Source: Brachyspira alvinipulli ATCC 51933
GTDB taxonomy: Bacteria; Spirochaetota; Brachyspiria; Brachyspirales; Brachyspiraceae
Direction of reading: 5' to 3'
Length of the DNA: 59,899 nt
Assembly (NCBI RefSeq): GCF_000518245.1
Contig: NZ_KI912406.1
Coordinates: 1-59,899, forward strand
The notes beneath the pieces are model-generated. The model ran no database searches. It had not been told where the DNA came from and was given only the letters and a program-made list of their open reading frames with translations. A program made the position numbers and the translations under genes. Positions 1 through 59,899 of the stretch are shown piece by piece. Numbering within the stretch: position 1 is the first letter of the stretch; each line of letters begins with the position of its first letter.

Positions 1-819
1 TTGAATAAAGAATCAGGTGCAGAAGTAATAGATGAAAGTAAATCAGAATCTCCAACAGTTGAAGAAAGTACTTCATATAGCGATGCAGAACAATTAGAAG
101 ATGATATATTAGATGATGAAGAAAAATCTATGTATCAGGATTATTTGAATAAATTTGAGAATGATGTAAGCGAACAAGAATTAGAAGACCTTGTATATAT
201 TAATAATGTTCAGATTGATGAAATAAAAGATAGTGATCTAAGTGCATTAGAAAATATAATGATTGGCAGTGATGAAAATGATGGAATTGAACTAATTCAT
301 ATATCTAATAATGATAAAGTAAATGAAAATAATAACGAAGAAGATAATAACACTAAAAATAAATCTTTAGAATCTTTTGATTCTATGGATGAGCTTTTAA
401 ATAAGGAGACTAATATGTCTGAAGAAAGAGAATTAGATACTATTGAGAAAGATGGTTTGGATAGCAATATGTCAGTTGATGAGGAGTTCACTTTGGTAGA
501 TGATGATAATGAGCCTATACTTGAAGAAAAAGAGAAACATGAAGCTTCCGATGATGAAGATTTTGATGGAGAAATTACTCAATCAGATTTAGATTATGCA
601 ATAAAATTATTTGAGTCAGAAGAGGAAAGTGGTCATGTTAATGAATATAGTTCAAGACCAGATGTTTTACTATCAGAAAGTGAAATAAATAAATTTAAGA
701 AATTATTTGGATATTTCAAAAATATTGTGGAAAAGATGCCGCCTGAAGATTTAAATGCTTTCTCTAAAACAGAGTTTTATGATATGTATTCATCTTTATT
801 TAGAAAATTTGGTGAGTAA
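1..819 (+). CDS. Acidic hypothetical protein, probably 5'-truncated
   Basis: I do not recognise this protein. The frame is open from the first base of the window (a TTG codon), so the true start may lie upstream. The visible 272 residues are extremely rich in Asp, Glu, Ser and Asn, with no signal peptide, membrane segment or cysteine motif. Most of the chain looks disordered. The last ~50 residues are different: more hydrophobic and basic, with helical character (FKKLFGYFKNIVEKM), and could be a small folded domain. It ends just before a strong bidirectional terminator shared with pyrR. Its position upstream of flagellar genes gives no firm clue, because pyrR lies between on the other strand. 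Confidence 0.6.
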   Translation: MNKESGAEVIDESKSESPTVEESTSYSDAEQLEDDILDDEEKSMYQDYLNKFENDVSEQELEDLVYINNVQIDEIKDSDLSALENIMIGSDENDGIELIHISNNDKVNENNNEEDNNTKNKSLESFDSMDELLNKETNMSEERELDTIEKDGLDSNMSVDEEFTLVDDDNEPILEEKEKHEASDDEDFDGEITQSDLDYAIKLFESEEESGHVNEYSSRPDVLLSESEINKFKKLFGYFKNIVEKMPPEDLNAFSKTEFYDMYSSLFRKFGE

Positions 820-822
820 ACT

Positions 823-851
823 AAAAAAGGGCTTTTTTAAAGCCCTTTTTT
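823..851. terminator. Bidirectional rho-independent terminator
   Basis: A run of A, the stem GGGCTTT/AAAGCCC with a TTT loop, and a run of T form a symmetric hairpin. It can serve the acidic gene on the plus strand and pyrR on the minus strand, whose stop codons flank it. Confidence 0.9.
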
Positions 852-858
852 AATTATT

Positions 859-1389
859 TTAATTAGCTTTATCTTTTAATAATACTAAATCTTCACCTTC
901 TAACTCTTTAACTCTTACAGATACATATTGATCTTGAGGAACATTAAGAGCAAGTCCAACATAATTAGCAGATACAGGTAATTCTCTTCCGAATCTATCT
1001 ACTAAAACAAGTAAAGACACTTTTTTAGGTCTTCCATAATCAAATAAAGCATTTAAGGCAGCCCTTATTGTTCTTCCAGTATAAAGTACGTCATCAACAA
1101 GCAGTACAGTTTTTCCAGTAATATCAAAAGGTATATCGGTTTCTTTAATCTCAGGAAACTCTGAGAGAGAAGATAAATCATCTCTATAAAGATTTATATC
1201 TATTGCTCCTATAGGTATGTCTATATTAACTTTTTCCTGCAAAAGTTTTTTTAATCTTATACCTAGGAAATCTCCTCTTCTTCTTATTCCAACAATAACA
1301 AGCTTTTCAATATCCTCTTTTTCTATAATTTCAGCTGCTAATCTAGGAAGCACTTTTTGATATTCTTCAGCCTTTAATAAAACTCTCAT
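859..1389 (-). CDS. pyrR: PyrR bifunctional regulator / uracil phosphoribosyltransferase
   Basis: This 176-residue protein matches the usual length of PyrR, the type I phosphoribosyltransferase that binds pyr mRNA leaders in response to UMP and often makes UMP from uracil and PRPP. The PRPP-binding loop is clear at about residues 96-108 (VLLVDDVLYTGRT), and the basic RRRG stretch near residue 36 is also typical. A GGAGAAAG ribosome-binding site precedes the ATG. No pyrimidine biosynthesis genes are adjacent, so any RNA targets must be elsewhere. A closely related salvage phosphoribosyltransferase cannot be fully excluded, but the length and motif spacing favour PyrR. Confidence 0.9.
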   Translation of the reverse strand: MRVLLKAEEYQKVLPRLAAEIIEKEDIEKLVIVGIRRRGDFLGIRLKKLLQEKVNIDIPIGAIDINLYRDDLSSLSEFPEIKETDIPFDITGKTVLLVDDVLYTGRTIRAALNALFDYGRPKKVSLLVLVDRFGRELPVSANYVGLALNVPQDQYVSVRVKELEGEDLVLLKDKAN

Positions 1390-1487
1390 TTTGCTTTCTC
1401 CTTGTAAATGAAATACTTAAGAAATTATAACGATTAAAAGTAAAAAAATCAATATAATTATTTTTTTACTTTTGTATAAAAAATATG

Positions 1488-1514
1488 TTAAGTGTTTTTG
1501 TACTTTACCGATAT
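1488..1514 (+). promoter_or_regulatory. Candidate sigma28 (FliA) flagellar promoter for fliL-fliM-fliY
   Basis: TTAAGTGT, an 11-base spacer and ACCGATAT match the sigma28 consensus TAAAGTTT-N11-GCCGATAA at 6 of 8 positions in each half with the exact spacing. It lies about 108 bases before the fliL start. A good sigma70 pair is not seen here. Confidence 0.55.
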
Positions 1515-1621
1515 TATATATAAGGACAGTAAAAAAAGTTAAAGTTAACATAAGAGTTGATAATTTTATTTTACTGTTATATAATTGAAAATAAACATAT
1601 TAATTTAAGAGAGGAAATTAT

Positions 1622-2170
1622 ATGGCAGACGAAGAAAACTTAGACTTAGAAGAAGGCGAAGAAGAAGAGGAACAAGCTGAAGCTACGCCAAAGAAAAAAT
1701 TTGGTTTAAGCCCTATGATTGTCAAAATACTTATGGGAGTTGCTGCCATTTTAGTTGTGGCTTTAATATCTGGGCTTATAGCATTTTTTGTTTCAAAGAG
1801 TGTGGGAAGAGCTGCAGGAGTTCAAGGTGGGGTAGTTGATGACATGGTAAAACAGCCACCTCCAACATATTTTGCAGTTACTCCAGAGTTCAATGTAAAT
1901 ACAGCTGATATGGATGTAGCAAGATATGTAAGAGTTAGTATTATATTAACATATACTACTAATGTTAAACAGCTTGCGGTGGAACTTCCAGAGAGAGTTT
2001 ACATGATAAGAGATAGAATAACTACTATACTTAGTTCTTATACTTATAATCAATTGCGAACTAATGAAGGTAGAGAACAGTTAAAAGCTGATATTAAACG
2101 AGAGATTAATAGTATGCTTAGAAATGGTCAAATAGATGGTATATTATTTGATAACTTCTTATTAAGCTAA
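1622..2170 (+). CDS. fliL: Flagellar basal body-associated protein FliL
   Basis: FliL is an inner-membrane protein that sits around the stator and helps motor torque and stator stability. This 182-residue protein has the family layout: a short cytoplasmic acidic N-terminus with a Lys-rich patch (residues 24-26), one membrane segment at about residues 33-57, and a periplasmic domain with the pattern YFAVTPEFNVN followed by RYVRVSIILTY. An AGAGG ribosome-binding site precedes the ATG. It is first in a run with fliM and fliY, the standard order in many bacteria, and the sigma28-like promoter upstream would drive all three. Confidence 0.93.
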   Translation: MADEENLDLEEGEEEEEQAEATPKKKFGLSPMIVKILMGVAAILVVALISGLIAFFVSKSVGRAAGVQGGVVDDMVKQPPPTYFAVTPEFNVNTADMDVARYVRVSIILTYTTNVKQLAVELPERVYMIRDRITTILSSYTYNQLRTNEGREQLKADIKREINSMLRNGQIDGILFDNFLLS

Positions 2171-2216
2171 TGCTACTAATGCTAATGGAAAAAATTTATA
2201 AGAGAAGGATACTTGT

Positions 2217-3248
2217 ATGACAGAAGTATTGTCACAAAGCGAAATAGATGCGTTACTAAGTGCTATATCATCTGGAGAAAGTTTAGATAATATTGATACT
2301 AAGCGTGTAGAAGTAGAACATAGAAAAATAAAGATATATGACTTCAAACGTCCTGATAAGTTTTCAAAAGACCAAATTAGAACGCTTCAAATGATGCATG
2401 AAAACTTCGCACGTGTTACTACAACTTCATTATCAGCACAATTAAGAACATTAGTAGGTATTCACGTAGCAAGCGTAGACCAGCTTACTTATGAAGAGTT
2501 TATAAGAAGTGTTAGTAATCCTTCTACTTTGGCTATTGTTAGTATGGACCCTTTAAAAGGTAGCTCTATATTAGAGATTGACCCATCTATCACTTTTACT
2601 ATTATTGATAGATTATTTGGGGGACCTGGTGAAAGCCCTAAGAACTTAAATAGAGAGTTAACAGATATTGAGTTATCAGTTATGGAAGGTATTATAGTAA
2701 GAATACTTGGTAACTTAAGAGAGGCTTGGTCGCAGGTAATAGATTTAAGACCGCGTTTAGGTTCTATAGAAACTAACCCTCAGTTTGCTCAAATGGTTAG
2801 TCCTAATGACATGGTTGTTTTAATTACTTTGGAAACTAAAGTAGCTGATGTTGAAGGTATGATGAATTTTTGTATACCTTATATTACTATTGAGCCTATA
2901 CTATCTAAGTTTTCAGCTCAATATTGGTATGCATCTATTAGAAGAGGAAGCAGTAGTGAGAATTTGAAAATTATTAAAGAAAAATTACAAAATATATTCG
3001 TTGAAACTTCAGCGGAACTTGGATCTATGCAATTGCCGCTATCAGACATTCTCAATCTTCAGAAAGGTGATGTTGTTAAGTTTACTGATACTAAGATTAC
3101 AGATCCTGTCATATTTAAGATAGGAAATAGAAAGAAATTCTTATGTCGTCCTGGTATATCAGGTAGCAGAATGGCTGTACAGCTTACAGGTGTTATGGAT
3201 GGTGAGGCTGATATAACCGAAGACGATTTATTAAAAGAGGAGGATTAA
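2217..3248 (+). CDS. fliM: Flagellar motor switch protein FliM
   Basis: FliM is the middle layer of the C-ring that receives phosphorylated CheY. The 343-residue protein opens with the CheY-P binding segment LSQSEIDALLSA at about residues 5-16. It continues with the CheC-like middle domain, including LFGGPGE near residue 137, and ends with a SpoA domain for contact with FliN. The length is typical. An AGAAGG-type ribosome-binding site lies upstream, and fliY follows after 4 bases, so the two are probably translationally coupled. Confidence 0.95.
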   Translation: MTEVLSQSEIDALLSAISSGESLDNIDTKRVEVEHRKIKIYDFKRPDKFSKDQIRTLQMMHENFARVTTTSLSAQLRTLVGIHVASVDQLTYEEFIRSVSNPSTLAIVSMDPLKGSSILEIDPSITFTIIDRLFGGPGESPKNLNRELTDIELSVMEGIIVRILGNLREAWSQVIDLRPRLGSIETNPQFAQMVSPNDMVVLITLETKVADVEGMMNFCIPYITIEPILSKFSAQYWYASIRRGSSSENLKIIKEKLQNIFVETSAELGSMQLPLSDILNLQKGDVVKFTDTKITDPVIFKIGNRKKFLCRPGISGSRMAVQLTGVMDGEADITEDDLLKEED

Positions 3249-3252
3249 GGTT

Positions 3253-4329
3253 ATGATGAGTGATGGTGCATTATCTCAAGATGAAATAGAAGCTTTGTTG
3301 AAAGGTGCTGATGATGCTTTTGGCGGCAGTGATGCTTCAGCTGGAAACAGCGGCTCAACAGTAGATAAACAGCTTTTTAATGAAGCTGCAAAATTGATAG
3401 CTGAGAATCAAGCTTTTTCATTATCTTCTATTTCTACAAAAACTGCGTCTATTACTAATATTACGACTACAGTTGGAGATGTGAATAACTTGCATCAAAT
3501 GCTATCAGGTAAGATGATAGAGGCTAAAGTTGGATATACAGGCTCTATTAGCGGAAATGTTTATTACTTCATGGGAGAAAATGAGGCTTTAGCTGTTGCT
3601 TCTCTTATGATGGGACAAAAAGAAGCTGCTTTAAATGATATGGTAGCACAAGTATTAAAAGAAGCTTTTTCCCAAATGGTTGGGGTTTCTGATAGTGCTT
3701 TATCTTCAAGATTTGGAGGAAGTTTTACTAATTCACCTATAGAGACTTCTATATTAGAAGATGCTTTTGGTATTAATATACCTGGACCTTTGGCAATAGT
3801 TAGCGGTAATTTATCTATTGAAGGAGAGATAGACAATGCTCCTTATGTATTTGCTTTAGAACTTCCACTATTACAAAGCCTCTTAAGTTCAGCTTCTAGC
3901 AGTGCTGCTTCATTTTCAGCTCCTGCTTCTTCTGCTGGAAATGCTGCTTCAAGCAATAGTTCTATGGGTGGACTTGTTGATAATCAAGCTTTTGATTCAG
4001 GTCCTCAATTAGGTGTACAGCATGCTGAATTTAACTCTTTAATGTCTGCTTCTGATGTTCAGGGTACCGGCAATATAGGTCTGCTCATGGATGTAACTAT
4101 GAACATGACTGTAGAGTTAGGAAGAGCTACTATGACTATTAGAGATATATTAGGACTTGGTGAAGGTTCTATTATAGAGCTTCAAAAATTGGCTGGTGAA
4201 CCTGTGGATTTGCTTGTTAATGGTAAGTTAATAGCTAAGGGTGAGGTTGTAGTAATAGATGAAAACTTCGGTGTTCGTGTTACTGATATCATAAATCCTA
4301 TGGATAGACTTACTAATAAACCTAGATAA
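3253..4329 (+). CDS. fliY: FliY-type flagellar motor switch protein (long FliN)
   Basis: This 358-residue protein has the FliY architecture: an N-terminal CheY-P binding-like segment (LSQDEIEALL, residues 7-16), a CheC-like domain at about 40-215, an Ala/Ser linker near 216-245, and a C-terminal FliN/SpoA domain at about 270-350. In FliY proteins with CheY-P phosphatase activity each active site carries Glu-x2-Asn. Here the clearer site reads E137-A-F-S140, and the other probably reads E51-N-Q-A54, so both catalytic Asn appear lost. I infer a structural rather than enzymatic role. The SpoA coding segment is almost identical in DNA to part of the short fliN that follows. The gene ends at a terminator. 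Confidence 0.9.
   Translation: MMSDGALSQDEIEALLKGADDAFGGSDASAGNSGSTVDKQLFNEAAKLIAENQAFSLSSISTKTASITNITTTVGDVNNLHQMLSGKMIEAKVGYTGSISGNVYYFMGENEALAVASLMMGQKEAALNDMVAQVLKEAFSQMVGVSDSALSSRFGGSFTNSPIETSILEDAFGINIPGPLAIVSGNLSIEGEIDNAPYVFALELPLLQSLLSSASSSAASFSAPASSAGNAASSNSSMGGLVDNQAFDSGPQLGVQHAEFNSLMSASDVQGTGNIGLLMDVTMNMTVELGRATMTIRDILGLGEGSIIELQKLAGEPVDLLVNGKLIAKGEVVVIDENFGVRVTDIINPMDRLTNKPR
4156..4262 (+). repeat. Near-identical DNA segment shared by fliY and short fliN (copy 1)
   Basis: This 107-base block matches 4625-4731 with 5 mismatches by eye, while the 69 bases before each copy are only about two-thirds identical. The pattern points to local gene conversion. Confidence 0.85.
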
Positions 4330-4353
4330 GTTAAAAATAAGTACCAATATAAT

Positions 4354-4385
4354 AAAAGCGGGGAATTTATTCCTCGCTTTTTTAT
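4354..4385 (+). terminator. Rho-independent terminator after fliY
   Basis: AAAAGCGGGGAA pairs with TTCCTCGCTTTT around a TTTA loop, followed by a T-rich tract. It separates fliL-fliM-fliY from the downstream short fliN. Confidence 0.88.
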
Positions 4386-4393
4386 TTTTATAA

Positions 4394-4422
4394 TTGAAAT
4401 TATCTAAATAAACGTATATAAT
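4394..4422 (+). promoter_or_regulatory. Sigma70-type promoter for the short fliN
   Basis: TTGAAA, a 17-base spacer and a perfect TATAAT lie between the fliY terminator and the short fliN start, so this paralogue can be transcribed alone and by a different sigma factor from the fliL operon. Confidence 0.65.
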
Positions 4423-4486
4423 TGTACATATAGAAATACCAAAAGTTTTTGCATTTTTTTAAATATATAAAGTAAGAAGTGAAATA

Positions 4487-4831
4487 ATGAGTGATAAAAA
4501 ACAAGAGAATGAATCTAAAGTTAATGCTACGCCTTCTAGTAACATTAGTTTACTTATGGATGTTTCTATTAATGTTACAGTAGAGCTTGGAAGAGCACGT
4601 TTAAGTATACGTGAAATATTGGAGCTTGGTGAAGGTTCTATTATAGAGCTTCAGAAATTAGCAGGTGAACCTGTGGATTTGCTTGTTAATGGTAAGTTAA
4701 TAGCTAGAGGTGAGGTTGTAGTAATAGATGAGTGCTTTGGTGTTCGCATAACAGATATTATGAATTCTACAGATATATTAGTGGAAAATATTTCTAAAAC
4801 TGATACTTCAAATAATAAAAAAAATAAATAA
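4487..4831 (+). CDS. fliN: Short flagellar motor switch protein FliN
   Basis: This 114-residue protein has a short polar N-terminus, one SpoA/FliN domain at about residues 18-100, and a Lys/Asn-rich tail. FliN forms the base of the C-ring and carries part of the switch and export-docking surface. It lacks the CheY-binding and CheC-like regions of the long paralogue. Domain pairs such as [20 protein letters not shown] and the following [10 protein letters not shown] are classic for the family. An AAGAAG ribosome-binding site precedes the ATG. Carrying both a long and a short FliN in tandem raises the question of whether they mix in one ring or act in different conditions. Confidence 0.9.
4625..4731 (+). 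repeat. Near-identical DNA segment shared by fliY and short fliN (copy 2)
   Basis: Partner of the 107-base block at 4156-4262. The identity extends through third codon positions, so it cannot be explained by protein constraint alone. Confidence 0.85.
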
Positions 4832-4968
4832 TTCATATTGTTTATAATAAATTTTAAATTATCAAACTTTATAGCTTGTATTAATAAATTATTATTTCTA
4901 ATAAGTAACTAAAAAATATTTTATATATTATAACTAATTTAATAATAAATATTTACGATAATATAACT

Positions 4969-5916
4969 ATGAATAATAAGAATCGTTTTATAATTTTTTC
5001 AGTTGTTATTATCGTTTTAATAATAGTATCTTTTTCATCACTTATAGTTACGGCTAATACTAGAGCATCTGAAACTATAGTTAGAGATAGCGAAGTAAAA
5101 CAGGATAATTTACAAAATAATGAAATTAACACTCTTAATCCAGAGAATAGAAAAATAAGAATACTAATAGATCCTGGACATAATGCAGCAACAAAAGGTG
5201 CATTAGGTTCATTGGGATATGAATATTATATGACTTTGAGAGTAGGCAGAGAATTAGCTAAAATACTTTCTGAAGATAGCAGATTTGAATATTTTTTGAG
5301 TAGGGATGGTGCTTATTACAGCAGGCCTATTAAAGAATATATGACAAATAATTATGAAAAACTTTTAGGTATATATAATACAAAAGTAGAAGATCAATAT
5401 AGAAATGGTAATTTAACTAGATATCAAACATTAGAATTATATGCTATAAGACATTATGCTATAGATAATAATTTTGATTTATTAATTAGTTTGCATTTTG
5501 ATTATATGCCTTATATAAGCAGAAGAAGAAAAACTTCAGGTTTCCATGTTATAGTTAGCCCTTATAATAGAGAATTTGCAGCTTCTATGCAGGTAGCTCA
5601 GAGAGTATCTAAAAGAATGCAGGAGGAATATAATATTTCACCTATTATAGGACATGATGTGGTGCTTCCTGATTCTGTATGGAAATTTTATGATAAAGAT
5701 GAATTAATTGATGATGGTATATCTTTAAGAGGTTTAATTGTTATAGGGGATGCATTTGAACATACTTACAATAAGCAGGAAATGAAAAAAGATGTTCCTT
5801 CTATTATGATAGAATCTGCTTTTATACATGAAGCTAAATTTGGAAGTACAAAAGAGATAAAAGAATTGGCTAATCAAATATATAAAGCATTAGTTGATAT
5901 CTATACTACGACTTGA
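4969..5916 (+). CDS. N-acetylmuramoyl-L-alanine amidase (Amidase_3), membrane-anchored
   Basis: The protein probably cleaves the amide bond between N-acetylmuramic acid and the stem peptide, as in cell separation amidases of the AmiA/B/C type. It is 315 residues: an uncleaved membrane anchor at about residues 7-28, a linker rich in Asn and Glu, then the Amidase_3 fold. Visible metal and catalytic residues are H71 in LIDPGH, a candidate second ligand E85, H176 in ISLHFD, and E282 in PSIMIES. There is a family-atypical insertion around residues 115-160. The next gene encodes a degenerate LytM protein, which suggests an enzyme-activator pair. No strong ribosome-binding site is seen upstream. Confidence 0.85.
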   Translation: MNNKNRFIIFSVVIIVLIIVSFSSLIVTANTRASETIVRDSEVKQDNLQNNEINTLNPENRKIRILIDPGHNAATKGALGSLGYEYYMTLRVGRELAKILSEDSRFEYFLSRDGAYYSRPIKEYMTNNYEKLLGIYNTKVEDQYRNGNLTRYQTLELYAIRHYAIDNNFDLLISLHFDYMPYISRRRKTSGFHVIVSPYNREFAASMQVAQRVSKRMQEEYNISPIIGHDVVLPDSVWKFYDKDELIDDGISLRGLIVIGDAFEHTYNKQEMKKDVPSIMIESAFIHEAKFGSTKEIKELANQIYKALVDIYTTT

Positions 5917-5970
5917 TAAATATTATATATTTTGTTAAAATGGTTGTAAAAGTATAGGTAGAATTATTTT

Positions 5971-6885
5971 ATGTCTGAAGTTTATAAAATAAAAAAGAAG
6001 AAAAATCATAAGAAATATTTTAATAAAAACGAATCTTCATTTTCTTTATTTTTAAAAAAAATAGGTAAATTCTTAACGCATAAGATTTACTTTATGTTTA
6101 TACCTCACTCCAAAAAGAAAACTAGAACTCTATCAATTTCAATATATGCTTTGATTATCATAATACTTTTAGTTTCTATAGCATTGCTTTCTACTTTTTC
6201 ATTTCTAACCAAAAATACTATAATGGCGAGCAAAACAGAAATATTGAGCGGAAGCTATCAGGATAAATTAAGAGAAATAAATTCATTTGAGGAAATATTT
6301 AATTCTGTTGTTACAAATGATTATTACAGAACAGACATGTCTAATGTGGCTAGAAAATTAAATATAGAGAATTCTAATATTGATTTTAATAGTAGTAATT
6401 ATGCTGATAATATTCTTCTTTTGAATTCAAGATCTGAGGAATTGGAGAAAATAAGGGGATATTTGGATGAATTAAAAGCTAATGTATCTTCAAAAAATAA
6501 TTCTTTAGAATCCATACCATCTATACTTCCTATAGACTCCAGATATGCCGTTATATCAAGACCATATCAGGATGGTTCAGTTATATCTAAAGGCGTTGGT
6601 TTTGAAACTATTGCTGGTACTTTAATAAGAGCTACTGCTTCCGGAACAGTTAATGATATTTCTTATGATAAAGATACAGGATTTACTATAACTATTTATC
6701 ATAGATTCGGTATTATAACAAGATATAAGGGACTTGCTACATCTTTGGTATCTGAAAATATGGATGTAGGAAAGGGTGAGATTTTAGGTAATGCTAAGAC
6801 AGGTGAATTTGAATATGAATTAAGATTAGCTACAGAATATGTTAACCCTTTAATATTTACTACTTTAGATTATGAAGATAACTGA
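5971..6885 (+). CDS. Membrane-anchored degenerate LytM/M23 protein, possible amidase activator
   Basis: The 304-residue protein has a basic cytoplasmic N-terminus, a membrane segment at about residues 53-78, a periplasmic helical stretch with coiled-coil character (about 85-175), and a C-terminal M23/LytM fold at about 190-300. The fold is recognisable from GTLIRATASGTV, YHRFGIITRYKGL and YVNPL. However, the zinc ligands are gone: the usual HxxxD position reads GVGFE, and the usual HLHFE reads YELRL. Known LytM proteins without zinc ligands (EnvC, NlpD) activate amidases instead of cutting peptidoglycan. Its place right after an amidase gene supports that role here. This is inference. Confidence 0.75.
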   Translation: MSEVYKIKKKKNHKKYFNKNESSFSLFLKKIGKFLTHKIYFMFIPHSKKKTRTLSISIYALIIIILLVSIALLSTFSFLTKNTIMASKTEILSGSYQDKLREINSFEEIFNSVVTNDYYRTDMSNVARKLNIENSNIDFNSSNYADNILLLNSRSEELEKIRGYLDELKANVSSKNNSLESIPSILPIDSRYAVISRPYQDGSVISKGVGFETIAGTLIRATASGTVNDISYDKDTGFTITIYHRFGIITRYKGLATSLVSENMDVGKGEILGNAKTGEFEYELRLATEYVNPLIFTTLDYEDN

Positions 6886-7099
6886 TAATAAAAAATTGCA
6901 AAATGGAATCAAATATGCAGCACTTGGCGCTGAATTTGGAAGTATGGTATTAGGTTTAGCTTTTGTAGGACATTATGCAGATAAATATTTTGGAAGCCGG
7001 CCTTTATTTACTATAATAGGTATATTTGTTGGTTTTGTTTCTGGTATTTATAGATTATATAAAATATCAAAAACTTTTGACAGGATTAATAAAGATTAA
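6872..7099 (+). CDS. AtpZ/AtpI-like small membrane protein
   Basis: The 75-residue protein has a short charged N-terminus and two membrane segments (about residues 13-34 and 42-60) joined by a loop HYADKYFGSRP, then a basic tail. This is the pattern of the AtpI/AtpZ family, whose members help c-ring assembly or form a magnesium-linked complex with the ATP synthase. It starts 14 bases inside the preceding gene, so translation is probably coupled. It is unusual that it lies ~25 kb from the atpBEF genes, where this family is normally found. Confidence 0.75.
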   Translation: MKITDNKKLQNGIKYAALGAEFGSMVLGLAFVGHYADKYFGSRPLFTIIGIFVGFVSGIYRLYKISKTFDRINKD

Positions 7100-7111
7100 A
7101 AGGAATTTTAA

Positions 7112-8311
7112 ATGGAGCCTATAATAATTAGTTTATTGGATACGGATTTATATAAATTTACTATGCAGCAATGTGCTTTAAGACAATTTTCTGATGTTTG
7201 GGTGCGTTATGTTTTTAAAAGCAGGAATATATTAGAATGGACTAAAGATATGCATGAAGAATTTTTAGCCCAAATAAAGCATTTCTGTAATTTAACTTTT
7301 AAAAAAGATGAATTGGATTATTTGTCATCATTAAGATTTATAAAGAAAGATTTTATAGAATTTTTAAAGTTATATAGGCCATTAGAAGAACATATAAGGG
7401 CATTATTTGATAATAATAAATTAACAGTAGAAATAGAAGGTCCATGGTATCAAACTATTCTTTGGGAAATACCTGTGCTTGCTATGATTAGTGAAATTTA
7501 TTATAAGCATACTGTTTGTAAAGATGATAACGGAGAGAAAGCATATAAACAGGCAGAAATTAATTTAAATAGTAAATTAAAATATATTCTTCTTCCAATG
7601 CATAGCCATGATAATGGATTTAAATTTTCTGAATTTGGAACAAGGAGAAGATTTTCATTTAAATGGCAGGATAAAGTTATTGGTATTCTTAAAAAAACTC
7701 TTCCTGCTTCATGCCTAGTTGGTACAAGTAATGTATATTTCGCTTATAAATATAATTTGCTTGCTGTTGGAACGAATGCTCATGAATATTATCAAGTAGG
7801 TCAGGCTTTAGATAAAGTAAGACTTGCTGAAAGTCAAAAGTTTATGCTGCAGTCTTGGGTAAATGAATATAGAGGCGATTTAGGTATAGCATTATCCGAT
7901 ACACTAGGTACCGATAAATTTTTGAAAGATTTTGATTTATATTTTGCTAAACTTTATGATGGAATAAGACATGATTCAGGAGATCCTATAGTTTGGGGAT
8001 ATAAAGTTATAGAACATTATAAGAAATTGAGAATAAGTCCTAAAACAAAGACTCTACTTTTTAGCGATAGTTTGAATTTTGAAAAAGCATATAAAATATA
8101 TAAAGAGTTTAAAGATGAAACCAATGTTACATTTGGTATAGGTACTTTTATTATGAATGATTTTGAGCCTGTAGCTAAACCTCTTAATATTGTTATGAAA
8201 CTTCAAAGTGTAAATGGAAAACCTGTTGCTAAGCTGTCTGATGATGAAGGTAAAACTATTTGCGAAGATGAGGAGTTTTTGCATTATCTTAGAATAGTAG
8301 CTAATGAGTAG
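7112..8311 (+). CDS. pncB: Nicotinate phosphoribosyltransferase
   Basis: PncB converts nicotinate and PRPP, with ATP, to nicotinate mononucleotide in NAD salvage. The 399-residue length is normal. Motifs include the N-terminal LLDTDLYKFTMQQ (about residues 8-20), FGTRRRFSFKWQ near 173, GTSNVYFAYKY, and GTNAHEYYQV, where the His is the residue autophosphorylated in characterised enzymes. RHDSGDP near residue 286 is part of the phosphate-binding region. An AAGGAA ribosome-binding site precedes the ATG, and only 12 bases separate it from the AtpZ-like gene, so it is probably the last gene of that operon. Confidence 0.94.
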   Translation: MEPIIISLLDTDLYKFTMQQCALRQFSDVWVRYVFKSRNILEWTKDMHEEFLAQIKHFCNLTFKKDELDYLSSLRFIKKDFIEFLKLYRPLEEHIRALFDNNKLTVEIEGPWYQTILWEIPVLAMISEIYYKHTVCKDDNGEKAYKQAEINLNSKLKYILLPMHSHDNGFKFSEFGTRRRFSFKWQDKVIGILKKTLPASCLVGTSNVYFAYKYNLLAVGTNAHEYYQVGQALDKVRLAESQKFMLQSWVNEYRGDLGIALSDTLGTDKFLKDFDLYFAKLYDGIRHDSGDPIVWGYKVIEHYKKLRISPKTKTLLFSDSLNFEKAYKIYKEFKDETNVTFGIGTFIMNDFEPVAKPLNIVMKLQSVNGKPVAKLSDDEGKTICEDEEFLHYLRIVANE

Positions 8312-8369
8312 TAAAATTATAAAATAATATTTGTATTATAAGCGAATATATAATACTAAATAAACAATA

Positions 8370-8790
8370 ATAAAACCGAATATAATAGAAAATATATTTG
8401 AATAAAAAATTTTACTGATTGAAATAATTGTAAGCTGTAAGTTTTCATTTGATTTATTTTTACAGTTTCATTTAATATTTCTATGGATTTATTATAATAT
8501 CTCATAAAATAATATGTTATACCTAAAATGTTTGTAGAATTTTCTATATAAATAATAATTTGATATATTTCCATAAATTCATTTCTTTTTTATATTTTCA
8601 AAATAAGGAATATGAAGTTCTATTTAAAAAGCTCTTTTATCAGATATTTTATATTTAAGTTTTAATTGATTTAATATTTTTCTATTATCATCATTGATTT
8701 TTCGTTTATATTAGCATCTTTACAAAAATTAAGATATTATATCTCTTTATCAGTTAAGAAAATTATAATTATTTTTATCATAATTCATAT
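8370..8790 (-). pseudogene. Possible decayed TPR-like gene remnant
   Basis: The stretch between pncB and hslV (about 595 bases) has no intact gene. On the minus strand several adjacent pieces look coding but are split by stops and frame changes. One piece contains LGITYYFMRYYNKSIEIL, which fits a tetratricopeptide repeat, and another reads NDDNRKILNQLKLKYKISDK. The pieces lie in the same order, as expected of one degraded gene. The open 72-codon stretch at 8356-8574 is part of it and ends in a hydrophobic run. Low complexity and high AT make chance similarity possible. Confidence 0.35.
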
Positions 8791-8906
8791 TGTTATTTCT
8801 AAATAAAACATATAATTGGATTATAATAAATTAAAAATTTATTTGCAATAGAAATCAATATATAATACAATATAAGATAATATATTAATTGAGAGGAATA
8901 ACGAAT

Positions 8907-9437
8907 ATGTTTAAAGGCACTACAATTTGTGCTGTAAGCAGAAATGGAGTTACAGCTATAGCAGGTGATGGACAGGTTACGTTAGGAGAAACTGTAATGA
9001 AGCCAAATGCGGTTAAACTTAGAAAATTGTATGGTGGTAAAGTTGTGTCTGGCTTTGCGGGTTCTACTGCTGATGCTTTTACATTATTTGAGAAATTTGA
9101 AAAAAGACTACAAGAGTTTTCTGGAGATTTAACTAGAGCTGCTGTTGAGCTTGCACGCGAATGGAGAACTGATAAGATGCTTAGAAATTTACAAGCTCTT
9201 ATTATAGTAGCAAGTAAAGATAAAATGCTTTTACTTTCCGGAAACGGCGATGTTATAGAAAGTGAGAATAACATATTAGCTATAGGAAGTGGGGGGCAGT
9301 ATGCTAAAGCAGCAGCTATTGCTTTAACTGAGAATACAGATTTGTCAGCTCCAGATATAGCAAGAAAATCACTTGAAATAGCTTCTAAAATATGTATATA
9401 TACTAATAGTAATATTTCTTTGGAGGTACTTGAATAA
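8907..9437 (+). CDS. hslV: ATP-dependent protease peptidase subunit HslV
   Basis: HslV is the proteasome-like threonine peptidase of the HslUV complex. Starting at the ATG at 8907, which follows GAGAGGA with good spacing, gives 176 residues. An upstream TTG (8889) would place the start before the ribosome-binding site and is rejected. The N-terminus reads [10 protein letters not shown]; processing before the first Thr would expose the nucleophile. Further family motifs are [15 protein letters not shown] and [16 protein letters not shown]. The hslU gene follows after 2 bases, so the two are co-translated. Confidence 0.95.
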
Positions 9438-9439
9438 AT

Positions 9440-10801
9440 ATGTCATTTGATGCGAAATTAGAGAGTGAACTTACACCTAGAAAAATAGTAGAAGCTTTAG
9501 ATCAGTATATAATAGGTCAAACAGAGGCTAAGCGTTCTGTTGCTATAGCTTTAAGAAATAGATACAGAAGACGTCATTTACCGGAGGATTTAAAAGATGA
9601 AGTTGCTCCGAAAAATATTATACTTATAGGACCTACTGGGGTTGGTAAAACTGAAATAGCGAGAAGACTTGCTAAATTGGTAAATGCTCCTTTTATTAAA
9701 GTTGAGGCTACTAAATATACAGAGGTTGGTTATGTCGGCAGAGATGTTGAGAGTATGGTTAGAGATTTAGTTAATGTTGCCATATTTGATTTAAAAACTG
9801 CTATGATGAAAGAAGTAGAGAAAGAGGCTACAGATATAGCTTTGGATAAATTAGCAAAATTGTTACTTCCATCTGTAAAAAAAGAAGATTCAGAAAATTT
9901 ATCTGAAGAGGAAATGGAAAAAAAGAAAAATGCCAAGGAGCAGATAAAAAAACGTATAGCTAATGGTGATTTTGATGAAAGTTATGTTGAGATAAAAATA
10001 ACAGGCGGTCAAAATAGAATGTTTGGTATAATACCAGGCATGGGATTTGAAGAAAGTGATATGATTCAATCTATGGTTGGCAGTATTATGCCTCCAAATA
10101 AGAAGCATAAGCGCCTTAGAGTAAAAGAGGCTAAAAAATATCTTATTAATGAGGCTTCTGAATCTTTAATAGATATGGAAAAAATCACATCAGATGCTTT
10201 AAGTCTTACTGAAAATATGGGTATAATATTCCTTGATGAAATAGATAAAATTGCAAGCGGAAATAAAACTGACAGTGCTGATGTTGCTCGTCATGGAGTA
10301 CAAAGAGATTTACTTCCTATAGTGGAAGGAACTACTGTTAATACTAGATATGGCCCTATAAAAACAGATCATATATTATTTATTGCTGCGGGTGCTTTTC
10401 ATATTAATAAACCTTCTGATTTGATACCAGAACTTCAAGGAAGATTTCCTATAAGGGTTGAGCTTAAGGCTTTATCTAAGGATGATTTTAAGGATATACT
10501 TGTTAATCCTAAAAATGCTATAACTAAGCAGTATCAGGAACTTCTTAAAACAGAAGGAGTAACTATAGAATTTGAAGACGCTGCTTTAGAGGCTATAGCT
10601 GATATGGCTTATAATATTAATACTAATGTTGAGAATATAGGAGCTAGAAGACTTTATACTATAATGGAAAAAGTCTTTGAAGAAATTTCTTTTAGTGCGG
10701 ATGAACATAAGGGTGAATTTATTAAAATAAATGCCGATAATATAAAAGATGCTATGAAAGATATTGAGGATAACAGGGATATTAGCAGATATATATTATA
10801 A
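9440..10801 (+). CDS. hslU: HslU ATPase subunit of the HslUV protease
   Basis: HslU is the AAA+ unfoldase that feeds substrates to HslV. The 453-residue protein starts with LTPRKIVEALDQYIIGQ, followed by Walker A GPTGVGKT at about residues 61-68, the pore-loop region KVEATKYTEVGYVGRDV, the inserted I domain (about 110-245), Walker B IIFLDEIDKI, and a C-terminus ending in ISRYIL, the tail that docks into HslV. The ribosome-binding site GGAGG lies within the end of hslV. Nothing is unusual apart from a Lys/Glu-rich I domain. Confidence 0.96.
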   Translation: MSFDAKLESELTPRKIVEALDQYIIGQTEAKRSVAIALRNRYRRRHLPEDLKDEVAPKNIILIGPTGVGKTEIARRLAKLVNAPFIKVEATKYTEVGYVGRDVESMVRDLVNVAIFDLKTAMMKEVEKEATDIALDKLAKLLLPSVKKEDSENLSEEEMEKKKNAKEQIKKRIANGDFDESYVEIKITGGQNRMFGIIPGMGFEESDMIQSMVGSIMPPNKKHKRLRVKEAKKYLINEASESLIDMEKITSDALSLTENMGIIFLDEIDKIASGNKTDSADVARHGVQRDLLPIVEGTTVNTRYGPIKTDHILFIAAGAFHINKPSDLIPELQGRFPIRVELKALSKDDFKDILVNPKNAITKQYQELLKTEGVTIEFEDAALEAIADMAYNINTNVENIGARRLYTIMEKVFEEISFSADEHKGEFIKINADNIKDAMKDIEDNRDISRYIL

Positions 10802-10883
10802 TAGTGTTTTTTTATATAAGTAGACTTTTTGTAAATTTTTTATAAAATTTAAATTGTAAATAAAAAATTTAAAGGGGACTGAG

Positions 10884-11348
10884 ATGGATAATAATAACAA
10901 TAATAATGAGCAACAAGAATCATCGGTTTTTATTAAATGGGTGCCTCTGTATGAAACTAGACATAAACTTATAGATAGTCAGCATAAAGAATTAGTAAAT
11001 ATTGTTAATGAACTTTACACTGCAACAGTAGATAACAATGCAAATGCTAATGAAGCATTTATAAAAGCTATTAAAAAGTGTATAGATTATACTCAATATC
11101 ATTTTAAAACAGAAGAAAAAATAATGGATCTTATTAATTATTCTGATGCTGAGAATCATAAGGCTATGCATAAAAGTTTCTATTTGGAGATAGTTGACCA
11201 TATTAGGAAATATGAAGAAGGTCAGCCTTTTGTTGCCAATAAATTCATTAAATTTTTAAAAGATTGGCTTTTGGAACATATAGGATTCCAAGATAAAAAA
11301 TTTGTAAATGAAATTAAAGAAGCTTTAAAGAAAAAAGAAGGTCATTAA
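10884..11348 (+). CDS. Bacteriohaemerythrin
   Basis: This 154-residue four-helix protein binds a non-haem di-iron centre and O2. All seven expected iron ligands can be placed: H34 (DSQHKEL), H73 and E77 (QYHFKTEE), H92 and H96 (NHKAMH), and H132 and D137 (EHIGFQD). The N-terminus is an Asn/Gln-rich extension of about 12 residues. An AAGGGGA ribosome-binding site precedes the ATG. In an anaerobic, microaerophile-tolerant spirochaete it may sense or buffer oxygen, which would fit the sod-rubrerythrin pair later in the window. It stands alone rather than fused to a chemoreceptor. Confidence 0.93.
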   Translation: MDNNNNNNEQQESSVFIKWVPLYETRHKLIDSQHKELVNIVNELYTATVDNNANANEAFIKAIKKCIDYTQYHFKTEEKIMDLINYSDAENHKAMHKSFYLEIVDHIRKYEEGQPFVANKFIKFLKDWLLEHIGFQDKKFVNEIKEALKKKEGH

Positions 11349-11432
11349 TTTATTTTACTTGTATTTTATAAACTATATAAAGTCTATACTTTTTAAAATA
11401 GTAATCTATAAAATGTTTTAGGAAATTTAGTT

Positions 11433-13700
11433 GTGTCTAGGAATAATTCGTATACTGTTGGTGTAATTATATTAAGTATTGTTAGTGCTGTACTTCTATC
11501 TTTGTCTTTTCCGCCCCTTAATTTATTTCCCGTATCATTTATAGCACTTGTCCCTTTAAATATTATAATTTATAAGTCTGATAAACTTAGATATTATATA
11601 ATATCAGCATCTATATTTGTAGTTGTATTTTTTGGTTATCTCCTGTTATGGGTAACTTCTTTTATGTTAAAAGAGACAGAAGCAATAGTTTCTTTTTTAA
11701 CCTTATTTACTATACTTTTTTTAATTACTTTTCTTTTTTATTTTCCAGCAATGTTATTAAGCAGTTTTATTTCTAAAAGAATGCCTAAATTTAGATTTTT
11801 AGCTGTAGCTGCAACTTTTACATTTATGGAATATATGAGAAATGTAGGGTATTTAGGTTTTCCATGGGGTATTATAGGATATTCTCAATGGAATTTTTCT
11901 TTGTTTATACAATCTGCTGATATATTTGGGGTATTGGGAATTAGCTTTTTTATATATTTAAGTAATGCTTTAATAGCACATTATTTAGTAATGTATGTTG
12001 AGAAGCCTAAATATAAAAGACCTTATATTCCAGCTTTAATTTTTATTGGTTCATTTTTACTTATCATAATTTATGGAGCTATAAGAATTAATGTAGAAGA
12101 GTCTAAAAGAACTTTACAGCCTAAAACTAAGATGGCATTAATACAAAAATCTTTTGACCCTAATATTTATTGGAACAGTATATATACAGGAGAACCTTAT
12201 AGAAAAGGCTCTAAAGGAATACAAGGTTTTGCAGAAAAATTCTTATTAAAACCTGAGAAATTTAAAAGTGAAGAGAAACCAGATGGAGTAACACAAAATG
12301 GTACTATATCTGTTAAAAGAATAGCAGAACTTGCAAGAGATGCCTCTCTTTCAAAACCTTCATTAATAGTATATCCTGAATCTGTTACATTGGATTCTTA
12401 TGGTTTTTATATATCAGAGTACAAAGAAATTTTTGACTATGGTTTGGCATCAAATTCTATGTATCCTGGTGTATTCAATACATATATACTTTATGATATG
12501 ATCAGATATACTCAAACTTACCATTTACTTGGAACAACTATTATTAAAGAAGATACTAATGAGGATGCTTATAATCCATATAAATATTATAATGGCATGG
12601 AATTTATTAATGATAGAGGAAATGTTATTGGAGAATATTCAAAAATAAAATTAGTTCCAGGCGGGGAATCATATCCTTTTCAAGATAATGAATTTCTGCT
12701 TAATACCTTCCCATTTAAAAATATTATTAATTTTATGTATTCTCAATTTGATAAAGCAGGTGCAAATAGATGGGATAGAGGAAGAAGTTTAACAGTATTT
12801 AATCATCCTAATGGTTATACTTTCTCAGGCGTTATATGTTTTGAGAGTGCTTTTGGAAATTTTGTAAGGAAATTTGTTTATGATGGGGCTCAGACTTTAG
12901 CTGTTATTACAGAAGATGCTTGGTCTTATAGTGATGAATCCTTACTTCAGCATTTTTATATGTCAATATTTAGAGCTATAGAAAATAGAAGAGATATTGT
13001 ACATAATGGAAATTCAGGGGTGACAGGTCATATATCAAGTACAGGAAAAATAATTTCTACTCTTCCTTTTTGGAAACCTGATTATATGATAGCCAATGTA
13101 GCTTTAAATAGTGATATAACAATATATACAAGATTTGGTGAATGGTTTGTATATCTTTGTTTTATATGTATATGTGTTTTATTATTCTTTGCTACTACTA
13201 AAAGTATATCAGAATTAAAAGAAATTATTAAACAGCGTTTATTTAATAAAGAAGCTAAAGAAGAAAAACAGGAGGCTGTTGTTATAATACCTTCTGGAAA
13301 AAAAGTTGATGATTATATCAATAGCGATACTTTTGATGAATTACCTAGTTTAGATGACATAGAAGATTCTGTATCAAAAGATAAAATTGATAATAAAAAA
13401 GTTATAGAAGATAAAGAAGCACCTAGTAAAGAAAAAGTTATAGCAAAAAAAGAGATTCTTAAAAAAGATAATGCAGAAAATGATAAAAAGATAATAGATG
13501 TATTTTCTGAAAGTAGTTTAAATGTTGATTATAGTAAAGAGATTTCTGATATAATTGAAGATTCTAATAAGGATTATAATATATTTGATGATAGTAAATT
13601 TACATCTGATATTTATTCTACTTTGAGTACTATTATAGAAGAAAATGAAGAAAATATTAGTAAAAATAATACTAAAAAAAATAATAGTACTAAAAAATAA
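11433..13700 (+). CDS. lnt: Apolipoprotein N-acyltransferase with long acidic C-terminal tail
   Basis: Lnt adds the third acyl chain to the N-terminal Cys of lipoproteins at the inner membrane. It starts at a GTG after AGGAAA. The first ~220 residues hold several membrane segments, including the family stretch LGFPWGIIGYSQW. The nitrilase-like periplasmic domain follows with the catalytic triad: Glu in VYPESV, Lys in SKIKLVPGGE, and Cys in GVICFESAFG. A last membrane segment lies at about 570-592. The total of 755 residues is far longer than usual (~500-550) because of a hydrophilic Asp/Glu/Lys-rich tail of roughly 160 residues after the last membrane segment, which should be cytoplasmic. The tail has no recognised domain. 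Confidence 0.88.
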   Translation: MSRNNSYTVGVIILSIVSAVLLSLSFPPLNLFPVSFIALVPLNIIIYKSDKLRYYIISASIFVVVFFGYLLLWVTSFMLKETEAIVSFLTLFTILFLITFLFYFPAMLLSSFISKRMPKFRFLAVAATFTFMEYMRNVGYLGFPWGIIGYSQWNFSLFIQSADIFGVLGISFFIYLSNALIAHYLVMYVEKPKYKRPYIPALIFIGSFLLIIIYGAIRINVEESKRTLQPKTKMALIQKSFDPNIYWNSIYTGEPYRKGSKGIQGFAEKFLLKPEKFKSEEKPDGVTQNGTISVKRIAELARDASLSKPSLIVYPESVTLDSYGFYISEYKEIFDYGLASNSMYPGVFNTYILYDMIRYTQTYHLLGTTIIKEDTNEDAYNPYKYYNGMEFINDRGNVIGEYSKIKLVPGGESYPFQDNEFLLNTFPFKNIINFMYSQFDKAGANRWDRGRSLTVFNHPNGYTFSGVICFESAFGNFVRKFVYDGAQTLAVITEDAWSYSDESLLQHFYMSIFRAIENRRDIVHNGNSGVTGHISSTGKIISTLPFWKPDYMIANVALNSDITIYTRFGEWFVYLCFICICVLLFFATTKSISELKEIIKQRLFNKEAKEEKQEAVVIIPSGKKVDDYINSDTFDELPSLDDIEDSVSKDKIDNKKVIEDKEAPSKEKVIAKKEILKKDNAENDKKIIDVFSESSLNVDYSKEISDIIEDSNKDYNIFDDSKFTSDIYSTLSTIIEENEENISKNNTKKNNSTKK

Positions 13701-13715
13701 TAATAAAGGGTGTTT

Positions 13716-14888
13716 ATGTTGAGTTCCATTAAGGTACTTATAGCTGAAGATTCTAAAGTAACTGCAGAAATGCTTAATAATATTTTATCAAGTCATTATA
13801 GAATAGATGTTGTTGGTACAGTTAATAATGGTATAGATGCGTATAGAAATATAATTTCCACTAAGCCTGATTTTCTTGTTATGGAAATAGATTTGCCTTT
13901 AATGGGTGGAATAGAACTTTTAAAATTATTAAAAAAAGAAAATATATCAATAAATATTTTAGTGATGACTTCTTTTAGTAAGAATAATGATTTGTCATCT
14001 AGAGCTTTAGATTTGGGGGCTTTAGATATAATTTATAAGCCTAAAAATATATCAGATGATTTTTTTAAAGAATCTGTATTAAATAGGATTATTGAGATAA
14101 GTAAAAGTAAATTAACTAATTTAGAATTTGATTTTGAAGTAAATTCTAATATTGAAATACCTTCAAATAATTCAAAAGAAATTATATATGCTTCTAAAGA
14201 TCCGAATATTGCAAAATTTGATGACAATGTTAGAATACTGCCTTTTGATCAAAAAGGCGTAGCAACAGCCATATCTAAAGTATCAAAATTAGGATTTGAA
14301 CCTCCTAAATTGGTAGCTATAGGCATATCAACAGGAGGTCCTAGAGCTCTTAGGATAATGCTGCCTAGTTTGCCTAAAGATTTTCCTATTCCAATACTTA
14401 TATCCCAACATATACCTAAAGATTTTTCATCATCTCTTATATCTAGTTTGAAGGATATATCTAAAATAGAAATAAAGGAAGCTGTTTCTGATGAAGAGAT
14501 ACAGCCTTCTATAGTTTATATATCACCAGGTGATAAAAATATGGGTATATATTCTGATTCATCTGGAAAAATTAAAATAAGATTGTATACTGATTATGAA
14601 AATAAATTTATTTATACACCATCTGTAGATTATTTATTTGACACTATTAATGATACTTTAGTTAATAAATCTATAGCCATAGTTATGACAGGAATGGGCA
14701 ATGATGGAACTCAAGGAATGATAAAATTATATAATAATAAAAATTTGTCTATAGCGCAGAGTAAAGAAACATGCACGGTTTATGGTATGCCTAGAAGTGT
14801 TATAGAGAATCAAGCGGTTCATTTAGTGCTTTCTCTTTATGATATAGCTGAATTTTTAGTACAATATGTGAGGTCTAAAAATATATGA
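13716..14888 (+). CDS. cheB: CheB-type chemotaxis methylesterase with Glu at the phosphoacceptor site
   Basis: CheB demethylates chemoreceptor glutamates. The ATG at 13716 follows AAAGGG; the upstream GTG (13710) is less likely. The 390-residue protein has a receiver domain (about 1-120) and a methylesterase domain (about 195-385). The esterase triad is present: Ser in GISTGGP, His in SQHIP, and Asp in TGMGNDG. In the receiver, the acidic pair E11-D12, the switch Thr (MTSFS) and the Lys (YKP) are kept, but the residue aligned with the phosphorylated Asp is E57 (codon GAA, in VMEIDLPLMGG). Glu at this place often mimics phosphorylation, so the enzyme may be permanently active or regulated otherwise. 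It overlaps the following lipoprotein gene by 4 bases. Confidence 0.88.
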   Translation: MLSSIKVLIAEDSKVTAEMLNNILSSHYRIDVVGTVNNGIDAYRNIISTKPDFLVMEIDLPLMGGIELLKLLKKENISINILVMTSFSKNNDLSSRALDLGALDIIYKPKNISDDFFKESVLNRIIEISKSKLTNLEFDFEVNSNIEIPSNNSKEIIYASKDPNIAKFDDNVRILPFDQKGVATAISKVSKLGFEPPKLVAIGISTGGPRALRIMLPSLPKDFPIPILISQHIPKDFSSSLISSLKDISKIEIKEAVSDEEIQPSIVYISPGDKNMGIYSDSSGKIKIRLYTDYENKFIYTPSVDYLFDTINDTLVNKSIAIVMTGMGNDGTQGMIKLYNNKNLSIAQSKETCTVYGMPRSVIENQAVHLVLSLYDIAEFLVQYVRSKNI

Positions 14889-15370
14889 AAAAAATACTTT
14901 TTTTAATGATGATATTATTTTTTATTTCTTGTGAGAAAGAATATAAGACTGATGGAGAATATAGTGCTTATGAATATGAAGCATATATTTCCAAATTAAT
15001 TGCTAATAAAGATACTTTGGAGTTTACTTCAAATTTTATTCTTAGTTTGGATGAAAATATTGCTAATAATTTAAATGAAATGAATTTAATATATGAACTT
15101 ACTCCTGGTAATATTATAGAATCTATAAAAAATAGAGGGGCTTTATATCAAAGAATTTTTTCTGATAATGATGATTCTCTTTGTAATTATTTGCCTAAAG
15201 ACGGTGGATATTATGATGTTAATGTAACTTATAGGAAGTATAAGGGTATCATTGTGGCTCAAATTGAGTATCCATCTTTTAATAAGATATCTGAGAATTC
15301 TATAGAGTTAGTTGCCATTTATTTAAATAATAAGTGGAATCTCATTACTATTAATTTTTTGAATATTTAA
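14885..15370 (+). CDS. Hypothetical lipoprotein
   Basis: I do not recognise the family. The 161-residue protein has a lipoprotein signal: MKK, a hydrophobic stretch, then the lipobox FISC with Cys at residue 16. The mature part is mixed alpha/beta by appearance, with patterns such as YYDVNVTYRKYKGIIVAQIEYPS and a final NNKWNLITINF that resemble the DUF-type small cystatin or NTF2-like exported folds. It overlaps the cheB stop by 4 bases (ATGA), so it is translationally coupled, and a second lipoprotein gene of similar layout follows after 20 bases. The shared ending (K-W-x-I/L-x-x-I) suggests these two are diverged relatives. Confidence 0.75.
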   Translation: MKKILFLMMILFFISCEKEYKTDGEYSAYEYEAYISKLIANKDTLEFTSNFILSLDENIANNLNEMNLIYELTPGNIIESIKNRGALYQRIFSDNDDSLCNYLPKDGGYYDVNVTYRKYKGIIVAQIEYPSFNKISENSIELVAIYLNNKWNLITINFLNI

Positions 15371-15390
15371 TTTTTTAGAGGAATTTTTAA

Positions 15391-15804
15391 ATGAAAAGAT
15401 TATTTGCGGCATTTATTATTATATTAATGTTTTTAGTATCATGTTTGGAAGATGCTGATACTTTAAGAAAAAAATCATTATTTGGATTTTATGATGATAT
15501 GAAGCTTCAATTGCTTGATGATAATATTGATTGGATAAAAGATAATTCTGATATTGAAAATATAGATTCTATTAAGGATATATTGATAAATAATAAAGAT
15601 TCTATAAAAAATCTTATATCATCTTCAAATGCAGAATATTCTGTTACTATAAATTATACTATAGGAGATAATACAAATCCTCATAGAGGATATTATATAA
15701 TTAGGAATACAGAGTTTTCTCCTACTTATTATTATATTAGATTAGTTAATAAATCAACAAGTAAATGGAAGATTGAATCTATAGATAAATTACCTTTACA
15801 ATAA
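15391..15804 (+). CDS. Hypothetical lipoprotein, possible relative of the preceding one
   Basis: The 137-residue protein has a clear lipoprotein signal with the lipobox LVSC (Cys at residue 18). The mature part begins with a helical stretch (residues 20-75) and ends with strands: YSVTINYTIGDN, YYIIRNTEF and SKWKIESIDKLP. The layout and the terminal K-W pattern resemble the 161-residue lipoprotein just upstream. A GAGGAA ribosome-binding site precedes the ATG. No function can be assigned. Confidence 0.75.
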   Translation: MKRLFAAFIIILMFLVSCLEDADTLRKKSLFGFYDDMKLQLLDDNIDWIKDNSDIENIDSIKDILINNKDSIKNLISSSNAEYSVTINYTIGDNTNPHRGYYIIRNTEFSPTYYYIRLVNKSTSKWKIESIDKLPLQ

Positions 15805-15894
15805 TATTTTGTTATTATTAAAAATGTTTCTATTGCATTAATTTTTTTAAAGTGTAGTATTATTTAATATAAATATTTACTTTAAGGAAAACTT

Positions 15895-16749
15895 ATGCCT
15901 ACAATAAAATCTCCTTGTAAAATTAATCTTTCTCTTGATATAACTTCTAAAAGAGATGACGGATACCATTTAATAGAATCACTTTTTCACACAGTTAATT
16001 TATATGATATTATAAATATTGAAAAGTCAAACGAATATAATATAACAACAAGCGGACAATTTGCATTGAAGGATGAAACAGAAGAGAATATTGTAACAAA
16101 AATATTTAATTATTTCAAAAACAATATTGGACTTAATGATAATTATTCTATACATATAGAAAAAAATATTCCTACCGGAGCTGGACTTGGAGGCGGTTCA
16201 TCTGATGCAGCAAGTATTATAAAATTTTTTTTAAGCGAATTAGATATAGAAATAAATAATAGTTTAATAGAATCTTTTTCTAAATTCGGTGCCGATATTC
16301 CTTTTTTTATAAGAGGAGGATGTGCTTGGGTTTCTGGAATAGGGGAGAAAATAAAAAATTATGATTTTACTTTACCTTATAATATAATATTGTTGTATCC
16401 TAATATTCATGTTTCTACAAAGCTGGCATACTCAAAATTCAATAAATATGATTTCAGCAAATCAGATATTTTTGCTATAAAAAATATGCTTGATAATAAA
16501 GATTATGATTTTGAAAGTATAGTTTCCAATACATATAATATATTTGAGAAAAATGTTTTTAATATAGAGAAAAAAATAGAAGAAATAAAAATTGAAATGG
16601 AAAATATAATCAAGCGAAAAGTATCTATGAGCGGTTCTGGGTCTTCTCTTTTTGCTTTGTATAAAAATAATGATGAAAAAATAGAAGATGATTTTAATAG
16701 ATTAAGGTCTGTTTTTAATGAAAATATTTATAAATTAAATTTAATATAG
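15895..16749 (+). CDS. ispE: 4-diphosphocytidyl-2-C-methyl-D-erythritol kinase
   Basis: IspE phosphorylates CDP-methylerythritol in the non-mevalonate isoprenoid pathway. The 284-residue GHMP kinase shows the substrate motif SPCKINLSLDI at about residues 5-15, DGYHLIES near 22, the ATP-binding Gly/Ser loop PTGAGLGGGSSDAA at about 95-108, and the C-terminal SGSGSSLFALY. An AAGGAAA ribosome-binding site precedes the ATG. The length is normal. No other MEP-pathway gene is in the window. Confidence 0.94.
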   Translation: MPTIKSPCKINLSLDITSKRDDGYHLIESLFHTVNLYDIINIEKSNEYNITTSGQFALKDETEENIVTKIFNYFKNNIGLNDNYSIHIEKNIPTGAGLGGGSSDAASIIKFFLSELDIEINNSLIESFSKFGADIPFFIRGGCAWVSGIGEKIKNYDFTLPYNIILLYPNIHVSTKLAYSKFNKYDFSKSDIFAIKNMLDNKDYDFESIVSNTYNIFEKNVFNIEKKIEEIKIEMENIIKRKVSMSGSGSSLFALYKNNDEKIEDDFNRLRSVFNENIYKLNLI

Positions 16750-16812
16750 TATATCTATTTAATCTTTTTTATGATATAATCTAAAAAATATTTAAATAAA
16801 TAAAAAAATTGT

Positions 16813-17817
16813 ATGATAAAAAAAATAATAATAGCTATAATATTTATATATGCAGCTGTTTCTTATGCAGCTGTTTCTTATGCAGCTGTTTCTTCAAAAC
16901 ATTCATTATCTGTTTTAAACACAAGCAGTACAAGATCAAGAGGTATGATGGGGGCATCTTTCTTAATAGGAAATGATTCATCTGCTTTATTTTTAAATTC
17001 TGCTTCTTTGATGGGAGTTTTGAGAGATAGTATAAATTTAAATTATACTTTAACTCCTAATTTACAGAATGAGTATATATTCAATGCTTCTTATGCCCAT
17101 ATAGGTGCTTCTTATGCTGTAGGAGTTGGTTTTGCAGGAGAGGTAAATAAAATATATTCTTATGATAATTTAGGAATTAAAAAAAATGATATATATAATG
17201 GTTTGTATTTGATAAATATTGGAGCAGCTTATGCTATTAGCGACAGTTCTTTTATTGGTGGAAATATTAAGAGTGTTATAAATAATAGCGGAAAAGATAA
17301 TAATTTTGGAATGTTTTTAGATTTATCATATATGCAGTCTCTTTTTACTCCTAATTTTAAATTAGGTGTTGGTGTTAGAAATTTCGGATTTTATGATAAT
17401 GTATTCGGCAAAATAGATACAGATATAGTGGCTTCTTTAGCCTATAGTAAAAGCGATTCAAAATTTAATGTATCTGTACAGTATGCTATATCTGTTCCTT
17501 CTGTGAGCCATGAAATATCTGTAGGGCTTGAAGCTATGATTGTTGATTTTAATAAATTAGGATTATTCAAGAATAAGAATTCTGCATGGTATGATGATTT
17601 GCCTGAAAATATATTGGATGCTCCTAGTGCTATTCAGAAAAGATTATCAGCAAAACTTCCTAGCGGTATTTTAGCTAGAGTTGGAGTTGGAAATAAAGGT
17701 GCTTCTTTAGGTTTATCACTTTATTTGGATTTATTTAGACTTGATTATGCTATTGTTTTTGATAATTTTAGCAAAGATAATATATCACATGATTTTGGTT
17801 TAAGCTTCATGTTTTAA
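16813..17817 (+). CDS. PorV/UPF0164-like outer membrane beta-barrel protein
   Basis: The 334-residue protein has a signal peptide and a mature part made of alternating hydrophobic strands typical of an outer-membrane barrel (for example YAVGVGFAGEV, NIGAAYAISD and FKLGVGVRNFGFYD), ending in a terminal Phe (LSFMF). The start of the mature chain, SRGMMGASFLIGNDSSALFLNSASL, matches the conserved opening of the FadL-like PorV/UPF0164 group common in spirochaetes. The signal peptide contains three tandem copies of AAVSY-type units. Function is unknown; related proteins serve in transport or secretion. Confidence 0.7.
   Translation: MIKKIIIAIIFIYAAVSYAAVSYAAVSSKHSLSVLNTSSTRSRGMMGASFLIGNDSSALFLNSASLMGVLRDSINLNYTLTPNLQNEYIFNASYAHIGASYAVGVGFAGEVNKIYSYDNLGIKKNDIYNGLYLINIGAAYAISDSSFIGGNIKSVINNSGKDNNFGMFLDLSYMQSLFTPNFKLGVGVRNFGFYDNVFGKIDTDIVASLAYSKSDSKFNVSVQYAISVPSVSHEISVGLEAMIVDFNKLGLFKNKNSAWYDDLPENILDAPSAIQKRLSAKLPSGILARVGVGNKGASLGLSLYLDLFRLDYAIVFDNFSKDNISHDFGLSFMF
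16852..16896 (+). repeat. Tandem 15-base repeat inside a signal peptide
   Basis: Three units of GCAGCTGTTTCTTAT (the last differs at its end) encode AAVSY-AAVSY-AAVSS. The unit is a multiple of three, so copy changes would alter the signal-peptide length without shifting the frame. Confidence 0.9.
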
Positions 17818-17829
17818 AGATTGATTATT

Positions 17830-18663
17830 ATGGCTATTTGTAAACAGAAAATATCTAATACAGAAAACTGTGACAGAGAAGAATATAAAGATGGTTTATG
17901 CATTATACATCATAATAGTAATGATAAACCGGACGGGCTTTTCAGACGTATTATAAGAGATGATTTTTACAGAGGATTTTATAATTTCTCTTATATGATT
18001 AGCTATGAGGGATTTAATTTTGAAGGGTTAAAAGTTGATAAAGATATAAATTTGATATTTAAAAATTGTTCTTTCTTTGGTCCTTTTCAAATGAGAAACT
18101 TTGATTTAAAGGCTTCTTTAGATTTTACAGATTCTAATTTTGATTCTGGTATATTTATAACTATGTCTAATGTTCATAAAGAACTTATTTTAAAAAATTC
18201 TAATATAAATATTGATTTTAATTTTTCATTATCTGATTTCTTTTCTATAGATGTAGATAATATAACAGTAGATTGTAATTATAGTATGGCAAATTCTGAT
18301 ATACATGATAAACTTTCATTTAATCATATACATTTTAAGAATAATTTTAGCCTTCTTAATTCCAGTCTTCATGGAGATGCTAGTTTTGAAAATATAATTA
18401 TAGAAGGTGATGCTGATTTTAGAAATATAATGTTCTATAAATCATTAAAATTTGAGAATGTTCAAATAAAAGGTAAAACTATACCATTTGAAATAGCAGA
18501 TAACAAAAATATAGAGTTAAAAAATGTTGTTATGAATGGAATATTGATAGAAGATAATCAAAAAGAAAAGAAAGAAGAAGAAAAGAAAAAATTAAATCTT
18601 GAGAAAATAAAAGAAGCCAAAGATAAAATATACAAAGATTCTATTTTAAAAAATAAAAAATAA
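17830..18663 (+). CDS. Pentapeptide-repeat-like protein with N-terminal Cys/His motif
   Basis: The ATG at 17830 is preferred over the TTG at 17821. The 277-residue protein begins with a possible zinc-binding Cys-x9-Cys-x9-Cys-x2-His-His motif (KYxx...CIIHH style), often found ahead of pentapeptide repeats. The middle (about 60-225) has short strand-forming units with repeated F, L or I at regular spacing, such as LDFTDSNFDSG, LSFNHIHFKNN and ADFRNIMFYKS. This suggests a right-handed beta-helix. The last ~40 residues are a Lys/Glu-rich helix. The repeats are divergent and no function can be given. It lies 12 bases after the barrel gene. Confidence 0.65.
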   Translation: MAICKQKISNTENCDREEYKDGLCIIHHNSNDKPDGLFRRIIRDDFYRGFYNFSYMISYEGFNFEGLKVDKDINLIFKNCSFFGPFQMRNFDLKASLDFTDSNFDSGIFITMSNVHKELILKNSNINIDFNFSLSDFFSIDVDNITVDCNYSMANSDIHDKLSFNHIHFKNNFSLLNSSLHGDASFENIIIEGDADFRNIMFYKSLKFENVQIKGKTIPFEIADNKNIELKNVVMNGILIEDNQKEKKEEEKKKLNLEKIKEAKDKIYKDSILKNKK

Positions 18664-18671
18664 AATATTAT

Positions 18672-19754
18672 TTATAGTAAATCTCTTTTATCTTTTAGTT
18701 CATCTTTTTCTCTTATATCCTTTAATATTTCCTTAATTTTTGAATCTTCATTATTAGGATAAATTAAAAATACACCATTAGAATGTACGATAGTTAGGTT
18801 ATCTACTCCGTCTATTGCTACAAATGTATTGCTTTCATCATTTATTATGATATTATTATTTGCCTCTTTAGCATATACATTTCCAACAATTACATTGTTA
18901 TTGCTGTCTTTGTCATGTATTCTTCCAAGTGCAGAGAAAGCTCCTAAATCATCCCAGAAAAAATGCGATTTTATACATATAATATTATCCAGTTTTTCCA
19001 TTACAGATGAGTCAAAGGATATTTTGTCTATATTTTTGAATAATTCTATAATTTCATTATAATCTTTGTTATCTTTTAATGCTTCAAATGTTTTTAATAC
19101 CTTATTATATGTATCAGGCATAAACTTTTTGATACTGCTTATAATATTATCAATATCCCAAATAAACATTCCGCTATTCCATAGATAATTTCCATCTTCT
19201 AAAAATTGTATTGCTTTTTCTAAATTTGGTTTTTCTAAAAATCTTTCTACGTTGTACTTGTCATCTTTTATATTATCTTTTAGTTTTATGTATCCGTAGC
19301 CAGTTTCAGCTCTATTAGGGGTAATCCCTACTATCACAATATTTTTTGTTTCTTTCGTTATACTTATTGCATCTTCGATATTTTTTATAAACATATCTTC
19401 ATTTTTAATTATAGGGTCTGCAGGCAGTATTACAGCAATAGCATCCCCTAATTTTTCTTTTATAGTTAATATACCTAAAGTAATTGCAGCAGTTGTGTCT
19501 CTTCCCATAGGTTCATATATTATATTTTCTTTTTTAAAGTTAGGTATATATTTATCAAATGATTCTGAGTATCTTTTTCCAGTGATTATAAATATATGTT
19601 CTTCATCTGTTATTTTTAAAGCTCTGTCTATGGTCTGCTCTATTAATGATTTATTTTCTATTATATTTAAAAATTGTTTTGGTTTGTTTTCTCTACTTAA
19701 AGGCCATAGTCTTTCACCTATTCCGCCAGCCATTATAAGTACAGCTATATTCAT
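18672..19754 (-). CDS. manC: Mannose-1-phosphate guanylyltransferase
   Basis: The enzyme makes GDP-mannose from mannose-1-phosphate and GTP. The 360-residue protein contains the nucleotidyltransferase loop MAGGIGERLWPLSR at about residues 8-21 and KPKQF after it, then EPMGRDTTAAITLG, ILPADP, and FLEKPNLEKA near residue 171. It is shorter than bifunctional ManC/AlgA (about 470-480) because the C-terminal phosphomannose isomerase domain is absent. It is probably used for surface polysaccharide or glycolipid. No other sugar-nucleotide gene is adjacent; the convergent upstream neighbour is unrelated. Confidence 0.92.
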   Translation of the reverse strand: MNIAVLIMAGGIGERLWPLSRENKPKQFLNIIENKSLIEQTIDRALKITDEEHIFIITGKRYSESFDKYIPNFKKENIIYEPMGRDTTAAITLGILTIKEKLGDAIAVILPADPIIKNEDMFIKNIEDAISITKETKNIVIVGITPNRAETGYGYIKLKDNIKDDKYNVERFLEKPNLEKAIQFLEDGNYLWNSGMFIWDIDNIISSIKKFMPDTYNKVLKTFEALKDNKDYNEIIELFKNIDKISFDSSVMEKLDNIICIKSHFFWDDLGAFSALGRIHDKDSNNNVIVGNVYAKEANNNIIINDESNTFVAIDGVDNLTIVHSNGVFLIYPNNEDSKIKEILKDIREKDELKDKRDLL

Positions 19755-20171
19755 TTTATTATTTCCTTTTTTATATTATTATATAATTACAATATATATT
19801 ATATTCAAAAATTAATAAAAAACAACAAATATATTATTTTATATATAATATTTTTTATAAAAATAGAATAGTATATCACTAAAAATTGTTAGATATAGCT
19901 ATATTTTATTTATTAAAATCAAACATTATAATTTTTATGTTTAACTGCTAGTATCTAAAAAATATTATTTACATTTCATACATTAAAGAAAAAAAAATAT
20001 TTTTTTTGTAAAAAATGTAGTTCTTATAGAAACATAAGTAAATTTTGTTGTATTAATATAAAATATTCTTTAATATTTTTATTTGACAAAATTATGATTA
20101 TGTATTAATCTTTATCTATAATGGGGATAAGTTAATTTTTTTTTATCAAAAATTTTATTTTGAGGAGTATT
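19755..20171. other. Intergenic region between divergent manC and the HTH-receiver gene
   Basis: This very AT-rich 417-base gap should hold promoters for both divergent genes. A TTGACA at 20083-20088 with TAATCT about 17 bases on is a weak plus-strand candidate. A run AAAAAAAATATTTTTTTT near 19990 is a palindrome. No gene-like stretch is seen. Confidence 0.5.
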
Positions 20172-20780
20172 ATGAATAATAGTGAGCAACTAATATATGA
20201 TGATGACGATTTGTTGTCGCCTATAGATGCCGCGAAGATAATAGGTGTCTCTAGAACAACAGTTAATTATTGGGTCAGACATTACGGGTTAAAAGCGGAT
20301 GTTACTCCGGGCAAGAGATATAAAATACGTTATGCCGATTTAAAAGCCTTTTTAGCCTTTAATAAGAAGGAGAAGAGAATAAAGTTAAAAAGGAAACGTT
20401 CTAAATACAAGCTTGCTATTATTGAACCCATGGAAATAACTAGGAAAAATTATGTTGATTGGCTTAGTACTGATTATGATGTTGTATGTGTATCTAATTT
20501 ATTAAGCCCTCTTAAGGAATTAAAAAAAAATGCTCCTGATATAATCCTAATGGATATTAATTTGTCAGAAGACAAGGACTATTTTTATTTATTAGATGAA
20601 ATAAAAAAAGAAATTTCTCTAAGGACTGCACTTATTATAATTATAACCAAAAAATACAATGAAGATGATGTTGTTAATGGGCTTGAAAAAGGAGCTTGTG
20701 ATTATGTAAAAAAGCCTGTTGGACAGAATGAACTTAAAGCTAGGATAAAGAATGCTATTAGGTTTTATGTAGATGTATAA
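20172..20780 (+). CDS. Regulator with N-terminal MerR/excisionase-type HTH and C-terminal receiver domain
   Basis: The ATG at 20172 follows GAGGAG with good spacing, giving 202 residues. Residues about 14-62 form a helix-turn-helix of the MerR/excisionase kind (LSPIDAAKIIGVSRTTVNYWVRHYGL). After a Lys/Arg linker comes a receiver-like domain (about 78-200). It keeps the phosphoacceptor Asp (LMDINLS), a Thr (IIITKKY) and the Lys of YVKKP, but the usual acidic pair is reduced to EPME. Most response regulators carry the receiver first, so the order is reversed. No histidine kinase is adjacent. The partner or input signal is unknown. Confidence 0.8.
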   Translation: MNNSEQLIYDDDDLLSPIDAAKIIGVSRTTVNYWVRHYGLKADVTPGKRYKIRYADLKAFLAFNKKEKRIKLKRKRSKYKLAIIEPMEITRKNYVDWLSTDYDVVCVSNLLSPLKELKKNAPDIILMDINLSEDKDYFYLLDEIKKEISLRTALIIIITKKYNEDDVVNGLEKGACDYVKKPVGQNELKARIKNAIRFYVDV

Positions 20781-20782
20781 AC

Positions 20783-22768
20783 TTATAGCATGCTTACAGG
20801 ATCTATATCTATTTCTATGTAATTACCATTTTGAGCTATAAAGTTATCACTTAACTTGTTGAAAAAGCCTCTTAATAGAGCATGTGATGGAGTTTTTATG
20901 AGTATGTTCCATCTGTAGTATTTGTTTAATTTACTTATTGTACATGGAACAGCTCCTAATATTATAATTTTATCAGAGTGTTCATAAATGGACACTCTTA
21001 ACATATCCGCTATAATATTAGCATCATTTTCCACATTTTTTTCATTTGTACCTCTTATTACCAATCTTACAAGCCTTGAGAATGGAGGATAATTAAGAGG
21101 TGATTTTCTTTTTTCTATCTCATTATTATAAAAAGAAATATAATCATGGTTTTTAGCACATTCTATACTATAATGATTTGGAGAGTATGTTTGAATATAT
21201 ACTATACCTTTTTTATTTCCTCTTCCGCTTCTTCCTGCAACTTGAGTAATAAGATTAAATGTTCTTTCTGCACTTCTGAAATCTGGTATATGAAGAGACA
21301 TATCAGCAAATAAAACACCTACTAATGTTACATTTGGAAAATCGAGCCCCTTTGCTATCATTTGAGTTCCTATAAGTATATCTATTTCACCATCAGAGAA
21401 TTTTTTGAATATCTTTTCATAGTTTTTTGTTCCTCCTACTGTATCTTGATCCATCCTTTCTATTACTGCATTTGGAAATAGTATATTTAAATTTTCTTCT
21501 ACTTTTTCAGTACCGCTTCCTATACGTTCAAAATGTCCTATTTTGCATTCATCACATAATTCTTCTAAAAATTGAGTATATCCACAATAGTGACACATAA
21601 CTACATTTTTTTTCTTATGATATGTTAAAGAAACCGAACAGTTAGGACATTCTAATACTTTTCCGCAATGTGAACAGCTTACAATAGGGGCATATCCTTT
21701 ACGGTTTAGAAAAAGTATAATTTGTTCTTTCTTTTCTAGCTTATTATTTATCTCTTCAACTAGCTTTTGCGTCATCATTGGAAATATATCCGATTTTTTT
21801 TCATGCTTTAAATCCAATATTTTAACTTCAGGCATATTTACAGAAGCTGCTCTTTTGTTTAAACTTAAAAGCTCTATTTTACCAGTTTGGGCATAATAAA
21901 AACTTTCTATAGAAGGAGTAGCACTCCCTAAAACTAATGTAGCATTTTCTTGTTTTTTTCTATAAAAGGCTATTTGTCTTGCATGATATCTAGGTGTATC
22001 ACCTGCTTTATAGCTAGTTTCATGTTCCTCATCTATAACTATTATTCCCAAATTTGGAGTAGGGGAGAATATTGCACTTCTTGCTCCTATTACTATTTTT
22101 ATTTCATCCTTTTTTATCATCTGCCAATATCTGTATTTAGCATTTGGGGATAATTTGCTATGAAGTACTGCTATTTTTCCTTCAAATCTTTCAGCAAACC
22201 TTTTTATAGTCTGAGGTGTTAATGATATTTCTGGTAATATTACTATAGCCTGTTTTCCCATATCTACAACTTTTTTAATAGCCTGTAAATATACTTCGGT
22301 TTTACCACTTCCTGTTACTCCATGAAGTAAAAAACTTTTTGGATTATTTGATTCTATACTTTCGATTATTTTTTTTAATACAGTTTCTTGTTCATCATTT
22401 AATACTAGATATGGTTTTTGTTTTGCTGGAATAGGCTGGGCTTTTTTCTCTTTTTTAGCAGGTGTTCCTACTGGAAGGGCGGCAAATAATGCCTCTCCGA
22501 ATGATGAATGGTAATAGTTACTCATCCATTTAGCTAACTGGAATTCTTTATCAGAACATATAGGTTCAAGATCTATTCTAGCTTTAATAGGATGTATTTT
22601 ATAATTTCCATCAGCAGAGTCAGTTTCTTCTATAACAATACCTTTATTACCTTTTCCGCGTATTGGAGCAATAACTCTACATCCTACCAAGCTATCATTA
22701 ATCTCGTCTGGTTTTTTATATGTAAGTATTTTATCTATAGGTAGGTTAAAAACAACTTTAACATACAT
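20783..22768 (-). CDS. priA: Primosomal protein N' (PriA helicase)
   Basis: PriA restarts stalled replication forks. The 661-residue protein shows Walker A GVTGSGKTEVY, Walker B in IVIDEEHETSYK, and the family motif GDTPRYHARQIA. It also has the zinc-binding cysteine cluster (CSHCGKVLECPNCS and CHYCG...CDEC) at about residues 365-420, GSGTEKVEE, and QVAGRSGRG. The ATG shares one base with the stop of the dksA-like gene (TAATG), a coupled arrangement. The length is slightly under the E. coli protein. Confidence 0.95.
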   Translation of the reverse strand: MYVKVVFNLPIDKILTYKKPDEINDSLVGCRVIAPIRGKGNKGIVIEETDSADGNYKIHPIKARIDLEPICSDKEFQLAKWMSNYYHSSFGEALFAALPVGTPAKKEKKAQPIPAKQKPYLVLNDEQETVLKKIIESIESNNPKSFLLHGVTGSGKTEVYLQAIKKVVDMGKQAIVILPEISLTPQTIKRFAERFEGKIAVLHSKLSPNAKYRYWQMIKKDEIKIVIGARSAIFSPTPNLGIIVIDEEHETSYKAGDTPRYHARQIAFYRKKQENATLVLGSATPSIESFYYAQTGKIELLSLNKRAASVNMPEVKILDLKHEKKSDIFPMMTQKLVEEINNKLEKKEQIILFLNRKGYAPIVSCSHCGKVLECPNCSVSLTYHKKKNVVMCHYCGYTQFLEELCDECKIGHFERIGSGTEKVEENLNILFPNAVIERMDQDTVGGTKNYEKIFKKFSDGEIDILIGTQMIAKGLDFPNVTLVGVLFADMSLHIPDFRSAERTFNLITQVAGRSGRGNKKGIVYIQTYSPNHYSIECAKNHDYISFYNNEIEKRKSPLNYPPFSRLVRLVIRGTNEKNVENDANIIADMLRVSIYEHSDKIIILGAVPCTISKLNKYYRWNILIKTPSHALLRGFFNKLSDNFIAQNGNYIEIDIDPVSML

Positions 22769-23133
22769 TACATTTTTTCACGACGTTTTTTATCTTCATA
22801 TTTAGCCATGCAATTTACGCATCTTAAAGTTTGCGGTATGGCAGTTAATCTCTCTTCGCTAATTTCTTCTTTACAATCTATACATTTACCATATGTGCCA
22901 TCTTCTATTCTTTTAAGAGCATTATTAAGCATTTCTAATTTATCTTTTTCTTTTTGAGAAAAATTTACTAAATTTTGTTTTTCATAAGCCTGAAATGCTA
23001 TATCTGCCATATCTCCATGAGAATCTTCTTTTAGAGACTCATAAATTTCATTGCCGCTTAACAACTCATCTAAAGTCTTTTTCTTTTCTTCTAATAATAA
23101 ATCTTTAAATTTTTTTAATTTCTTAGCAGTCAT
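22768..23133 (-). CDS. DksA/TraR-family C4 zinc-finger protein
   Basis: The 121-residue protein has a coiled-coil N-terminal region (about 1-75) and a four-Cys zinc finger (CIDCKEEI and LRCVNCMAKYE) at about 82-110. DksA-family proteins bind in the RNA polymerase secondary channel and, with ppGpp, tune rRNA and other promoters. The usual coiled-coil tip DxxDxA of DksA appears as DMADIAFQ in HGDMADIA, so it is close to the classical form. It overlaps priA by one base. It might instead be a shorter TraR/YbiI-like member. Confidence 0.87.
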   Translation of the reverse strand: MTAKKLKKFKDLLLEEKKKTLDELLSGNEIYESLKEDSHGDMADIAFQAYEKQNLVNFSQKEKDKLEMLNNALKRIEDGTYGKCIDCKEEISEERLTAIPQTLRCVNCMAKYEDKKRREKM

Positions 23134-23176
23134 ATAATAAACCTTTAAATAAATTCATAATAACTAAGATAAAAGC

Positions 23177-23575
23177 TTAACGTTTAGAGAACTGGAAGCG
23201 TTTTCTAGCACCAGATCTTCCGTATTTCTTACGTTCAACCACACGTGAATCTCTAGTAAGAAAACCATTTCTTTTTAATGTAGTTCTGAAATCCTGACTT
23301 TCTCCTACTAATGCTTTAGCAATACCATGTCTAACAGCATCAGCCTGAGCAGAAACTCCGCCGCCATGTACATTAGCAAATACATCATATTTACCAAAAT
23401 TACCTGTTACTTTTAAAGCATCTTCTACTACTTTAAGAAGTGCTGCTCTATTACAGAAGTATTCAGCATAATTTTTTCCATTTATTATAATTTTACCGCT
23501 GCCTAAAGTAATACGTACTCTAGCATTAGCTGTTTTTCTTTTACCAGTAAAAATAGTTAATTGTTTAGCTGCCAT
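23177..23575 (-). CDS. rpsI: 30S ribosomal protein S9
   Basis: S9 is a 132-residue component of the 30S head with a C-terminal tail reaching the tRNA anticodon region. The chain shows TGKRKTANARV at the start, then GGGVSAQADAVRHGIAKAL and the basic end KYGRSGARKRFQFSKR. It follows rplM by 17 bases on the same strand, the standard L13-S9 operon. A GGAG-type ribosome-binding site lies before the ATG. Confidence 0.97.
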   Translation of the reverse strand: MAAKQLTIFTGKRKTANARVRITLGSGKIIINGKNYAEYFCNRAALLKVVEDALKVTGNFGKYDVFANVHGGGVSAQADAVRHGIAKALVGESQDFRTTLKRNGFLTRDSRVVERKKYGRSGARKRFQFSKR

Positions 23576-23592
23576 TTTTATTTATCTCCTAA

Positions 23593-24048
23593 TTATATAT
23601 TTACTACAGTAGGTTTATTAGCTTCATGCGGATGTTCGCTTCCGGCATATACTTTTAATTTTTTAAGATGAAGTCTGCCTAATGGATTATGAGAAAGCAT
23701 ACCTTTTACAGCTATTTTTACCATTCTTTCAGGATTTTTCTCTAATAATTCTCCATAACTAACAGCTTTAATACCGCCAGGATAACCTGTATGTCTATAG
23801 TGAATTTTTCCTTTCTTTTTATTGCCTGTTAATACTATATCTTTAGCGTTTATAACTATAACATAATCTCCATTGTCTAAATTGTATGCATAGTCAACTT
23901 TATGTTTGCCTTTTAGCATATAAGCTGCTCTGCTTGCAACTCTTCCTAATGACTTACCTTTGGCATCTATAATTAGCCAATTTTGTTTAATATCTTTTTG
24001 TGATAGAACGTAAGTACTATTTTTTGTTTTTAATGTCTTTTTATCCAT
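23593..24048 (-). CDS. rplM: 50S ribosomal protein L13
   Basis: L13 binds 23S rRNA early in assembly. The family pattern is clear: WLIIDAKGKSLGRVASRAAYMLKGKHK, then NGDYVIVINA, HTGYPGG and MLSHNPLGRL. Of the possible starts (GTG 24057, ATG 24051, ATG 24048), the second ATG has the best spacing to the AAGGTG element, giving about 151 residues. A near-consensus promoter sits about 70 bases upstream. L13 leaders can regulate this operon, but no clear regulatory fold was seen. Confidence 0.96.
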   Translation of the reverse strand: MDKKTLKTKNSTYVLSQKDIKQNWLIIDAKGKSLGRVASRAAYMLKGKHKVDYAYNLDNGDYVIVINAKDIVLTGNKKKGKIHYRHTGYPGGIKAVSYGELLEKNPERMVKIAVKGMLSHNPLGRLHLKKLKVYAGSEHPHEANKPTVVNI

Positions 24049-24118
24049 CATACACACCTTGATTTAACGTTTAAAAAATTTGGTAGTTTTATAAAATCTT
24101 AAAATGTAACGGTGCGTT

Positions 24119-24147
24119 ATTATAACATAAAAACATTGTAAAGTCAA
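24119..24147 (-). promoter_or_regulatory. Promoter of the rplM-rpsI operon
   Basis: On the minus strand TTGACT (24147-24142), a 17-base spacer and a perfect TATAAT (24124-24119) stand about 70 bases before rplM. This is a strong sigma70-type promoter. Confidence 0.8.
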
Positions 24148-24215
24148 ATTTTAATTGCTATTTTAACATAATATTATGATTTATATGGAATTTTTAATTT
24201 AATGTGTTTTATATA

Positions 24216-24443
24216 TTATTCTTTTATTGTTCTAATTATCAGAAATGTGTTTTTTATACCTATTAAACTAATTATTTTAGCTGATTTTTTTAGTCCTATT
24301 ATACTAATTAAGCCTATTAAGTTTTTTTGTTTAGTTAGTTTTGGTATATTTTTTAACCCTATTAATTTAATTACACTTTTGGATTTTTTTAGTCCTATAG
24401 CTTTAATAATTTTGGATATCTTTTTAATATTATTCATAAACAT
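24216..24443 (-). CDS. Small Lys-rich repeat peptide, doubtful gene
   Basis: This is a 75-codon frame in the 470-base gap between rplM and panC. The peptide is basic and built of short repeats around IGLKKS, IGLKNI and IGIKN, roughly every 12-14 residues, with hydrophobic residues in between, so it could form an amphipathic helix. No clear ribosome-binding site is seen. The underlying DNA has a recurring CCTATTAA-type pattern, so it may be only a decayed DNA repeat. The opposite strand also has an open frame of 88 codons that is hydrophobic and less convincing. No function can be given. Confidence 0.25.
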   Translation of the reverse strand: MFMNNIKKISKIIKAIGLKKSKSVIKLIGLKNIPKLTKQKNLIGLISIIGLKKSAKIISLIGIKNTFLIIRTIKE

Positions 24444-24518
24444 TCAATTATATTTTATACTATTATAATTATAATAAAATATTCGTATTTATTTTTTTAT
24501 ATTTTATAATTAAAATAT

Positions 24519-25361
24519 TTATTTTAAATGTATATTGTCTAATAATCTGGTAGCTCCGCAATAGCATGATATTAATATAATAGAATTTTTCGTTGCTGTT
24601 TCGACACTAAGTAAAGTATCTTTATCTACTATATCAATATATTCTAATTTAAGCATTTTATGTGTACGCAGATTATTTTTTATAATATCTATTAAATATG
24701 AGGATTTTGTACTTGCTTTTTTGAATTCTTCTCTAGCTTCTTTTAATAGCTCATATATAATAGCAGCTTCTTCCTTTTCTCTATCACTTAATAAGGCATT
24801 TATACTACTTAAAGCAATCATATTATCATCTCTTACTATGGGTATAGTTTTTACTGTTATATTATAATTCAAATCTTTGATCATTTTATTTATTATGAAT
24901 ACTTTTTGATAATCATTTTCTATTAAATATACATGTGTCGGAGATACTATATTGAAAAGTTTAGCCATTATTGTAACAACACCTTTATAATACAAAGGTC
25001 TTGATATTCCATAAGATTTACTGTAAATACTATCTATATTTATATAAGTCCCATAATCATCAGGTATCATATCTTCTACAGAAGGTAAAAATAATATATC
25101 TGCATTAAGCTCATTTAATATTTTTTTATCTGTATCTATATCTTGGGGGTATTTTTCTATGTCTTCTACTTTAGTAAACTGAAGAGGATTAAGAAATATG
25201 CTTACAATAACAATACCACATTCTTTTTTTGCCTTTTTTATAAGTTCTTCATGTCCTTTATGCAATGCTCCCATAGTTGGTATTAAAGCTATTGTTTTAT
25301 TTTTATTGTTATTAACAAACTTGTATACACTCTTGGCAGTTTTTAGTATAGTTAAAGCCAT
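24519..25361 (-). CDS. panC: Pantothenate synthetase
   Basis: PanC joins pantoate and beta-alanine with ATP to make pantothenate for coenzyme A. The 280-residue protein has the nucleotidyltransferase motif IPTMGALHKGHEEL at about residues 27-40 and SIFLNPLQF near 55. The usual KMSKS-like stretch (SSRN in other enzymes) reads MIALSSINALLS here, so the Ser-Ser-x-Asn core is partly kept (S-S-I-N). The C-terminus is slightly shorter than the classical enzyme. It follows the zinc-ribbon gene by 3 bases on the same strand. No panB is adjacent. Confidence 0.92.
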   Translation of the reverse strand: MALTILKTAKSVYKFVNNNKNKTIALIPTMGALHKGHEELIKKAKKECGIVIVSIFLNPLQFTKVEDIEKYPQDIDTDKKILNELNADILFLPSVEDMIPDDYGTYINIDSIYSKSYGISRPLYYKGVVTIMAKLFNIVSPTHVYLIENDYQKVFIINKMIKDLNYNITVKTIPIVRDDNMIALSSINALLSDREKEEAAIIYELLKEAREEFKKASTKSSYLIDIIKNNLRTHKMLKLEYIDIVDKDTLLSVETATKNSIILISCYCGATRLLDNIHLK

Positions 25362-25364
25362 TTG

Positions 25365-25826
25365 TTATTCCATTTTCTTATTCATTTTATCCTGATTTGT
25401 AGCAGGTTCATAAAAATATAATGCTAATATAGTTTGTATTGGAAACATTATAACAGCTTCCGCAAACATACTAATTCTTCTTACAAAAAATATACTTTCT
25501 TTTTTTATTATAAATACATTTAATATATATAGTATTTTTACAGCAGCAAATGCTAAAAATAATAATATTATTAAAAAATAAGGAATAGTATTTGGTGCCG
25601 GAAGTAATGCTATATATTTTGGTATTTCATCATTATTTGAGTTTACTATAAATAAATAAATTCCAAATAAATATATAAATGCAAAAATAGCATCTAATAC
25701 AATAGTAACAATAGTAGCATTTTTGTATGATATTTCCGGATAAAGCAATGTACCGCAAGAACGGCATTGTTTAGCATATTTATCATTAACTGTTTTGCAA
25801 GATTTACATTTAATAGTTTTAGCCAT
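25365..25826 (-). CDS. Zinc-ribbon membrane protein
   Basis: The 153-residue protein starts with a cytoplasmic zinc ribbon (CKSC at about residues 7-10 and CRSC at 21-24). Three hydrophobic segments follow, around 38-60, 82-105 and 120-142. This layout is common in uncharacterised bacterial membrane proteins that may sense or tether soluble partners. It is transcribed just ahead of panC with 3 bases between them, but no function link can be drawn. The zinc ribbon is inferred from the Cys spacing only. Confidence 0.7.
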   Translation of the reverse strand: MAKTIKCKSCKTVNDKYAKQCRSCGTLLYPEISYKNATIVTIVLDAIFAFIYLFGIYLFIVNSNNDEIPKYIALLPAPNTIPYFLIILLFLAFAAVKILYILNVFIIKKESIFFVRRISMFAEAVIMFPIQTILALYFYEPATNQDKMNKKME

Positions 25827-25970
25827 AATTTTTTAATAGCTCCTTCAATTTAATCAGCTTCAATGTTAAAAATAATCATATTTATAAATAGTAAAATTGT
25901 CAACTGTTATTATAAAAAATAGTAATATATTCAATTAAAATGTATATTATTGATTTTTTAATTATTAAAA

Positions 25971-26013
25971 AAGAAGTTAATAGAATTTTTGTAATTTTCT
26001 CTATTAACTTCTT
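25971..26013 (-). terminator. Terminator after the RND efflux operon
   Basis: A 14-base perfect inverted repeat (AAGAAGTTAATAGA and TCTATTAACTTCTT) with a 15-base loop stands 37 bases after the end of the RND gene, followed on the minus strand by a T/A-rich tract. Confidence 0.75.
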
Positions 26014-26049
26014 ATTAATTAAAATATGTCCTTTAAGTACAAGCTATGA

Positions 26050-29000
26050 TTAATTTGTTGTTGTGGTTACTGTAGTAGTAATTTCCTCTGAAGAAGTTTT
26101 TGTAGGAGGAATTTTTATTAATCTTAAGTCAAACATAATCATAAACATACAAGGCAAGAATATAAGGGTAAGCAATGAAGCAAATAAAAGTCCATAAGCT
26201 AATGCCATAACTATAGGAATAATAATATCTGCTCTACCGCCTATACCATAAACAGTAGGTAAAAGTCCTATAACTGTAGTAACTGTAGTTAAGAATACAG
26301 GGCGAAGACGCTGTTTAGCACCATCAACAATAGCTTTTGCCACACCTTTTTTACCGCCTTCAACACCTTCATCTATAAGTTTGTTAATCAAGTCAACAAG
26401 TATGATACCATTGTTTACTACAACACCTGCCAAACCAATAATACCTACAACACCCATGAATGATAAAGGCATTCTGTGAATAGCAAATCCAAGCAATACT
26501 CCTATCAAACCAAATGGAATAATTATCATTATCATAATAGGCTGTATGAATCTGTTTAACTGTAATAATAGTACAATATATACGAATATGAATGCCATAG
26601 CAAAACTGAATGCCAATTGTTTTAATGCTTTTACAGTTTCTTTAGCTTCACCTCCGAATACTAGTTTTAAGCCTCTGTATTGTTTAGAGAAATCTTTGAA
26701 TTTTTCTCTAACAGCATTCATCACCTTTTGAGAAGTATTTTTTCCATATTCTATATCGGCTGTAATTTTTATTGTTCTTTCACCATTATAGTGCTTTAAA
26801 GTTGCAAGTCCGTCAGCAGTTTGTATTGTAGCTAAATTATGAAGATATAAAAGCCTTCTGCTTGAATTTGGAATAAGTAAATTGGTAAGATACTGCATAT
26901 CATAAGTATATTTATCATCAAATACAACTCTGAAATTTAATTTATTTTCAAGCTCTTGTATATATGTAGCTTCTATACCATAATAAGCTGCTCTAGCTTC
27001 ATTAGCAACAGTTGCTACATCTACTCCAAGTTCTGCTATTTTGTCATAATCAAGCATGATTCTTAATTCTTCTTTACCAACTTTATCATCATCATCAATA
27101 TTGATAACACCAGGTATGGTAGCTAAAAAATCTTTTATTTCAACTTTTGCCTGTTTAGCTAATTCAGTTTTGTTACCTACAATTCTAATATCTACAGGAT
27201 CCCCAGGGTCAACGCTTCCTTTTGTATCCATACTAAATATAGGGACAGTTTGTCTTATATCTGTTTTATCTAATTCTTCATTAATTAAAACAACTAGTTC
27301 ATCAGCTGTTCTATTTCTCTCAGCAGCAGGAACCAAATAAACCATAATACCTGCTAAACTTCCTTTTTCTTCAGAAACAACCTCTTGGTCAACCTGCTTA
27401 CCAACTAAAGAGTATAAAGCAACAAGCTCTTCAGGTTTTACAACTTTTGCAATAACATCTTCTATTTTTGCAATTTCTTTAGTTGTAACTTCTTTAGTGG
27501 TACCTGTAGGCATTTCTATATTTATAACTATAGTATCAGCACTTGTATCATATATAAGTACGAAGTTTTTAAAGCTGTTTTGAGCTAAAAATACTGAAGC
27601 TATCAATAATGCTACGAACGCTCCTACTACAATATATCTTATATGTATTAATTTCTCTAATGCTGCTCCGAAAGGTATTTTCATTTTATCGAATAAGGCA
27701 TCTTTATCAAAATCAAGAGGATTTTTAAATCTGCTTTTCTTTTTAGGAGGTTTATAAGATTTGTATTTATCTTCTTTATCCTGCAATTGGTTAGGAAGCA
27801 ATAGTATAGCCTGAAGCATACTCATAACAAGAGTGAATATAACTATTTTTGGGAATATATTTAATATTTTACCCATTATACCGCTTATTGTAAGCATAGG
27901 GAAGAATGCTGCTACTGTTGTAAGAGTTGATGCTAGCATCGGCATTACAACATCAGAAACAGCAAGTCTTGTAGCTTCAAGTCCTTTATATCCCGCCTGC
28001 TTAAAGTTAAATATATTTTCAGATACTACTATTGAGTTATCTACTATCATACCAAGTACTGTAATAATAGCAGCTAATGACATCATATTGAAAGTAATAC
28101 CTGTTACCTTCATATATATAAAACATGCAAACATAGTAATTATCATGCCTAAACTTGTAAACATGGCACTTTTAAAGTCTAGGAATATGATTAATGTAAT
28201 AAATATTACAATAAAACCTTGTATAAGGTTTGAAGTTACAATATCTAAAAGTGATTTTATTGTTCTTGAATCGTCACCCATAGGAGTTACCTGTATATTT
28301 TCAGGTATTAAATCAGCATTATCTTTTAAATATTGATTTACTACATTAATAGTTTTAAGAATGTCTGCATTTTCATTTTTTACAACAGATAAAGAATATC
28401 CTGATGCTCTGTTTACTCTCATGTATACTGTTTTATCTTCAAAACCTTCTTCAACATGTCCTATATCGCTTACTCTCACTCTTTGTCCATTAAATGTGGA
28501 ACGTATAACAGCATTGCTTGCATCCAAAGGATTTTCAAATTCACCGTAAGTTACAACGGTCTGTTCCTTTCCGCCAGATTCCATATCTCCGCCGGTAGCT
28601 CTTACGTTTCTTACACTTAGAGCATTAACAACATCGCTTAAAGCTATATAATTTTGCTGCATTTTTATAGGATCAACATAAACTTTTATCTCAGGATCTG
28701 TTCTTCCGTCTATTCTAATTTCTCCTACACCCTCAAGTCTTACAAGTTCATTTTCAAGCATTTGGCTTACATCAAATAATTCTCTTTCATTACCTGACAT
28801 GCCTTCTTTAAAATGCACAGCTAAAGTATATATAGATTTTTTATTAGGGTTCAAGTCATAAGTAGTAACCTCTTCAACATCTTCTGACAAATCAGGTACG
28901 TTTTGCATTTGTCTGAATACTTCATCTTTAACAGGCTGTCTGTCAGGCAAGGTTTCATCTAATGTTACTATAATGATTGCAACATTTTCAATGATTGTTG

Positions 29001-29247
29001 TTTCATATTCATCTATTCCTGATATTCCCTGCAATTCCTCTTCAATAGGTATAACAGCATTCTGTTCTACGTCAAGAGGAGTAGCTCCAGGATATGTTAC
29101 AGCAATTAACATTTTATCTAAATCAGTTGAAGGTATTGATTCTTTTTGTAAGTTAAAGTAGTAATATCCTCCAACGAATAAAATAGCCATTACTATTATA
29201 TTTACAAGCATAGTTTTTTTGGCAAAAAATACTATAATTCTTTCCAT
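26050..29247 (-). CDS. RND-family (AcrB/HAE1-type) efflux transporter
   Basis: This 1065-residue inner-membrane pump uses the proton gradient to export drugs or lipophilic compounds. It has the RND layout: an N-terminal membrane helix, a large periplasmic porter domain (about 35-330), membrane segments 2-6, a second porter domain (about 560-860) and the last membrane segments. The membrane motif at about 400-412 reads GMIVDNSIVVSENIF, where the second of two Asp in AcrB is Asn, as in many non-AcrB RND proteins. It is preceded by tolC-like and tetR genes on the same strand. No periplasmic adaptor gene is present in the operon. Its substrate is unknown. Confidence 0.92.
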   Translation of the reverse strand: MERIIVFFAKKTMLVNIIVMAILFVGGYYYFNLQKESIPSTDLDKMLIAVTYPGATPLDVEQNAVIPIEEELQGISGIDEYETTIIENVAIIIVTLDETLPDRQPVKDEVFRQMQNVPDLSEDVEEVTTYDLNPNKKSIYTLAVHFKEGMSGNERELFDVSQMLENELVRLEGVGEIRIDGRTDPEIKVYVDPIKMQQNYIALSDVVNALSVRNVRATGGDMESGGKEQTVVTYGEFENPLDASNAVIRSTFNGQRVRVSDIGHVEEGFEDKTVYMRVNRASGYSLSVVKNENADILKTINVVNQYLKDNADLIPENIQVTPMGDDSRTIKSLLDIVTSNLIQGFIVIFITLIIFLDFKSAMFTSLGMIITMFACFIYMKVTGITFNMMSLAAIITVLGMIVDNSIVVSENIFNFKQAGYKGLEATRLAVSDVVMPMLASTLTTVAAFFPMLTISGIMGKILNIFPKIVIFTLVMSMLQAILLLPNQLQDKEDKYKSYKPPKKKSRFKNPLDFDKDALFDKMKIPFGAALEKLIHIRYIVVGAFVALLIASVFLAQNSFKNFVLIYDTSADTIVINIEMPTGTTKEVTTKEIAKIEDVIAKVVKPEELVALYSLVGKQVDQEVVSEEKGSLAGIMVYLVPAAERNRTADELVVLINEELDKTDIRQTVPIFSMDTKGSVDPGDPVDIRIVGNKTELAKQAKVEIKDFLATIPGVINIDDDDKVGKEELRIMLDYDKIAELGVDVATVANEARAAYYGIEATYIQELENKLNFRVVFDDKYTYDMQYLTNLLIPNSSRRLLYLHNLATIQTADGLATLKHYNGERTIKITADIEYGKNTSQKVMNAVREKFKDFSKQYRGLKLVFGGEAKETVKALKQLAFSFAMAFIFVYIVLLLQLNRFIQPIMIMIIIPFGLIGVLLGFAIHRMPLSFMGVVGIIGLAGVVVNNGIILVDLINKLIDEGVEGGKKGVAKAIVDGAKQRLRPVFLTTVTTVIGLLPTVYGIGGRADIIIPIVMALAYGLLFASLLTLIFLPCMFMIMFDLRLIKIPPTKTSSEEITTTVTTTTN

Positions 29248-29382
29248 ATACTGCTAAATCTCCTATTTTTCTATTTTTGTATTACACTAAAAACTTAAAA
29301 GATTTTGTTGTTTGGAGATTAATTATAATAATTAACCTCCAAACAATATATATATTCCTCTAAATCCTTATATGATGACTGC

Positions 29383-30843
29383 TTATTCATAATCAATAGC
29401 AAGTAAAGCTCTGTAATCAAATATAGTTGTTATAAACTCATATTGAAGATTTAAAAGCTGAGTTTGAGTATTTACCAAATCAAGCCTTGATGTTAATAAG
29501 TCATCAACTTCTAAACGTCCTTGATCCAACTTTTGAAGCTGTGTTCTTATTCTTGAATTGATAGCTCTTATTTGAGCCTGTTTGCTTGCTATCAAATTTT
29601 TATATGCCTTGAATGCGGAAATATATGATTGCAGCTGTGTATTAAAGTCTTTTTCCAACTGATCATATTGAGCAATAATTCCATATAATGAGTTTTCAGC
29701 CATTTGGTATTGTGCTTTATTTGCTCTGTTTCCTATTGGATAAGAAAATTGTATTCCTGCAAAAAAGTCAACATTTGTCATGCTTCCAAAAGACTGAAAA
29801 TATCCATCACTATTAGGACTAAGTCCATTTAAACTTACACTTCCTACTAAATCTAAATTAGGAAGAGTACCGTTTTTCATAGCTTCAAGAGTATATTCTG
29901 CTCTTATCTTTGACTGATATGCAATTTGTCCATTAACACTGTCAGCAAAAGGTACAGCTTCCATTTCCATTCCGTTTCCAAGTTCTAAATATGCATCCCA
30001 TGTAGTATGATCTGGTTTTATATTAGTTACCGGCATAAAGAAACTTATAGTAGTTAAAAGAGTTTCTAAATAAATTTGGTTTTGGGCATAGTAATCGCTG
30101 TACATCATAGTTTGAGTTCTAGCATTTTGATAATCATCATTATCTATAAGTCCATTATTATATCTGTCTCTCATCTGATTTTCAAAACGCTTTGCTGTAA
30201 TGTACATGTTTCTATAGTATGCAAGTAATTTTTCATACATTATCCATTGATAATAAAGTTTCTGATATGAAACAATAACGCTTGCATCATCTAATTTTCT
30301 TTGTAATTTTGCGATTGCAAGTGCATATTCTGCATCTTTTATTGGGTATTTATCTAATGTACCGAAAAAATTTCTTAATAAAGGTTGAGTTACTTCTATT
30401 GTTAGAGAAGGCTGATAATTATTAAAATCTACAGCCTGAGAACTTCCTGGATAGTATAATTTTCCTCCCATGAATGAAGTATGAGTTAAATTTACAGACC
30501 ATGTTGTACCAGTATATGGTATTAAAGAACCAATACCTATTCCAGCCTGTATACCAGTTGCTTCTACGGTAGGACTTGCTGTTGTAGAAGTTGAAGTACC
30601 GCTGGATAAACTTCCGTATTTTCCTGCAGCACCAATCTGAGCTGATAAATTTACATCTCCTGAACTTTTAGCACTTAATAAATTCATTTCAGCATTAGTT
30701 TCTGTTACAGCATTTATTTTTAATTCAGGTATTTGATCTCTTATTGCCTCCATATAAGAAGCATAAGTTAATGTATTAGTTTGAGCATTCAAAATATTAA
30801 TAAATATTATTAAACATGCAATTATTTTTATACTTATTCTCAT
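29383..30843 (-). CDS. TolC-like outer membrane efflux protein
   Basis: The 486-residue protein has a signal peptide (about residues 1-20) and a TolC/OEP repeat structure: two halves of long helices broken by strands. The usual turns are visible as NYQPSLTIEVTQPLLRN (first half) and FFAGIQFSYPIGNRANKAQ (second half). The end LVNTQTQLLNLQYEFITTIFDYRALLAID is typical. TolC proteins form the outer-membrane exit channel of tripartite pumps. It sits 9 bases after tetR and before the RND gene, so all three are probably co-transcribed. The absence of an adaptor gene between them is unusual. Confidence 0.9.
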   Translation of the reverse strand: MRISIKIIACLIIFINILNAQTNTLTYASYMEAIRDQIPELKINAVTETNAEMNLLSAKSSGDVNLSAQIGAAGKYGSLSSGTSTSTTASPTVEATGIQAGIGIGSLIPYTGTTWSVNLTHTSFMGGKLYYPGSSQAVDFNNYQPSLTIEVTQPLLRNFFGTLDKYPIKDAEYALAIAKLQRKLDDASVIVSYQKLYYQWIMYEKLLAYYRNMYITAKRFENQMRDRYNNGLIDNDDYQNARTQTMMYSDYYAQNQIYLETLLTTISFFMPVTNIKPDHTTWDAYLELGNGMEMEAVPFADSVNGQIAYQSKIRAEYTLEAMKNGTLPNLDLVGSVSLNGLSPNSDGYFQSFGSMTNVDFFAGIQFSYPIGNRANKAQYQMAENSLYGIIAQYDQLEKDFNTQLQSYISAFKAYKNLIASKQAQIRAINSRIRTQLQKLDQGRLEVDDLLTSRLDLVNTQTQLLNLQYEFITTIFDYRALLAIDYE

Positions 30844-30852
30844 TCACTCTCC

Positions 30853-31581
30853 TTATCTGCTACCAATAGTGTTAATTTTATAATTTTTGAAACCATATTT
30901 ATATACATTTTTACTTCCAAGCAAAATTAATGATGTTTTATATAAAGTATCTATCAAATTGTCTAGATTTACATCTAAATTTTTTTTGACTCCTTTATAG
31001 TAGTATAATTTTCTATCCAAGTTATAATATTTATCAAATATTAGTTCATTTCCTATACCGGAAACAGTAACGATCATATGCATATAAATATCATGTGTAT
31101 CAACTATTGGATTAAAATATTTTTCTTCAACTTTACTATCTATAAAATTAAATAACTCTACAAACCAATAATGCAGTATAAGATCCTTATTTATATTATC
31201 TCTTAGAGTCTTCATTCTGTCTTTATTATTAAAAAACATTGCCTGCAATTCAAACATTATTTTTCCAAATTCTTTGGCTGTTATAAAGAAAAATTTTCTA
31301 AAAGCATCAAATAATTCAAATATAGCCTTTTCAGGATCATCATTATATTCAATTAAAAAGTCTTTTGGATTTACAGTTATTGTGCTTGTATTCAAAAGTG
31401 CCACCACAATTTCATCTATATTTGAATAATATTTATAAACACCCCCTTGACTTAGTTTTGATTCCTTAACAATATCCTTCATTGTAACACTATATGCTGG
31501 TTTCCTTTGAAATACCCTCATAGCTGCATCTAGTATTATTTTCCTCTTATTTTCAAAATATTCTTCATTTACTTTAGGCAT
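30853..31581 (-). CDS. TetR-family transcriptional regulator
   Basis: The 242-residue repressor has the TetR helix-turn-helix at about residues 10-58 (RKIILDAAMRVFQRKP and MKDIVKESKLSQGGVYKYYSN). The remainder is an all-helical ligand domain of unknown specificity. It is the first gene of the efflux operon, and a near-perfect inverted repeat upstream is a likely operator, so it probably controls its own operon in response to pump substrates. Confidence 0.92.
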   Translation of the reverse strand: MPKVNEEYFENKRKIILDAAMRVFQRKPAYSVTMKDIVKESKLSQGGVYKYYSNIDEIVVALLNTSTITVNPKDFLIEYNDDPEKAIFELFDAFRKFFFITAKEFGKIMFELQAMFFNNKDRMKTLRDNINKDLILHYWFVELFNFIDSKVEEKYFNPIVDTHDIYMHMIVTVSGIGNELIFDKYYNLDRKLYYYKGVKKNLDVNLDNLIDTLYKTSLILLGSKNVYKYGFKNYKINTIGSR

Positions 31582-31629
31582 TGTGTTATTTTGATGTTCA
31601 CCTCATGTTTGAAAAATTAATATGAAAAT

Positions 31630-31653
31630 AAAAATGACATGTATGTCGTTTTT
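31630..31653. promoter_or_regulatory. Candidate TetR operator for the efflux operon
   Basis: The inverted repeat AAAAATGACAT-GT-ATGTCGTTTTT (11-base arms, one mismatch) lies about 50 bases before the regulator start and just downstream of the candidate -10 box. Such a place suits a repressor site. Confidence 0.7.
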
Positions 31654-31666
31654 ATTGGTAGAATAC

Positions 31667-31694
31667 ATATTATTATAATTATTTTTATTGTCAA
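31667..31694 (-). promoter_or_regulatory. Promoter of the tetR-tolC-RND operon
   Basis: On the minus strand a perfect TTGACA (31694-31689), a 16-base spacer and TAATAT (31672-31667) lie just upstream of the inverted-repeat operator. Confidence 0.55.
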
Positions 31695-31863
31695 TATATT
31701 ATATATATTAAATTTTAAACTTTTTCATAAAACATTGATATTATATATTTGTTTATACTACATTTTATACTATTAAAAAATATTGGAATTAGCTATTGTA
31801 AAAAAAATTATTTATGTTATTTTAAAAGTATTAGAATAAAATTCTAGTTTTATGGAGTTTTTT

Positions 31864-32199
31864 ATGGATATATCTGTCAAAGAACTTGAGAATAATGTTG
31901 TTATACTTAAGTTAGACGGTGATATAGATGTTTATACATCATCAGACTTGAAAGATGCAATTTTTATGCAGATGGATCTTGGGGCTAAAAAAATAATTGT
32001 AGATATGGAGTATGTTTACTATATAGATAGCAGCGGAATAGGGGTATTTATTTCTGCATTAGGTTCATTTAAGAAAGTTAATGGTAAGATATGTATTGTA
32101 AAAATTACAGATCCCGTTAAAAAAGTGTTTGAACTTACAAAAATTACTAGTTTTTTTCCAATATTTACGAGTGAAACCGAAGCATTAGAAAACTTTTAA
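31864..32199 (+). CDS. STAS-domain anti-sigma factor antagonist
   Basis: The ATG at 31864 follows GGAG by 6 bases; the ATG at 31852 would contain this ribosome-binding site and is rejected. The 111-residue protein is a single STAS domain of the SpoIIAA type, with the phosphorylation-site region YIDSSGIGVFI at about residues 53-63. Such proteins bind anti-sigma kinases in a partner-switching cascade. No kinase, phosphatase or sigma factor gene is adjacent, so the partner is elsewhere. The ATP synthase operon that follows is not obviously linked. Confidence 0.9.
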   Translation: MDISVKELENNVVILKLDGDIDVYTSSDLKDAIFMQMDLGAKKIIVDMEYVYYIDSSGIGVFISALGSFKKVNGKICIVKITDPVKKVFELTKITSFFPIFTSETEALENF

Positions 32200-32322
32200 T
32201 TAAAAATAAAAATAGTTGATTTTTTATTTAATAGTTATAAAATTATTAGAAAATTATTTGAAATTCTTTAATAGTTATGATTTGAATTAAAGTTTTCATA
32301 AATTAAGTTGGCAATTTTTATT

Positions 32323-33231
32323 ATGAAAGAATTATTTTTAATTAGAAAATTTTTTATATTTGTATTGATTTTTTTTGCTTTATTTAGTAATAATATTGTT
32401 TATGGTGCTGAAAGTATTAATGATTTCATTATGGAAGAGATTACAGATAATACAGCCCATCCGTTCTATACTATACCTATAAAATTGGGTCATTATATTG
32501 ATTTTGATTTTAAAATAACTAAACATGTTATATTAATAACATTGGCAGGTATATTATCTATTGCCAGTATGAAATATTTGGCACATAAATTAAAACGTCC
32601 TTTCAAAAGACCTACATATTTGCAAAGTGTATTAGAAACTCTAATAGATTATATGAATAAAGATGTAATAGGAGCCACATTAGGAGAAGAGGGAAAGAAA
32701 TATGTACCTTTTTGTATGACTATATTCCTATTTGTGTTATTTTCTAATATATTAGGTTTAATTCCGGCACTTATAAAACTTCCTACTCAAGATGGTCATT
32801 ATGCATATATTGCGGGTGGAATTGGAGCGAATATTGGTTTTACAGGGGCTATAGCTATAATAGTATTTGTAGTATATATGTTTGCTGGAATTAGAAAGAA
32901 AGGTGTAATAAAGTTTTGGATAAAATTAGTTCCTAAAGGTCTTCCAGTGCCACTTATTCCTATAATATGGGTTTTGGAATTCATTACTTTATTTAATAGA
33001 GCATTTGCATTGGCTATACGTTTATTTGCTAATATTACAGGCGGTCACATAATGATGATGGTTATACCGTATTTAATAATATTGTCTGGTACATTATTTG
33101 TTTCGCCTTTCGCAATATTATTTTTAAGTTTTATATATGTACTTGAAATGTTTGTGGCAGTTTTGCAGGCTTATATATTCTCATTATTATCAGCGGTTTA
33201 TATTGGTATTGCTATTAGTGATGAGCATTAA
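32323..33231 (+). CDS. atpB: ATP synthase F0 subunit a
   Basis: The ATG at 32323 is preferred over the TTG at 32308. The 302-residue protein starts with a cleavable-looking signal (about 1-29, ending VYGAES), as in some other phyla, then several membrane segments. The helix with the essential Arg reads RAFALAIRLFANITGGH at about residues 222-238, and the last membrane segments are rich in polar residues for proton access. Subunit a forms the half channels beside the c-ring. It is the first gene of the ATP synthase operon, without an adjacent atpI. Confidence 0.93.
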   Translation: MKELFLIRKFFIFVLIFFALFSNNIVYGAESINDFIMEEITDNTAHPFYTIPIKLGHYIDFDFKITKHVILITLAGILSIASMKYLAHKLKRPFKRPTYLQSVLETLIDYMNKDVIGATLGEEGKKYVPFCMTIFLFVLFSNILGLIPALIKLPTQDGHYAYIAGGIGANIGFTGAIAIIVFVVYMFAGIRKKGVIKFWIKLVPKGLPVPLIPIIWVLEFITLFNRAFALAIRLFANITGGHIMMMVIPYLIILSGTLFVSPFAILFLSFIYVLEMFVAVLQAYIFSLLSAVYIGIAISDEH

Positions 33232-33239
33232 TTATATAA

Positions 33240-33494
<255 letters not shown>

Positions 33495-33518
33495 TAATAA
33501 TTTGGGGGATTGATTTGT

Positions 33519-34022
33519 ATGGCACTTTTAAAAATAGATCCTGGTATTATAATATGGACTTGGATTACATTTTTACTAGTTCTTGCTGTATTAGGTGCTT
33601 CTACATGGAAAATAATACTAAAGGGATTAAATGCACGTGCTGACAAGATTCAAGAGGATTTGGAAGAAGCTGAAAAGACTAGAGAAAATGCTAAAAAATC
33701 TTTGGCTGCGTATAGGGAACAAATTGATAATGCAAAAGCAGAGGCAAGTTCTATTATAGAAAATGCTAGAATTGAAGCCAACAGAGTTAGGGATAAAATT
33801 ATCAATAATGCTAGAGAAGAAGCTGAGGCCAATAAAAATAAAATACTTTCTGAAATAGACAGATCTAAAGAAGAGGCTGTAAGCAGTGTAAGAAAACAGG
33901 CTGTTGATATTGCTATTGTTATGGCTGAAACTATCTTAAAAAGAAATATTAATAGAGAAGATAATCAGGCATTAATTAATGAATTTATCAATAAAGCTAA
34001 TAAAGAAGATAATGTAAAATAA
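33519..34022 (+). CDS. atpF: ATP synthase F0 subunit b
   Basis: The ATG at 33519 follows GGGGGA by about 9 bases; the upstream TTG (33510) is rejected. The 167-residue protein has one membrane segment (about 8-30) and a long Glu/Lys/Ala-rich coiled coil, the peripheral stalk. It should dimerise and contact the delta protein encoded next. Only one b gene is present, so a b2 homodimer is expected. Confidence 0.93.
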
Positions 34023-34050
34023 ATATTTTTGGGAAAAATTAATTGGAATT

Positions 34051-34599
34051 ATGAAAGAAAGTAATAAATTAGAAATATTAAGACCCACTGCAGCAGCTAT
34101 ATTTGATTTGGCTAAACAGTTAGGGCTTATAAAAGAAATATATAATGAACTTTTCGAATGTTCTAAGTTATTTAATGATGATGATATAAAGAAATATTTT
34201 TTTGATAAATTAATTTCTAAAAAAGATAAATTGGAGCTAATAGAAAAGAAACTTAAACCTTTACTTTCTAAAGAGACTTATGCTTTTGTAGCTATATTGA
34301 CTGAACATGACAGTATTTGTGTTTTGCCTGAGATTACAGCTTTGTATAAAGATATGATGGATGATTATAATGATACAGTTAGAGTTCGTATTATAACTGC
34401 TTATAATCTTGATGAGGCAACTATGGATAACATTGTCAAAACTGTTAAATGTTTTTCTAATAAAAAAATAGTTTATGAAAAAGAGATAGATGAAAGTATT
34501 GTAGGAGGTATAATAGTTCATATTGGTACTACAGTTTATGATTATAGCGTAAAGAATCAAATAAATATGCTGCAAAGCAAATTTGCTCATGGCGGATAA
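34051..34599 (+). CDS. atpH: ATP synthase F1 subunit delta-like protein, first copy
   Basis: The 182-residue protein is of the delta/OSCP family: an all-helical N-terminal half (about 1-105) and a C-terminal half with the signature [28 protein letters not shown] at about 147-175. Delta joins the b stalk to the top of the alpha/beta hexamer. A second delta-like gene follows after 24 bases. This copy starts with [16 protein letters not shown], matching the family opening less well than the second copy, which has YAKAMFDAATELG. The two are diverged and of different length. Which one occupies the complex is unknown. Confidence 0.85.
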
Positions 34600-34623
34600 T
34601 AAAAGCATTATAGGAGTATAAAA

Positions 34624-35265
34624 ATGGATTCTATCACTGATAATATTTTAAGCAATCTTAAAAAAGAGGTTCTTAAAGAGATTACCAGAGAAAAAGCCAG
34701 CAGATTCACCAGAATTGTTAAAAATGAAGCTAGTGCTAAAAATTATGCAAAAGCTATGTTTGATGCAGCTACTGAGCTTGGAAAGATAGAAGACATTAAA
34801 AAAGATTTAAATATTGTTTACTCATCTTTGCTTGTTGATAAAGATATATTTGATTTTTTTAGGTCAAATTTTATCGATGTGCATTTAAGAATGAGTATGC
34901 TTAAAAAGGTTTATGAAAATAATATATCTGAAGAAACTTTTAATCTCATTGCTATTTTAACAGAGAGAGGTTTGATAGATATATTATTTGCTATAATAGT
35001 AGAATATGAGAATTTATGTAATGAATACTATAATATAGTAGTAGCAAAAATTACAACTTCATCTGTTATAGAAGATACTCCGGAAGTAGAAGTTTTAAAA
35101 AAGCATATAAGAAGCATGGTAAAAGGAAAAGATGTTCATTTTACTTTTCATGTGGATGAATCTATAATAGGCGGAGTTATTGTAGAGATGGAAGATATAG
35201 TTTATGATTATAGTATAAGGAATTTACTTACAGAATTAGGGCTTTCTATCTCGGATAATGGTTAA
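34624..35265 (+). CDS. atpH: ATP synthase F1 subunit delta-like protein, second copy
   Basis: The 213-residue protein has the classical delta opening AKNYAKAMFDAATELGKIEDI, after an N-terminal extension of about 35 charged residues. It also has the C-terminal signature HVDESIIGGVIVEMEDIVYDYSIRN at about 178-200. An AGGAG ribosome-binding site lies upstream and atpA follows. It shares family patterns with the 182-residue neighbour but little sequence, so the duplication is probably old or the first copy evolves fast. The N-terminal extension could contact a partner that a single delta does not. Confidence 0.88.
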   Translation: MDSITDNILSNLKKEVLKEITREKASRFTRIVKNEASAKNYAKAMFDAATELGKIEDIKKDLNIVYSSLLVDKDIFDFFRSNFIDVHLRMSMLKKVYENNISEETFNLIAILTERGLIDILFAIIVEYENLCNEYYNIVVAKITTSSVIEDTPEVEVLKKHIRSMVKGKDVHFTFHVDESIIGGVIVEMEDIVYDYSIRNLLTELGLSISDNG

Positions 35266-35295
35266 TGATATTTTTTATATTTGGGGAATAGATTT

Positions 35296-36795
35296 ATGAA
35301 TATAAAAGCTAGTGAAATAGCAGCTGTTCTTAAAGAAGAGATTAAGAATTATAAAGCTGATTTTACTCCTAATGAAATTGGAGTAGTTGTTGAAGTTGGA
35401 GACGGTATAGCTAGGGTTATAGGACTTCCTCATGTTATGGCTAATGAGATGATTCTTTTTGAATGCGGTTCCGTTGGTATTGCTTTTAACTTGGAAGAAG
35501 AGACTGTAGGCGCCATAGTTTTAGGTGATTATTTTGGTATTAAAGAGGGAAGTAAGGTTTCCAGACTTAAAAGAATATTAGAAGTTCCAGTAGGAGAAGC
35601 ACTTTTAGGAAGAGTTGTTAATCCTTTAGGTGTGACTATAGACGGACATGGAGATATAACAACAGATAAAAGAAGAGTTATTGAGTTTCCGGCACCTGGT
35701 ATTGCTGACAGACAGGCGGTAAAACAGCCTCTTCAAACAGGTATTAAAGCAATAGATTCCATGACTCCTATAGGAAGAGGTCAAAGACAGCTTATAATTG
35801 GAGACAGAGGAACAGGAAAAACTAGTATTGCTCTTGATGCCATAATAAATCAAAAAGGTAAAGATGTTATATGTGTGTATGTAGCTATAGGTCAAAAGGC
35901 TTCTACTGTTGCTGGTGTTGTTGAAACATTAAGACAGAATGGGGCATTAGATTATACTATAGTAGTTGCTGCAACTGCTGCTGATTCTGCTCCGCTTCTT
36001 TATATAGCTCCTTATGCAGGCTGTGCTATGGCAGAATATTTCATGTATGAAAAGAAAAAAGATACATTAATAATATATGATGATTTAACTAAACAGGCTA
36101 ATGCTTACAGACAGATTTCATTACTTTTAAGAAGACCTCCTGGAAGAGAAGCATTTCCTGGCGATGTATTCTATTTGCATTCAAGACTTCTTGAAAGAGC
36201 TGCTAAACTTAGCGATGAATTAGGCGGAGGTTCTTTAACTGCACTTCCTATAATAGAGACTCAGGATAATGAGGTTTCTGCTTATATTCCTACTAACGTT
36301 ATTTCTATAACAGATGGACAGATATATTTGCTTGCAAGTTTATTTATGAGCGGTGTTCGTCCTGCTATTGATGTTGGTATATCCGTTTCGCGTGTAGGAG
36401 GTAATGCTCAGACTAAGGCTATGAAAAAGGTTGCCGGTACTTTAAGACTTGACCTTGCTTCTTACAGATCTTTAGAGGCATTCTCACAGCTTGGTATAGG
36501 ACTTGATAAGGCTACTTTGGCACAATTAGACAGAGGTGCTAAAATGGTTGAATTACTTAAGCAGAAGCAATGCACTCCTTTGCCTTTTGAAGAGCAGGTA
36601 GTTGTTATATTTGCTGCTACTAAAGGTTTCTTAGATAATATTGAAGTTGAAAGAGTTCATGAGTTTGAATGGAGATTATTGCAGTATATGAGAGCTGATA
36701 AGCAGAATATACTTGATAAAATTAAAGATTCAAAAGATATAGAAAATCCTGATGAACTTTATGCTGTTATAGAAGAATTTAAAGCTAAGTTTTAA
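35296..36795 (+). CDS. atpA: ATP synthase F1 subunit alpha
   Basis: The ATG at 35296 follows GGGGAA, so the TTG at 35281 is rejected. The 499-residue protein has Walker [12 protein letters not shown] at about residues 166-176, the regulatory nucleotide-site pattern, and the signature [14 protein letters not shown] near 361. Alpha alternates with the catalytic beta subunit in the F1 hexamer. The length is normal. The gene for beta is not in this operon. Confidence 0.96.
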
Positions 36796-36930
36796 ATAGA
36801 ATTTAGAGTAATAATTTTTATTGGTATTATTATGTTAAATATAAAAATTATGAGTGTTCAGCATTTGTAAGAATTTTTATTATCTAAATTATGTTTTTAT
36901 TATGAAGCAGTGTTAATTTGGAGTTTTATT

Positions 36931-37809
36931 ATGGCAGAGAAACTTAATGTATTGAAGGCAAGAATAAAAGCTGTAACAAGTACGCATAAAATAACTAAAA
37001 CAATGGATATGATAGCACGTTCCAGAACGGCAAAGATATTAACAGTGGAACAAGGTATGCGTCCTTTTACTCAGAAATTAAACAGAATAGTAGAAGATCT
37101 TTCTCATTCAGATATGGATCATCTTCATCCTTTGCTTTCTCCAAAAAAGAAAATAAAGAATATAATACTTTTTGTTGTAACTTCAAGCAGAGGTTTATGC
37201 GGTTCTTATAATACAAAGATTTTTGATGAGGCTATGGAGAGAATAAGGCATCATCACAGACATGGAAGAGAGGTTGAGCTTCATGTACTTGGCAAAAAAG
37301 GCGAAGTATATTTTGAAAAACAGGGAATACCTATAGCGCGTAAATATCCGCGTATAGATGAAGAGTCTAATTTTGATGATTGTGCTACGGTTGTTCAGCG
37401 TTTCATGCACCAGTATGCTATTGATAAAGCATCAAGAGTAGAAGTTATATATACTAGATATTATACTAGGGTTGTACATATACCTAAAATAAAAAGTTTA
37501 ATTCCTATGATTCCTGATGAAGAGGATATTGAAGGACATAAAATAAAAAAACAATTAGATTATGTTATAGAACCAAATAGGGAAGAAGTGTTAAAAGAGA
37601 TTGTACCTATGGCCATTAAAACTTATTTTTATTTTATGCTTACTAGTTCTTTTTTATCTGAGAATGCCGAAAGATCCATTGCTATGAGAAATGCTACCGA
37701 TAATGCTGAGAGATTATTAGCTGATTTAAAAAATAAAGCAAACAGAGCCAGACAGGAACATATTACTAATGAGCTTCTTGATATTATAGGAGGTTCTGAG
37801 GCTATATAA
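36931..37809 (+). CDS. atpG: ATP synthase F1 subunit gamma
   Basis: The ATG at 36931 follows TTTGGAG; the longer frame from 36910 has a poorer start. The 292-residue protein is the central rotor shaft: an N-terminal helix LKARIKAVTSTHKITKTMDMIA, SSRGLCGSYN at about 81-90, and a C-terminal helix (SIAMRNATDNAERLLADL) that turns inside the hexamer. The 135-base gap after atpA is unusual for an atp operon and holds no gene. A strong terminator follows directly, so atpD and atpC are not co-transcribed. Confidence 0.95.
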   Translation: MAEKLNVLKARIKAVTSTHKITKTMDMIARSRTAKILTVEQGMRPFTQKLNRIVEDLSHSDMDHLHPLLSPKKKIKNIILFVVTSSRGLCGSYNTKIFDEAMERIRHHHRHGREVELHVLGKKGEVYFEKQGIPIARKYPRIDEESNFDDCATVVQRFMHQYAIDKASRVEVIYTRYYTRVVHIPKIKSLIPMIPDEEDIEGHKIKKQLDYVIEPNREEVLKEIVPMAIKTYFYFMLTSSFLSENAERSIAMRNATDNAERLLADLKNKANRARQEHITNELLDIIGGSEAI

Positions 37810-37831
37810 TTTATTTTTTATATAAAAATTA

Positions 37832-37870
37832 AATACCATTCATATATTTATTTTATGGATGGTATTTTTT
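37832..37870 (+). terminator. Terminator of the ATP synthase operon
   Basis: AATACCATTCAT pairs with ATGGATGGTATT (one mismatch), followed by TTTTTT. A near copy of this hairpin occurs at 39926-39968 after the second ankyrin gene. Confidence 0.87.
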
Positions 37871-37960
37871 ATTTTAAATTAAGGAATGATAAAAAAAATT
37901 ATGAGTATAAAGGTGAGATTTTTTAATTATTTAATGAAGCAATTTTTATTAGCAACAATA

Positions 37961-38019
37961 GAGAATAATTTATTTTTATAGTATAATACCTCAAATTATT
38001 AATTACTATGAGGCGGTAT
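37961..38019 (+). promoter_or_regulatory. Shared promoter type, ankyrin gene copy 1
   Basis: A perfect TATAAT (37982-37987) preceded by TTTTTATAG lies 33 bases before the ATG, followed by AATTATTAATTACTAT and an AGGCGGT ribosome-binding site. The same block recurs before the other two copies. Confidence 0.6.
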
Positions 38020-38760
38020 ATGAAAAATTTGTTATTAATTTCTTTTGTTTTAATGATTACTTTTATTGTTTCTTGCGGTAAAAAAGAAGAGGCTAGTATA
38101 AGTAATAATTCTCTGTATGTAAGTGATTCAAATAATATATATCATAAAACCTATAGTAATGTTGTAAAGATTCAGGGTAAATTTGTTAGCATGAATTCTT
38201 CTTTTTTTTATGCTGATAGAGAGGAAGGATAATACAGTGAGGAGTATGATATATTTGAGGCTATACAAAATCATAGCTTAAAGAGAGTGATTGAATTAAT
38301 AGAAGAATGCGTACATATAGATCAAACTTATAGTGGGGATAGAAAATATAGCGAGTTTTTCAATGATGATTATTATCTTGGCGGAGCTACTCTTTTAATG
38401 TTTGCTATATTTTATAGGGATTTAGGTATAATGAAATATTTGCTTGATAATGGTGCTGATCCTCATATTGAAGATGATAATGGATTGAATTCTTTTTTAT
38501 GGGCTTGCGGTGTTGGAAATGTTGATGTAATAAAAATGATTGTAGAGGCAGATCCTGATTTAGTTAATTCTCTTATTCATAGTAGAAACGGACTTCATAC
38601 TGCTATTTTATATAATAATGTTGAAGTATTTGAATATTTAGTAAATGATTTAGGTATTGATATAAACAGCACTGATGAGGACGACAACGGTGTTTTATAT
38701 TATGCTGCCAATGAAGATGAAGCATTAGAAAAGTTAAGAGAATTAGGTGCCGAAGAATAA
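38020..38760 (+). pseudogene. Ankyrin-repeat lipoprotein gene interrupted by a stop (copy 1)
   Basis: Read through one stop codon, this is a full-length copy of the two following genes: a lipoprotein signal (FIVSC lipobox), the KIQGKFVSMNS linker, then about four ankyrin-type repeats, including LLMFAIFYRDLGIMKYLLDNGADP. The frame is broken at 38230-38232 by TAA in REEG*YSEEYD. The second copy has GAA at this place (REEGEYSED), so a single base change explains it. The part after the stop stays open to 38760 and keeps good similarity, so the loss is recent, unless the stop is read through or is a sequencing error. Confidence 0.82.
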
Positions 38761-38779
38761 TTTTATAAAAATGATGCAT

Positions 38780-39072
38780 TTAGCAGATAGAGTCATTTTC
38801 TAGACTCAATTAGCGAACAATTTTTATTAGCAATAACAAATAATGGATTGTGAGCATTTCATATATTTTTAAGATTAATAAATTAAAAAATTGAGCGTCT
38901 AGCAATCGCCAAAGGCGTGCTAGAGCTTTAAAGCGAGATTTTTTAATTATTTGATAAATCAATTTTTATTAGCAACAACAAATAATAAATTGTGAGCGTC
39001 TAGCAAATTCGCCGAAGGCGGACAGAGTCCTTGCTAGACTCAATTAGCGAACAATTTTTATTAACAACAATA
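38780..39072. repeat. Structured intergenic repeats between ankyrin copies 1 and 2
   Basis: The 375-base gap 38761-39135 contains repeated blocks: CAATTTTTATTAGCAACAA-type (near 38819, 38960 and 39051, and before copy 1 near 37941) and GAGCGTCTAGCAA (near 38893 and 38994). Two hairpins are built on them. The first pairs TCTAGCA/TGCTAGA with inner CGCC/GGCG (38898-38924). The second pairs GTCTAGCAA/TTGCTAGAC with inner TTCGCC/GGCGGA (38998-39039). A shortened relative lies near 40006-40045. The G+C content of the stems stands out in this AT-rich DNA. Confidence 0.75.
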
Positions 39073-39135
39073 GAAAATAATTTGTTTTTATAGTATAATA
39101 CTTCGTAAATTATTAATTATTATACGGCGGTGTTT
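39073..39135 (+). promoter_or_regulatory. Shared promoter type, ankyrin gene copy 2
   Basis: TTTTTATAG-TATAAT (-10 at 39094-39099) and ATTATTAATTATTAT before GGCGGT repeat the block upstream of copies 1 and 3. Confidence 0.6.
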
Positions 39136-39894
39136 ATGAAAAGAATAAATGTTTCAAAAAGTACATTATTGATTTCTTTACTACTAATTATTTCAATTAT
39201 TTCATGTAAAAAGAAAGAGGAAGCAAGTGTAAATATAGCAGGAAATACTTCATATGTGAGTTCTCCAGAAAATATATATCATGCAACATACACTAATGTT
39301 GTAAAGATTCAGGGTAAATATGTTAGTATGAATTCTGCTTTTTCTTATGGTAACAGAGAAGAAGGAGAATACAGCGAAGACTATGATATATTTGAGGCTA
39401 TACAAAATCATAGTTTAAAGAGAGTGCAGGAATTAATAGAAGAAGGTGAAGATATAGATGAAACTTACTTTGGAGATAGTTTATATAGTGAATTTATGGA
39501 TGATAGTTATGCAATAAATGGTGCTACACCTTTGATATTTGCTGTATTTTATAGAGATTTGGGTATAATGAAATATTTACTTGATAATGGAGCTGATCCT
39601 TATGTTACTGATGATGACGGATGGAATTCTTTTTTATGGGCATGCGGTACTGGAAATGTTGATGTAATAAGAATGCTTGTGCAGGCAGATTCTGATTTGG
39701 TTAATTCAAAAAATCCTTATGATGCAAACGGTCTTCTCATGGCTGCTTTAAATGATAATGTTGAAGTATTTGAGTATTTGGTAAATGATTTAGGAATAGA
39801 TATAAACAGCACTGATGAGGATGGAGACGGAGTTTTATATTATGCCAATGAAGATGAAGCAATAGAAAAGTTAAAAGAATTAGGGGCAGAATAA
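39136..39894 (+). CDS. Ankyrin-repeat lipoprotein (copy 2)
   Basis: The ATG at 39136 follows GGCGGT; a GTG at 39130 overlaps the ribosome-binding site. The 252-residue protein has a lipoprotein signal with lipobox ISC (IISIISCKKKEE), a linker with the conserved KIQGKYVSMNS, then ankyrin-like repeats at about 90-245 (SLKRVQELIEEGEDID, ATPLIFAVFYRDLGIMKYLLDNGADP, GNVDVIRMLVQAD, NVEVFEYLVNDLGIDIN). It should be anchored to a membrane facing the periplasm or surface. Ankyrin repeats bind proteins; the partner is unknown. It is intact while copy 1 is broken. Confidence 0.88.
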   Translation: MKRINVSKSTLLISLLLIISIISCKKKEEASVNIAGNTSYVSSPENIYHATYTNVVKIQGKYVSMNSAFSYGNREEGEYSEDYDIFEAIQNHSLKRVQELIEEGEDIDETYFGDSLYSEFMDDSYAINGATPLIFAVFYRDLGIMKYLLDNGADPYVTDDDGWNSFLWACGTGNVDVIRMLVQADSDLVNSKNPYDANGLLMAALNDNVEVFEYLVNDLGIDINSTDEDGDGVLYYANEDEAIEKLKELGAE

Positions 39895-39925
39895 TATTAG
39901 ATAAACTTATATTTATATATAATGA

Positions 39926-39968
39926 AATACCATTCATATATTCATTTTGTGAATGGTATTTTTTATTT
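39926..39968 (+). terminator. Terminator after ankyrin copy 2, near copy of the atpG terminator
   Basis: AATACCATTCA pairs with TGAATGGTATT, followed by TTTTTTATTTTAAATT. Arms, loop and tail match 37832-37880 closely, so the duplicated unit included the terminator. Confidence 0.85.
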
Positions 39969-40065
39969 TAAATTCTTTAGATTATTGAATGATTTTATAA
40001 AAATTCTGAGTGTCTATCAATGAATAGAGATTTAAAGCGAGATTTTTTAAATTATTTATATAAAA

Positions 40066-40121
40066 TAATTTGTTTTTATAGTATAATATATTAAATTATT
40101 AATTACTATATGGCGGTATAT
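40066..40121 (+). promoter_or_regulatory. Shared promoter type, ankyrin gene copy 3
   Basis: TTTTTATAG-TATAAT (-10 at 40082-40087) and AATTATTAATTACTAT before TGGCGGT again match the other copies. Confidence 0.6.
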
Positions 40122-40832
40122 ATGAAAAAAATGTTATTAATTTCTTTTGTTTTAATGATTACTTTTATTGTTTCTTGCAGTAAAAAAGAAGAGGATATTA
40201 TAAGTAATACTGATAATGCAGATAATAATATTTATACTAATGCTGTAAAGGTTCAGGGTAAATATGTTAATGTTAATACTGATTTTTCTTACGGCAACAG
40301 AGAAGAAGGAAAATACAGCAAAGATTATGATATATTTGAAGCTATAGAAAATCATAGTTTAAAAAGAGTGATTGAATTAATAGAAGAAGGTGAAGATATT
40401 AATCAAACTTACAGCGGCGGCAAAAAATATAGTGAGCTTCTTAATAATGATTATTATCTTGATGGAGCTACTCCTTTAATGTTTGCAGTATTTTATAGAG
40501 ATTTAGGTATAATGAAATATTTGCTTGATAATGGCGCTGATCCTAATATTATTCAAGATGAATATGAACGAAATGTATTTTTACTTGCTTGCGGTTTTGG
40601 AAATGTTGATGTAATAAAAATGATTGTAGATTTTGACTCTGATTTAGTTGATTCTATATCTAGCCGTGATGAGAATGGACTTGATATAGCTTATTTGTAT
40701 GGAAATATAGAAGTATTTGAATATTTAGTTAATACATTGGGTTTAACTACTGATATTTTGGATCATGTTGATGAAGAAGATCCGTACGAAAATACTGAGG
40801 ACATAAAAAAATTAAGAGAACTTCTAAATTAG
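40122..40832 (+). CDS. Ankyrin-repeat lipoprotein (copy 3)
   Basis: The ATG at 40122 follows GGCGGT. The 236-residue protein shares the signal (LMITFIVSCSKKEE) almost exactly with copy 1, the KVQGKYVNVN linker, and ankyrin-like units ATPLMFAVFYRDLGIMKYLLDNGADP, GNVDVIKMIVDFD and NIEVFEYLVNTLG. The C-terminus differs from copies 1 and 2: the INSTDEDG-type unit is replaced by TTDILDHVDEEDP. Divergence is therefore concentrated at the last repeat and in the signal-to-linker region, while the second and third repeats are well conserved. No terminator with a T-run is evident directly after it. Confidence 0.87.
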   Translation: MKKMLLISFVLMITFIVSCSKKEEDIISNTDNADNNIYTNAVKVQGKYVNVNTDFSYGNREEGKYSKDYDIFEAIENHSLKRVIELIEEGEDINQTYSGGKKYSELLNNDYYLDGATPLMFAVFYRDLGIMKYLLDNGADPNIIQDEYERNVFLLACGFGNVDVIKMIVDFDSDLVDSISSRDENGLDIAYLYGNIEVFEYLVNTLGLTTDILDHVDEEDPYENTEDIKKLRELLN

Positions 40833-40877
40833 ATTAGTTATTTTTATCTTAATTGTTAATAAAAAATTATAAATAAC

Positions 40878-40940
40878 GCACGATAAATTAGCTTTTATTT
40901 ATCAATTCATTATATTTTTTATAAATAAAATTCTTCGTGC
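40878..40940. repeat. 63-base inverted-repeat element
   Basis: GCACGA (40878-40883) pairs with TCGTGC (40935-40940), and TTTTATTTAT (40893-40902) pairs with ATAAATAAAA (40921-40930). The ends are perfect and the inner 10-base stem is perfect. It lies 46 bases after ankyrin copy 3 and could act as its terminator-like 3' structure, although no T-run follows. Confidence 0.6.
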
Positions 40941-40951
40941 AATAAATTTAA

Positions 40952-41173
40952 ATAACTCTAGGGTGGGCGGCAGAAATAACAGTGTAAAGTTAAAAAGAAA
41001 AATAATATAAAAATACCTGTGTTAATAGAAAGCCTAGAGGGTGGGGAGTGAAAATAAGTTTTAAAAATTAATTAACATACCCCGCCCTTTATTATTTATC
41101 ACTTTATCAAAAAATTTAACTTTAATTATATTGATGACATACTTAGAAATTTCGGCACCCGCCCAAGCTTTTA
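40952..41173. repeat. MITE-like nested inverted-repeat element of about 220 bases
   Basis: Three pairs of arms nest in order. The outer pair is GGGTGGGCGGC (40961-40971) with GGCACCCGCCC (41154-41164), extended to imperfect ~25-base ends. The middle pair is AAAGTTAAA (40986-40994) with TTTAACTTT (41115-41123). The inner pair is AGGGTGGGG (41038-41046) with CCCCGCCCT (41080-41088), with one G-T wobble. G-rich and C-rich islands are rare in this DNA. No open reading frame or clear target-site duplication is seen. It fits a miniature inverted-repeat element or a large structured RNA. Confidence 0.55.
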
Positions 41174-41195
41174 TTATAAATAGTTAAACAATTTT

Positions 41196-42371
41196 TTATG
41201 AAGTAGCTTTTATATTTAATATAGGTTTTAATCTATCTACAACTTTTACAGTAGGTTCTATTAATTTTTCTATATCTTTAGGATTTTTATAAGCCATAGG
41301 TGATTCATCTAAAGTATTTTTGCATACACTGCTTGAATAAATTCCTTTCATAGAATCTATAAATTCTTTCATATCTAATTGATTTTTTGCCTGTGCCCTT
41401 GATAAAACTCTTCCTGCTCCATGAGGTGCAGAACAGTTCCAATCTTCATTGCTTTTTCCTTCGCATATTAATATACCATCACGCATGTTAAAAGGTATTA
41501 TCATTTTTTCGCCTTCATAACTTCTTATGGCACCTTTTCTTATAATAAAATCTTCAAAATCAATAAAATTATGCACAGATGAAAAAGTGTCTTCTATTTC
41601 TATATTTAATAAATCTTTTATAATTTTTAAAATAGTTTCTCTGTTTATTTTTGCATAGTATTGTGCTATTACCATATCAATTAAATAATCAAACATTTCT
41701 TTGTCTTGTAAATAACAGTCTTCGCTATTTTTAGCTATTTTGGCATGATATCTGCAAACCTGATTACCGAAATTCCTTGATCCTGAATGTATAGTGATAT
41801 AATAATCATTATTTGAGGATTTACCTATTTCTATAAAATGATTTCCTCCTCCAAGCGTTCCTATGGAGTTATGGAATTTCTCTAAATCTATTTCTACTCT
41901 TTTGCATAGATTTTCTATATATTCATTATCTATTTCAAAAACTTCAAATTTGGTATTAAATTTTTTATTATAATTAATTATAAAATTTCTTATAAGTTCA
42001 TTAAGTTCTTTAAAATTAAAAAGTGTATTAAAACTTTTTTTATGAGTCTTCTGTCCCATAGGAATATTCTGTTTTATAGTTTTATCTATTTTTTCTAATG
42101 GAATATTTTTTATATTGTCATCCAATTTTGATGTAAGCATTCCGCAACCTATATCAACGCCTATATGAAAAGGATTTACTCTATCTGTAAGAGGCATTGT
42201 AAAACCTACAACTATTCCTTTGCCCAAATGAGTATCTGGCATTATTCTTATCTTTACATCTTCACTGGCTTTCTCATTTAATATTTTATACAATACAGAA
42301 TAAGATTCTTCATCAATATTATCAGTGAAAATTTTGCAGTCTTTATTGTATTTTCCTTTAAGCTCTATCAT
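41196..42371 (-). CDS. rtcB: RtcB-family RNA ligase
   Basis: RtcB joins 2',3'-cyclic phosphate (or 3'-phosphate) and 5'-hydroxyl RNA ends with GTP and manganese. The ATG at 42371 follows GAGGTG; the GTG at 42377 is part of this site. The 391-residue protein has GVDIGCGM near residue 72, a TLGGGNHF motif, HSGSRNFG, and the GMP-accepting His region CSAPHGAGRVLSRAQA. The length fits the shorter bacterial RtcB group. No archease, RtcA or RtcR is nearby. It may repair stress-cleaved RNA or tRNA. Confidence 0.93.
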   Translation of the reverse strand: MIELKGKYNKDCKIFTDNIDEESYSVLYKILNEKASEDVKIRIMPDTHLGKGIVVGFTMPLTDRVNPFHIGVDIGCGMLTSKLDDNIKNIPLEKIDKTIKQNIPMGQKTHKKSFNTLFNFKELNELIRNFIINYNKKFNTKFEVFEIDNEYIENLCKRVEIDLEKFHNSIGTLGGGNHFIEIGKSSNNDYYITIHSGSRNFGNQVCRYHAKIAKNSEDCYLQDKEMFDYLIDMVIAQYYAKINRETILKIIKDLLNIEIEDTFSSVHNFIDFEDFIIRKGAIRSYEGEKMIIPFNMRDGILICEGKSNEDWNCSAPHGAGRVLSRAQAKNQLDMKEFIDSMKGIYSSSVCKNTLDESPMAYKNPKDIEKLIEPTVKVVDRLKPILNIKATS

Positions 42372-42502
42372 AAACACCTCTTCATTTACATTAAATTATA
42401 TTCTACCATTTATTATAAATCATTGAAATGTCAGAATTTGTCAAAAAATTTATATTTCAATATAAACATATATTTATTTTTATAAATTAAATAAATAACA
42501 AG

Positions 42503-42530
42503 TTGACAAAATATTAATATACAGTATTAT
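42503..42530 (+). promoter_or_regulatory. Promoter of the SPL-like radical SAM gene
   Basis: A perfect TTGACA, a 16-base spacer and TATTAT lie about 50 bases before the gene at 42583. Confidence 0.7.
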
Positions 42531-42582
42531 TATAAATACAATATTTTGATACAGAGTAAAAAATAAAAAGAGATAAAATAAA

Positions 42583-43491
42583 ATGCTTAAATATAGAGAA
42601 ATCAACTGCAAATCGGCTTTAAATAAAATAGATAATGAATACGGATTCTGTTATGATTTAAATATTTACAGAGGATGTCTGCATAAATGCTATTATTGTT
42701 TTGCTGTGTATTCTCATAAGTATATTAATTCAAGAGATTTTTTTGGAGAAATATTTGTAAAGAAAAATATTGCTGAAGTATTAGAAAAAGAATTATCATC
42801 AAGAAATTGGAATAGAGATATTATTAATCTTGGAAGCGTTACTGATAATTATCAGGAGGCTGAAAAAGATTATAAACTTATGAGAGATGTTTTAAAACTT
42901 CTTATAAGATATAAAACTCCAATGTGTATATCTACAAAAAGTGATTTGATATTAAGAGACTTTGATTTAATAGATGAGCTTTCAAGAATAGTGCCTGTAA
43001 GAATAGCATCAACTATAACAACATTAGATGAAAAGTTATCTTCTTTAATAGAGCCTAATGTAATAAGCCCTCAAAAAAGATTTGATATGCTTAGAGAGTT
43101 TAAAAAAACAAAAGCAATAGTTGCAGTTCATACTATGCCTGTTATGCCTTTTATAACCGAAGACAGTATAGAAGATATTTTTCAAAAAGTAAAAGAGTAC
43201 GGCATAGACTACTGCGCTACTGATGCATTAAAACTTAGAGGCGAATGCAGAAAAATATACCTCAATTTCATAAGGCAAGCATTTCCAGAGCATTATAAAA
43301 AGTATCTATATATTTATGGTTCTGATGGCATTCTTAAAGATGAATACAAAGAAAAATTATATTTAAAAATAAATGCCTTAGAAGAGAAATACAATATAAC
43401 ATACAAAACTAAAGAAGAGCTTAACACAGAAGACAGTGTTTATAATAGATATAAAAATAAAGTATATGAAGAGGCACCAACTTTATTTTAA
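42583..43491 (+). CDS. SPL-family radical SAM protein
   Basis: The 302-residue protein carries the radical SAM cluster in RGCLHKCYYCFAVYSH at about residues 27-42 (Cys-x3-Cys-x2-Cys), with the His/Tyr/Cys/Phe context of spore photoproduct lyase relatives. Further family patterns are INLGSVTDNYQEAEK, CISTKSDLILRD, IASTITTLDEKLSS and VHTMPVMPFITEDS. The organism does not sporulate, so the substrate is not spore photoproduct; related proteins are uncharacterised or link to DNA-damage repair. No DNA-repair partner is adjacent. The 256-base gap after it is AT-rich with nothing recognisable. Confidence 0.87.
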   Translation: MLKYREINCKSALNKIDNEYGFCYDLNIYRGCLHKCYYCFAVYSHKYINSRDFFGEIFVKKNIAEVLEKELSSRNWNRDIINLGSVTDNYQEAEKDYKLMRDVLKLLIRYKTPMCISTKSDLILRDFDLIDELSRIVPVRIASTITTLDEKLSSLIEPNVISPQKRFDMLREFKKTKAIVAVHTMPVMPFITEDSIEDIFQKVKEYGIDYCATDALKLRGECRKIYLNFIRQAFPEHYKKYLYIYGSDGILKDEYKEKLYLKINALEEKYNITYKTKEELNTEDSVYNRYKNKVYEEAPTLF

Positions 43492-43747
43492 AAGTTATAT
43501 GCAAATAAAAATAAATCAATTTTTAATTATAATTTGTATCAATATCAAAAAAATTATAATAATTTTATATCAAATTTATATAAATTATCATAGTATAAAA
43601 ATTAGTATTAAAAAAAATATATACAATTATAAAAAAATTTATTATACTTAATATAAGGTTTGATATTATATATGTGATATTAGTATACATAATATCTTTA
43701 ATTTTATAATATCAAAAGACATATTCTAAAAATCTGGAGTTCTTTAT

Positions 43748-45913
43748 ATGAAAGATAAAATTTTCGGAGTACTGCAAAGAGTAGGTAGATCATTCATGCT
43801 GCCTATAGCAGTACTTCCTGTAGCAGGTTTGTTCTTAGGTATTGGTAGTTCTTTTACTAATACTACAATGCTTGAAACATATAATTTAATGGGCATTTTG
43901 GGTCCTGGTACTATTGCTTATAATATATTGTCAGTTTTAAGTGAGGCTGGTAATATTATATTTGGTAATTTGCCTATTATATTTGCTATGAGTGTTGCTA
44001 TAGGTATGGCTAAGAAAGAAAAAGAAGTTGCTGCTTTATCAGGAGCTATAGCATTTTTCGTAATGCATGCATCTATAGGTAAAATGATAACAGTTATGGG
44101 CGGAGCTGATAAATTATTAGCTGGTTCTACTGCAAATGTTGTAGGTATATTATCACTTCAAATGGGTGTATTCGGCGGTATTATAGTAGGACTTGGTGTA
44201 GCTGCATTACATAACAGATATTATACTATAGAGCTTCCTCAAGTATTATCATTCTTCGGCGGTACAAGATTTATACCTATAATATCTTCAATAGTATTCT
44301 TAATTGTTGGTATATTAATGTATTATGTATGGCCTCCTATACAGCTTCTTATGAATAAATTAGGCGACTTAATAGCTGGTTCTGGTTATGTTGGTACTTT
44401 ATTTTATGGTATTATAGAAAGAGCATTGATACCATTCGGTTTGCACCATGTATTCTATACTCCATTATGGCAGACATCTCTTGGCGGTACTATGATGATA
44501 GACGGTACATTAGTAGAAGGTGCTCAGAATATATTCTTTGCTCAATTAGGTTCTCCTAATACAACATCATTCAGTGTTGAAGCTACAAGATTTATGACTG
44601 GTAAATTCCCATTCATGATATTCGGTCTTCCAGGTGCAGCTTTAGCTATGTACAAAACTTCAAGAAAAGAGAAAAAACAAGTAGTAGGTGCTTTGCTTTT
44701 CTCAGCAGCATTAACTGCAATGATTACAGGTATTACTGAGCCTATAGAGTTTACATTTATATTCGTTGCTCCAATATTCTATGCTATTCACTGTGTACTT
44801 GCTGGTATATCTTTCATGCTTATGCATATATTCCATGTTACAGTAGGTATGACATTCTCAGGCGGTTTAATAGACTTGTTATTATTCGGTGTACTACAAG
44901 GAAATGCTAAAACTAATTGGATATGGATAGTAATAGTTGGTATACCTTATTTCTTCATTTATTATTTCTTATTCTCAACTTTGATCAAGAAATTTGACTG
45001 GAAAACTCCTGGTAGAGAACCAGACAGTGAAGAACCAAAATTATATAGAAGAGCAGACGTTGTTGCTGCAAAAGCTGCTGCAAGCGGAGAAAATGTTGAT
45101 GCTAATCCTTTATTCAAATACGAAGAAGCTCCATTAATAACTTCTGGACTTGGCGGAAAGAAAAACATAAGCGATGTTGACTGCTGTGCTACAAGACTTC
45201 GTGTTACAGTATTCGATCCATCTAAAGTTGTTGATGCTACATTAAAAGCTAGCGGTGCTGCTGGTATAATTAAGAAGGGTAATGGTATACAGGTTATATA
45301 CGGACCTAAAGTTACTGTTATAAAATCAAGATTAGAGGATTATTTACATGATCCTATAAGCGATAATGAACCAGAGGCTGCTTCTGCTGAACCAGTAAAA
45401 ACAGAAGAGAAAAAAGAAGAAGTTAAAGAGGAAGCTAAAAAAGCAGATTCTTTTTCTTTAGTAGATAAAGTATATGCTCCTATAAAAGGAAATATAGTAA
45501 AATTAGAAAGTGTTGAAGACGAAGCATTTTCAAGCGGTGCTATGGGTAAGGGTATAGCTATTGATCCTATTGAAGGTAAAGTTTATGCCCCTTATGACGG
45601 TATAATAGAAACTGCTTTCCCAACAAAACATGCTATAGGATTAACTTCTGATAAAGGAGTTGAATTGCTTATACATATTGGTATGGATACAGTAAAATTA
45701 AACGGCGAGCATTTCACTTCTCATATAGAAGAAGGACAAAAGGTTAAAAAAGGCGATTTATTATTAGAATTTAATATTGAAGGTATTAAAAAAGCAGGAT
45801 ATCCTGTTGTTACACCTGTAATAGTAACTAATTCTGATGATTATGCAGAAATTTCTACTTCTGATGCAGTTTCTGTAAATGCTGGCGATGATTTGCTTGA
45901 AATTAAAAATTAA
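43748..45913 (+). CDS. PTS glucose-family EIICBA sugar transporter
   Basis: This 721-residue permease imports and phosphorylates a sugar. The order is IIC (about residues 1-420; membrane segments, with RFMTGKFPFMIFGLPGAALAMY), IIB (about 470-535, active Cys in VDCCATRLRV), a Glu/Lys linker, and IIA (about 575-715, active His in LIHIGMDTV and supporting His in PTKHAIGL). This order is found in the PtsG and NagE groups. Sequence alone does not tell glucose from N-acetylglucosamine or a related sugar. A GGAG-type site precedes the ATG, and a terminator follows, so the gene is monocistronic. No HPr or enzyme I is in the window. Confidence 0.92.
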   Translation: MKDKIFGVLQRVGRSFMLPIAVLPVAGLFLGIGSSFTNTTMLETYNLMGILGPGTIAYNILSVLSEAGNIIFGNLPIIFAMSVAIGMAKKEKEVAALSGAIAFFVMHASIGKMITVMGGADKLLAGSTANVVGILSLQMGVFGGIIVGLGVAALHNRYYTIELPQVLSFFGGTRFIPIISSIVFLIVGILMYYVWPPIQLLMNKLGDLIAGSGYVGTLFYGIIERALIPFGLHHVFYTPLWQTSLGGTMMIDGTLVEGAQNIFFAQLGSPNTTSFSVEATRFMTGKFPFMIFGLPGAALAMYKTSRKEKKQVVGALLFSAALTAMITGITEPIEFTFIFVAPIFYAIHCVLAGISFMLMHIFHVTVGMTFSGGLIDLLLFGVLQGNAKTNWIWIVIVGIPYFFIYYFLFSTLIKKFDWKTPGREPDSEEPKLYRRADVVAAKAAASGENVDANPLFKYEEAPLITSGLGGKKNISDVDCCATRLRVTVFDPSKVVDATLKASGAAGIIKKGNGIQVIYGPKVTVIKSRLEDYLHDPISDNEPEAASAEPVKTEEKKEEVKEEAKKADSFSLVDKVYAPIKGNIVKLESVEDEAFSSGAMGKGIAIDPIEGKVYAPYDGIIETAFPTKHAIGLTSDKGVELLIHIGMDTVKLNGEHFTSHIEEGQKVKKGDLLLEFNIEGIKKAGYPVVTPVIVTNSDDYAEISTSDAVSVNAGDDLLEIKN

Positions 45914-45936
45914 AAAATAATATATATTATATTTGA

Positions 45937-45968
45937 GGGAACTTATTAATTTAAGTTCCCTTTTATTT
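45937..45968 (+). terminator. Terminator after the PTS gene
   Basis: GGGAACTTA pairs with TAAGTTCCC around a short loop, followed by TTTTATTTTTT. Confidence 0.88.
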
Positions 45969-46091
45969 TTTATAATAAATAATAGAATGATGTTAGTAAT
46001 TAAAATAGTGTTAGTTGTTCAACTGCTGTTAATTCTTTTATTTTTTTTATAATAAATAATAAAATAATATTTATTGTGAATAAAAAATTAG

Positions 46092-46120
46092 TTGACAATA
46101 AAAAATAAAAAAATTATACT
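46092..46120 (+). promoter_or_regulatory. Promoter of the chemoreceptor gene
   Basis: TTGACA, a 17-base spacer and TATACT form a near-consensus sigma70 promoter about 34 bases before the ATG. It is not sigma28-like, so this receptor is not expected to follow the flagellar late-gene class. Confidence 0.78.
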
Positions 46121-46153
46121 AGTTTAAGAAGTTTTAATTTGGAGATATTATTT

Positions 46154-47962
46154 ATGAATGACAGAAAGAAAAAATATATATTGATGCTGAAATTTTTAAT
46201 TCCTTTTACTATATTTATTATAGTGCTTGTCATTGCTTTAATGCTGTATTTTGTTCCAAGATATAAAAAAGAATTTTCTTCGGAAATAAGATCAAATATG
46301 TATGAGAACGAATCATCTGTTGCCTCTTGGCTTAATTATTTTTATTCGCAAATAGAAGTATTAGCATCTTATTGTAAATTTGAAACAGATTATGGACAAA
46401 TGTTAAGTTCATTTAAAGAATTATCTGATTTAAAAGATGAGATAGAAAATATATATTATGCAGGCACAGTGCCATATAAAGACGGAGGAACTTTAGTAAT
46501 TGTATATGGTGATAATTTAGAAGGGTTTGATCAAACTACTAGGGAATGGTATATTGAATCTATAAAGAATCCTTCTGCTGCATACATTAGCAAACCATAT
46601 ATAGATGCTCAAACTAAAGATACTGTAATTACTATATCAAAGGCTATAAGCATTAATGGAGCTATTAAAGGCGTTATAGGTGTTGATATATCTTTCAAAA
46701 AAATATCTGAATTATTGCTGTCGAATGAGGAAAATAAATTTTTTATAGCATTAAAGAGCGACGGAGTGTTTATCACTCATTCAGATAAGAGCTTAATTTT
46801 CAATAATCAAAAAAATATATATACAGAGTTAAATGCTCCTAAACTTAATGGAGGAAATTATGGTTTTAGACTAAATAAATCTTCTTGGGTGGCTTTATAT
46901 TCTATGGAAAATACGCCTTGGCTTTTGGTTGGAGCTGGAAGCTCAGCTAACCTTAATAAAAAAATAACTACATTGTCTATTATAATGTTTATAGTAGCAT
47001 TGGGTTTTTTAGGAATTCAATTTATACTTGTAGTATCTAACGTTATGCCTTTATCTCATACATTGGATCGCGCCATATCAGTTATAAAAAATATGACAAA
47101 TAAACATTTTAATGCTATTTTTGAGGATAAATTGCTTAAAAAATCTGATCAGACAGGGGTATTAGTTAATTCTATACAGGATATGCAAAAGTCTATCGGA
47201 AACTCTATACATTCTTTGCAAGATTCATTAAACTTTATAAATAATGAAATTGATATAGTATCTGACGGAAGTACTAATTTATCTGATAGAACTAATACTC
47301 AAGCCTCTTCGCTTGAAGAATTATCTAGTTTAATAGAATCATTATCTGCATCCCTTGACGAAACAAATGTTCAGTCTAATGATGCTAAAGATATGAGCGT
47401 AAAAGTTGCTGATGCCACTAAAATTGGTGTGGAATCTTCTTCTGAAATTATAAACAGTATGAATGAAATATCTGAGTCAAGCAAAAAAATATCAGACATG
47501 ACTAAACTTATACAATCTATTGCTTTTCAAACTAATATACTTGCTTTGAATGCGGCAGTTGAAGCAGCACGTGCAGGTGATCAAGGTAAAGGATTTGCAG
47601 TGGTAGCTTCTGAGATACGTTCTTTAGCTCAAAATGTTGATGAAACAGCTAAAAGTATTACAAACACTATTAATGATGCTTTATCCAAAATAGATGCTGG
47701 TAATAAAGCCGTTGCCAATTCTTCTAAAATACTTGGAGATATTGAAGCTTTGGCAGAGGATATGCTTGCTAAACTTACATCAATTTCAGAGCGTGCTGTT
47801 TTGGAAGCAGATAGTATTAATCAGATAAATGTTTCCGTAAGACAATTAAATTCTATAACTGGTGAAAATAGTAATTTGGCAGAGTCTAATGCAAGTTCAG
47901 CAAAAGAAGTAAGAGAAAAAATAGAAGATATGGTTGAACAGATTAATAATTTTAAATTTTAA
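46154..47962 (+). CDS. Methyl-accepting chemotaxis protein with periplasmic dCache domain
   Basis: The ATG at 46154 follows GGAGAT. The 602-residue receptor has a membrane segment at about 10-32, a periplasmic Cache-type sensor (about 35-275), a second membrane segment at about 275-298, and a signalling domain. The central hairpin tip reads [28 protein letters not shown]. In the sensor the string FDQTTREWY followed by a downstream YISKPYID and GVIGVDIS matches the amino-acid-binding dCache pattern (aromatic-x4-R-x-W-Y ... Y ... D), with Phe for the first Tyr, so amino acids are a likely ligand class (inference). Its stop overlaps the convergent GNAT gene by 4 bases. Confidence 0.9.
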
Positions 47963-48513
47963 TTATATAAATTATTATTCTCAGCACAAAAAATATAATG
48001 AGGCATATCAATATTATAATAATGCTTTACTGTATAGCCTACTATTTGCATACCATTTCTAATGGCAACATTTTTAGATGATATATTATTATCTCTTATA
48101 ATAGAATAAACTCTTTTTTCTTTTAAGGTATTAAAGGCATAATCTTTACAGGCAGAAGAAGCTTCAGTTGCAAATCCTTTATGCCAATAATTTTTATTGA
48201 ATAGATATCCTATTTCAATGAGTTCATCAGAATTATGAATTTTCTTATCTATTTTTTGCATAGTAAGTCCGCATTGTCCTATAAACTCATTATTTTCTTT
48301 TAATATGCATGCCCATAAACCAAAACCATAAGTTTTATATCTGTTTATTTGATTATTGAACCATTGTGAAACCTCTTCATCAGAAAAAGCATGCTCATAA
48401 GCATACATAGTTTCTTTATCCTGAAGTATAGAACATAATCCCTTATAATCTTTTTCATTATCTTTTTCTAATTCTCTTAAAATTAGTCTCTCTGTTTCTA
48501 ATATTTTTTTCAT
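47959..48513 (-). CDS. GNAT-family N-acetyltransferase (RimJ/RimL type)
   Basis: The 184-residue protein has the RimJ/RimL layout: [13 protein letters not shown] at about 7-19, [28 protein letters not shown] (the acetyl-CoA loop is GFATEA), and [20 protein letters not shown] near the end. It may acetylate ribosomal protein N-termini, other proteins or a small molecule. It converges on the chemoreceptor with overlapping stops, and no functional link is implied. Confidence 0.9.
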
Positions 48514-48696
48514 AATTATAAAACCTATAATACCTTTTTTTATAAAAATTCGATATTTTTTTAAATTAATAGCTATTAAAGTAAAATATTTTTACCTTAA
48601 TAATTAAATTGTAAAATAATATGTAGTATTTGTTTAGTTTTTATTATTAAAATAACATTTTTTAGTAAATTTTTAGTAAATTAAATGTAAAATATA

Positions 48697-48724
48697 TTGA
48701 CAATTATTTGTTTTCTGCTATACT
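48697..48724 (+). promoter_or_regulatory. Strong extended -10 promoter for the PepSY-like gene
   Basis: A perfect TTGACA, a 16-base spacer and TATACT preceded by TGC (extended -10) suggest high expression. The gene also has a good ribosome-binding site, AAAGGAG. Confidence 0.8.
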
Positions 48725-48779
48725 TATAATTGTAAAGATAATTTACAGTAACTAATTAAGAAATTAAAGGAGATTAATT

Positions 48780-49211
48780 ATGACTAAAAAAATATTTGTT
48801 TTATTAATAACATTAACTATAGCTTCAACTTCAAGCCTTTTTGCTGATTGGGTAGTTTCTCCATCATCATTACCTCAAAAATCAAAAGCATTTATACAAA
48901 GAACATATCCTGGTGCACAAATATGGATGGTTGAAAGAGATGGTGGAAAATTTGAGGTTAAATTATCAAATGGTGTTTCAATAGATTTTTTAGTTAATGG
49001 AAATTGGCATAGTATAGATGGTGAGTATAATGGAGTTCCTTTGAGTGTATTACCTCAAGCTGTAGCTAATACAGTAAAAAGAACTTATCCTCAAGCTATG
49101 ATGATAGATGTAGAAAAAGAGTGGGGAAATTACAAAATAAAACTTAATAATATGATGGAATTATTCGTATCATCAGGCGGTCAATTAATGGGACAGAAAT
49201 GGGACGACTAA
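48780..49211 (+). CDS. Exported PepSY-like protein (DUF2874 type)
   Basis: The 143-residue protein has a signal peptide (about 1-22, cleaved near FAD) and two similar halves, each with a helix then strands: LPQKSKAFIQRTYPGAQIWMVE and LPQAVANTVKRTYPQAMMIDVEKEWGNYKIKL. The shared RTYP...K pattern marks the PepSY-like (DUF2874) fold, found as small periplasmic proteins of unknown role, some of which resemble inhibitors. A strong promoter and a terminator make it a single-gene unit. Abundant expression is likely (inference). Confidence 0.85.
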   Translation: MTKKIFVLLITLTIASTSSLFADWVVSPSSLPQKSKAFIQRTYPGAQIWMVERDGGKFEVKLSNGVSIDFLVNGNWHSIDGEYNGVPLSVLPQAVANTVKRTYPQAMMIDVEKEWGNYKIKLNNMMELFVSSGGQLMGQKWDD

Positions 49212-49236
49212 TAATTAATATATATTTATTATAGCT

Positions 49237-49280
49237 TTTAGGCATTATCATATTGTATGGTAATGCCTAAATTTAATTTT
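49237..49280 (+). terminator. Terminator after the PepSY-like gene
   Basis: TTTAGGCATTA pairs with TAATGCCTAAA, with an inner CATA/TATG pair, followed by a T-rich tract. Confidence 0.85.
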
Positions 49281-49360
49281 ACAACACCTTGAATTTTTTA
49301 AACTCTTCTTATATAATTATTCAATTATAATATAATAGTAAATAATGTAAGGATAATGTA

Positions 49361-50827
49361 ATGTCATCTAGCAAAAAATTTGTACCAAAAAAGAAAAGTC
49401 CAGTAGTAAAAACACTGCAATGGATTGGTGTATCCGCTGTTTCTATACTTTTAATAATTTATTTTTTAGTCGTAGATACTAGAGGAAGCCAGAAAACTCC
49501 TACAATAGGTTCTGTTAATGGAACACCTATTTACTATACAAGCACAAGCCCTTATGGTAAGGCGTTCAAAGAAATAGAAAGTGATTATCAAAGTTTAGGC
49601 ATACAAATTAATAATGAAATGTATGCTTATATAGAGGATTTAGCATTTAGAAGAGCTGTTTATTCAATACTTTTGTATGATACTGCTAGAAAAAACATAA
49701 ATGTAAGCGATAATTTTATAGTAGAAGCTATGAAAAGTCAGTTCATAGATACTAATGGTGTTTATAATGAAATGGCTTATGAGGCTTTTATAAAAAATAC
49801 TACTCAGGCAGAAAAGCTTAAAATACAAAAAGACATAAAGGAAAGTGTATTAGCTCAAACTGTTTCTTCAGAGTTGTTCAACAGTATCAAATTAAATTCT
49901 CTTGAAGTGCAAAGAGAATATAAGAAAAACTTTACAAAAAGAGATGTTGAAATGGTTTATATAGATGCTGCTTCAATAGTTCAATCTTCAGAGATTCCAG
50001 CTTCTGATTTAGAAAAATATTTTACAGATAATAAAACAAATTTTATTCAAGCAGATATTTCTTGGATAGTGTTGGAAAGTGGCGGTGTTGCTGATAATTT
50101 ATATAAAACATTGAAAGATGATATAACATTATTTGAGAAAAATGCTTTAGAAAAGAGCGTCAATACTAATAATTATAAATTAGGTTATATTACAAGAATG
50201 GAAATGCCTTCAGAGGATTTTGCTAATAAAGTATTTGCTGATAATAAAGGTAATTCTTTATTAGAGCCTATATATGCTAATGGTTTATATTATGTGGTTT
50301 TAGTTAATGGAACAAGAGTTCCTGAAAAATATACTGATATTAATCAAGATGTATTAAAAAGAGAATATTTTAATGCAAATCTACCAGCTCTTTTAGAAGC
50401 AGAGAAAACAAAACAAGCTGAGATATTAAAATCAGCTGCTGCAGGTGTTAATAATCTTGGAACATTAGATGGTAATGGAAATATAAAATATTACAAACCT
50501 GCTGCTGCTTTTTCATATAATCAGGGAAGACTTAATACGGAAAACGGAGCTATAATACCAGATTCTTCTACTGAAGCTTTTTATAATAATGCTTTTACTC
50601 TTCAAGTAGATGCTATAAGCGATGTTATAAAATTGGATAATGGAGTAGCTATTATGAGAGTAATATCTGCTGAAAAGCCTGATATTACAAGATTAGCTAC
50701 ATTAGATGCTGCTACTAGAAACATTATGAAAAGAGAACTTTCAAGACAAAGAGTTAATGATATAGTGTTTGAATGGGGAAATCAAAATATATCAAAAGCT
50801 AGAGTAAAAAGACATAATATAAGATAA
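49361..50827 (+). CDS. Membrane-anchored SurA/PpiD-like periplasmic foldase
   Basis: The 488-residue protein has a Lys-rich cytoplasmic start, a membrane anchor at about residues 20-41, then a SurA_N/PpiD-type helical chaperone domain with VNGTPIYYTSTSPY (about 56-70) as its opening. A second part (about 210-480) shows parvulin-like patterns but without a clear catalytic core, so isomerase activity is uncertain. It probably helps outer-membrane protein folding. A TAAGGA ribosome-binding site precedes the ATG. The ABC binding-protein gene starts 22 bases downstream. Confidence 0.8.
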   Translation: MSSSKKFVPKKKSPVVKTLQWIGVSAVSILLIIYFLVVDTRGSQKTPTIGSVNGTPIYYTSTSPYGKAFKEIESDYQSLGIQINNEMYAYIEDLAFRRAVYSILLYDTARKNINVSDNFIVEAMKSQFIDTNGVYNEMAYEAFIKNTTQAEKLKIQKDIKESVLAQTVSSELFNSIKLNSLEVQREYKKNFTKRDVEMVYIDAASIVQSSEIPASDLEKYFTDNKTNFIQADISWIVLESGGVADNLYKTLKDDITLFEKNALEKSVNTNNYKLGYITRMEMPSEDFANKVFADNKGNSLLEPIYANGLYYVVLVNGTRVPEKYTDINQDVLKREYFNANLPALLEAEKTKQAEILKSAAAGVNNLGTLDGNGNIKYYKPAAAFSYNQGRLNTENGAIIPDSSTEAFYNNAFTLQVDAISDVIKLDNGVAIMRVISAEKPDITRLATLDAATRNIMKRELSRQRVNDIVFEWGNQNISKARVKRHNIR

Positions 50828-50849
50828 ATAATTGATAGGGCAATTTTAT

Positions 50850-51776
50850 ATGATTAAAAGTTATTTAAAAAATATAATTGCCCTTATATTAATCCTTTTA
50901 ATATCATCATGTTCAAAAAATAATGACAGCATAAAAAATAGATACGGCGATAATATAGTATTGCCTGAGAGTATAAATAAAGTTGTATCTCTTTCACCTG
51001 CTATAACAGAAATTTTAATAGATTTGCAAGTTTCTGATAAAATTATAGCCTGCGATCCATATTCTAAAGATATATTAATAAAAAATAATGGTAAATATAC
51101 AAATTTAATTACTTTTGATTTAGTAGCACCAGATGCAGAAAAAATAATATCATTGAATACAGATATTGTGCTTGTTAATTCATTAAGTTTATTTTCTGGT
51201 GAAGAGTCTTTAGATAATTTAAAAAATATGGGTTTATGTGTAATTGTTATACCATATAGTAAAAGTATTTCTGATATAGAAGATGATATTTTATTTATAT
51301 CTTCTATATTCAAAAAAGATAAAGAGGGCAGGCATATCGCAGATAATATGAATGCAAATATAGAAAAAATAAAATTAATATCAAATTCTATAACAAATAA
51401 AAAAAGAGTATATTTTGAAATAGCTTCATTGCCAAGTTTTTATTCATTTGGTACTAATGTATTTTTAAATGAAATGATAGAAATAATAGGTGCTGAAAAC
51501 ATATTTAAAGATAGGGATTCATGGCTTAATGTATCAGAGGAAAGTATTATATATGAAAATCCGGATACTATACTTACTAGTGTGAATTATATAGAAAATC
51601 CTGAAAATGAAATATTAAATAGAGAGGCTTGGAAAAATATTAATGCTGTAAAAAATAGACAAGTTTATTATATAGATACGGATTCAAGTACATTAGCAAA
51701 TCATAATATCACAAAAGCATTGATTCAAATGGCTAAAAGTGTTTATAGTAATGAATATGCTGATTTTAAATTTTAA
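50850..51776 (+). CDS. ABC transporter substrate-binding lipoprotein (BtuF/FhuD type)
   Basis: The ATG at 50850 is preferred to the TTG at 50832, which would sit on the ribosome-binding AGGG. The 308-residue protein has a lipoprotein signal (LISSC), then a metal-chelate/cobalamin-binding fold: VVSLSPAITEILIDLQVSDKIIACDPYS, PDAEKIISLNTDIVLV and NREAWKNINAVKNRQVYYID. These proteins deliver cobalamin, haem or iron-siderophore to an ABC importer. No permease or ATPase gene lies next to it, so the partner is elsewhere. Confidence 0.87.
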   Translation: MIKSYLKNIIALILILLISSCSKNNDSIKNRYGDNIVLPESINKVVSLSPAITEILIDLQVSDKIIACDPYSKDILIKNNGKYTNLITFDLVAPDAEKIISLNTDIVLVNSLSLFSGEESLDNLKNMGLCVIVIPYSKSISDIEDDILFISSIFKKDKEGRHIADNMNANIEKIKLISNSITNKKRVYFEIASLPSFYSFGTNVFLNEMIEIIGAENIFKDRDSWLNVSEESIIYENPDTILTSVNYIENPENEILNREAWKNINAVKNRQVYYIDTDSSTLANHNITKALIQMAKSVYSNEYADFKF

Positions 51777-51812
51777 ATATTGGTATACTAAAAAGCATAC
51801 CAATATTATTAA
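51776..51812. terminator. Bidirectional terminator between convergent genes
   Basis: AATATTGGTAT pairs with ATACCAATATT, with the loop ACTAAAAAGC. AT-rich tails on both sides suit termination in both directions. Confidence 0.75.
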
Positions 51813-51826
51813 TTTTATTTAAATTA

Positions 51827-52195
51827 TTATTTTTTGAAAATGAAAAATACAGCTAATATTAAACATAGAAAACCTATAAAATGATTTATTTTTAATGTTT
51901 CTGTTTTGAAAAATACTACTGTAAAAATTGTGAATATAGTTAATGTTATAACTTCCTGCATAACTTTTAACTGCATTAGAGAAAATGGTCCTCCGTTTCC
52001 CTGAAAGCCTATTCTATTTGCTGGAACTTGAAAGCAATATTCAAATAATGCTATAGCCCAGCTAATTAGTATAATCATAGGTAAAGATAACTTTGAAAAA
52101 CCTTTCATTTCGCTAAATTTTAAATGTCCATACCAAGCAAATGTCATGAATGTGTTTGATAATATAAGTAATAATATTGTTGCTATAGATTTCAT
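51827..52195 (-). CDS. DUF486 (DMT-like) membrane protein
   Basis: The 122-residue protein has four membrane segments and the family patterns NTFMTFAWYGHLKF near residue 14, FEYCFQVPANRIG near 51, and SLMQLKVMQEVITL near 72. DUF486 proteins resemble half of a drug/metabolite transporter and probably act as dimers. The function is unknown. Confidence 0.9.
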   Translation of the reverse strand: MKSIATILLLILSNTFMTFAWYGHLKFSEMKGFSKLSLPMIILISWAIALFEYCFQVPANRIGFQGNGGPFSLMQLKVMQEVITLTIFTIFTVVFFKTETLKINHFIGFLCLILAVFFIFKK

Positions 52196-52271
52196 AATAA
52201 TTTTTACTCCTATTTATTTTTATTGATAAACTATTATATATTTTTAAAAATTATTTTCTATATTTATTTAT

Positions 52272-52398
52272 AAAAAAATTAAGACCCCCACTTTTAATGG
52301 AGGCCTTAAACAGTTTAATTAAATGAAGGTTATAAAATATATTGTATCAATTTAGGGATACAAAGTTGTTGACATTGATTTATTACTCTAACATTTGT
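52272..52398 (-). ncRNA. Candidate small RNA of about 125 nucleotides
   Basis: In the 376-base gap between guaB and the DUF486 gene, the minus strand has a promoter (TTGACA, 16 bases, TAGAAT at 52432-52405) and, about 100 bases on, a hairpin (52309-52279) followed by seven T. The stretch between has no open frame. It contains GTATCCCTAAATTGATAC, which can form a small stem. guaB has its own hairpin (52474-52517), so this looks like an independent short transcript. It does not match 4.5S, 6S or tmRNA patterns that I know. Confidence 0.5.
52279..52309 (-). terminator. Terminator of the candidate small RNA
   Basis: TTAAGGCCTCCA and TGGGGGTCTTAA (minus strand) form an imperfect stem with 10 of 12 pairs, followed by TTTTTTTA on the minus strand. 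Confidence 0.65.
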
Positions 52399-52401
52399 TA
52401 G
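52388..52401. promoter_or_regulatory. Palindrome at the small-RNA start site
   Basis: CTAACA-TT-TGTTAG is a perfect palindrome over the expected start site, with a second CTAACAT half-site near 52408. It resembles an operator. Confidence 0.45.
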
Positions 52402-52404
52402 TAT

Positions 52405-52432
52405 ATTCTAACATATTATATAATTTTGTCAA
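52405..52432 (-). promoter_or_regulatory. Promoter of the candidate small RNA
   Basis: Minus strand: perfect TTGACA (52432-52427), a 16-base spacer, TAGAAT (52410-52405, 5 of 6). Confidence 0.6.
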
Positions 52433-52473
52433 TAGCTTATATTAATTTTTTAATTATGATTAGATATTATAAT

Positions 52474-52517
52474 AGTTATAAGCAATAATACTTGGTTCTA
52501 TAATATTGCTTATAACT
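52474..52517 (-). terminator. Terminator hairpin after guaB
   Basis: A 14-base perfect inverted repeat (AGTTATAAGCAATA and TATTGCTTATAACT) lies 55 bases after the guaB stop. The tail on the minus strand is AT-rich rather than a pure T-run. Confidence 0.6.
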
Positions 52518-52571
52518 TTGTGAAATATAAACTGGTTATATTGGTTAAAATTTTGATATATTCATTGATTA

Positions 52572-54031
<1,460 letters not shown>

Positions 54032-55132
54032 ATGACAATAAGTGTTATGAATTATACAAACAAATTTTGTGAGATATATGGAAGTTCTATTATAAATAAT
54101 GATGAGTTTTTTGGTAATATAGTTGTTAGAAAAACAAATAGTTTGCTTATCTCAATAGAGAGGGATATAAATGAATTAAAATTGAGAAAAGATAATATAA
54201 CAGAAAAAGAAATAGATTTTATGGTGCATATTTTAACTAAACTTTCTTTTATAAGCAGAGTTAATCTTATTAAAGCTATGAATGACATAAAAAGAAAAGA
54301 TTTTAAATTTTCCAAGGAAATTAAAAATTCTAAACATATTATAGATTATACTTTGAAAAATATAGTTAAAATATTTATTGAATCAGAAAATGATATAGAT
54401 TTATATAATAGAACAATTCTTTTAAATAATGATATTATATCACATACAAACAGAGTCTTTTTTACAGTTATTAAATTTATTAGATATTATAATAATTGTA
54501 TAGATAATAATATAGTATCTGATATAAGACAAAATTTCAAAAATAAATATTTGAAATATTATAAATCTGTGTTAAAAAAGTTTAAAATTAATAATGATAT
54601 TAATAAATTGGAAGATGTGTATAAATATGGTTTAAGAGAAATATTTATAAAAGAAATAATTGAAATAGCAATAGCTTCATTCTGGCATGATATAGCAAAT
54701 ATAAGTCCTGATTATTCTCCTAATTCAGATGATGAATATTATGCTTCAAAAGGTTATTCTTATTTAAAGTATTTCATAAATTATGGTGATAATATATCTT
54801 TAATAGTTGGAATGCATAATGAATATTTTGGATATGGAAAAGGAATATTTTTAGATTATTATAATACAGCTAATAACTCTGAGGCTAATTACATTGTAAG
54901 TTTTGATTATGAGGATGTATTAAGATTGGGTAGTATATCATATTTTCCTTCTAAAATATTGGAGATTGCAGATTTATTTGATCATCTAGTATATAAATAT
55001 AATGAGTCAAATTCATCAAAAGTATTAGAATATATTAGAGAAGATTATTTAAATAAAGAAGTGAAAGTAGATCCTATAATATTTGATATATTCTCTTCAT
55101 TTGTGTATAGTGAAAATAAATTAATAGCTTAA
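54032..55132 (+). CDS. Divergent HD-GYP-like protein
   Basis: The 366-residue protein probably belongs to the HD-GYP phosphodiesterase group that hydrolyses cyclic-di-GMP, but it is divergent. The first ~125 residues are helical with no known domain. The second part shows an early His in DIISHTNRVFFTVI, the HD pair in SFWHDIANI at about residue 217, GMHNEYFGYGKG in place of the usual HHExxDGxGYP near 263, and ILEIADLFDHLVYK near 312. The GYP signature is not intact, so enzyme activity is doubtful. A perfect AGGAGG ribosome-binding site precedes the ATG. Confidence 0.65.
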   Translation: MTISVMNYTNKFCEIYGSSIINNDEFFGNIVVRKTNSLLISIERDINELKLRKDNITEKEIDFMVHILTKLSFISRVNLIKAMNDIKRKDFKFSKEIKNSKHIIDYTLKNIVKIFIESENDIDLYNRTILLNNDIISHTNRVFFTVIKFIRYYNNCIDNNIVSDIRQNFKNKYLKYYKSVLKKFKINNDINKLEDVYKYGLREIFIKEIIEIAIASFWHDIANISPDYSPNSDDEYYASKGYSYLKYFINYGDNISLIVGMHNEYFGYGKGIFLDYYNTANNSEANYIVSFDYEDVLRLGSISYFPSKILEIADLFDHLVYKYNESNSSKVLEYIREDYLNKEVKVDPIIFDIFSSFVYSENKLIA

Positions 55133-55138
55133 AATAGA

Positions 55139-55177
55139 AATAAGGGGATATTATAAATAATAATATCCCCTTATTTT
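55139..55177. terminator. Bidirectional terminator between convergent genes
   Basis: AATAAGGGGATATTAT pairs perfectly with ATAATATCCCCTTATT around a 5-base loop, then TTTT. It serves both the HD-GYP-like gene and rubrerythrin. Confidence 0.88.
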
Positions 55178-55196
55178 GTACTTAAATAAAAATTAA

Positions 55197-55733
55197 TTAA
55201 TAATTTTCAACACGTACTTCAAAGAATTTTTTAGCATGTTTACAAGCTGGGCAAAGTTCAGGAGCTTCTTCGCTTTCAACTATATAACCACAGTTTCTGC
55301 ATTTCCATTGAACTTTAGTAGCTTTTTTGAAAACGCTTCCGCTTTTTACAGCTTCTCTTAATTTAGCATATCTTTCTCTGTGTTCTCTTTCAACATCACC
55401 GATTAATTTCATAGAACGAGCTATTTCATCGAAACCTTCTTCTGTAGCTTCTTTAGCCATTCTTGGGTACATGCATTCATATTCTTCATTTTCACCTTCC
55501 CAAGCAGCTTGTAAGTTTTGAAGAGTATCTCCTATACCGTTAAGATATTTAAAGTGTATTTTAGCATGTTCTCTTTCATTTTCAGCTGTTTCAAGGAATA
55601 TAGCAGCTATTTGCTCATAGCCTTCATTTCTTGCTACGCTAGCATAGTAAGTATACTTGTTTCTAGCCATAGATTCGCCAGCAAAAGCTTCATTTAAGTT
55701 TTTTTCTGTTTTTGTACCTTTTAAATCCTTCAT
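55197..55733 (-). CDS. Rubrerythrin
   Basis: The 178-residue protein reduces hydrogen peroxide. It has a ferritin-like di-iron domain (MARNKYTYYASVA near residue 20, ETAENEREHAKIH near 49, DVEREHRERY near 113) and a C-terminal rubredoxin iron site, WKCRNCGY and APELCPACKHA. It follows sod by 46 bases on the same strand, so superoxide and peroxide removal may be co-transcribed. The order is normal for rubrerythrin, and nothing is unusual in the sequence. Confidence 0.94.
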   Translation of the reverse strand: MKDLKGTKTEKNLNEAFAGESMARNKYTYYASVARNEGYEQIAAIFLETAENEREHAKIHFKYLNGIGDTLQNLQAAWEGENEEYECMYPRMAKEATEEGFDEIARSMKLIGDVEREHRERYAKLREAVKSGSVFKKATKVQWKCRNCGYIVESEEAPELCPACKHAKKFFEVRVENY

Positions 55734-55779
55734 TTTAATTCTCCTAAAAAAATATATAAATAAATTAGTATTTAGCTAA

Positions 55780-56376
55780 TTATTTAGCAAGTTTAATTCT
55801 TTCAGCAACATAATCCCAGTTTACTAAATGATCAACAAAAGCAGTTAAGAAATCAGGTCTTCTGTTTTGATAATCAAGGTAATAAGCATGTTCCCAAACA
55901 TCGCAAGTTAAAACACCATGTACTTTATCAGCAACTGGGTTCATAGCATTAGCATATTTTCTAACTTCTAATTTACCATTGTTCATTACAAGCCAAACCC
56001 ATCCAGAACCAAATTGAGTTTTACCTCCTGTAGTGAAAGCCTCTTTAAAAGCATCAAATGAACCGAAATCTGCTTCTATTTTTGATTTTACTTCAGCTGG
56101 TATTGCTGTATCTTTTTTTATCATTTTAAAGAATTCTTCATGGTTATAAACTTGTCCGGCATTATTAAATACAGCTTGTTTATCAGCATTATTATGAGAT
56201 AAAACAATTAATTCCTCTATGCTTTTACCTTGTAATGATGCATCTTTTGACACTAAATCATTTAATGTTGTAACATAAGTATTTAAATGTTTACCATGAT
56301 GGAAATCTAATGTATTTGAAGACATATATGGTGCTAAGTCTTCTTTACCATAAGGTAATTTCATTAATTCAAACAT
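55780..56376 (-). CDS. sodA: Fe/Mn superoxide dismutase
   Basis: The 198-residue protein converts superoxide to oxygen and hydrogen peroxide. The family residues are present: FHHGKHLNTYV near 25-36 (first metal His), HEEFFKMI, FGSGWVWLV, and DVWEHAYYLDYQNRRPDF near 154-171 (Asp and His ligands). It has no signal peptide, so it is cytoplasmic. Fe or Mn use cannot be settled by eye, so the symbol is tentative. A promoter with perfect TTGACA lies directly upstream. Confidence 0.93.
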   Translation of the reverse strand: MFELMKLPYGKEDLAPYMSSNTLDFHHGKHLNTYVTTLNDLVSKDASLQGKSIEELIVLSHNNADKQAVFNNAGQVYNHEEFFKMIKKDTAIPAEVKSKIEADFGSFDAFKEAFTTGGKTQFGSGWVWLVMNNGKLEVRKYANAMNPVADKVHGVLTCDVWEHAYYLDYQNRRPDFLTAFVDHLVNWDYVAERIKLAK

Positions 56377-56404
56377 ATTTATACTCCTTCATTTTTATGT
56401 TAAA

Positions 56405-56432
56405 ATAATAAACTATTTTTAAATTATGTCAA
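56405..56432 (-). promoter_or_regulatory. Promoter of the sod-rubrerythrin operon
   Basis: Minus strand: perfect TTGACA (56432-56427), a 16-base spacer and TATTAT (56410-56405). It is about 30 bases before the sod ATG. Confidence 0.7.
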
Positions 56433-56482
56433 TAGTTTATTAAATAATATTTATATCTTATTAGTAATAGTTATTAATAATA

Positions 56483-56512
56483 AAGGCATACCAAATTAAC
56501 TTGGTATGCCTT
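56483..56512 (-). terminator. Terminator after the exported Thr-rich protein gene
   Basis: AAGGCATACCAA pairs perfectly with TTGGTATGCCTT around a 6-base loop. It lies just after the minus-strand gene at 56534-57598. Confidence 0.8.
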
Positions 56513-56533
56513 AAAATTCTATTTTAATTATAA

Positions 56534-57598
56534 TTAATTAGCAGCTGTTTCTTCTGTAGTTGTTTCAGTAGTATCAGTATTTTCAGTTGTTGTTGCTGTT
56601 GGATCAGCAGCTTCATTCTCATAATCTCTATATACTGGTCTAACTTCTCTGCTTAAGATCTCATCTTCAGTTTTACCATAAGTGAAGCCTAATTCATCAT
56701 AATATTTAGAATAAGTTGTTCTAAATCTGTCTGAAGTAGTGTATAATATTTTATGGTATTTAGTTATAAGTAATTTATATTTAGCAGTTTTGATTGCTTC
56801 ATCAGTTGTTTTTAAAGTAGTTAAATCCCAAAGATTATTGAACATTTCGTTTAAGAAGTAAACTTTACTAACATCACTATTTTGATTAATAGTAGCTAAT
56901 TTGTAGTTAACACCTGCTAAATATGTGTTTAACATTATTAAATTAGTAGTATCGCTTTTAGCAGCACCTTCATTTTGTAATGCTTTCATCAAATGATATC
57001 TACTTTTAGCATAATAACCTGCAGTTCCTTTGAAAAGGTTAAAGATACCAGCATAAAGGTTTATCTCATAATCAGCTTGTACTAATTCATTAGTTTTTCC
57101 AAGTACTTCATATATAGGTTTAATGCCATCATAAAGTCTGAAACATTTATCTAATTCATTAAGAGCTAAATCTACGTTTTTGTCATTAGCTAAAGGGTTA
57201 GCAACTAAATCATAATAATAAACTGCATTATAGAACATTTCATTAGTGTCAGTGAAATTAACATTAGTATAACGTTCTAATATTTTGTTAGCTTTATAAA
57301 CAATTCTGAAAAGATAATCTTCTCTTATTTTTGTTAAATTAGTTTGAAGAAGATTATATTCTTTATCAAGAGAAGCGTCATCAGTGTTTTTTAAATCTGT
57401 AAAAGTAGGAGCAAAAGATGATATTTCTCCTACTGTATTTGTATCACCTGTTTCAGTTGCTTCTTGATTTTCAGTTGTATCTGTTTGTTCAGTAGTAGTT
57501 GTATCTGTAGCAGTAGTATCTGCAGCAGCCTCATCCTGAGCGTATACTGAACTTAACGCTAGAATCATTACGCTTAATACAAGAAATATTTTTTTCAT
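56534..57598 (-). CDS. Exported helical protein with Thr-rich ends
   Basis: I do not recognise the family. The 354-residue protein has a signal peptide (about 1-20, ending VYAQ), then a Thr/Glu/Asp-rich segment (about 22-60), a helical core with many Tyr and Leu (about 65-320), and another Thr-rich acidic tail (about 330-354). The core looks like a series of antiparallel helices, possibly TPR-like (NEMFYNAVYYYDLVANP, YAGIFNLFKGTAGYYAKSRYHLMKAL). The Thr-rich ends could be flexible or modified. It follows holB on the same strand after only 9 bases, so holB and this gene may be co-transcribed. It is likely periplasmic or surface-exposed. Confidence 0.75.
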   Translation of the reverse strand: MKKIFLVLSVMILALSSVYAQDEAAADTTATDTTTTEQTDTTENQEATETGDTNTVGEISSFAPTFTDLKNTDDASLDKEYNLLQTNLTKIREDYLFRIVYKANKILERYTNVNFTDTNEMFYNAVYYYDLVANPLANDKNVDLALNELDKCFRLYDGIKPIYEVLGKTNELVQADYEINLYAGIFNLFKGTAGYYAKSRYHLMKALQNEGAAKSDTTNLIMLNTYLAGVNYKLATINQNSDVSKVYFLNEMFNNLWDLTTLKTTDEAIKTAKYKLLITKYHKILYTTSDRFRTTYSKYYDELGFTYGKTEDEILSREVRPVYRDYENEAADPTATTTENTDTTETTTEETAAN

Positions 57599-57607
57599 GT
57601 ATAACTC

Positions 57608-59002
57608 CTATAAGTTTTTATTATAATTGTGTAACCACATATAAATATTGCCTAAAATTTTATAAAGCAACATTTTGGGTTGAGTATTTGTATTAATTAG
57701 GGTATTGACAATGGAATCCAACTCATCAATAGTCCATACAATACTTTCATCTGAAATAGAACTTGGAAATACATAATTTCTATTTTCTATTTCTAAATAT
57801 TTTTCTTCTAAAGATTTCTTTAAGATATTAATCATTTCTCTAATAGTATCGGCTATATCATAGTCTCCTTCACTAAGCAATGTTGCTAATGAAGCTATTT
57901 GAGAAGGATTATTATCAAAAATTGCACCCATAAAAGATAACAATACTTTGTATATATTATCGCTTGTATTTGATTTTTTGTCAAGTATATATTTTACAGC
58001 TTTTGCTACACTTCCATAAGAATTTTCCAATGCAAGGGCTGTTTTTTCCTCATTTAACCTAAATCTCTTCATTAATATAGATCTTAATGTATTTTCTGAC
58101 AATAAAGAAAATTTTAGTTCCATCATACGAGAGCGTAAAGGTTTCATACCATCTTGTACAAGCTTATTAGTATCTGAAGTTATTAGAATAAATATATTGT
58201 TGTCAGAAGGTTCTTCTAATGTTCTTAAAAATATATTAGGCGCCCTCTTATCCATTAATTCTATACCTTCAATAATAACAATCCTCTTATGAGATATTTT
58301 CGGTTTTCTATAAGTTATCTCTATAATATTTCTTACTGTATCAAGAGGAATTACTGTATGAATTATATTATAATATATCTTTTTTAAAGCTTCAAAAAAG
58401 TCACCTTCTATAGATATTTTCTTCTTTCCTCCCTTATTTTTTACTATATTTAATGCATCTTTTGATTTATTTCTAAATATAGAGTCTATAAATTCTACAT
58501 TATCTGCTGTAAGTTCATTTAATGTGTAATTTACTGCTAAATAATATGGTTCTATTAGAGCATATCTTGAACTTTCTTTTTTATTACCGAGCATATATTC
58601 TTTTGGTTCACTTGATGGGTAGTTATCATAACTATCAAAAAGCATTGATTCTACTTTATATAATATAGATCTGCATGAAGTGTAAAAATTATTAAATAAA
58701 TGAGGAAGTTTATATTCTAAATATTGATTAAAATAAAGCTCAGCATTTCTAAATCTTTCATCTGTACCTGCTACTATTACATCAGGATGCTTATATTGAT
58801 CTATCATTTTGCATGATTTGCATTCATCGCAGTATGTACCATTATTTCTTTCGCAAAGTATAGCTTTTGCATAATTTAAAGCACTTTCAAATTTTCCAAC
58901 TCCTTCATCTCCGTAAAAAAGGTAGGCATGGTGGAGTCTGCCGCTTTTATATATTCCAGACATTATTTTTAAAGGTGTTGTTTGCCCTAGTACTTTAGCC
59001 AA
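57608..59002 (-). CDS. holB: DNA polymerase III delta' subunit-like protein
   Basis: Delta' is part of the clamp loader. The start is placed at a TTG (59002), which follows AGAGGT at proper spacing, giving 464 residues; a longer frame from 59056 is possible. The N-terminus reads MAKVLGQTTPLKIMSGIYKSGRLHHAYLFYG, then a P-loop-like GDEGVGKF that lacks the usual final Ser/Thr. A zinc-binding cluster CDECKSC follows at about residue 62, then the later EGIELMDKRAPNIFLRTLEEP and RSRMMELKF. The chain between the zinc cluster and the late motifs is about 150 residues longer than in typical delta' (~330 total) and has no recognised domain. Confidence 0.85.
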   Translation of the reverse strand: MAKVLGQTTPLKIMSGIYKSGRLHHAYLFYGDEGVGKFESALNYAKAILCERNNGTYCDECKSCKMIDQYKHPDVIVAGTDERFRNAELYFNQYLEYKLPHLFNNFYTSCRSILYKVESMLFDSYDNYPSSEPKEYMLGNKKESSRYALIEPYYLAVNYTLNELTADNVEFIDSIFRNKSKDALNIVKNKGGKKKISIEGDFFEALKKIYYNIIHTVIPLDTVRNIIEITYRKPKISHKRIVIIEGIELMDKRAPNIFLRTLEEPSDNNIFILITSDTNKLVQDGMKPLRSRMMELKFSLLSENTLRSILMKRFRLNEEKTALALENSYGSVAKAVKYILDKKSNTSDNIYKVLLSFMGAIFDNNPSQIASLATLLSEGDYDIADTIREMINILKKSLEEKYLEIENRNYVFPSSISDESIVWTIDELDSIVNTLINTNTQPKMLLYKILGNIYMWLHNYNKNL

Positions 59003-59169
59003 ATTTAAAAACCTCTTTAAAATAGTTATTTTATATATATATAAATTATAAATCAAATTATAGCAATATTTTATTCTTTTAATATTTGATATTTTATATT
59101 TTTAGTATATTATAAAAATAGTTACTTTATTAATAATTGAGTAGTAATTTAATTATAAGGATTTTTCAT

Positions 59170-59899
59170 ATGGCTGCAACAAATGATATGATGAATGAAA
59201 AAAGGGATTTGTCTGATAAAAATAATAAATCTCTTAGAAAGAAAGTTATTGATATTTCTGAGAGAGTAGAAAAATTGGAGAAGGATATTGATTCTATTTC
59301 TTCTGATATTGAAACTGTTGAGGAAAAAGAAAAATTCATAAAAGATATTGTAGTAAAAGAAAATGAAAATTTAATAAATAAATACGAAGAATTAAGTAAA
59401 AACATAGAAAATACAGAAATAGGTAAAAAAGTAAATGATTATTTAGAAGAACAAAAAAATATTGTTAATAAAATAGATAATGTAAATTCTTCTTATGATA
59501 AATTAGAGAATCATATCAATGACTATGAAAGTATATTGGATAAAAAACATGAAGAATTTGTTAAAAATACAAATGAATTAATAAATAAAAATAATTTAAA
59601 TAATAAAATAGTAATAGATGAAATAAATAGAAAACAAGATGAGTTTATAAAATTATCAAATGATGCTTTAGATAAGAATAATTCCAAGTATGAAGATTTA
59701 AATAAAAAATATGAAGAACTTAGTAATAATGCTGAAGATTTAGTAAAAGAAAATAATACTAAATATGATGAATTAATATCAGATACTAATAAAAAATTAG
59801 ATATTCAAATAAAAGAACAGAAAAACCTTATAGCTAAAGAAACAGAAAGTTTAAACTCAAAATATGATGAACTTTCTAAAAACACAGAAGAGTTAATAT
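59170..59899 (+). CDS. Start of a long coiled-coil protein, truncated by the window end
   Basis: From the ATG at 59170, after AAGGA, the frame stays open to the last base, about 243 residues. The chain is almost wholly Lys, Glu, Asn, Asp, Leu and Ile, with heptad character throughout and no signal peptide or membrane segment. Similar phrases recur (KYEELSKN, KYEELSNN, KYDELSKN), so it has a loose repeat structure of about 35-90 residues. It may be a cytoskeletal, structural or chemoreceptor-associated coiled coil, but no family can be named. It points away from holB, with which it shares the 167-base gap. Confidence 0.85.
   Translation, partial: MAATNDMMNEKRDLSDKNNKSLRKKVIDISERVEKLEKDIDSISSDIETVEEKEKFIKDIVVKENENLINKYEELSKNIENTEIGKKVNDYLEEQKNIVNKIDNVNSSYDKLENHINDYESILDKKHEEFVKNTNELINKNNLNNKIVIDEINRKQDEFIKLSNDALDKNNSKYEDLNKKYEELSNNAEDLVKENNTKYDELISDTNKKLDIQIKEQKNLIAKETESLNSKYDELSKNTEELI

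What the first reader, a model, noticed from the sequence alone, without database searches (positions are those of the whole stretch)
34051..35265. Two delta (atpH) genes in tandem in the ATP synthase operon
Both proteins carry the delta/OSCP C-terminal signature (ESIVGG / ESIIGG followed by YDYS-x2-N) and an all-helical first half, but they differ in length (182 and 213 residues) and share little sequence otherwise. F-type ATP synthases use a single delta. The second copy has the better family opening and an N-terminal extension. Either one copy has taken a new role, or the stalk cap is a heterodimer or condition-specific.
Basis: partly seen in the sequence, partly recalled or inferred. Interest (0 to 1): 0.62.

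Follow-up and report, generated by a model that had tools for sequence, protein, structure and literature searches.

The report
Two different delta caps, one synthase
Brachyspira spirochaetes carry two clearly different genes, side by side, for the cap that ties the stator stalk to the head of their ATP-making motor (most bacteria have one), and the added copy has changed just the surface that grips the motor head, so a 'one motor, one cap' rule may be bent here.

Summary
ORFs 34051-34599 (d1, 182 aa) and 34624-35265 (d2, 213 aa) are both full-length delta/OSCP subunits (Pfam OSCP 123 and 120 bits; TIGR01145 97 and 96 bits, cut-off 57.5; both models match solved deltas), 30% identical, in an atpB-E-F-d1-d2-A-G operon. 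It is not an assembly artefact: 24 of 26 Brachyspira genomes searched show both, each under purifying selection. Elsewhere in 393 Spirochaetota genomes no other lineage has two intact copies.

The delta tree fits the species tree for d2, so d2, with its 36-residue N-terminal extension, is the inherited delta, and d1 is an added paralogue. One Brachyspira genome (G019) has lost d2 and keeps only d1; sister genera have only the d2 type. So either type apparently can serve alone. d1 has replaced the near-invariant Tyr11, Ala8 and Asn75 (E. coli numbering) in helices 1 and 5, which bind the alpha N-terminus; d2 keeps them. d2's extension moderately resembles that same alpha docking helix (p about 0.001-0.02).

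Best reading: two alternative stator caps with different alpha-docking faces. A two-stalk enzyme with one of each is not excluded: the PDB Chloroflexus enzyme has two deltas and four b. No biochemical evidence exists here.

The parts
32308..33231 (+). atpB, Fo subunit a
   Evidence: Pfam ATP-synt_A E 5.6e-51
33273..33494 (+). atpE, Fo subunit c
   Evidence: Pfam ATP-synt_C E 1.3e-16
33519..34022 (+). atpF, single stator subunit b
   Evidence: Pfam ATP-synt_B E 1.2e-26; only match over the cut-off in the genome
34051..34599 (+). delta 1 (d1), 182 aa: added, derived delta/OSCP paralogue; Thr13 in place of the near-invariant Tyr (E. coli Y11), Leu10 for Ala8, Ala78 for Asn75
   Evidence: Pfam OSCP 123.3 bits, TIGR01145 97.5 bits; AlphaFold2 pLDDT 86, Foldseek top hits all delta/OSCP; column analysis
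34624..35265 (+). delta 2 (d2), 213 aa: vertically inherited delta/OSCP with N-terminal extension
   Evidence: Pfam OSCP 119.5 bits, TIGR01145 96.3 bits; tree; model
34624..34731 (+). N-terminal extension of d2, residues 1-36: a helix (about 2-20) resembling the alpha N-terminal docking helix, then a variable, low-confidence tether (24-33)
   Evidence: profile comparison with alpha N-termini; conserved helix, variable linker; model
35296..36795 (+). atpA, F1 subunit alpha, with the ordinary N-terminal delta-docking helix ([19 protein letters not shown])
   Evidence: Pfam ATP-synt_ab; N-terminus read
36928..37809 (+). atpG, F1 subunit gamma
   Evidence: Pfam ATP-synt E 3e-77

Best explanation
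The locus encodes an F-type ATP synthase operon in which the delta/OSCP gene exists as two old paralogues. d2 is the delta inherited from the Brachyspiraceae ancestor. d1 is a second copy, fixed at or before the base of Brachyspira, that kept the whole fold and the b-binding C-terminal domain but rewrote the helix 1/helix 5 face that grips the N-terminal helix of alpha. Most likely each is a complete cap of the b2 stator stalk, and a given enzyme takes either d1 or d2, so the cell holds two populations of synthase whose caps hold the F1 head differently. Shown by sequence: two full deltas, genus-wide conservation, order of descent, the altered face of d1, and lineages that live with only one or the other. 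Inferred: that both proteins are made, that each enzyme takes one cap, and that the two caps differ in grip or regulation.
For: Both proteins match the OSCP family end to end and pass the delta equivalog cut-off, and both models have the complete two-domain delta fold. Both occur in 24 of 26 Brachyspira genomes; the exceptions are G019 (one copy) and the incomplete G021 (none). Pairwise dN/dS is mostly 0.05-0.25 in both genes. Each is a separate clade at 100/99 support. d2 groups with the single deltas of the sister genera in the same order as rpoB+atpD place those genera, so d2 is vertical. Each type is found alone: d1 in G019, d2 type in G026, G027, G028. There is only one b gene over the cut-off, so both must use the same b2. 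Of 25 well-conserved columns, d1 departs without any similar residue at E. coli positions 8, 11, 50 and 75; 8 and 11 lie in helix 1 and 75 in helix 5 of the models, and helices 1 and 5 are the alpha-binding site (PMC4057687). Both genes have Shine-Dalgarno-like sequences in most genomes.
Against: No expression, proteomic or structural data. Co-transcribed paralogues kept for so long often end up as partners in one complex (b and b' of cyanobacterial synthases, from general knowledge), which would favour the two-delta rival. In the window itself the ribosome-binding sequence of d1 looks weaker than that of d2. That G019 makes a working enzyme is inferred from gene content only.
Confidence: 0.5

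Rival explanations
1. Two-delta enzyme: one synthase carries one d1 and one d2, each capping its own b2 stalk (two peripheral stalks). One delta keeps the usual place on the F1 axis and the other uses a changed grip; the alpha-like helix at the start of d2 could supply an extra docking helix, since three alpha N-termini are too few for two deltas.
For: Precedent: PDB entries of the Chloroflexus aurantiacus synthase hold delta 12 chains in 6 entries, gamma 6 in 6 and b 72 in 18, i.e. two deltas and four b per complex. An engineered PS3 enzyme takes up to three stalks once the delta N-domain no longer sits on the axis (PMC12229609). d1 is altered at the alpha-docking face. Adjacent co-transcribed genes kept together across the genus.
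Against: Both d1 and d2 keep a full N-terminal domain, which according to PMC12229609 is what limits the stalk number to one; the Chloroflexus delta is shorter (157 aa). The d2 extension is present in sister genera that lack d1, and d1 persists without d2 in G019.
Confidence: 0.22
2. d1 has left the enzyme, or only visits it: an assembly or storage factor that binds the b2 stalk through its intact C-terminal domain but not F1, while d2 is the real cap.
For: The alpha-docking face is changed in all d1 examined while the C-terminal motif is kept.
Against: In G019 d1 is the only delta, next to complete a, c, b, alpha and gamma genes and with a beta gene. d1 fits the delta profile as well as d2 does.
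Confidence: 0.13
3. Recent or neutral duplication, or an assembly duplication, without meaning.
For: Tandem arrangement.
Against: 30% identity, separate 100/99 clades, the same pair in independent assemblies including single-contig genomes, and purifying selection on both.
Confidence: 0.05
4. d1 was acquired by horizontal transfer from outside the order.
For: It branches before the sister-genus deltas in the best tree.
Against: d1 carries the YDYS motif that d2, the sister genera and the order-level outgroup G162 share, against D-G-S in the other spirochaetes shown, and all Brachyspiraceae deltas group together (96/78, 99/86). A duplication on the Brachyspira stem is not rejected (AU p 0.06-0.09).
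Confidence: 0.06

Closest known systems
Bacterial F-type ATP synthase delta subunit / mitochondrial OSCP (Pfam PF00213, TIGR01145)
   Same: Both proteins: six-helix N-terminal domain plus mixed C-terminal domain, family motifs, place in the atp operon between b and alpha.
   Different: Two diverged genes instead of one; d1 lacks the near-invariant Tyr11; d2 has a 36-residue N-terminal extension.
Chloroflexus aurantiacus ATP synthase (PDB 9ITJ and related)
   Same: More than one delta in play; there two delta and four b chains per complex.
   Different: There the two deltas have one sequence (157 aa, short N-domain); here there are two distinct full-length genes, and the stoichiometry is unknown.
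Engineered delta(deltaN)-alpha fusion of Bacillus PS3 and the natural delta-alpha fusion reported for Acidaminococcus fermentans (PMC12229609)
   Same: Changes to how delta grips the top of F1, with possible consequences for the number of stalks.
   Different: There the N-domain is deleted and delta is fused to alpha; here both N-domains are intact and separate.
b / b' pair of cyanobacterial and chloroplast synthases (PMC6131620)
   Same: Two paralogous stator subunits encoded for one enzyme.
   Different: Concerns the stalk shaft, not its cap; b and b' are known to sit in one heterodimer.
Mycobacterial b-delta fusion
   Same: Unusual stator cap in which delta carries extra N-terminal sequence.
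   Different: The extra part is a b subunit; the d2 extension is a short helix unlike b.

Membership tests
F-type ATP synthase delta/OSCP (d1) | Whole-length match to the family profile above the curated cut-off | tested here: met
   PF00213 123.3 bits, profile 5-171/172; TIGR01145 97.5 against cut-off 57.5
F-type ATP synthase delta/OSCP (d2) | Whole-length match to the family profile above the curated cut-off | tested here: met
   PF00213 119.5 bits, profile 2-168/172; TIGR01145 96.3
F-type ATP synthase delta/OSCP (both) | Helical N-terminal domain plus C-terminal alpha/beta domain | tested here: met
   AlphaFold2 models and Foldseek: best matches all delta/OSCP, TM to 0.84 for d1 and 0.72 for d2
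F-type ATP synthase delta/OSCP (both) | C-terminal G-G and D-x-S motifs | tested here: met
   Invariant or nearly so in the alignments
F-type ATP synthase delta/OSCP (d1) | Conserved alpha-docking face, helices 1 and 5 (Tyr11, Asn75); typical of the family rather than strictly defining | tested here: not met
   Tyr11 is Thr or Ala in 11 of 11 d1, Asn75 is Ala/Thr/Val/Ser in 11 of 11; yet G019 has only this type
F-type ATP synthase delta/OSCP (d2) | Conserved alpha-docking face, helices 1 and 5 (Tyr11, Asn75) | tested here: met
   Tyr 15/15, Asn 15/15
F-type ATP synthase delta/OSCP (both) | Binds alpha N-terminus and b2 and couples F1 to Fo | not testable with these tools
   needs purified enzyme
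Two-stalk F-type synthase (as in C. aurantiacus) | Two delta and four b per enzyme | not testable with these tools
   needs native mass spectrometry or cryo-EM; one b gene here does not exclude it
Alpha-like docking helix in the d2 extension | Sequence match to alpha N-terminal helix beyond chance | tested here: inconclusive
   Same ungapped register in d2 and three sister deltas; none of 1679 background windows as high; 0-3 of 2000 shuffles with all ten rows, but 15-47 of 3000 when G028 and the start Met are left out

The most novel reading that the evidence does not exclude
Brachyspira builds an F-type ATP synthase with two different delta subunits in one particle, on two peripheral stalks, where the alpha-like N-terminal helix of d2 substitutes for a missing alpha N-terminus (in its own or in d1's groove) and d1 uses a re-shaped docking face: a natural heteromeric two-cap stator.
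Probability: 0.15. Interest if true: 0.85.

Novelty: new variant of a known kind. Interest (0 to 1): 0.52.

Why it matters
The delta subunit sets how many stator stalks an F-type synthase can have (PMC12229609). A genus with two conserved, diverged deltas, plus close relatives that have only one or the other, is a ready natural experiment on what fixes the one-cap rule and on whether bacteria can tune coupling by swapping the cap. The genus has cultivable species, so the native enzyme can be obtained.

Tried and rejected
Assembly duplication: rejected, since the copies are 30% identical and recur in independent assemblies. d1 as another family: rejected. d2 as a horizontal gain from a sister genus, suggested by the alpha tree that puts G019 at the base of the genus: set aside because rpoB+atpD place g3 outside g2+Brachyspira at 100/99 and reject g2+g3 as a clade (AU p 0.0008), so d2 follows the species tree; the place of G019 within the genus is unresolved (AU p 0.28). 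AlphaFold2 of d2 to see whether the extension docks on its own groove: the tool gives no coordinates and confidence across residues 24-33 is under 50, so nothing can be read from it. A first rpoB tree held a wrong reading frame for G150 and a first atpD tree held wrong frames; both were replaced. The codon-model run gave no omega value, so only pairwise dN/dS is cited. Survey of other phyla for tandem deltas: not possible, the tool does not accept a centre outside the held genomes. Literature: no open paper on Brachyspira F-type ATP synthase or on duplicated atpH found; the paper on the Chloroflexus enzyme was not in the library, so that precedent rests on PDB chain counts alone.

Full report
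What is there. The window holds an F-type ATP synthase operon: atpB 32308-33231, atpE 33273-33494, atpF 33519-34022, d1 34051-34599, d2 34624-35265, atpA 35296-36795, atpG 36928-37809. Subunits beta and epsilon lie on other contigs (C1 and C5). The genome (3.42 Mb, 99.99% complete) has exactly two OSCP genes, these two, and one b gene over the family cut-off.

Family test. d1 and d2 match Pfam OSCP along its whole length (123.3 and 119.5 bits, cut-off 22.3) and the NCBI delta equivalog TIGR01145 (97.5 and 96.3 bits, cut-off 57.5). They are 30% identical over 172 residues. AlphaFold2 models with alignments of related deltas reach pLDDT 86 (d1) and 82 (d2); in both cases the best Foldseek matches in the PDB are delta/OSCP chains, E about 1e-11.

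Distribution. Among 26 genomes of the genus, 24 have the pair; in one of these (G023) it is split over contigs. G019 (2.0 Mb, 99% complete) has one copy, and G021 (86% complete) none. Named carriers include B. hampsonii, B. innocens, B. pilosicoli and B. catarrhinii. Three genomes of two sister genera in the family have one copy. In a draw of 393 Spirochaetota genomes, 144 have OSCP; the only non-Brachyspira genome with two matches (G207) has weak ones, best E 5e-8. So the pair is a Brachyspira trait within the phylum; other phyla were not surveyed.

History. In the delta tree d1 and d2 each form a clade at 100/99. The single deltas of sister genera G026, G027 (g2) and G028 (g3) join d2 (99/84), with G028 outermost; d1 branches before them. 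The rpoB+atpD tree gives the same order for the genera, with g3 outside g2+Brachyspira, support 100/99. d2 therefore follows the species tree and is the inherited delta. d1 is the added copy: either an old duplication lost in g2 and g3, as in the best tree, or a fast-evolving duplication on the Brachyspira stem, which the AU test does not reject (p 0.06 and 0.09). d1 shares the order's YDYS motif, against D-G-S in the other spirochaetes shown, which argues against an origin outside the order. Since d2 is inherited, G019 has lost it: its operon runs b, d1, alpha with no room for d2. The alpha tree puts G019 at the base of the genus (89/84), while rpoB+atpD leave its place open.

Selection. Pairwise dN/dS between species is mostly 0.05-0.25 for both genes, so both are maintained.

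How they differ. Among 25 columns that are at least 70% conserved in d2, sister and other spirochaete deltas, d1 has no similar residue in any of 11 sequences at four: E. coli positions 8, 11, 50 and 75. Tyr11 is Tyr in 39 of 40 reference rows and Thr or Ala in all d1; Asn75 is Ala, Thr, Val or Ser in d1. By alignment to the models, positions 8 and 11 are in helix 1 and 75 in helix 5. Helices 1 and 5 form the binding site for the N-terminal helix of alpha in OSCP (PMC4057687). d1's C-terminal signature is kept. That E. coli Tyr11 matters for F1 binding is from memory, not tested. So the change in d1 is concentrated on the grip to F1, not on the contact with b.

The d2 extension. Residues 1-36 precede the family domain in d2 and in the sister-genus deltas, and the order-level outgroups G150 and G162 lack it. 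Its helix is conserved between d2 and the sisters (33% identity), the linker is not (5%), which suits a tethered docking helix. Its sequence (ITDNILSNLKKEVLKE; LTSSISDKLKQEIKSE in G027; LIETITSKLKEEVRNE in G026; NIESLSLALQEEIETY in G028) resembles the alpha docking helix ([31 protein letters not shown] in E. coli) in one ungapped register. A profile comparison scored 13.9 bits against at most 9.7 for 1679 background windows, with 0 or 1 of 2000 shuffles as high when the start Met is included. Without G028 and the start Met it falls to 10.8 bits and 15-32 of 3000 shuffles, and single-sequence scans are weaker still. The resemblance is suggestive, not proven, and its function (occupying d2's own groove until alpha displaces it, or docking on another delta) is inference.

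How it most likely works. Both types are found as the sole delta in some lineage, both are full length, there is one b gene, and a delta N-domain on the F1 axis limits a normal enzyme to one cap (PMC12229609). The simplest reading is two interchangeable caps, one per enzyme, differing in how they hold alpha. The main rival is one enzyme with both: PDB entries of the Chloroflexus aurantiacus synthase contain two delta and four b chains for one gamma, so nature does build such stators, and long-kept co-transcribed paralogues often become partners. Sequence alone cannot decide.

Verdict. A real, genus-wide and, as far as the open literature searched here shows, undescribed variant of the bacterial stator cap, with a clear and cheap decisive experiment (subunit stoichiometry of the native enzyme). 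Interest is moderate because the proteins belong to a well-known family and no functional data exist.

Noticed in passing
G000:C16 (L046:5793-13386): The same genome also encodes a V/A-type ATPase (A, B, D, I and K-type subunits), so it has two rotary ATPases.
   Followed up: partly
G000:C1:506775-508163 and G000:C5:25716-25958: The beta and epsilon genes of the F-type enzyme lie far from the window operon, on two other contigs; in G028 the alpha-like gene also lies apart from the c-b-delta genes.
   Followed up: partly
L041:10738-11388 and L040:8150-8824: In sister genus g2 a Diphthami_syn_2 (diphthine-ammonia-ligase-like) gene sits between delta and alpha, inside the ATP synthase operon.
   Followed up: no
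L039:10073-10900, L040:10355-11188, L043:4438-5187: A Core-2/I-branching type glycosyltransferase gene lies between atpA and atpG in G026, G019 and G001 but is absent from the window.
   Followed up: no
window 31852-32199: A STAS-domain (anti-sigma antagonist type) gene lies directly upstream of atpB and keeps that place in G001 and G019.
   Followed up: no
window 38008-40832: Several paralogous lipoprotein-like ankyrin-repeat genes lie in tandem downstream of atpG, the first apparently broken into two ORFs.
   Followed up: no
PDB 9ITJ and related entries: The Chloroflexus aurantiacus ATP synthase entries hold two delta and four b chains per gamma, i.e. apparently two peripheral stalks.
   Followed up: partly
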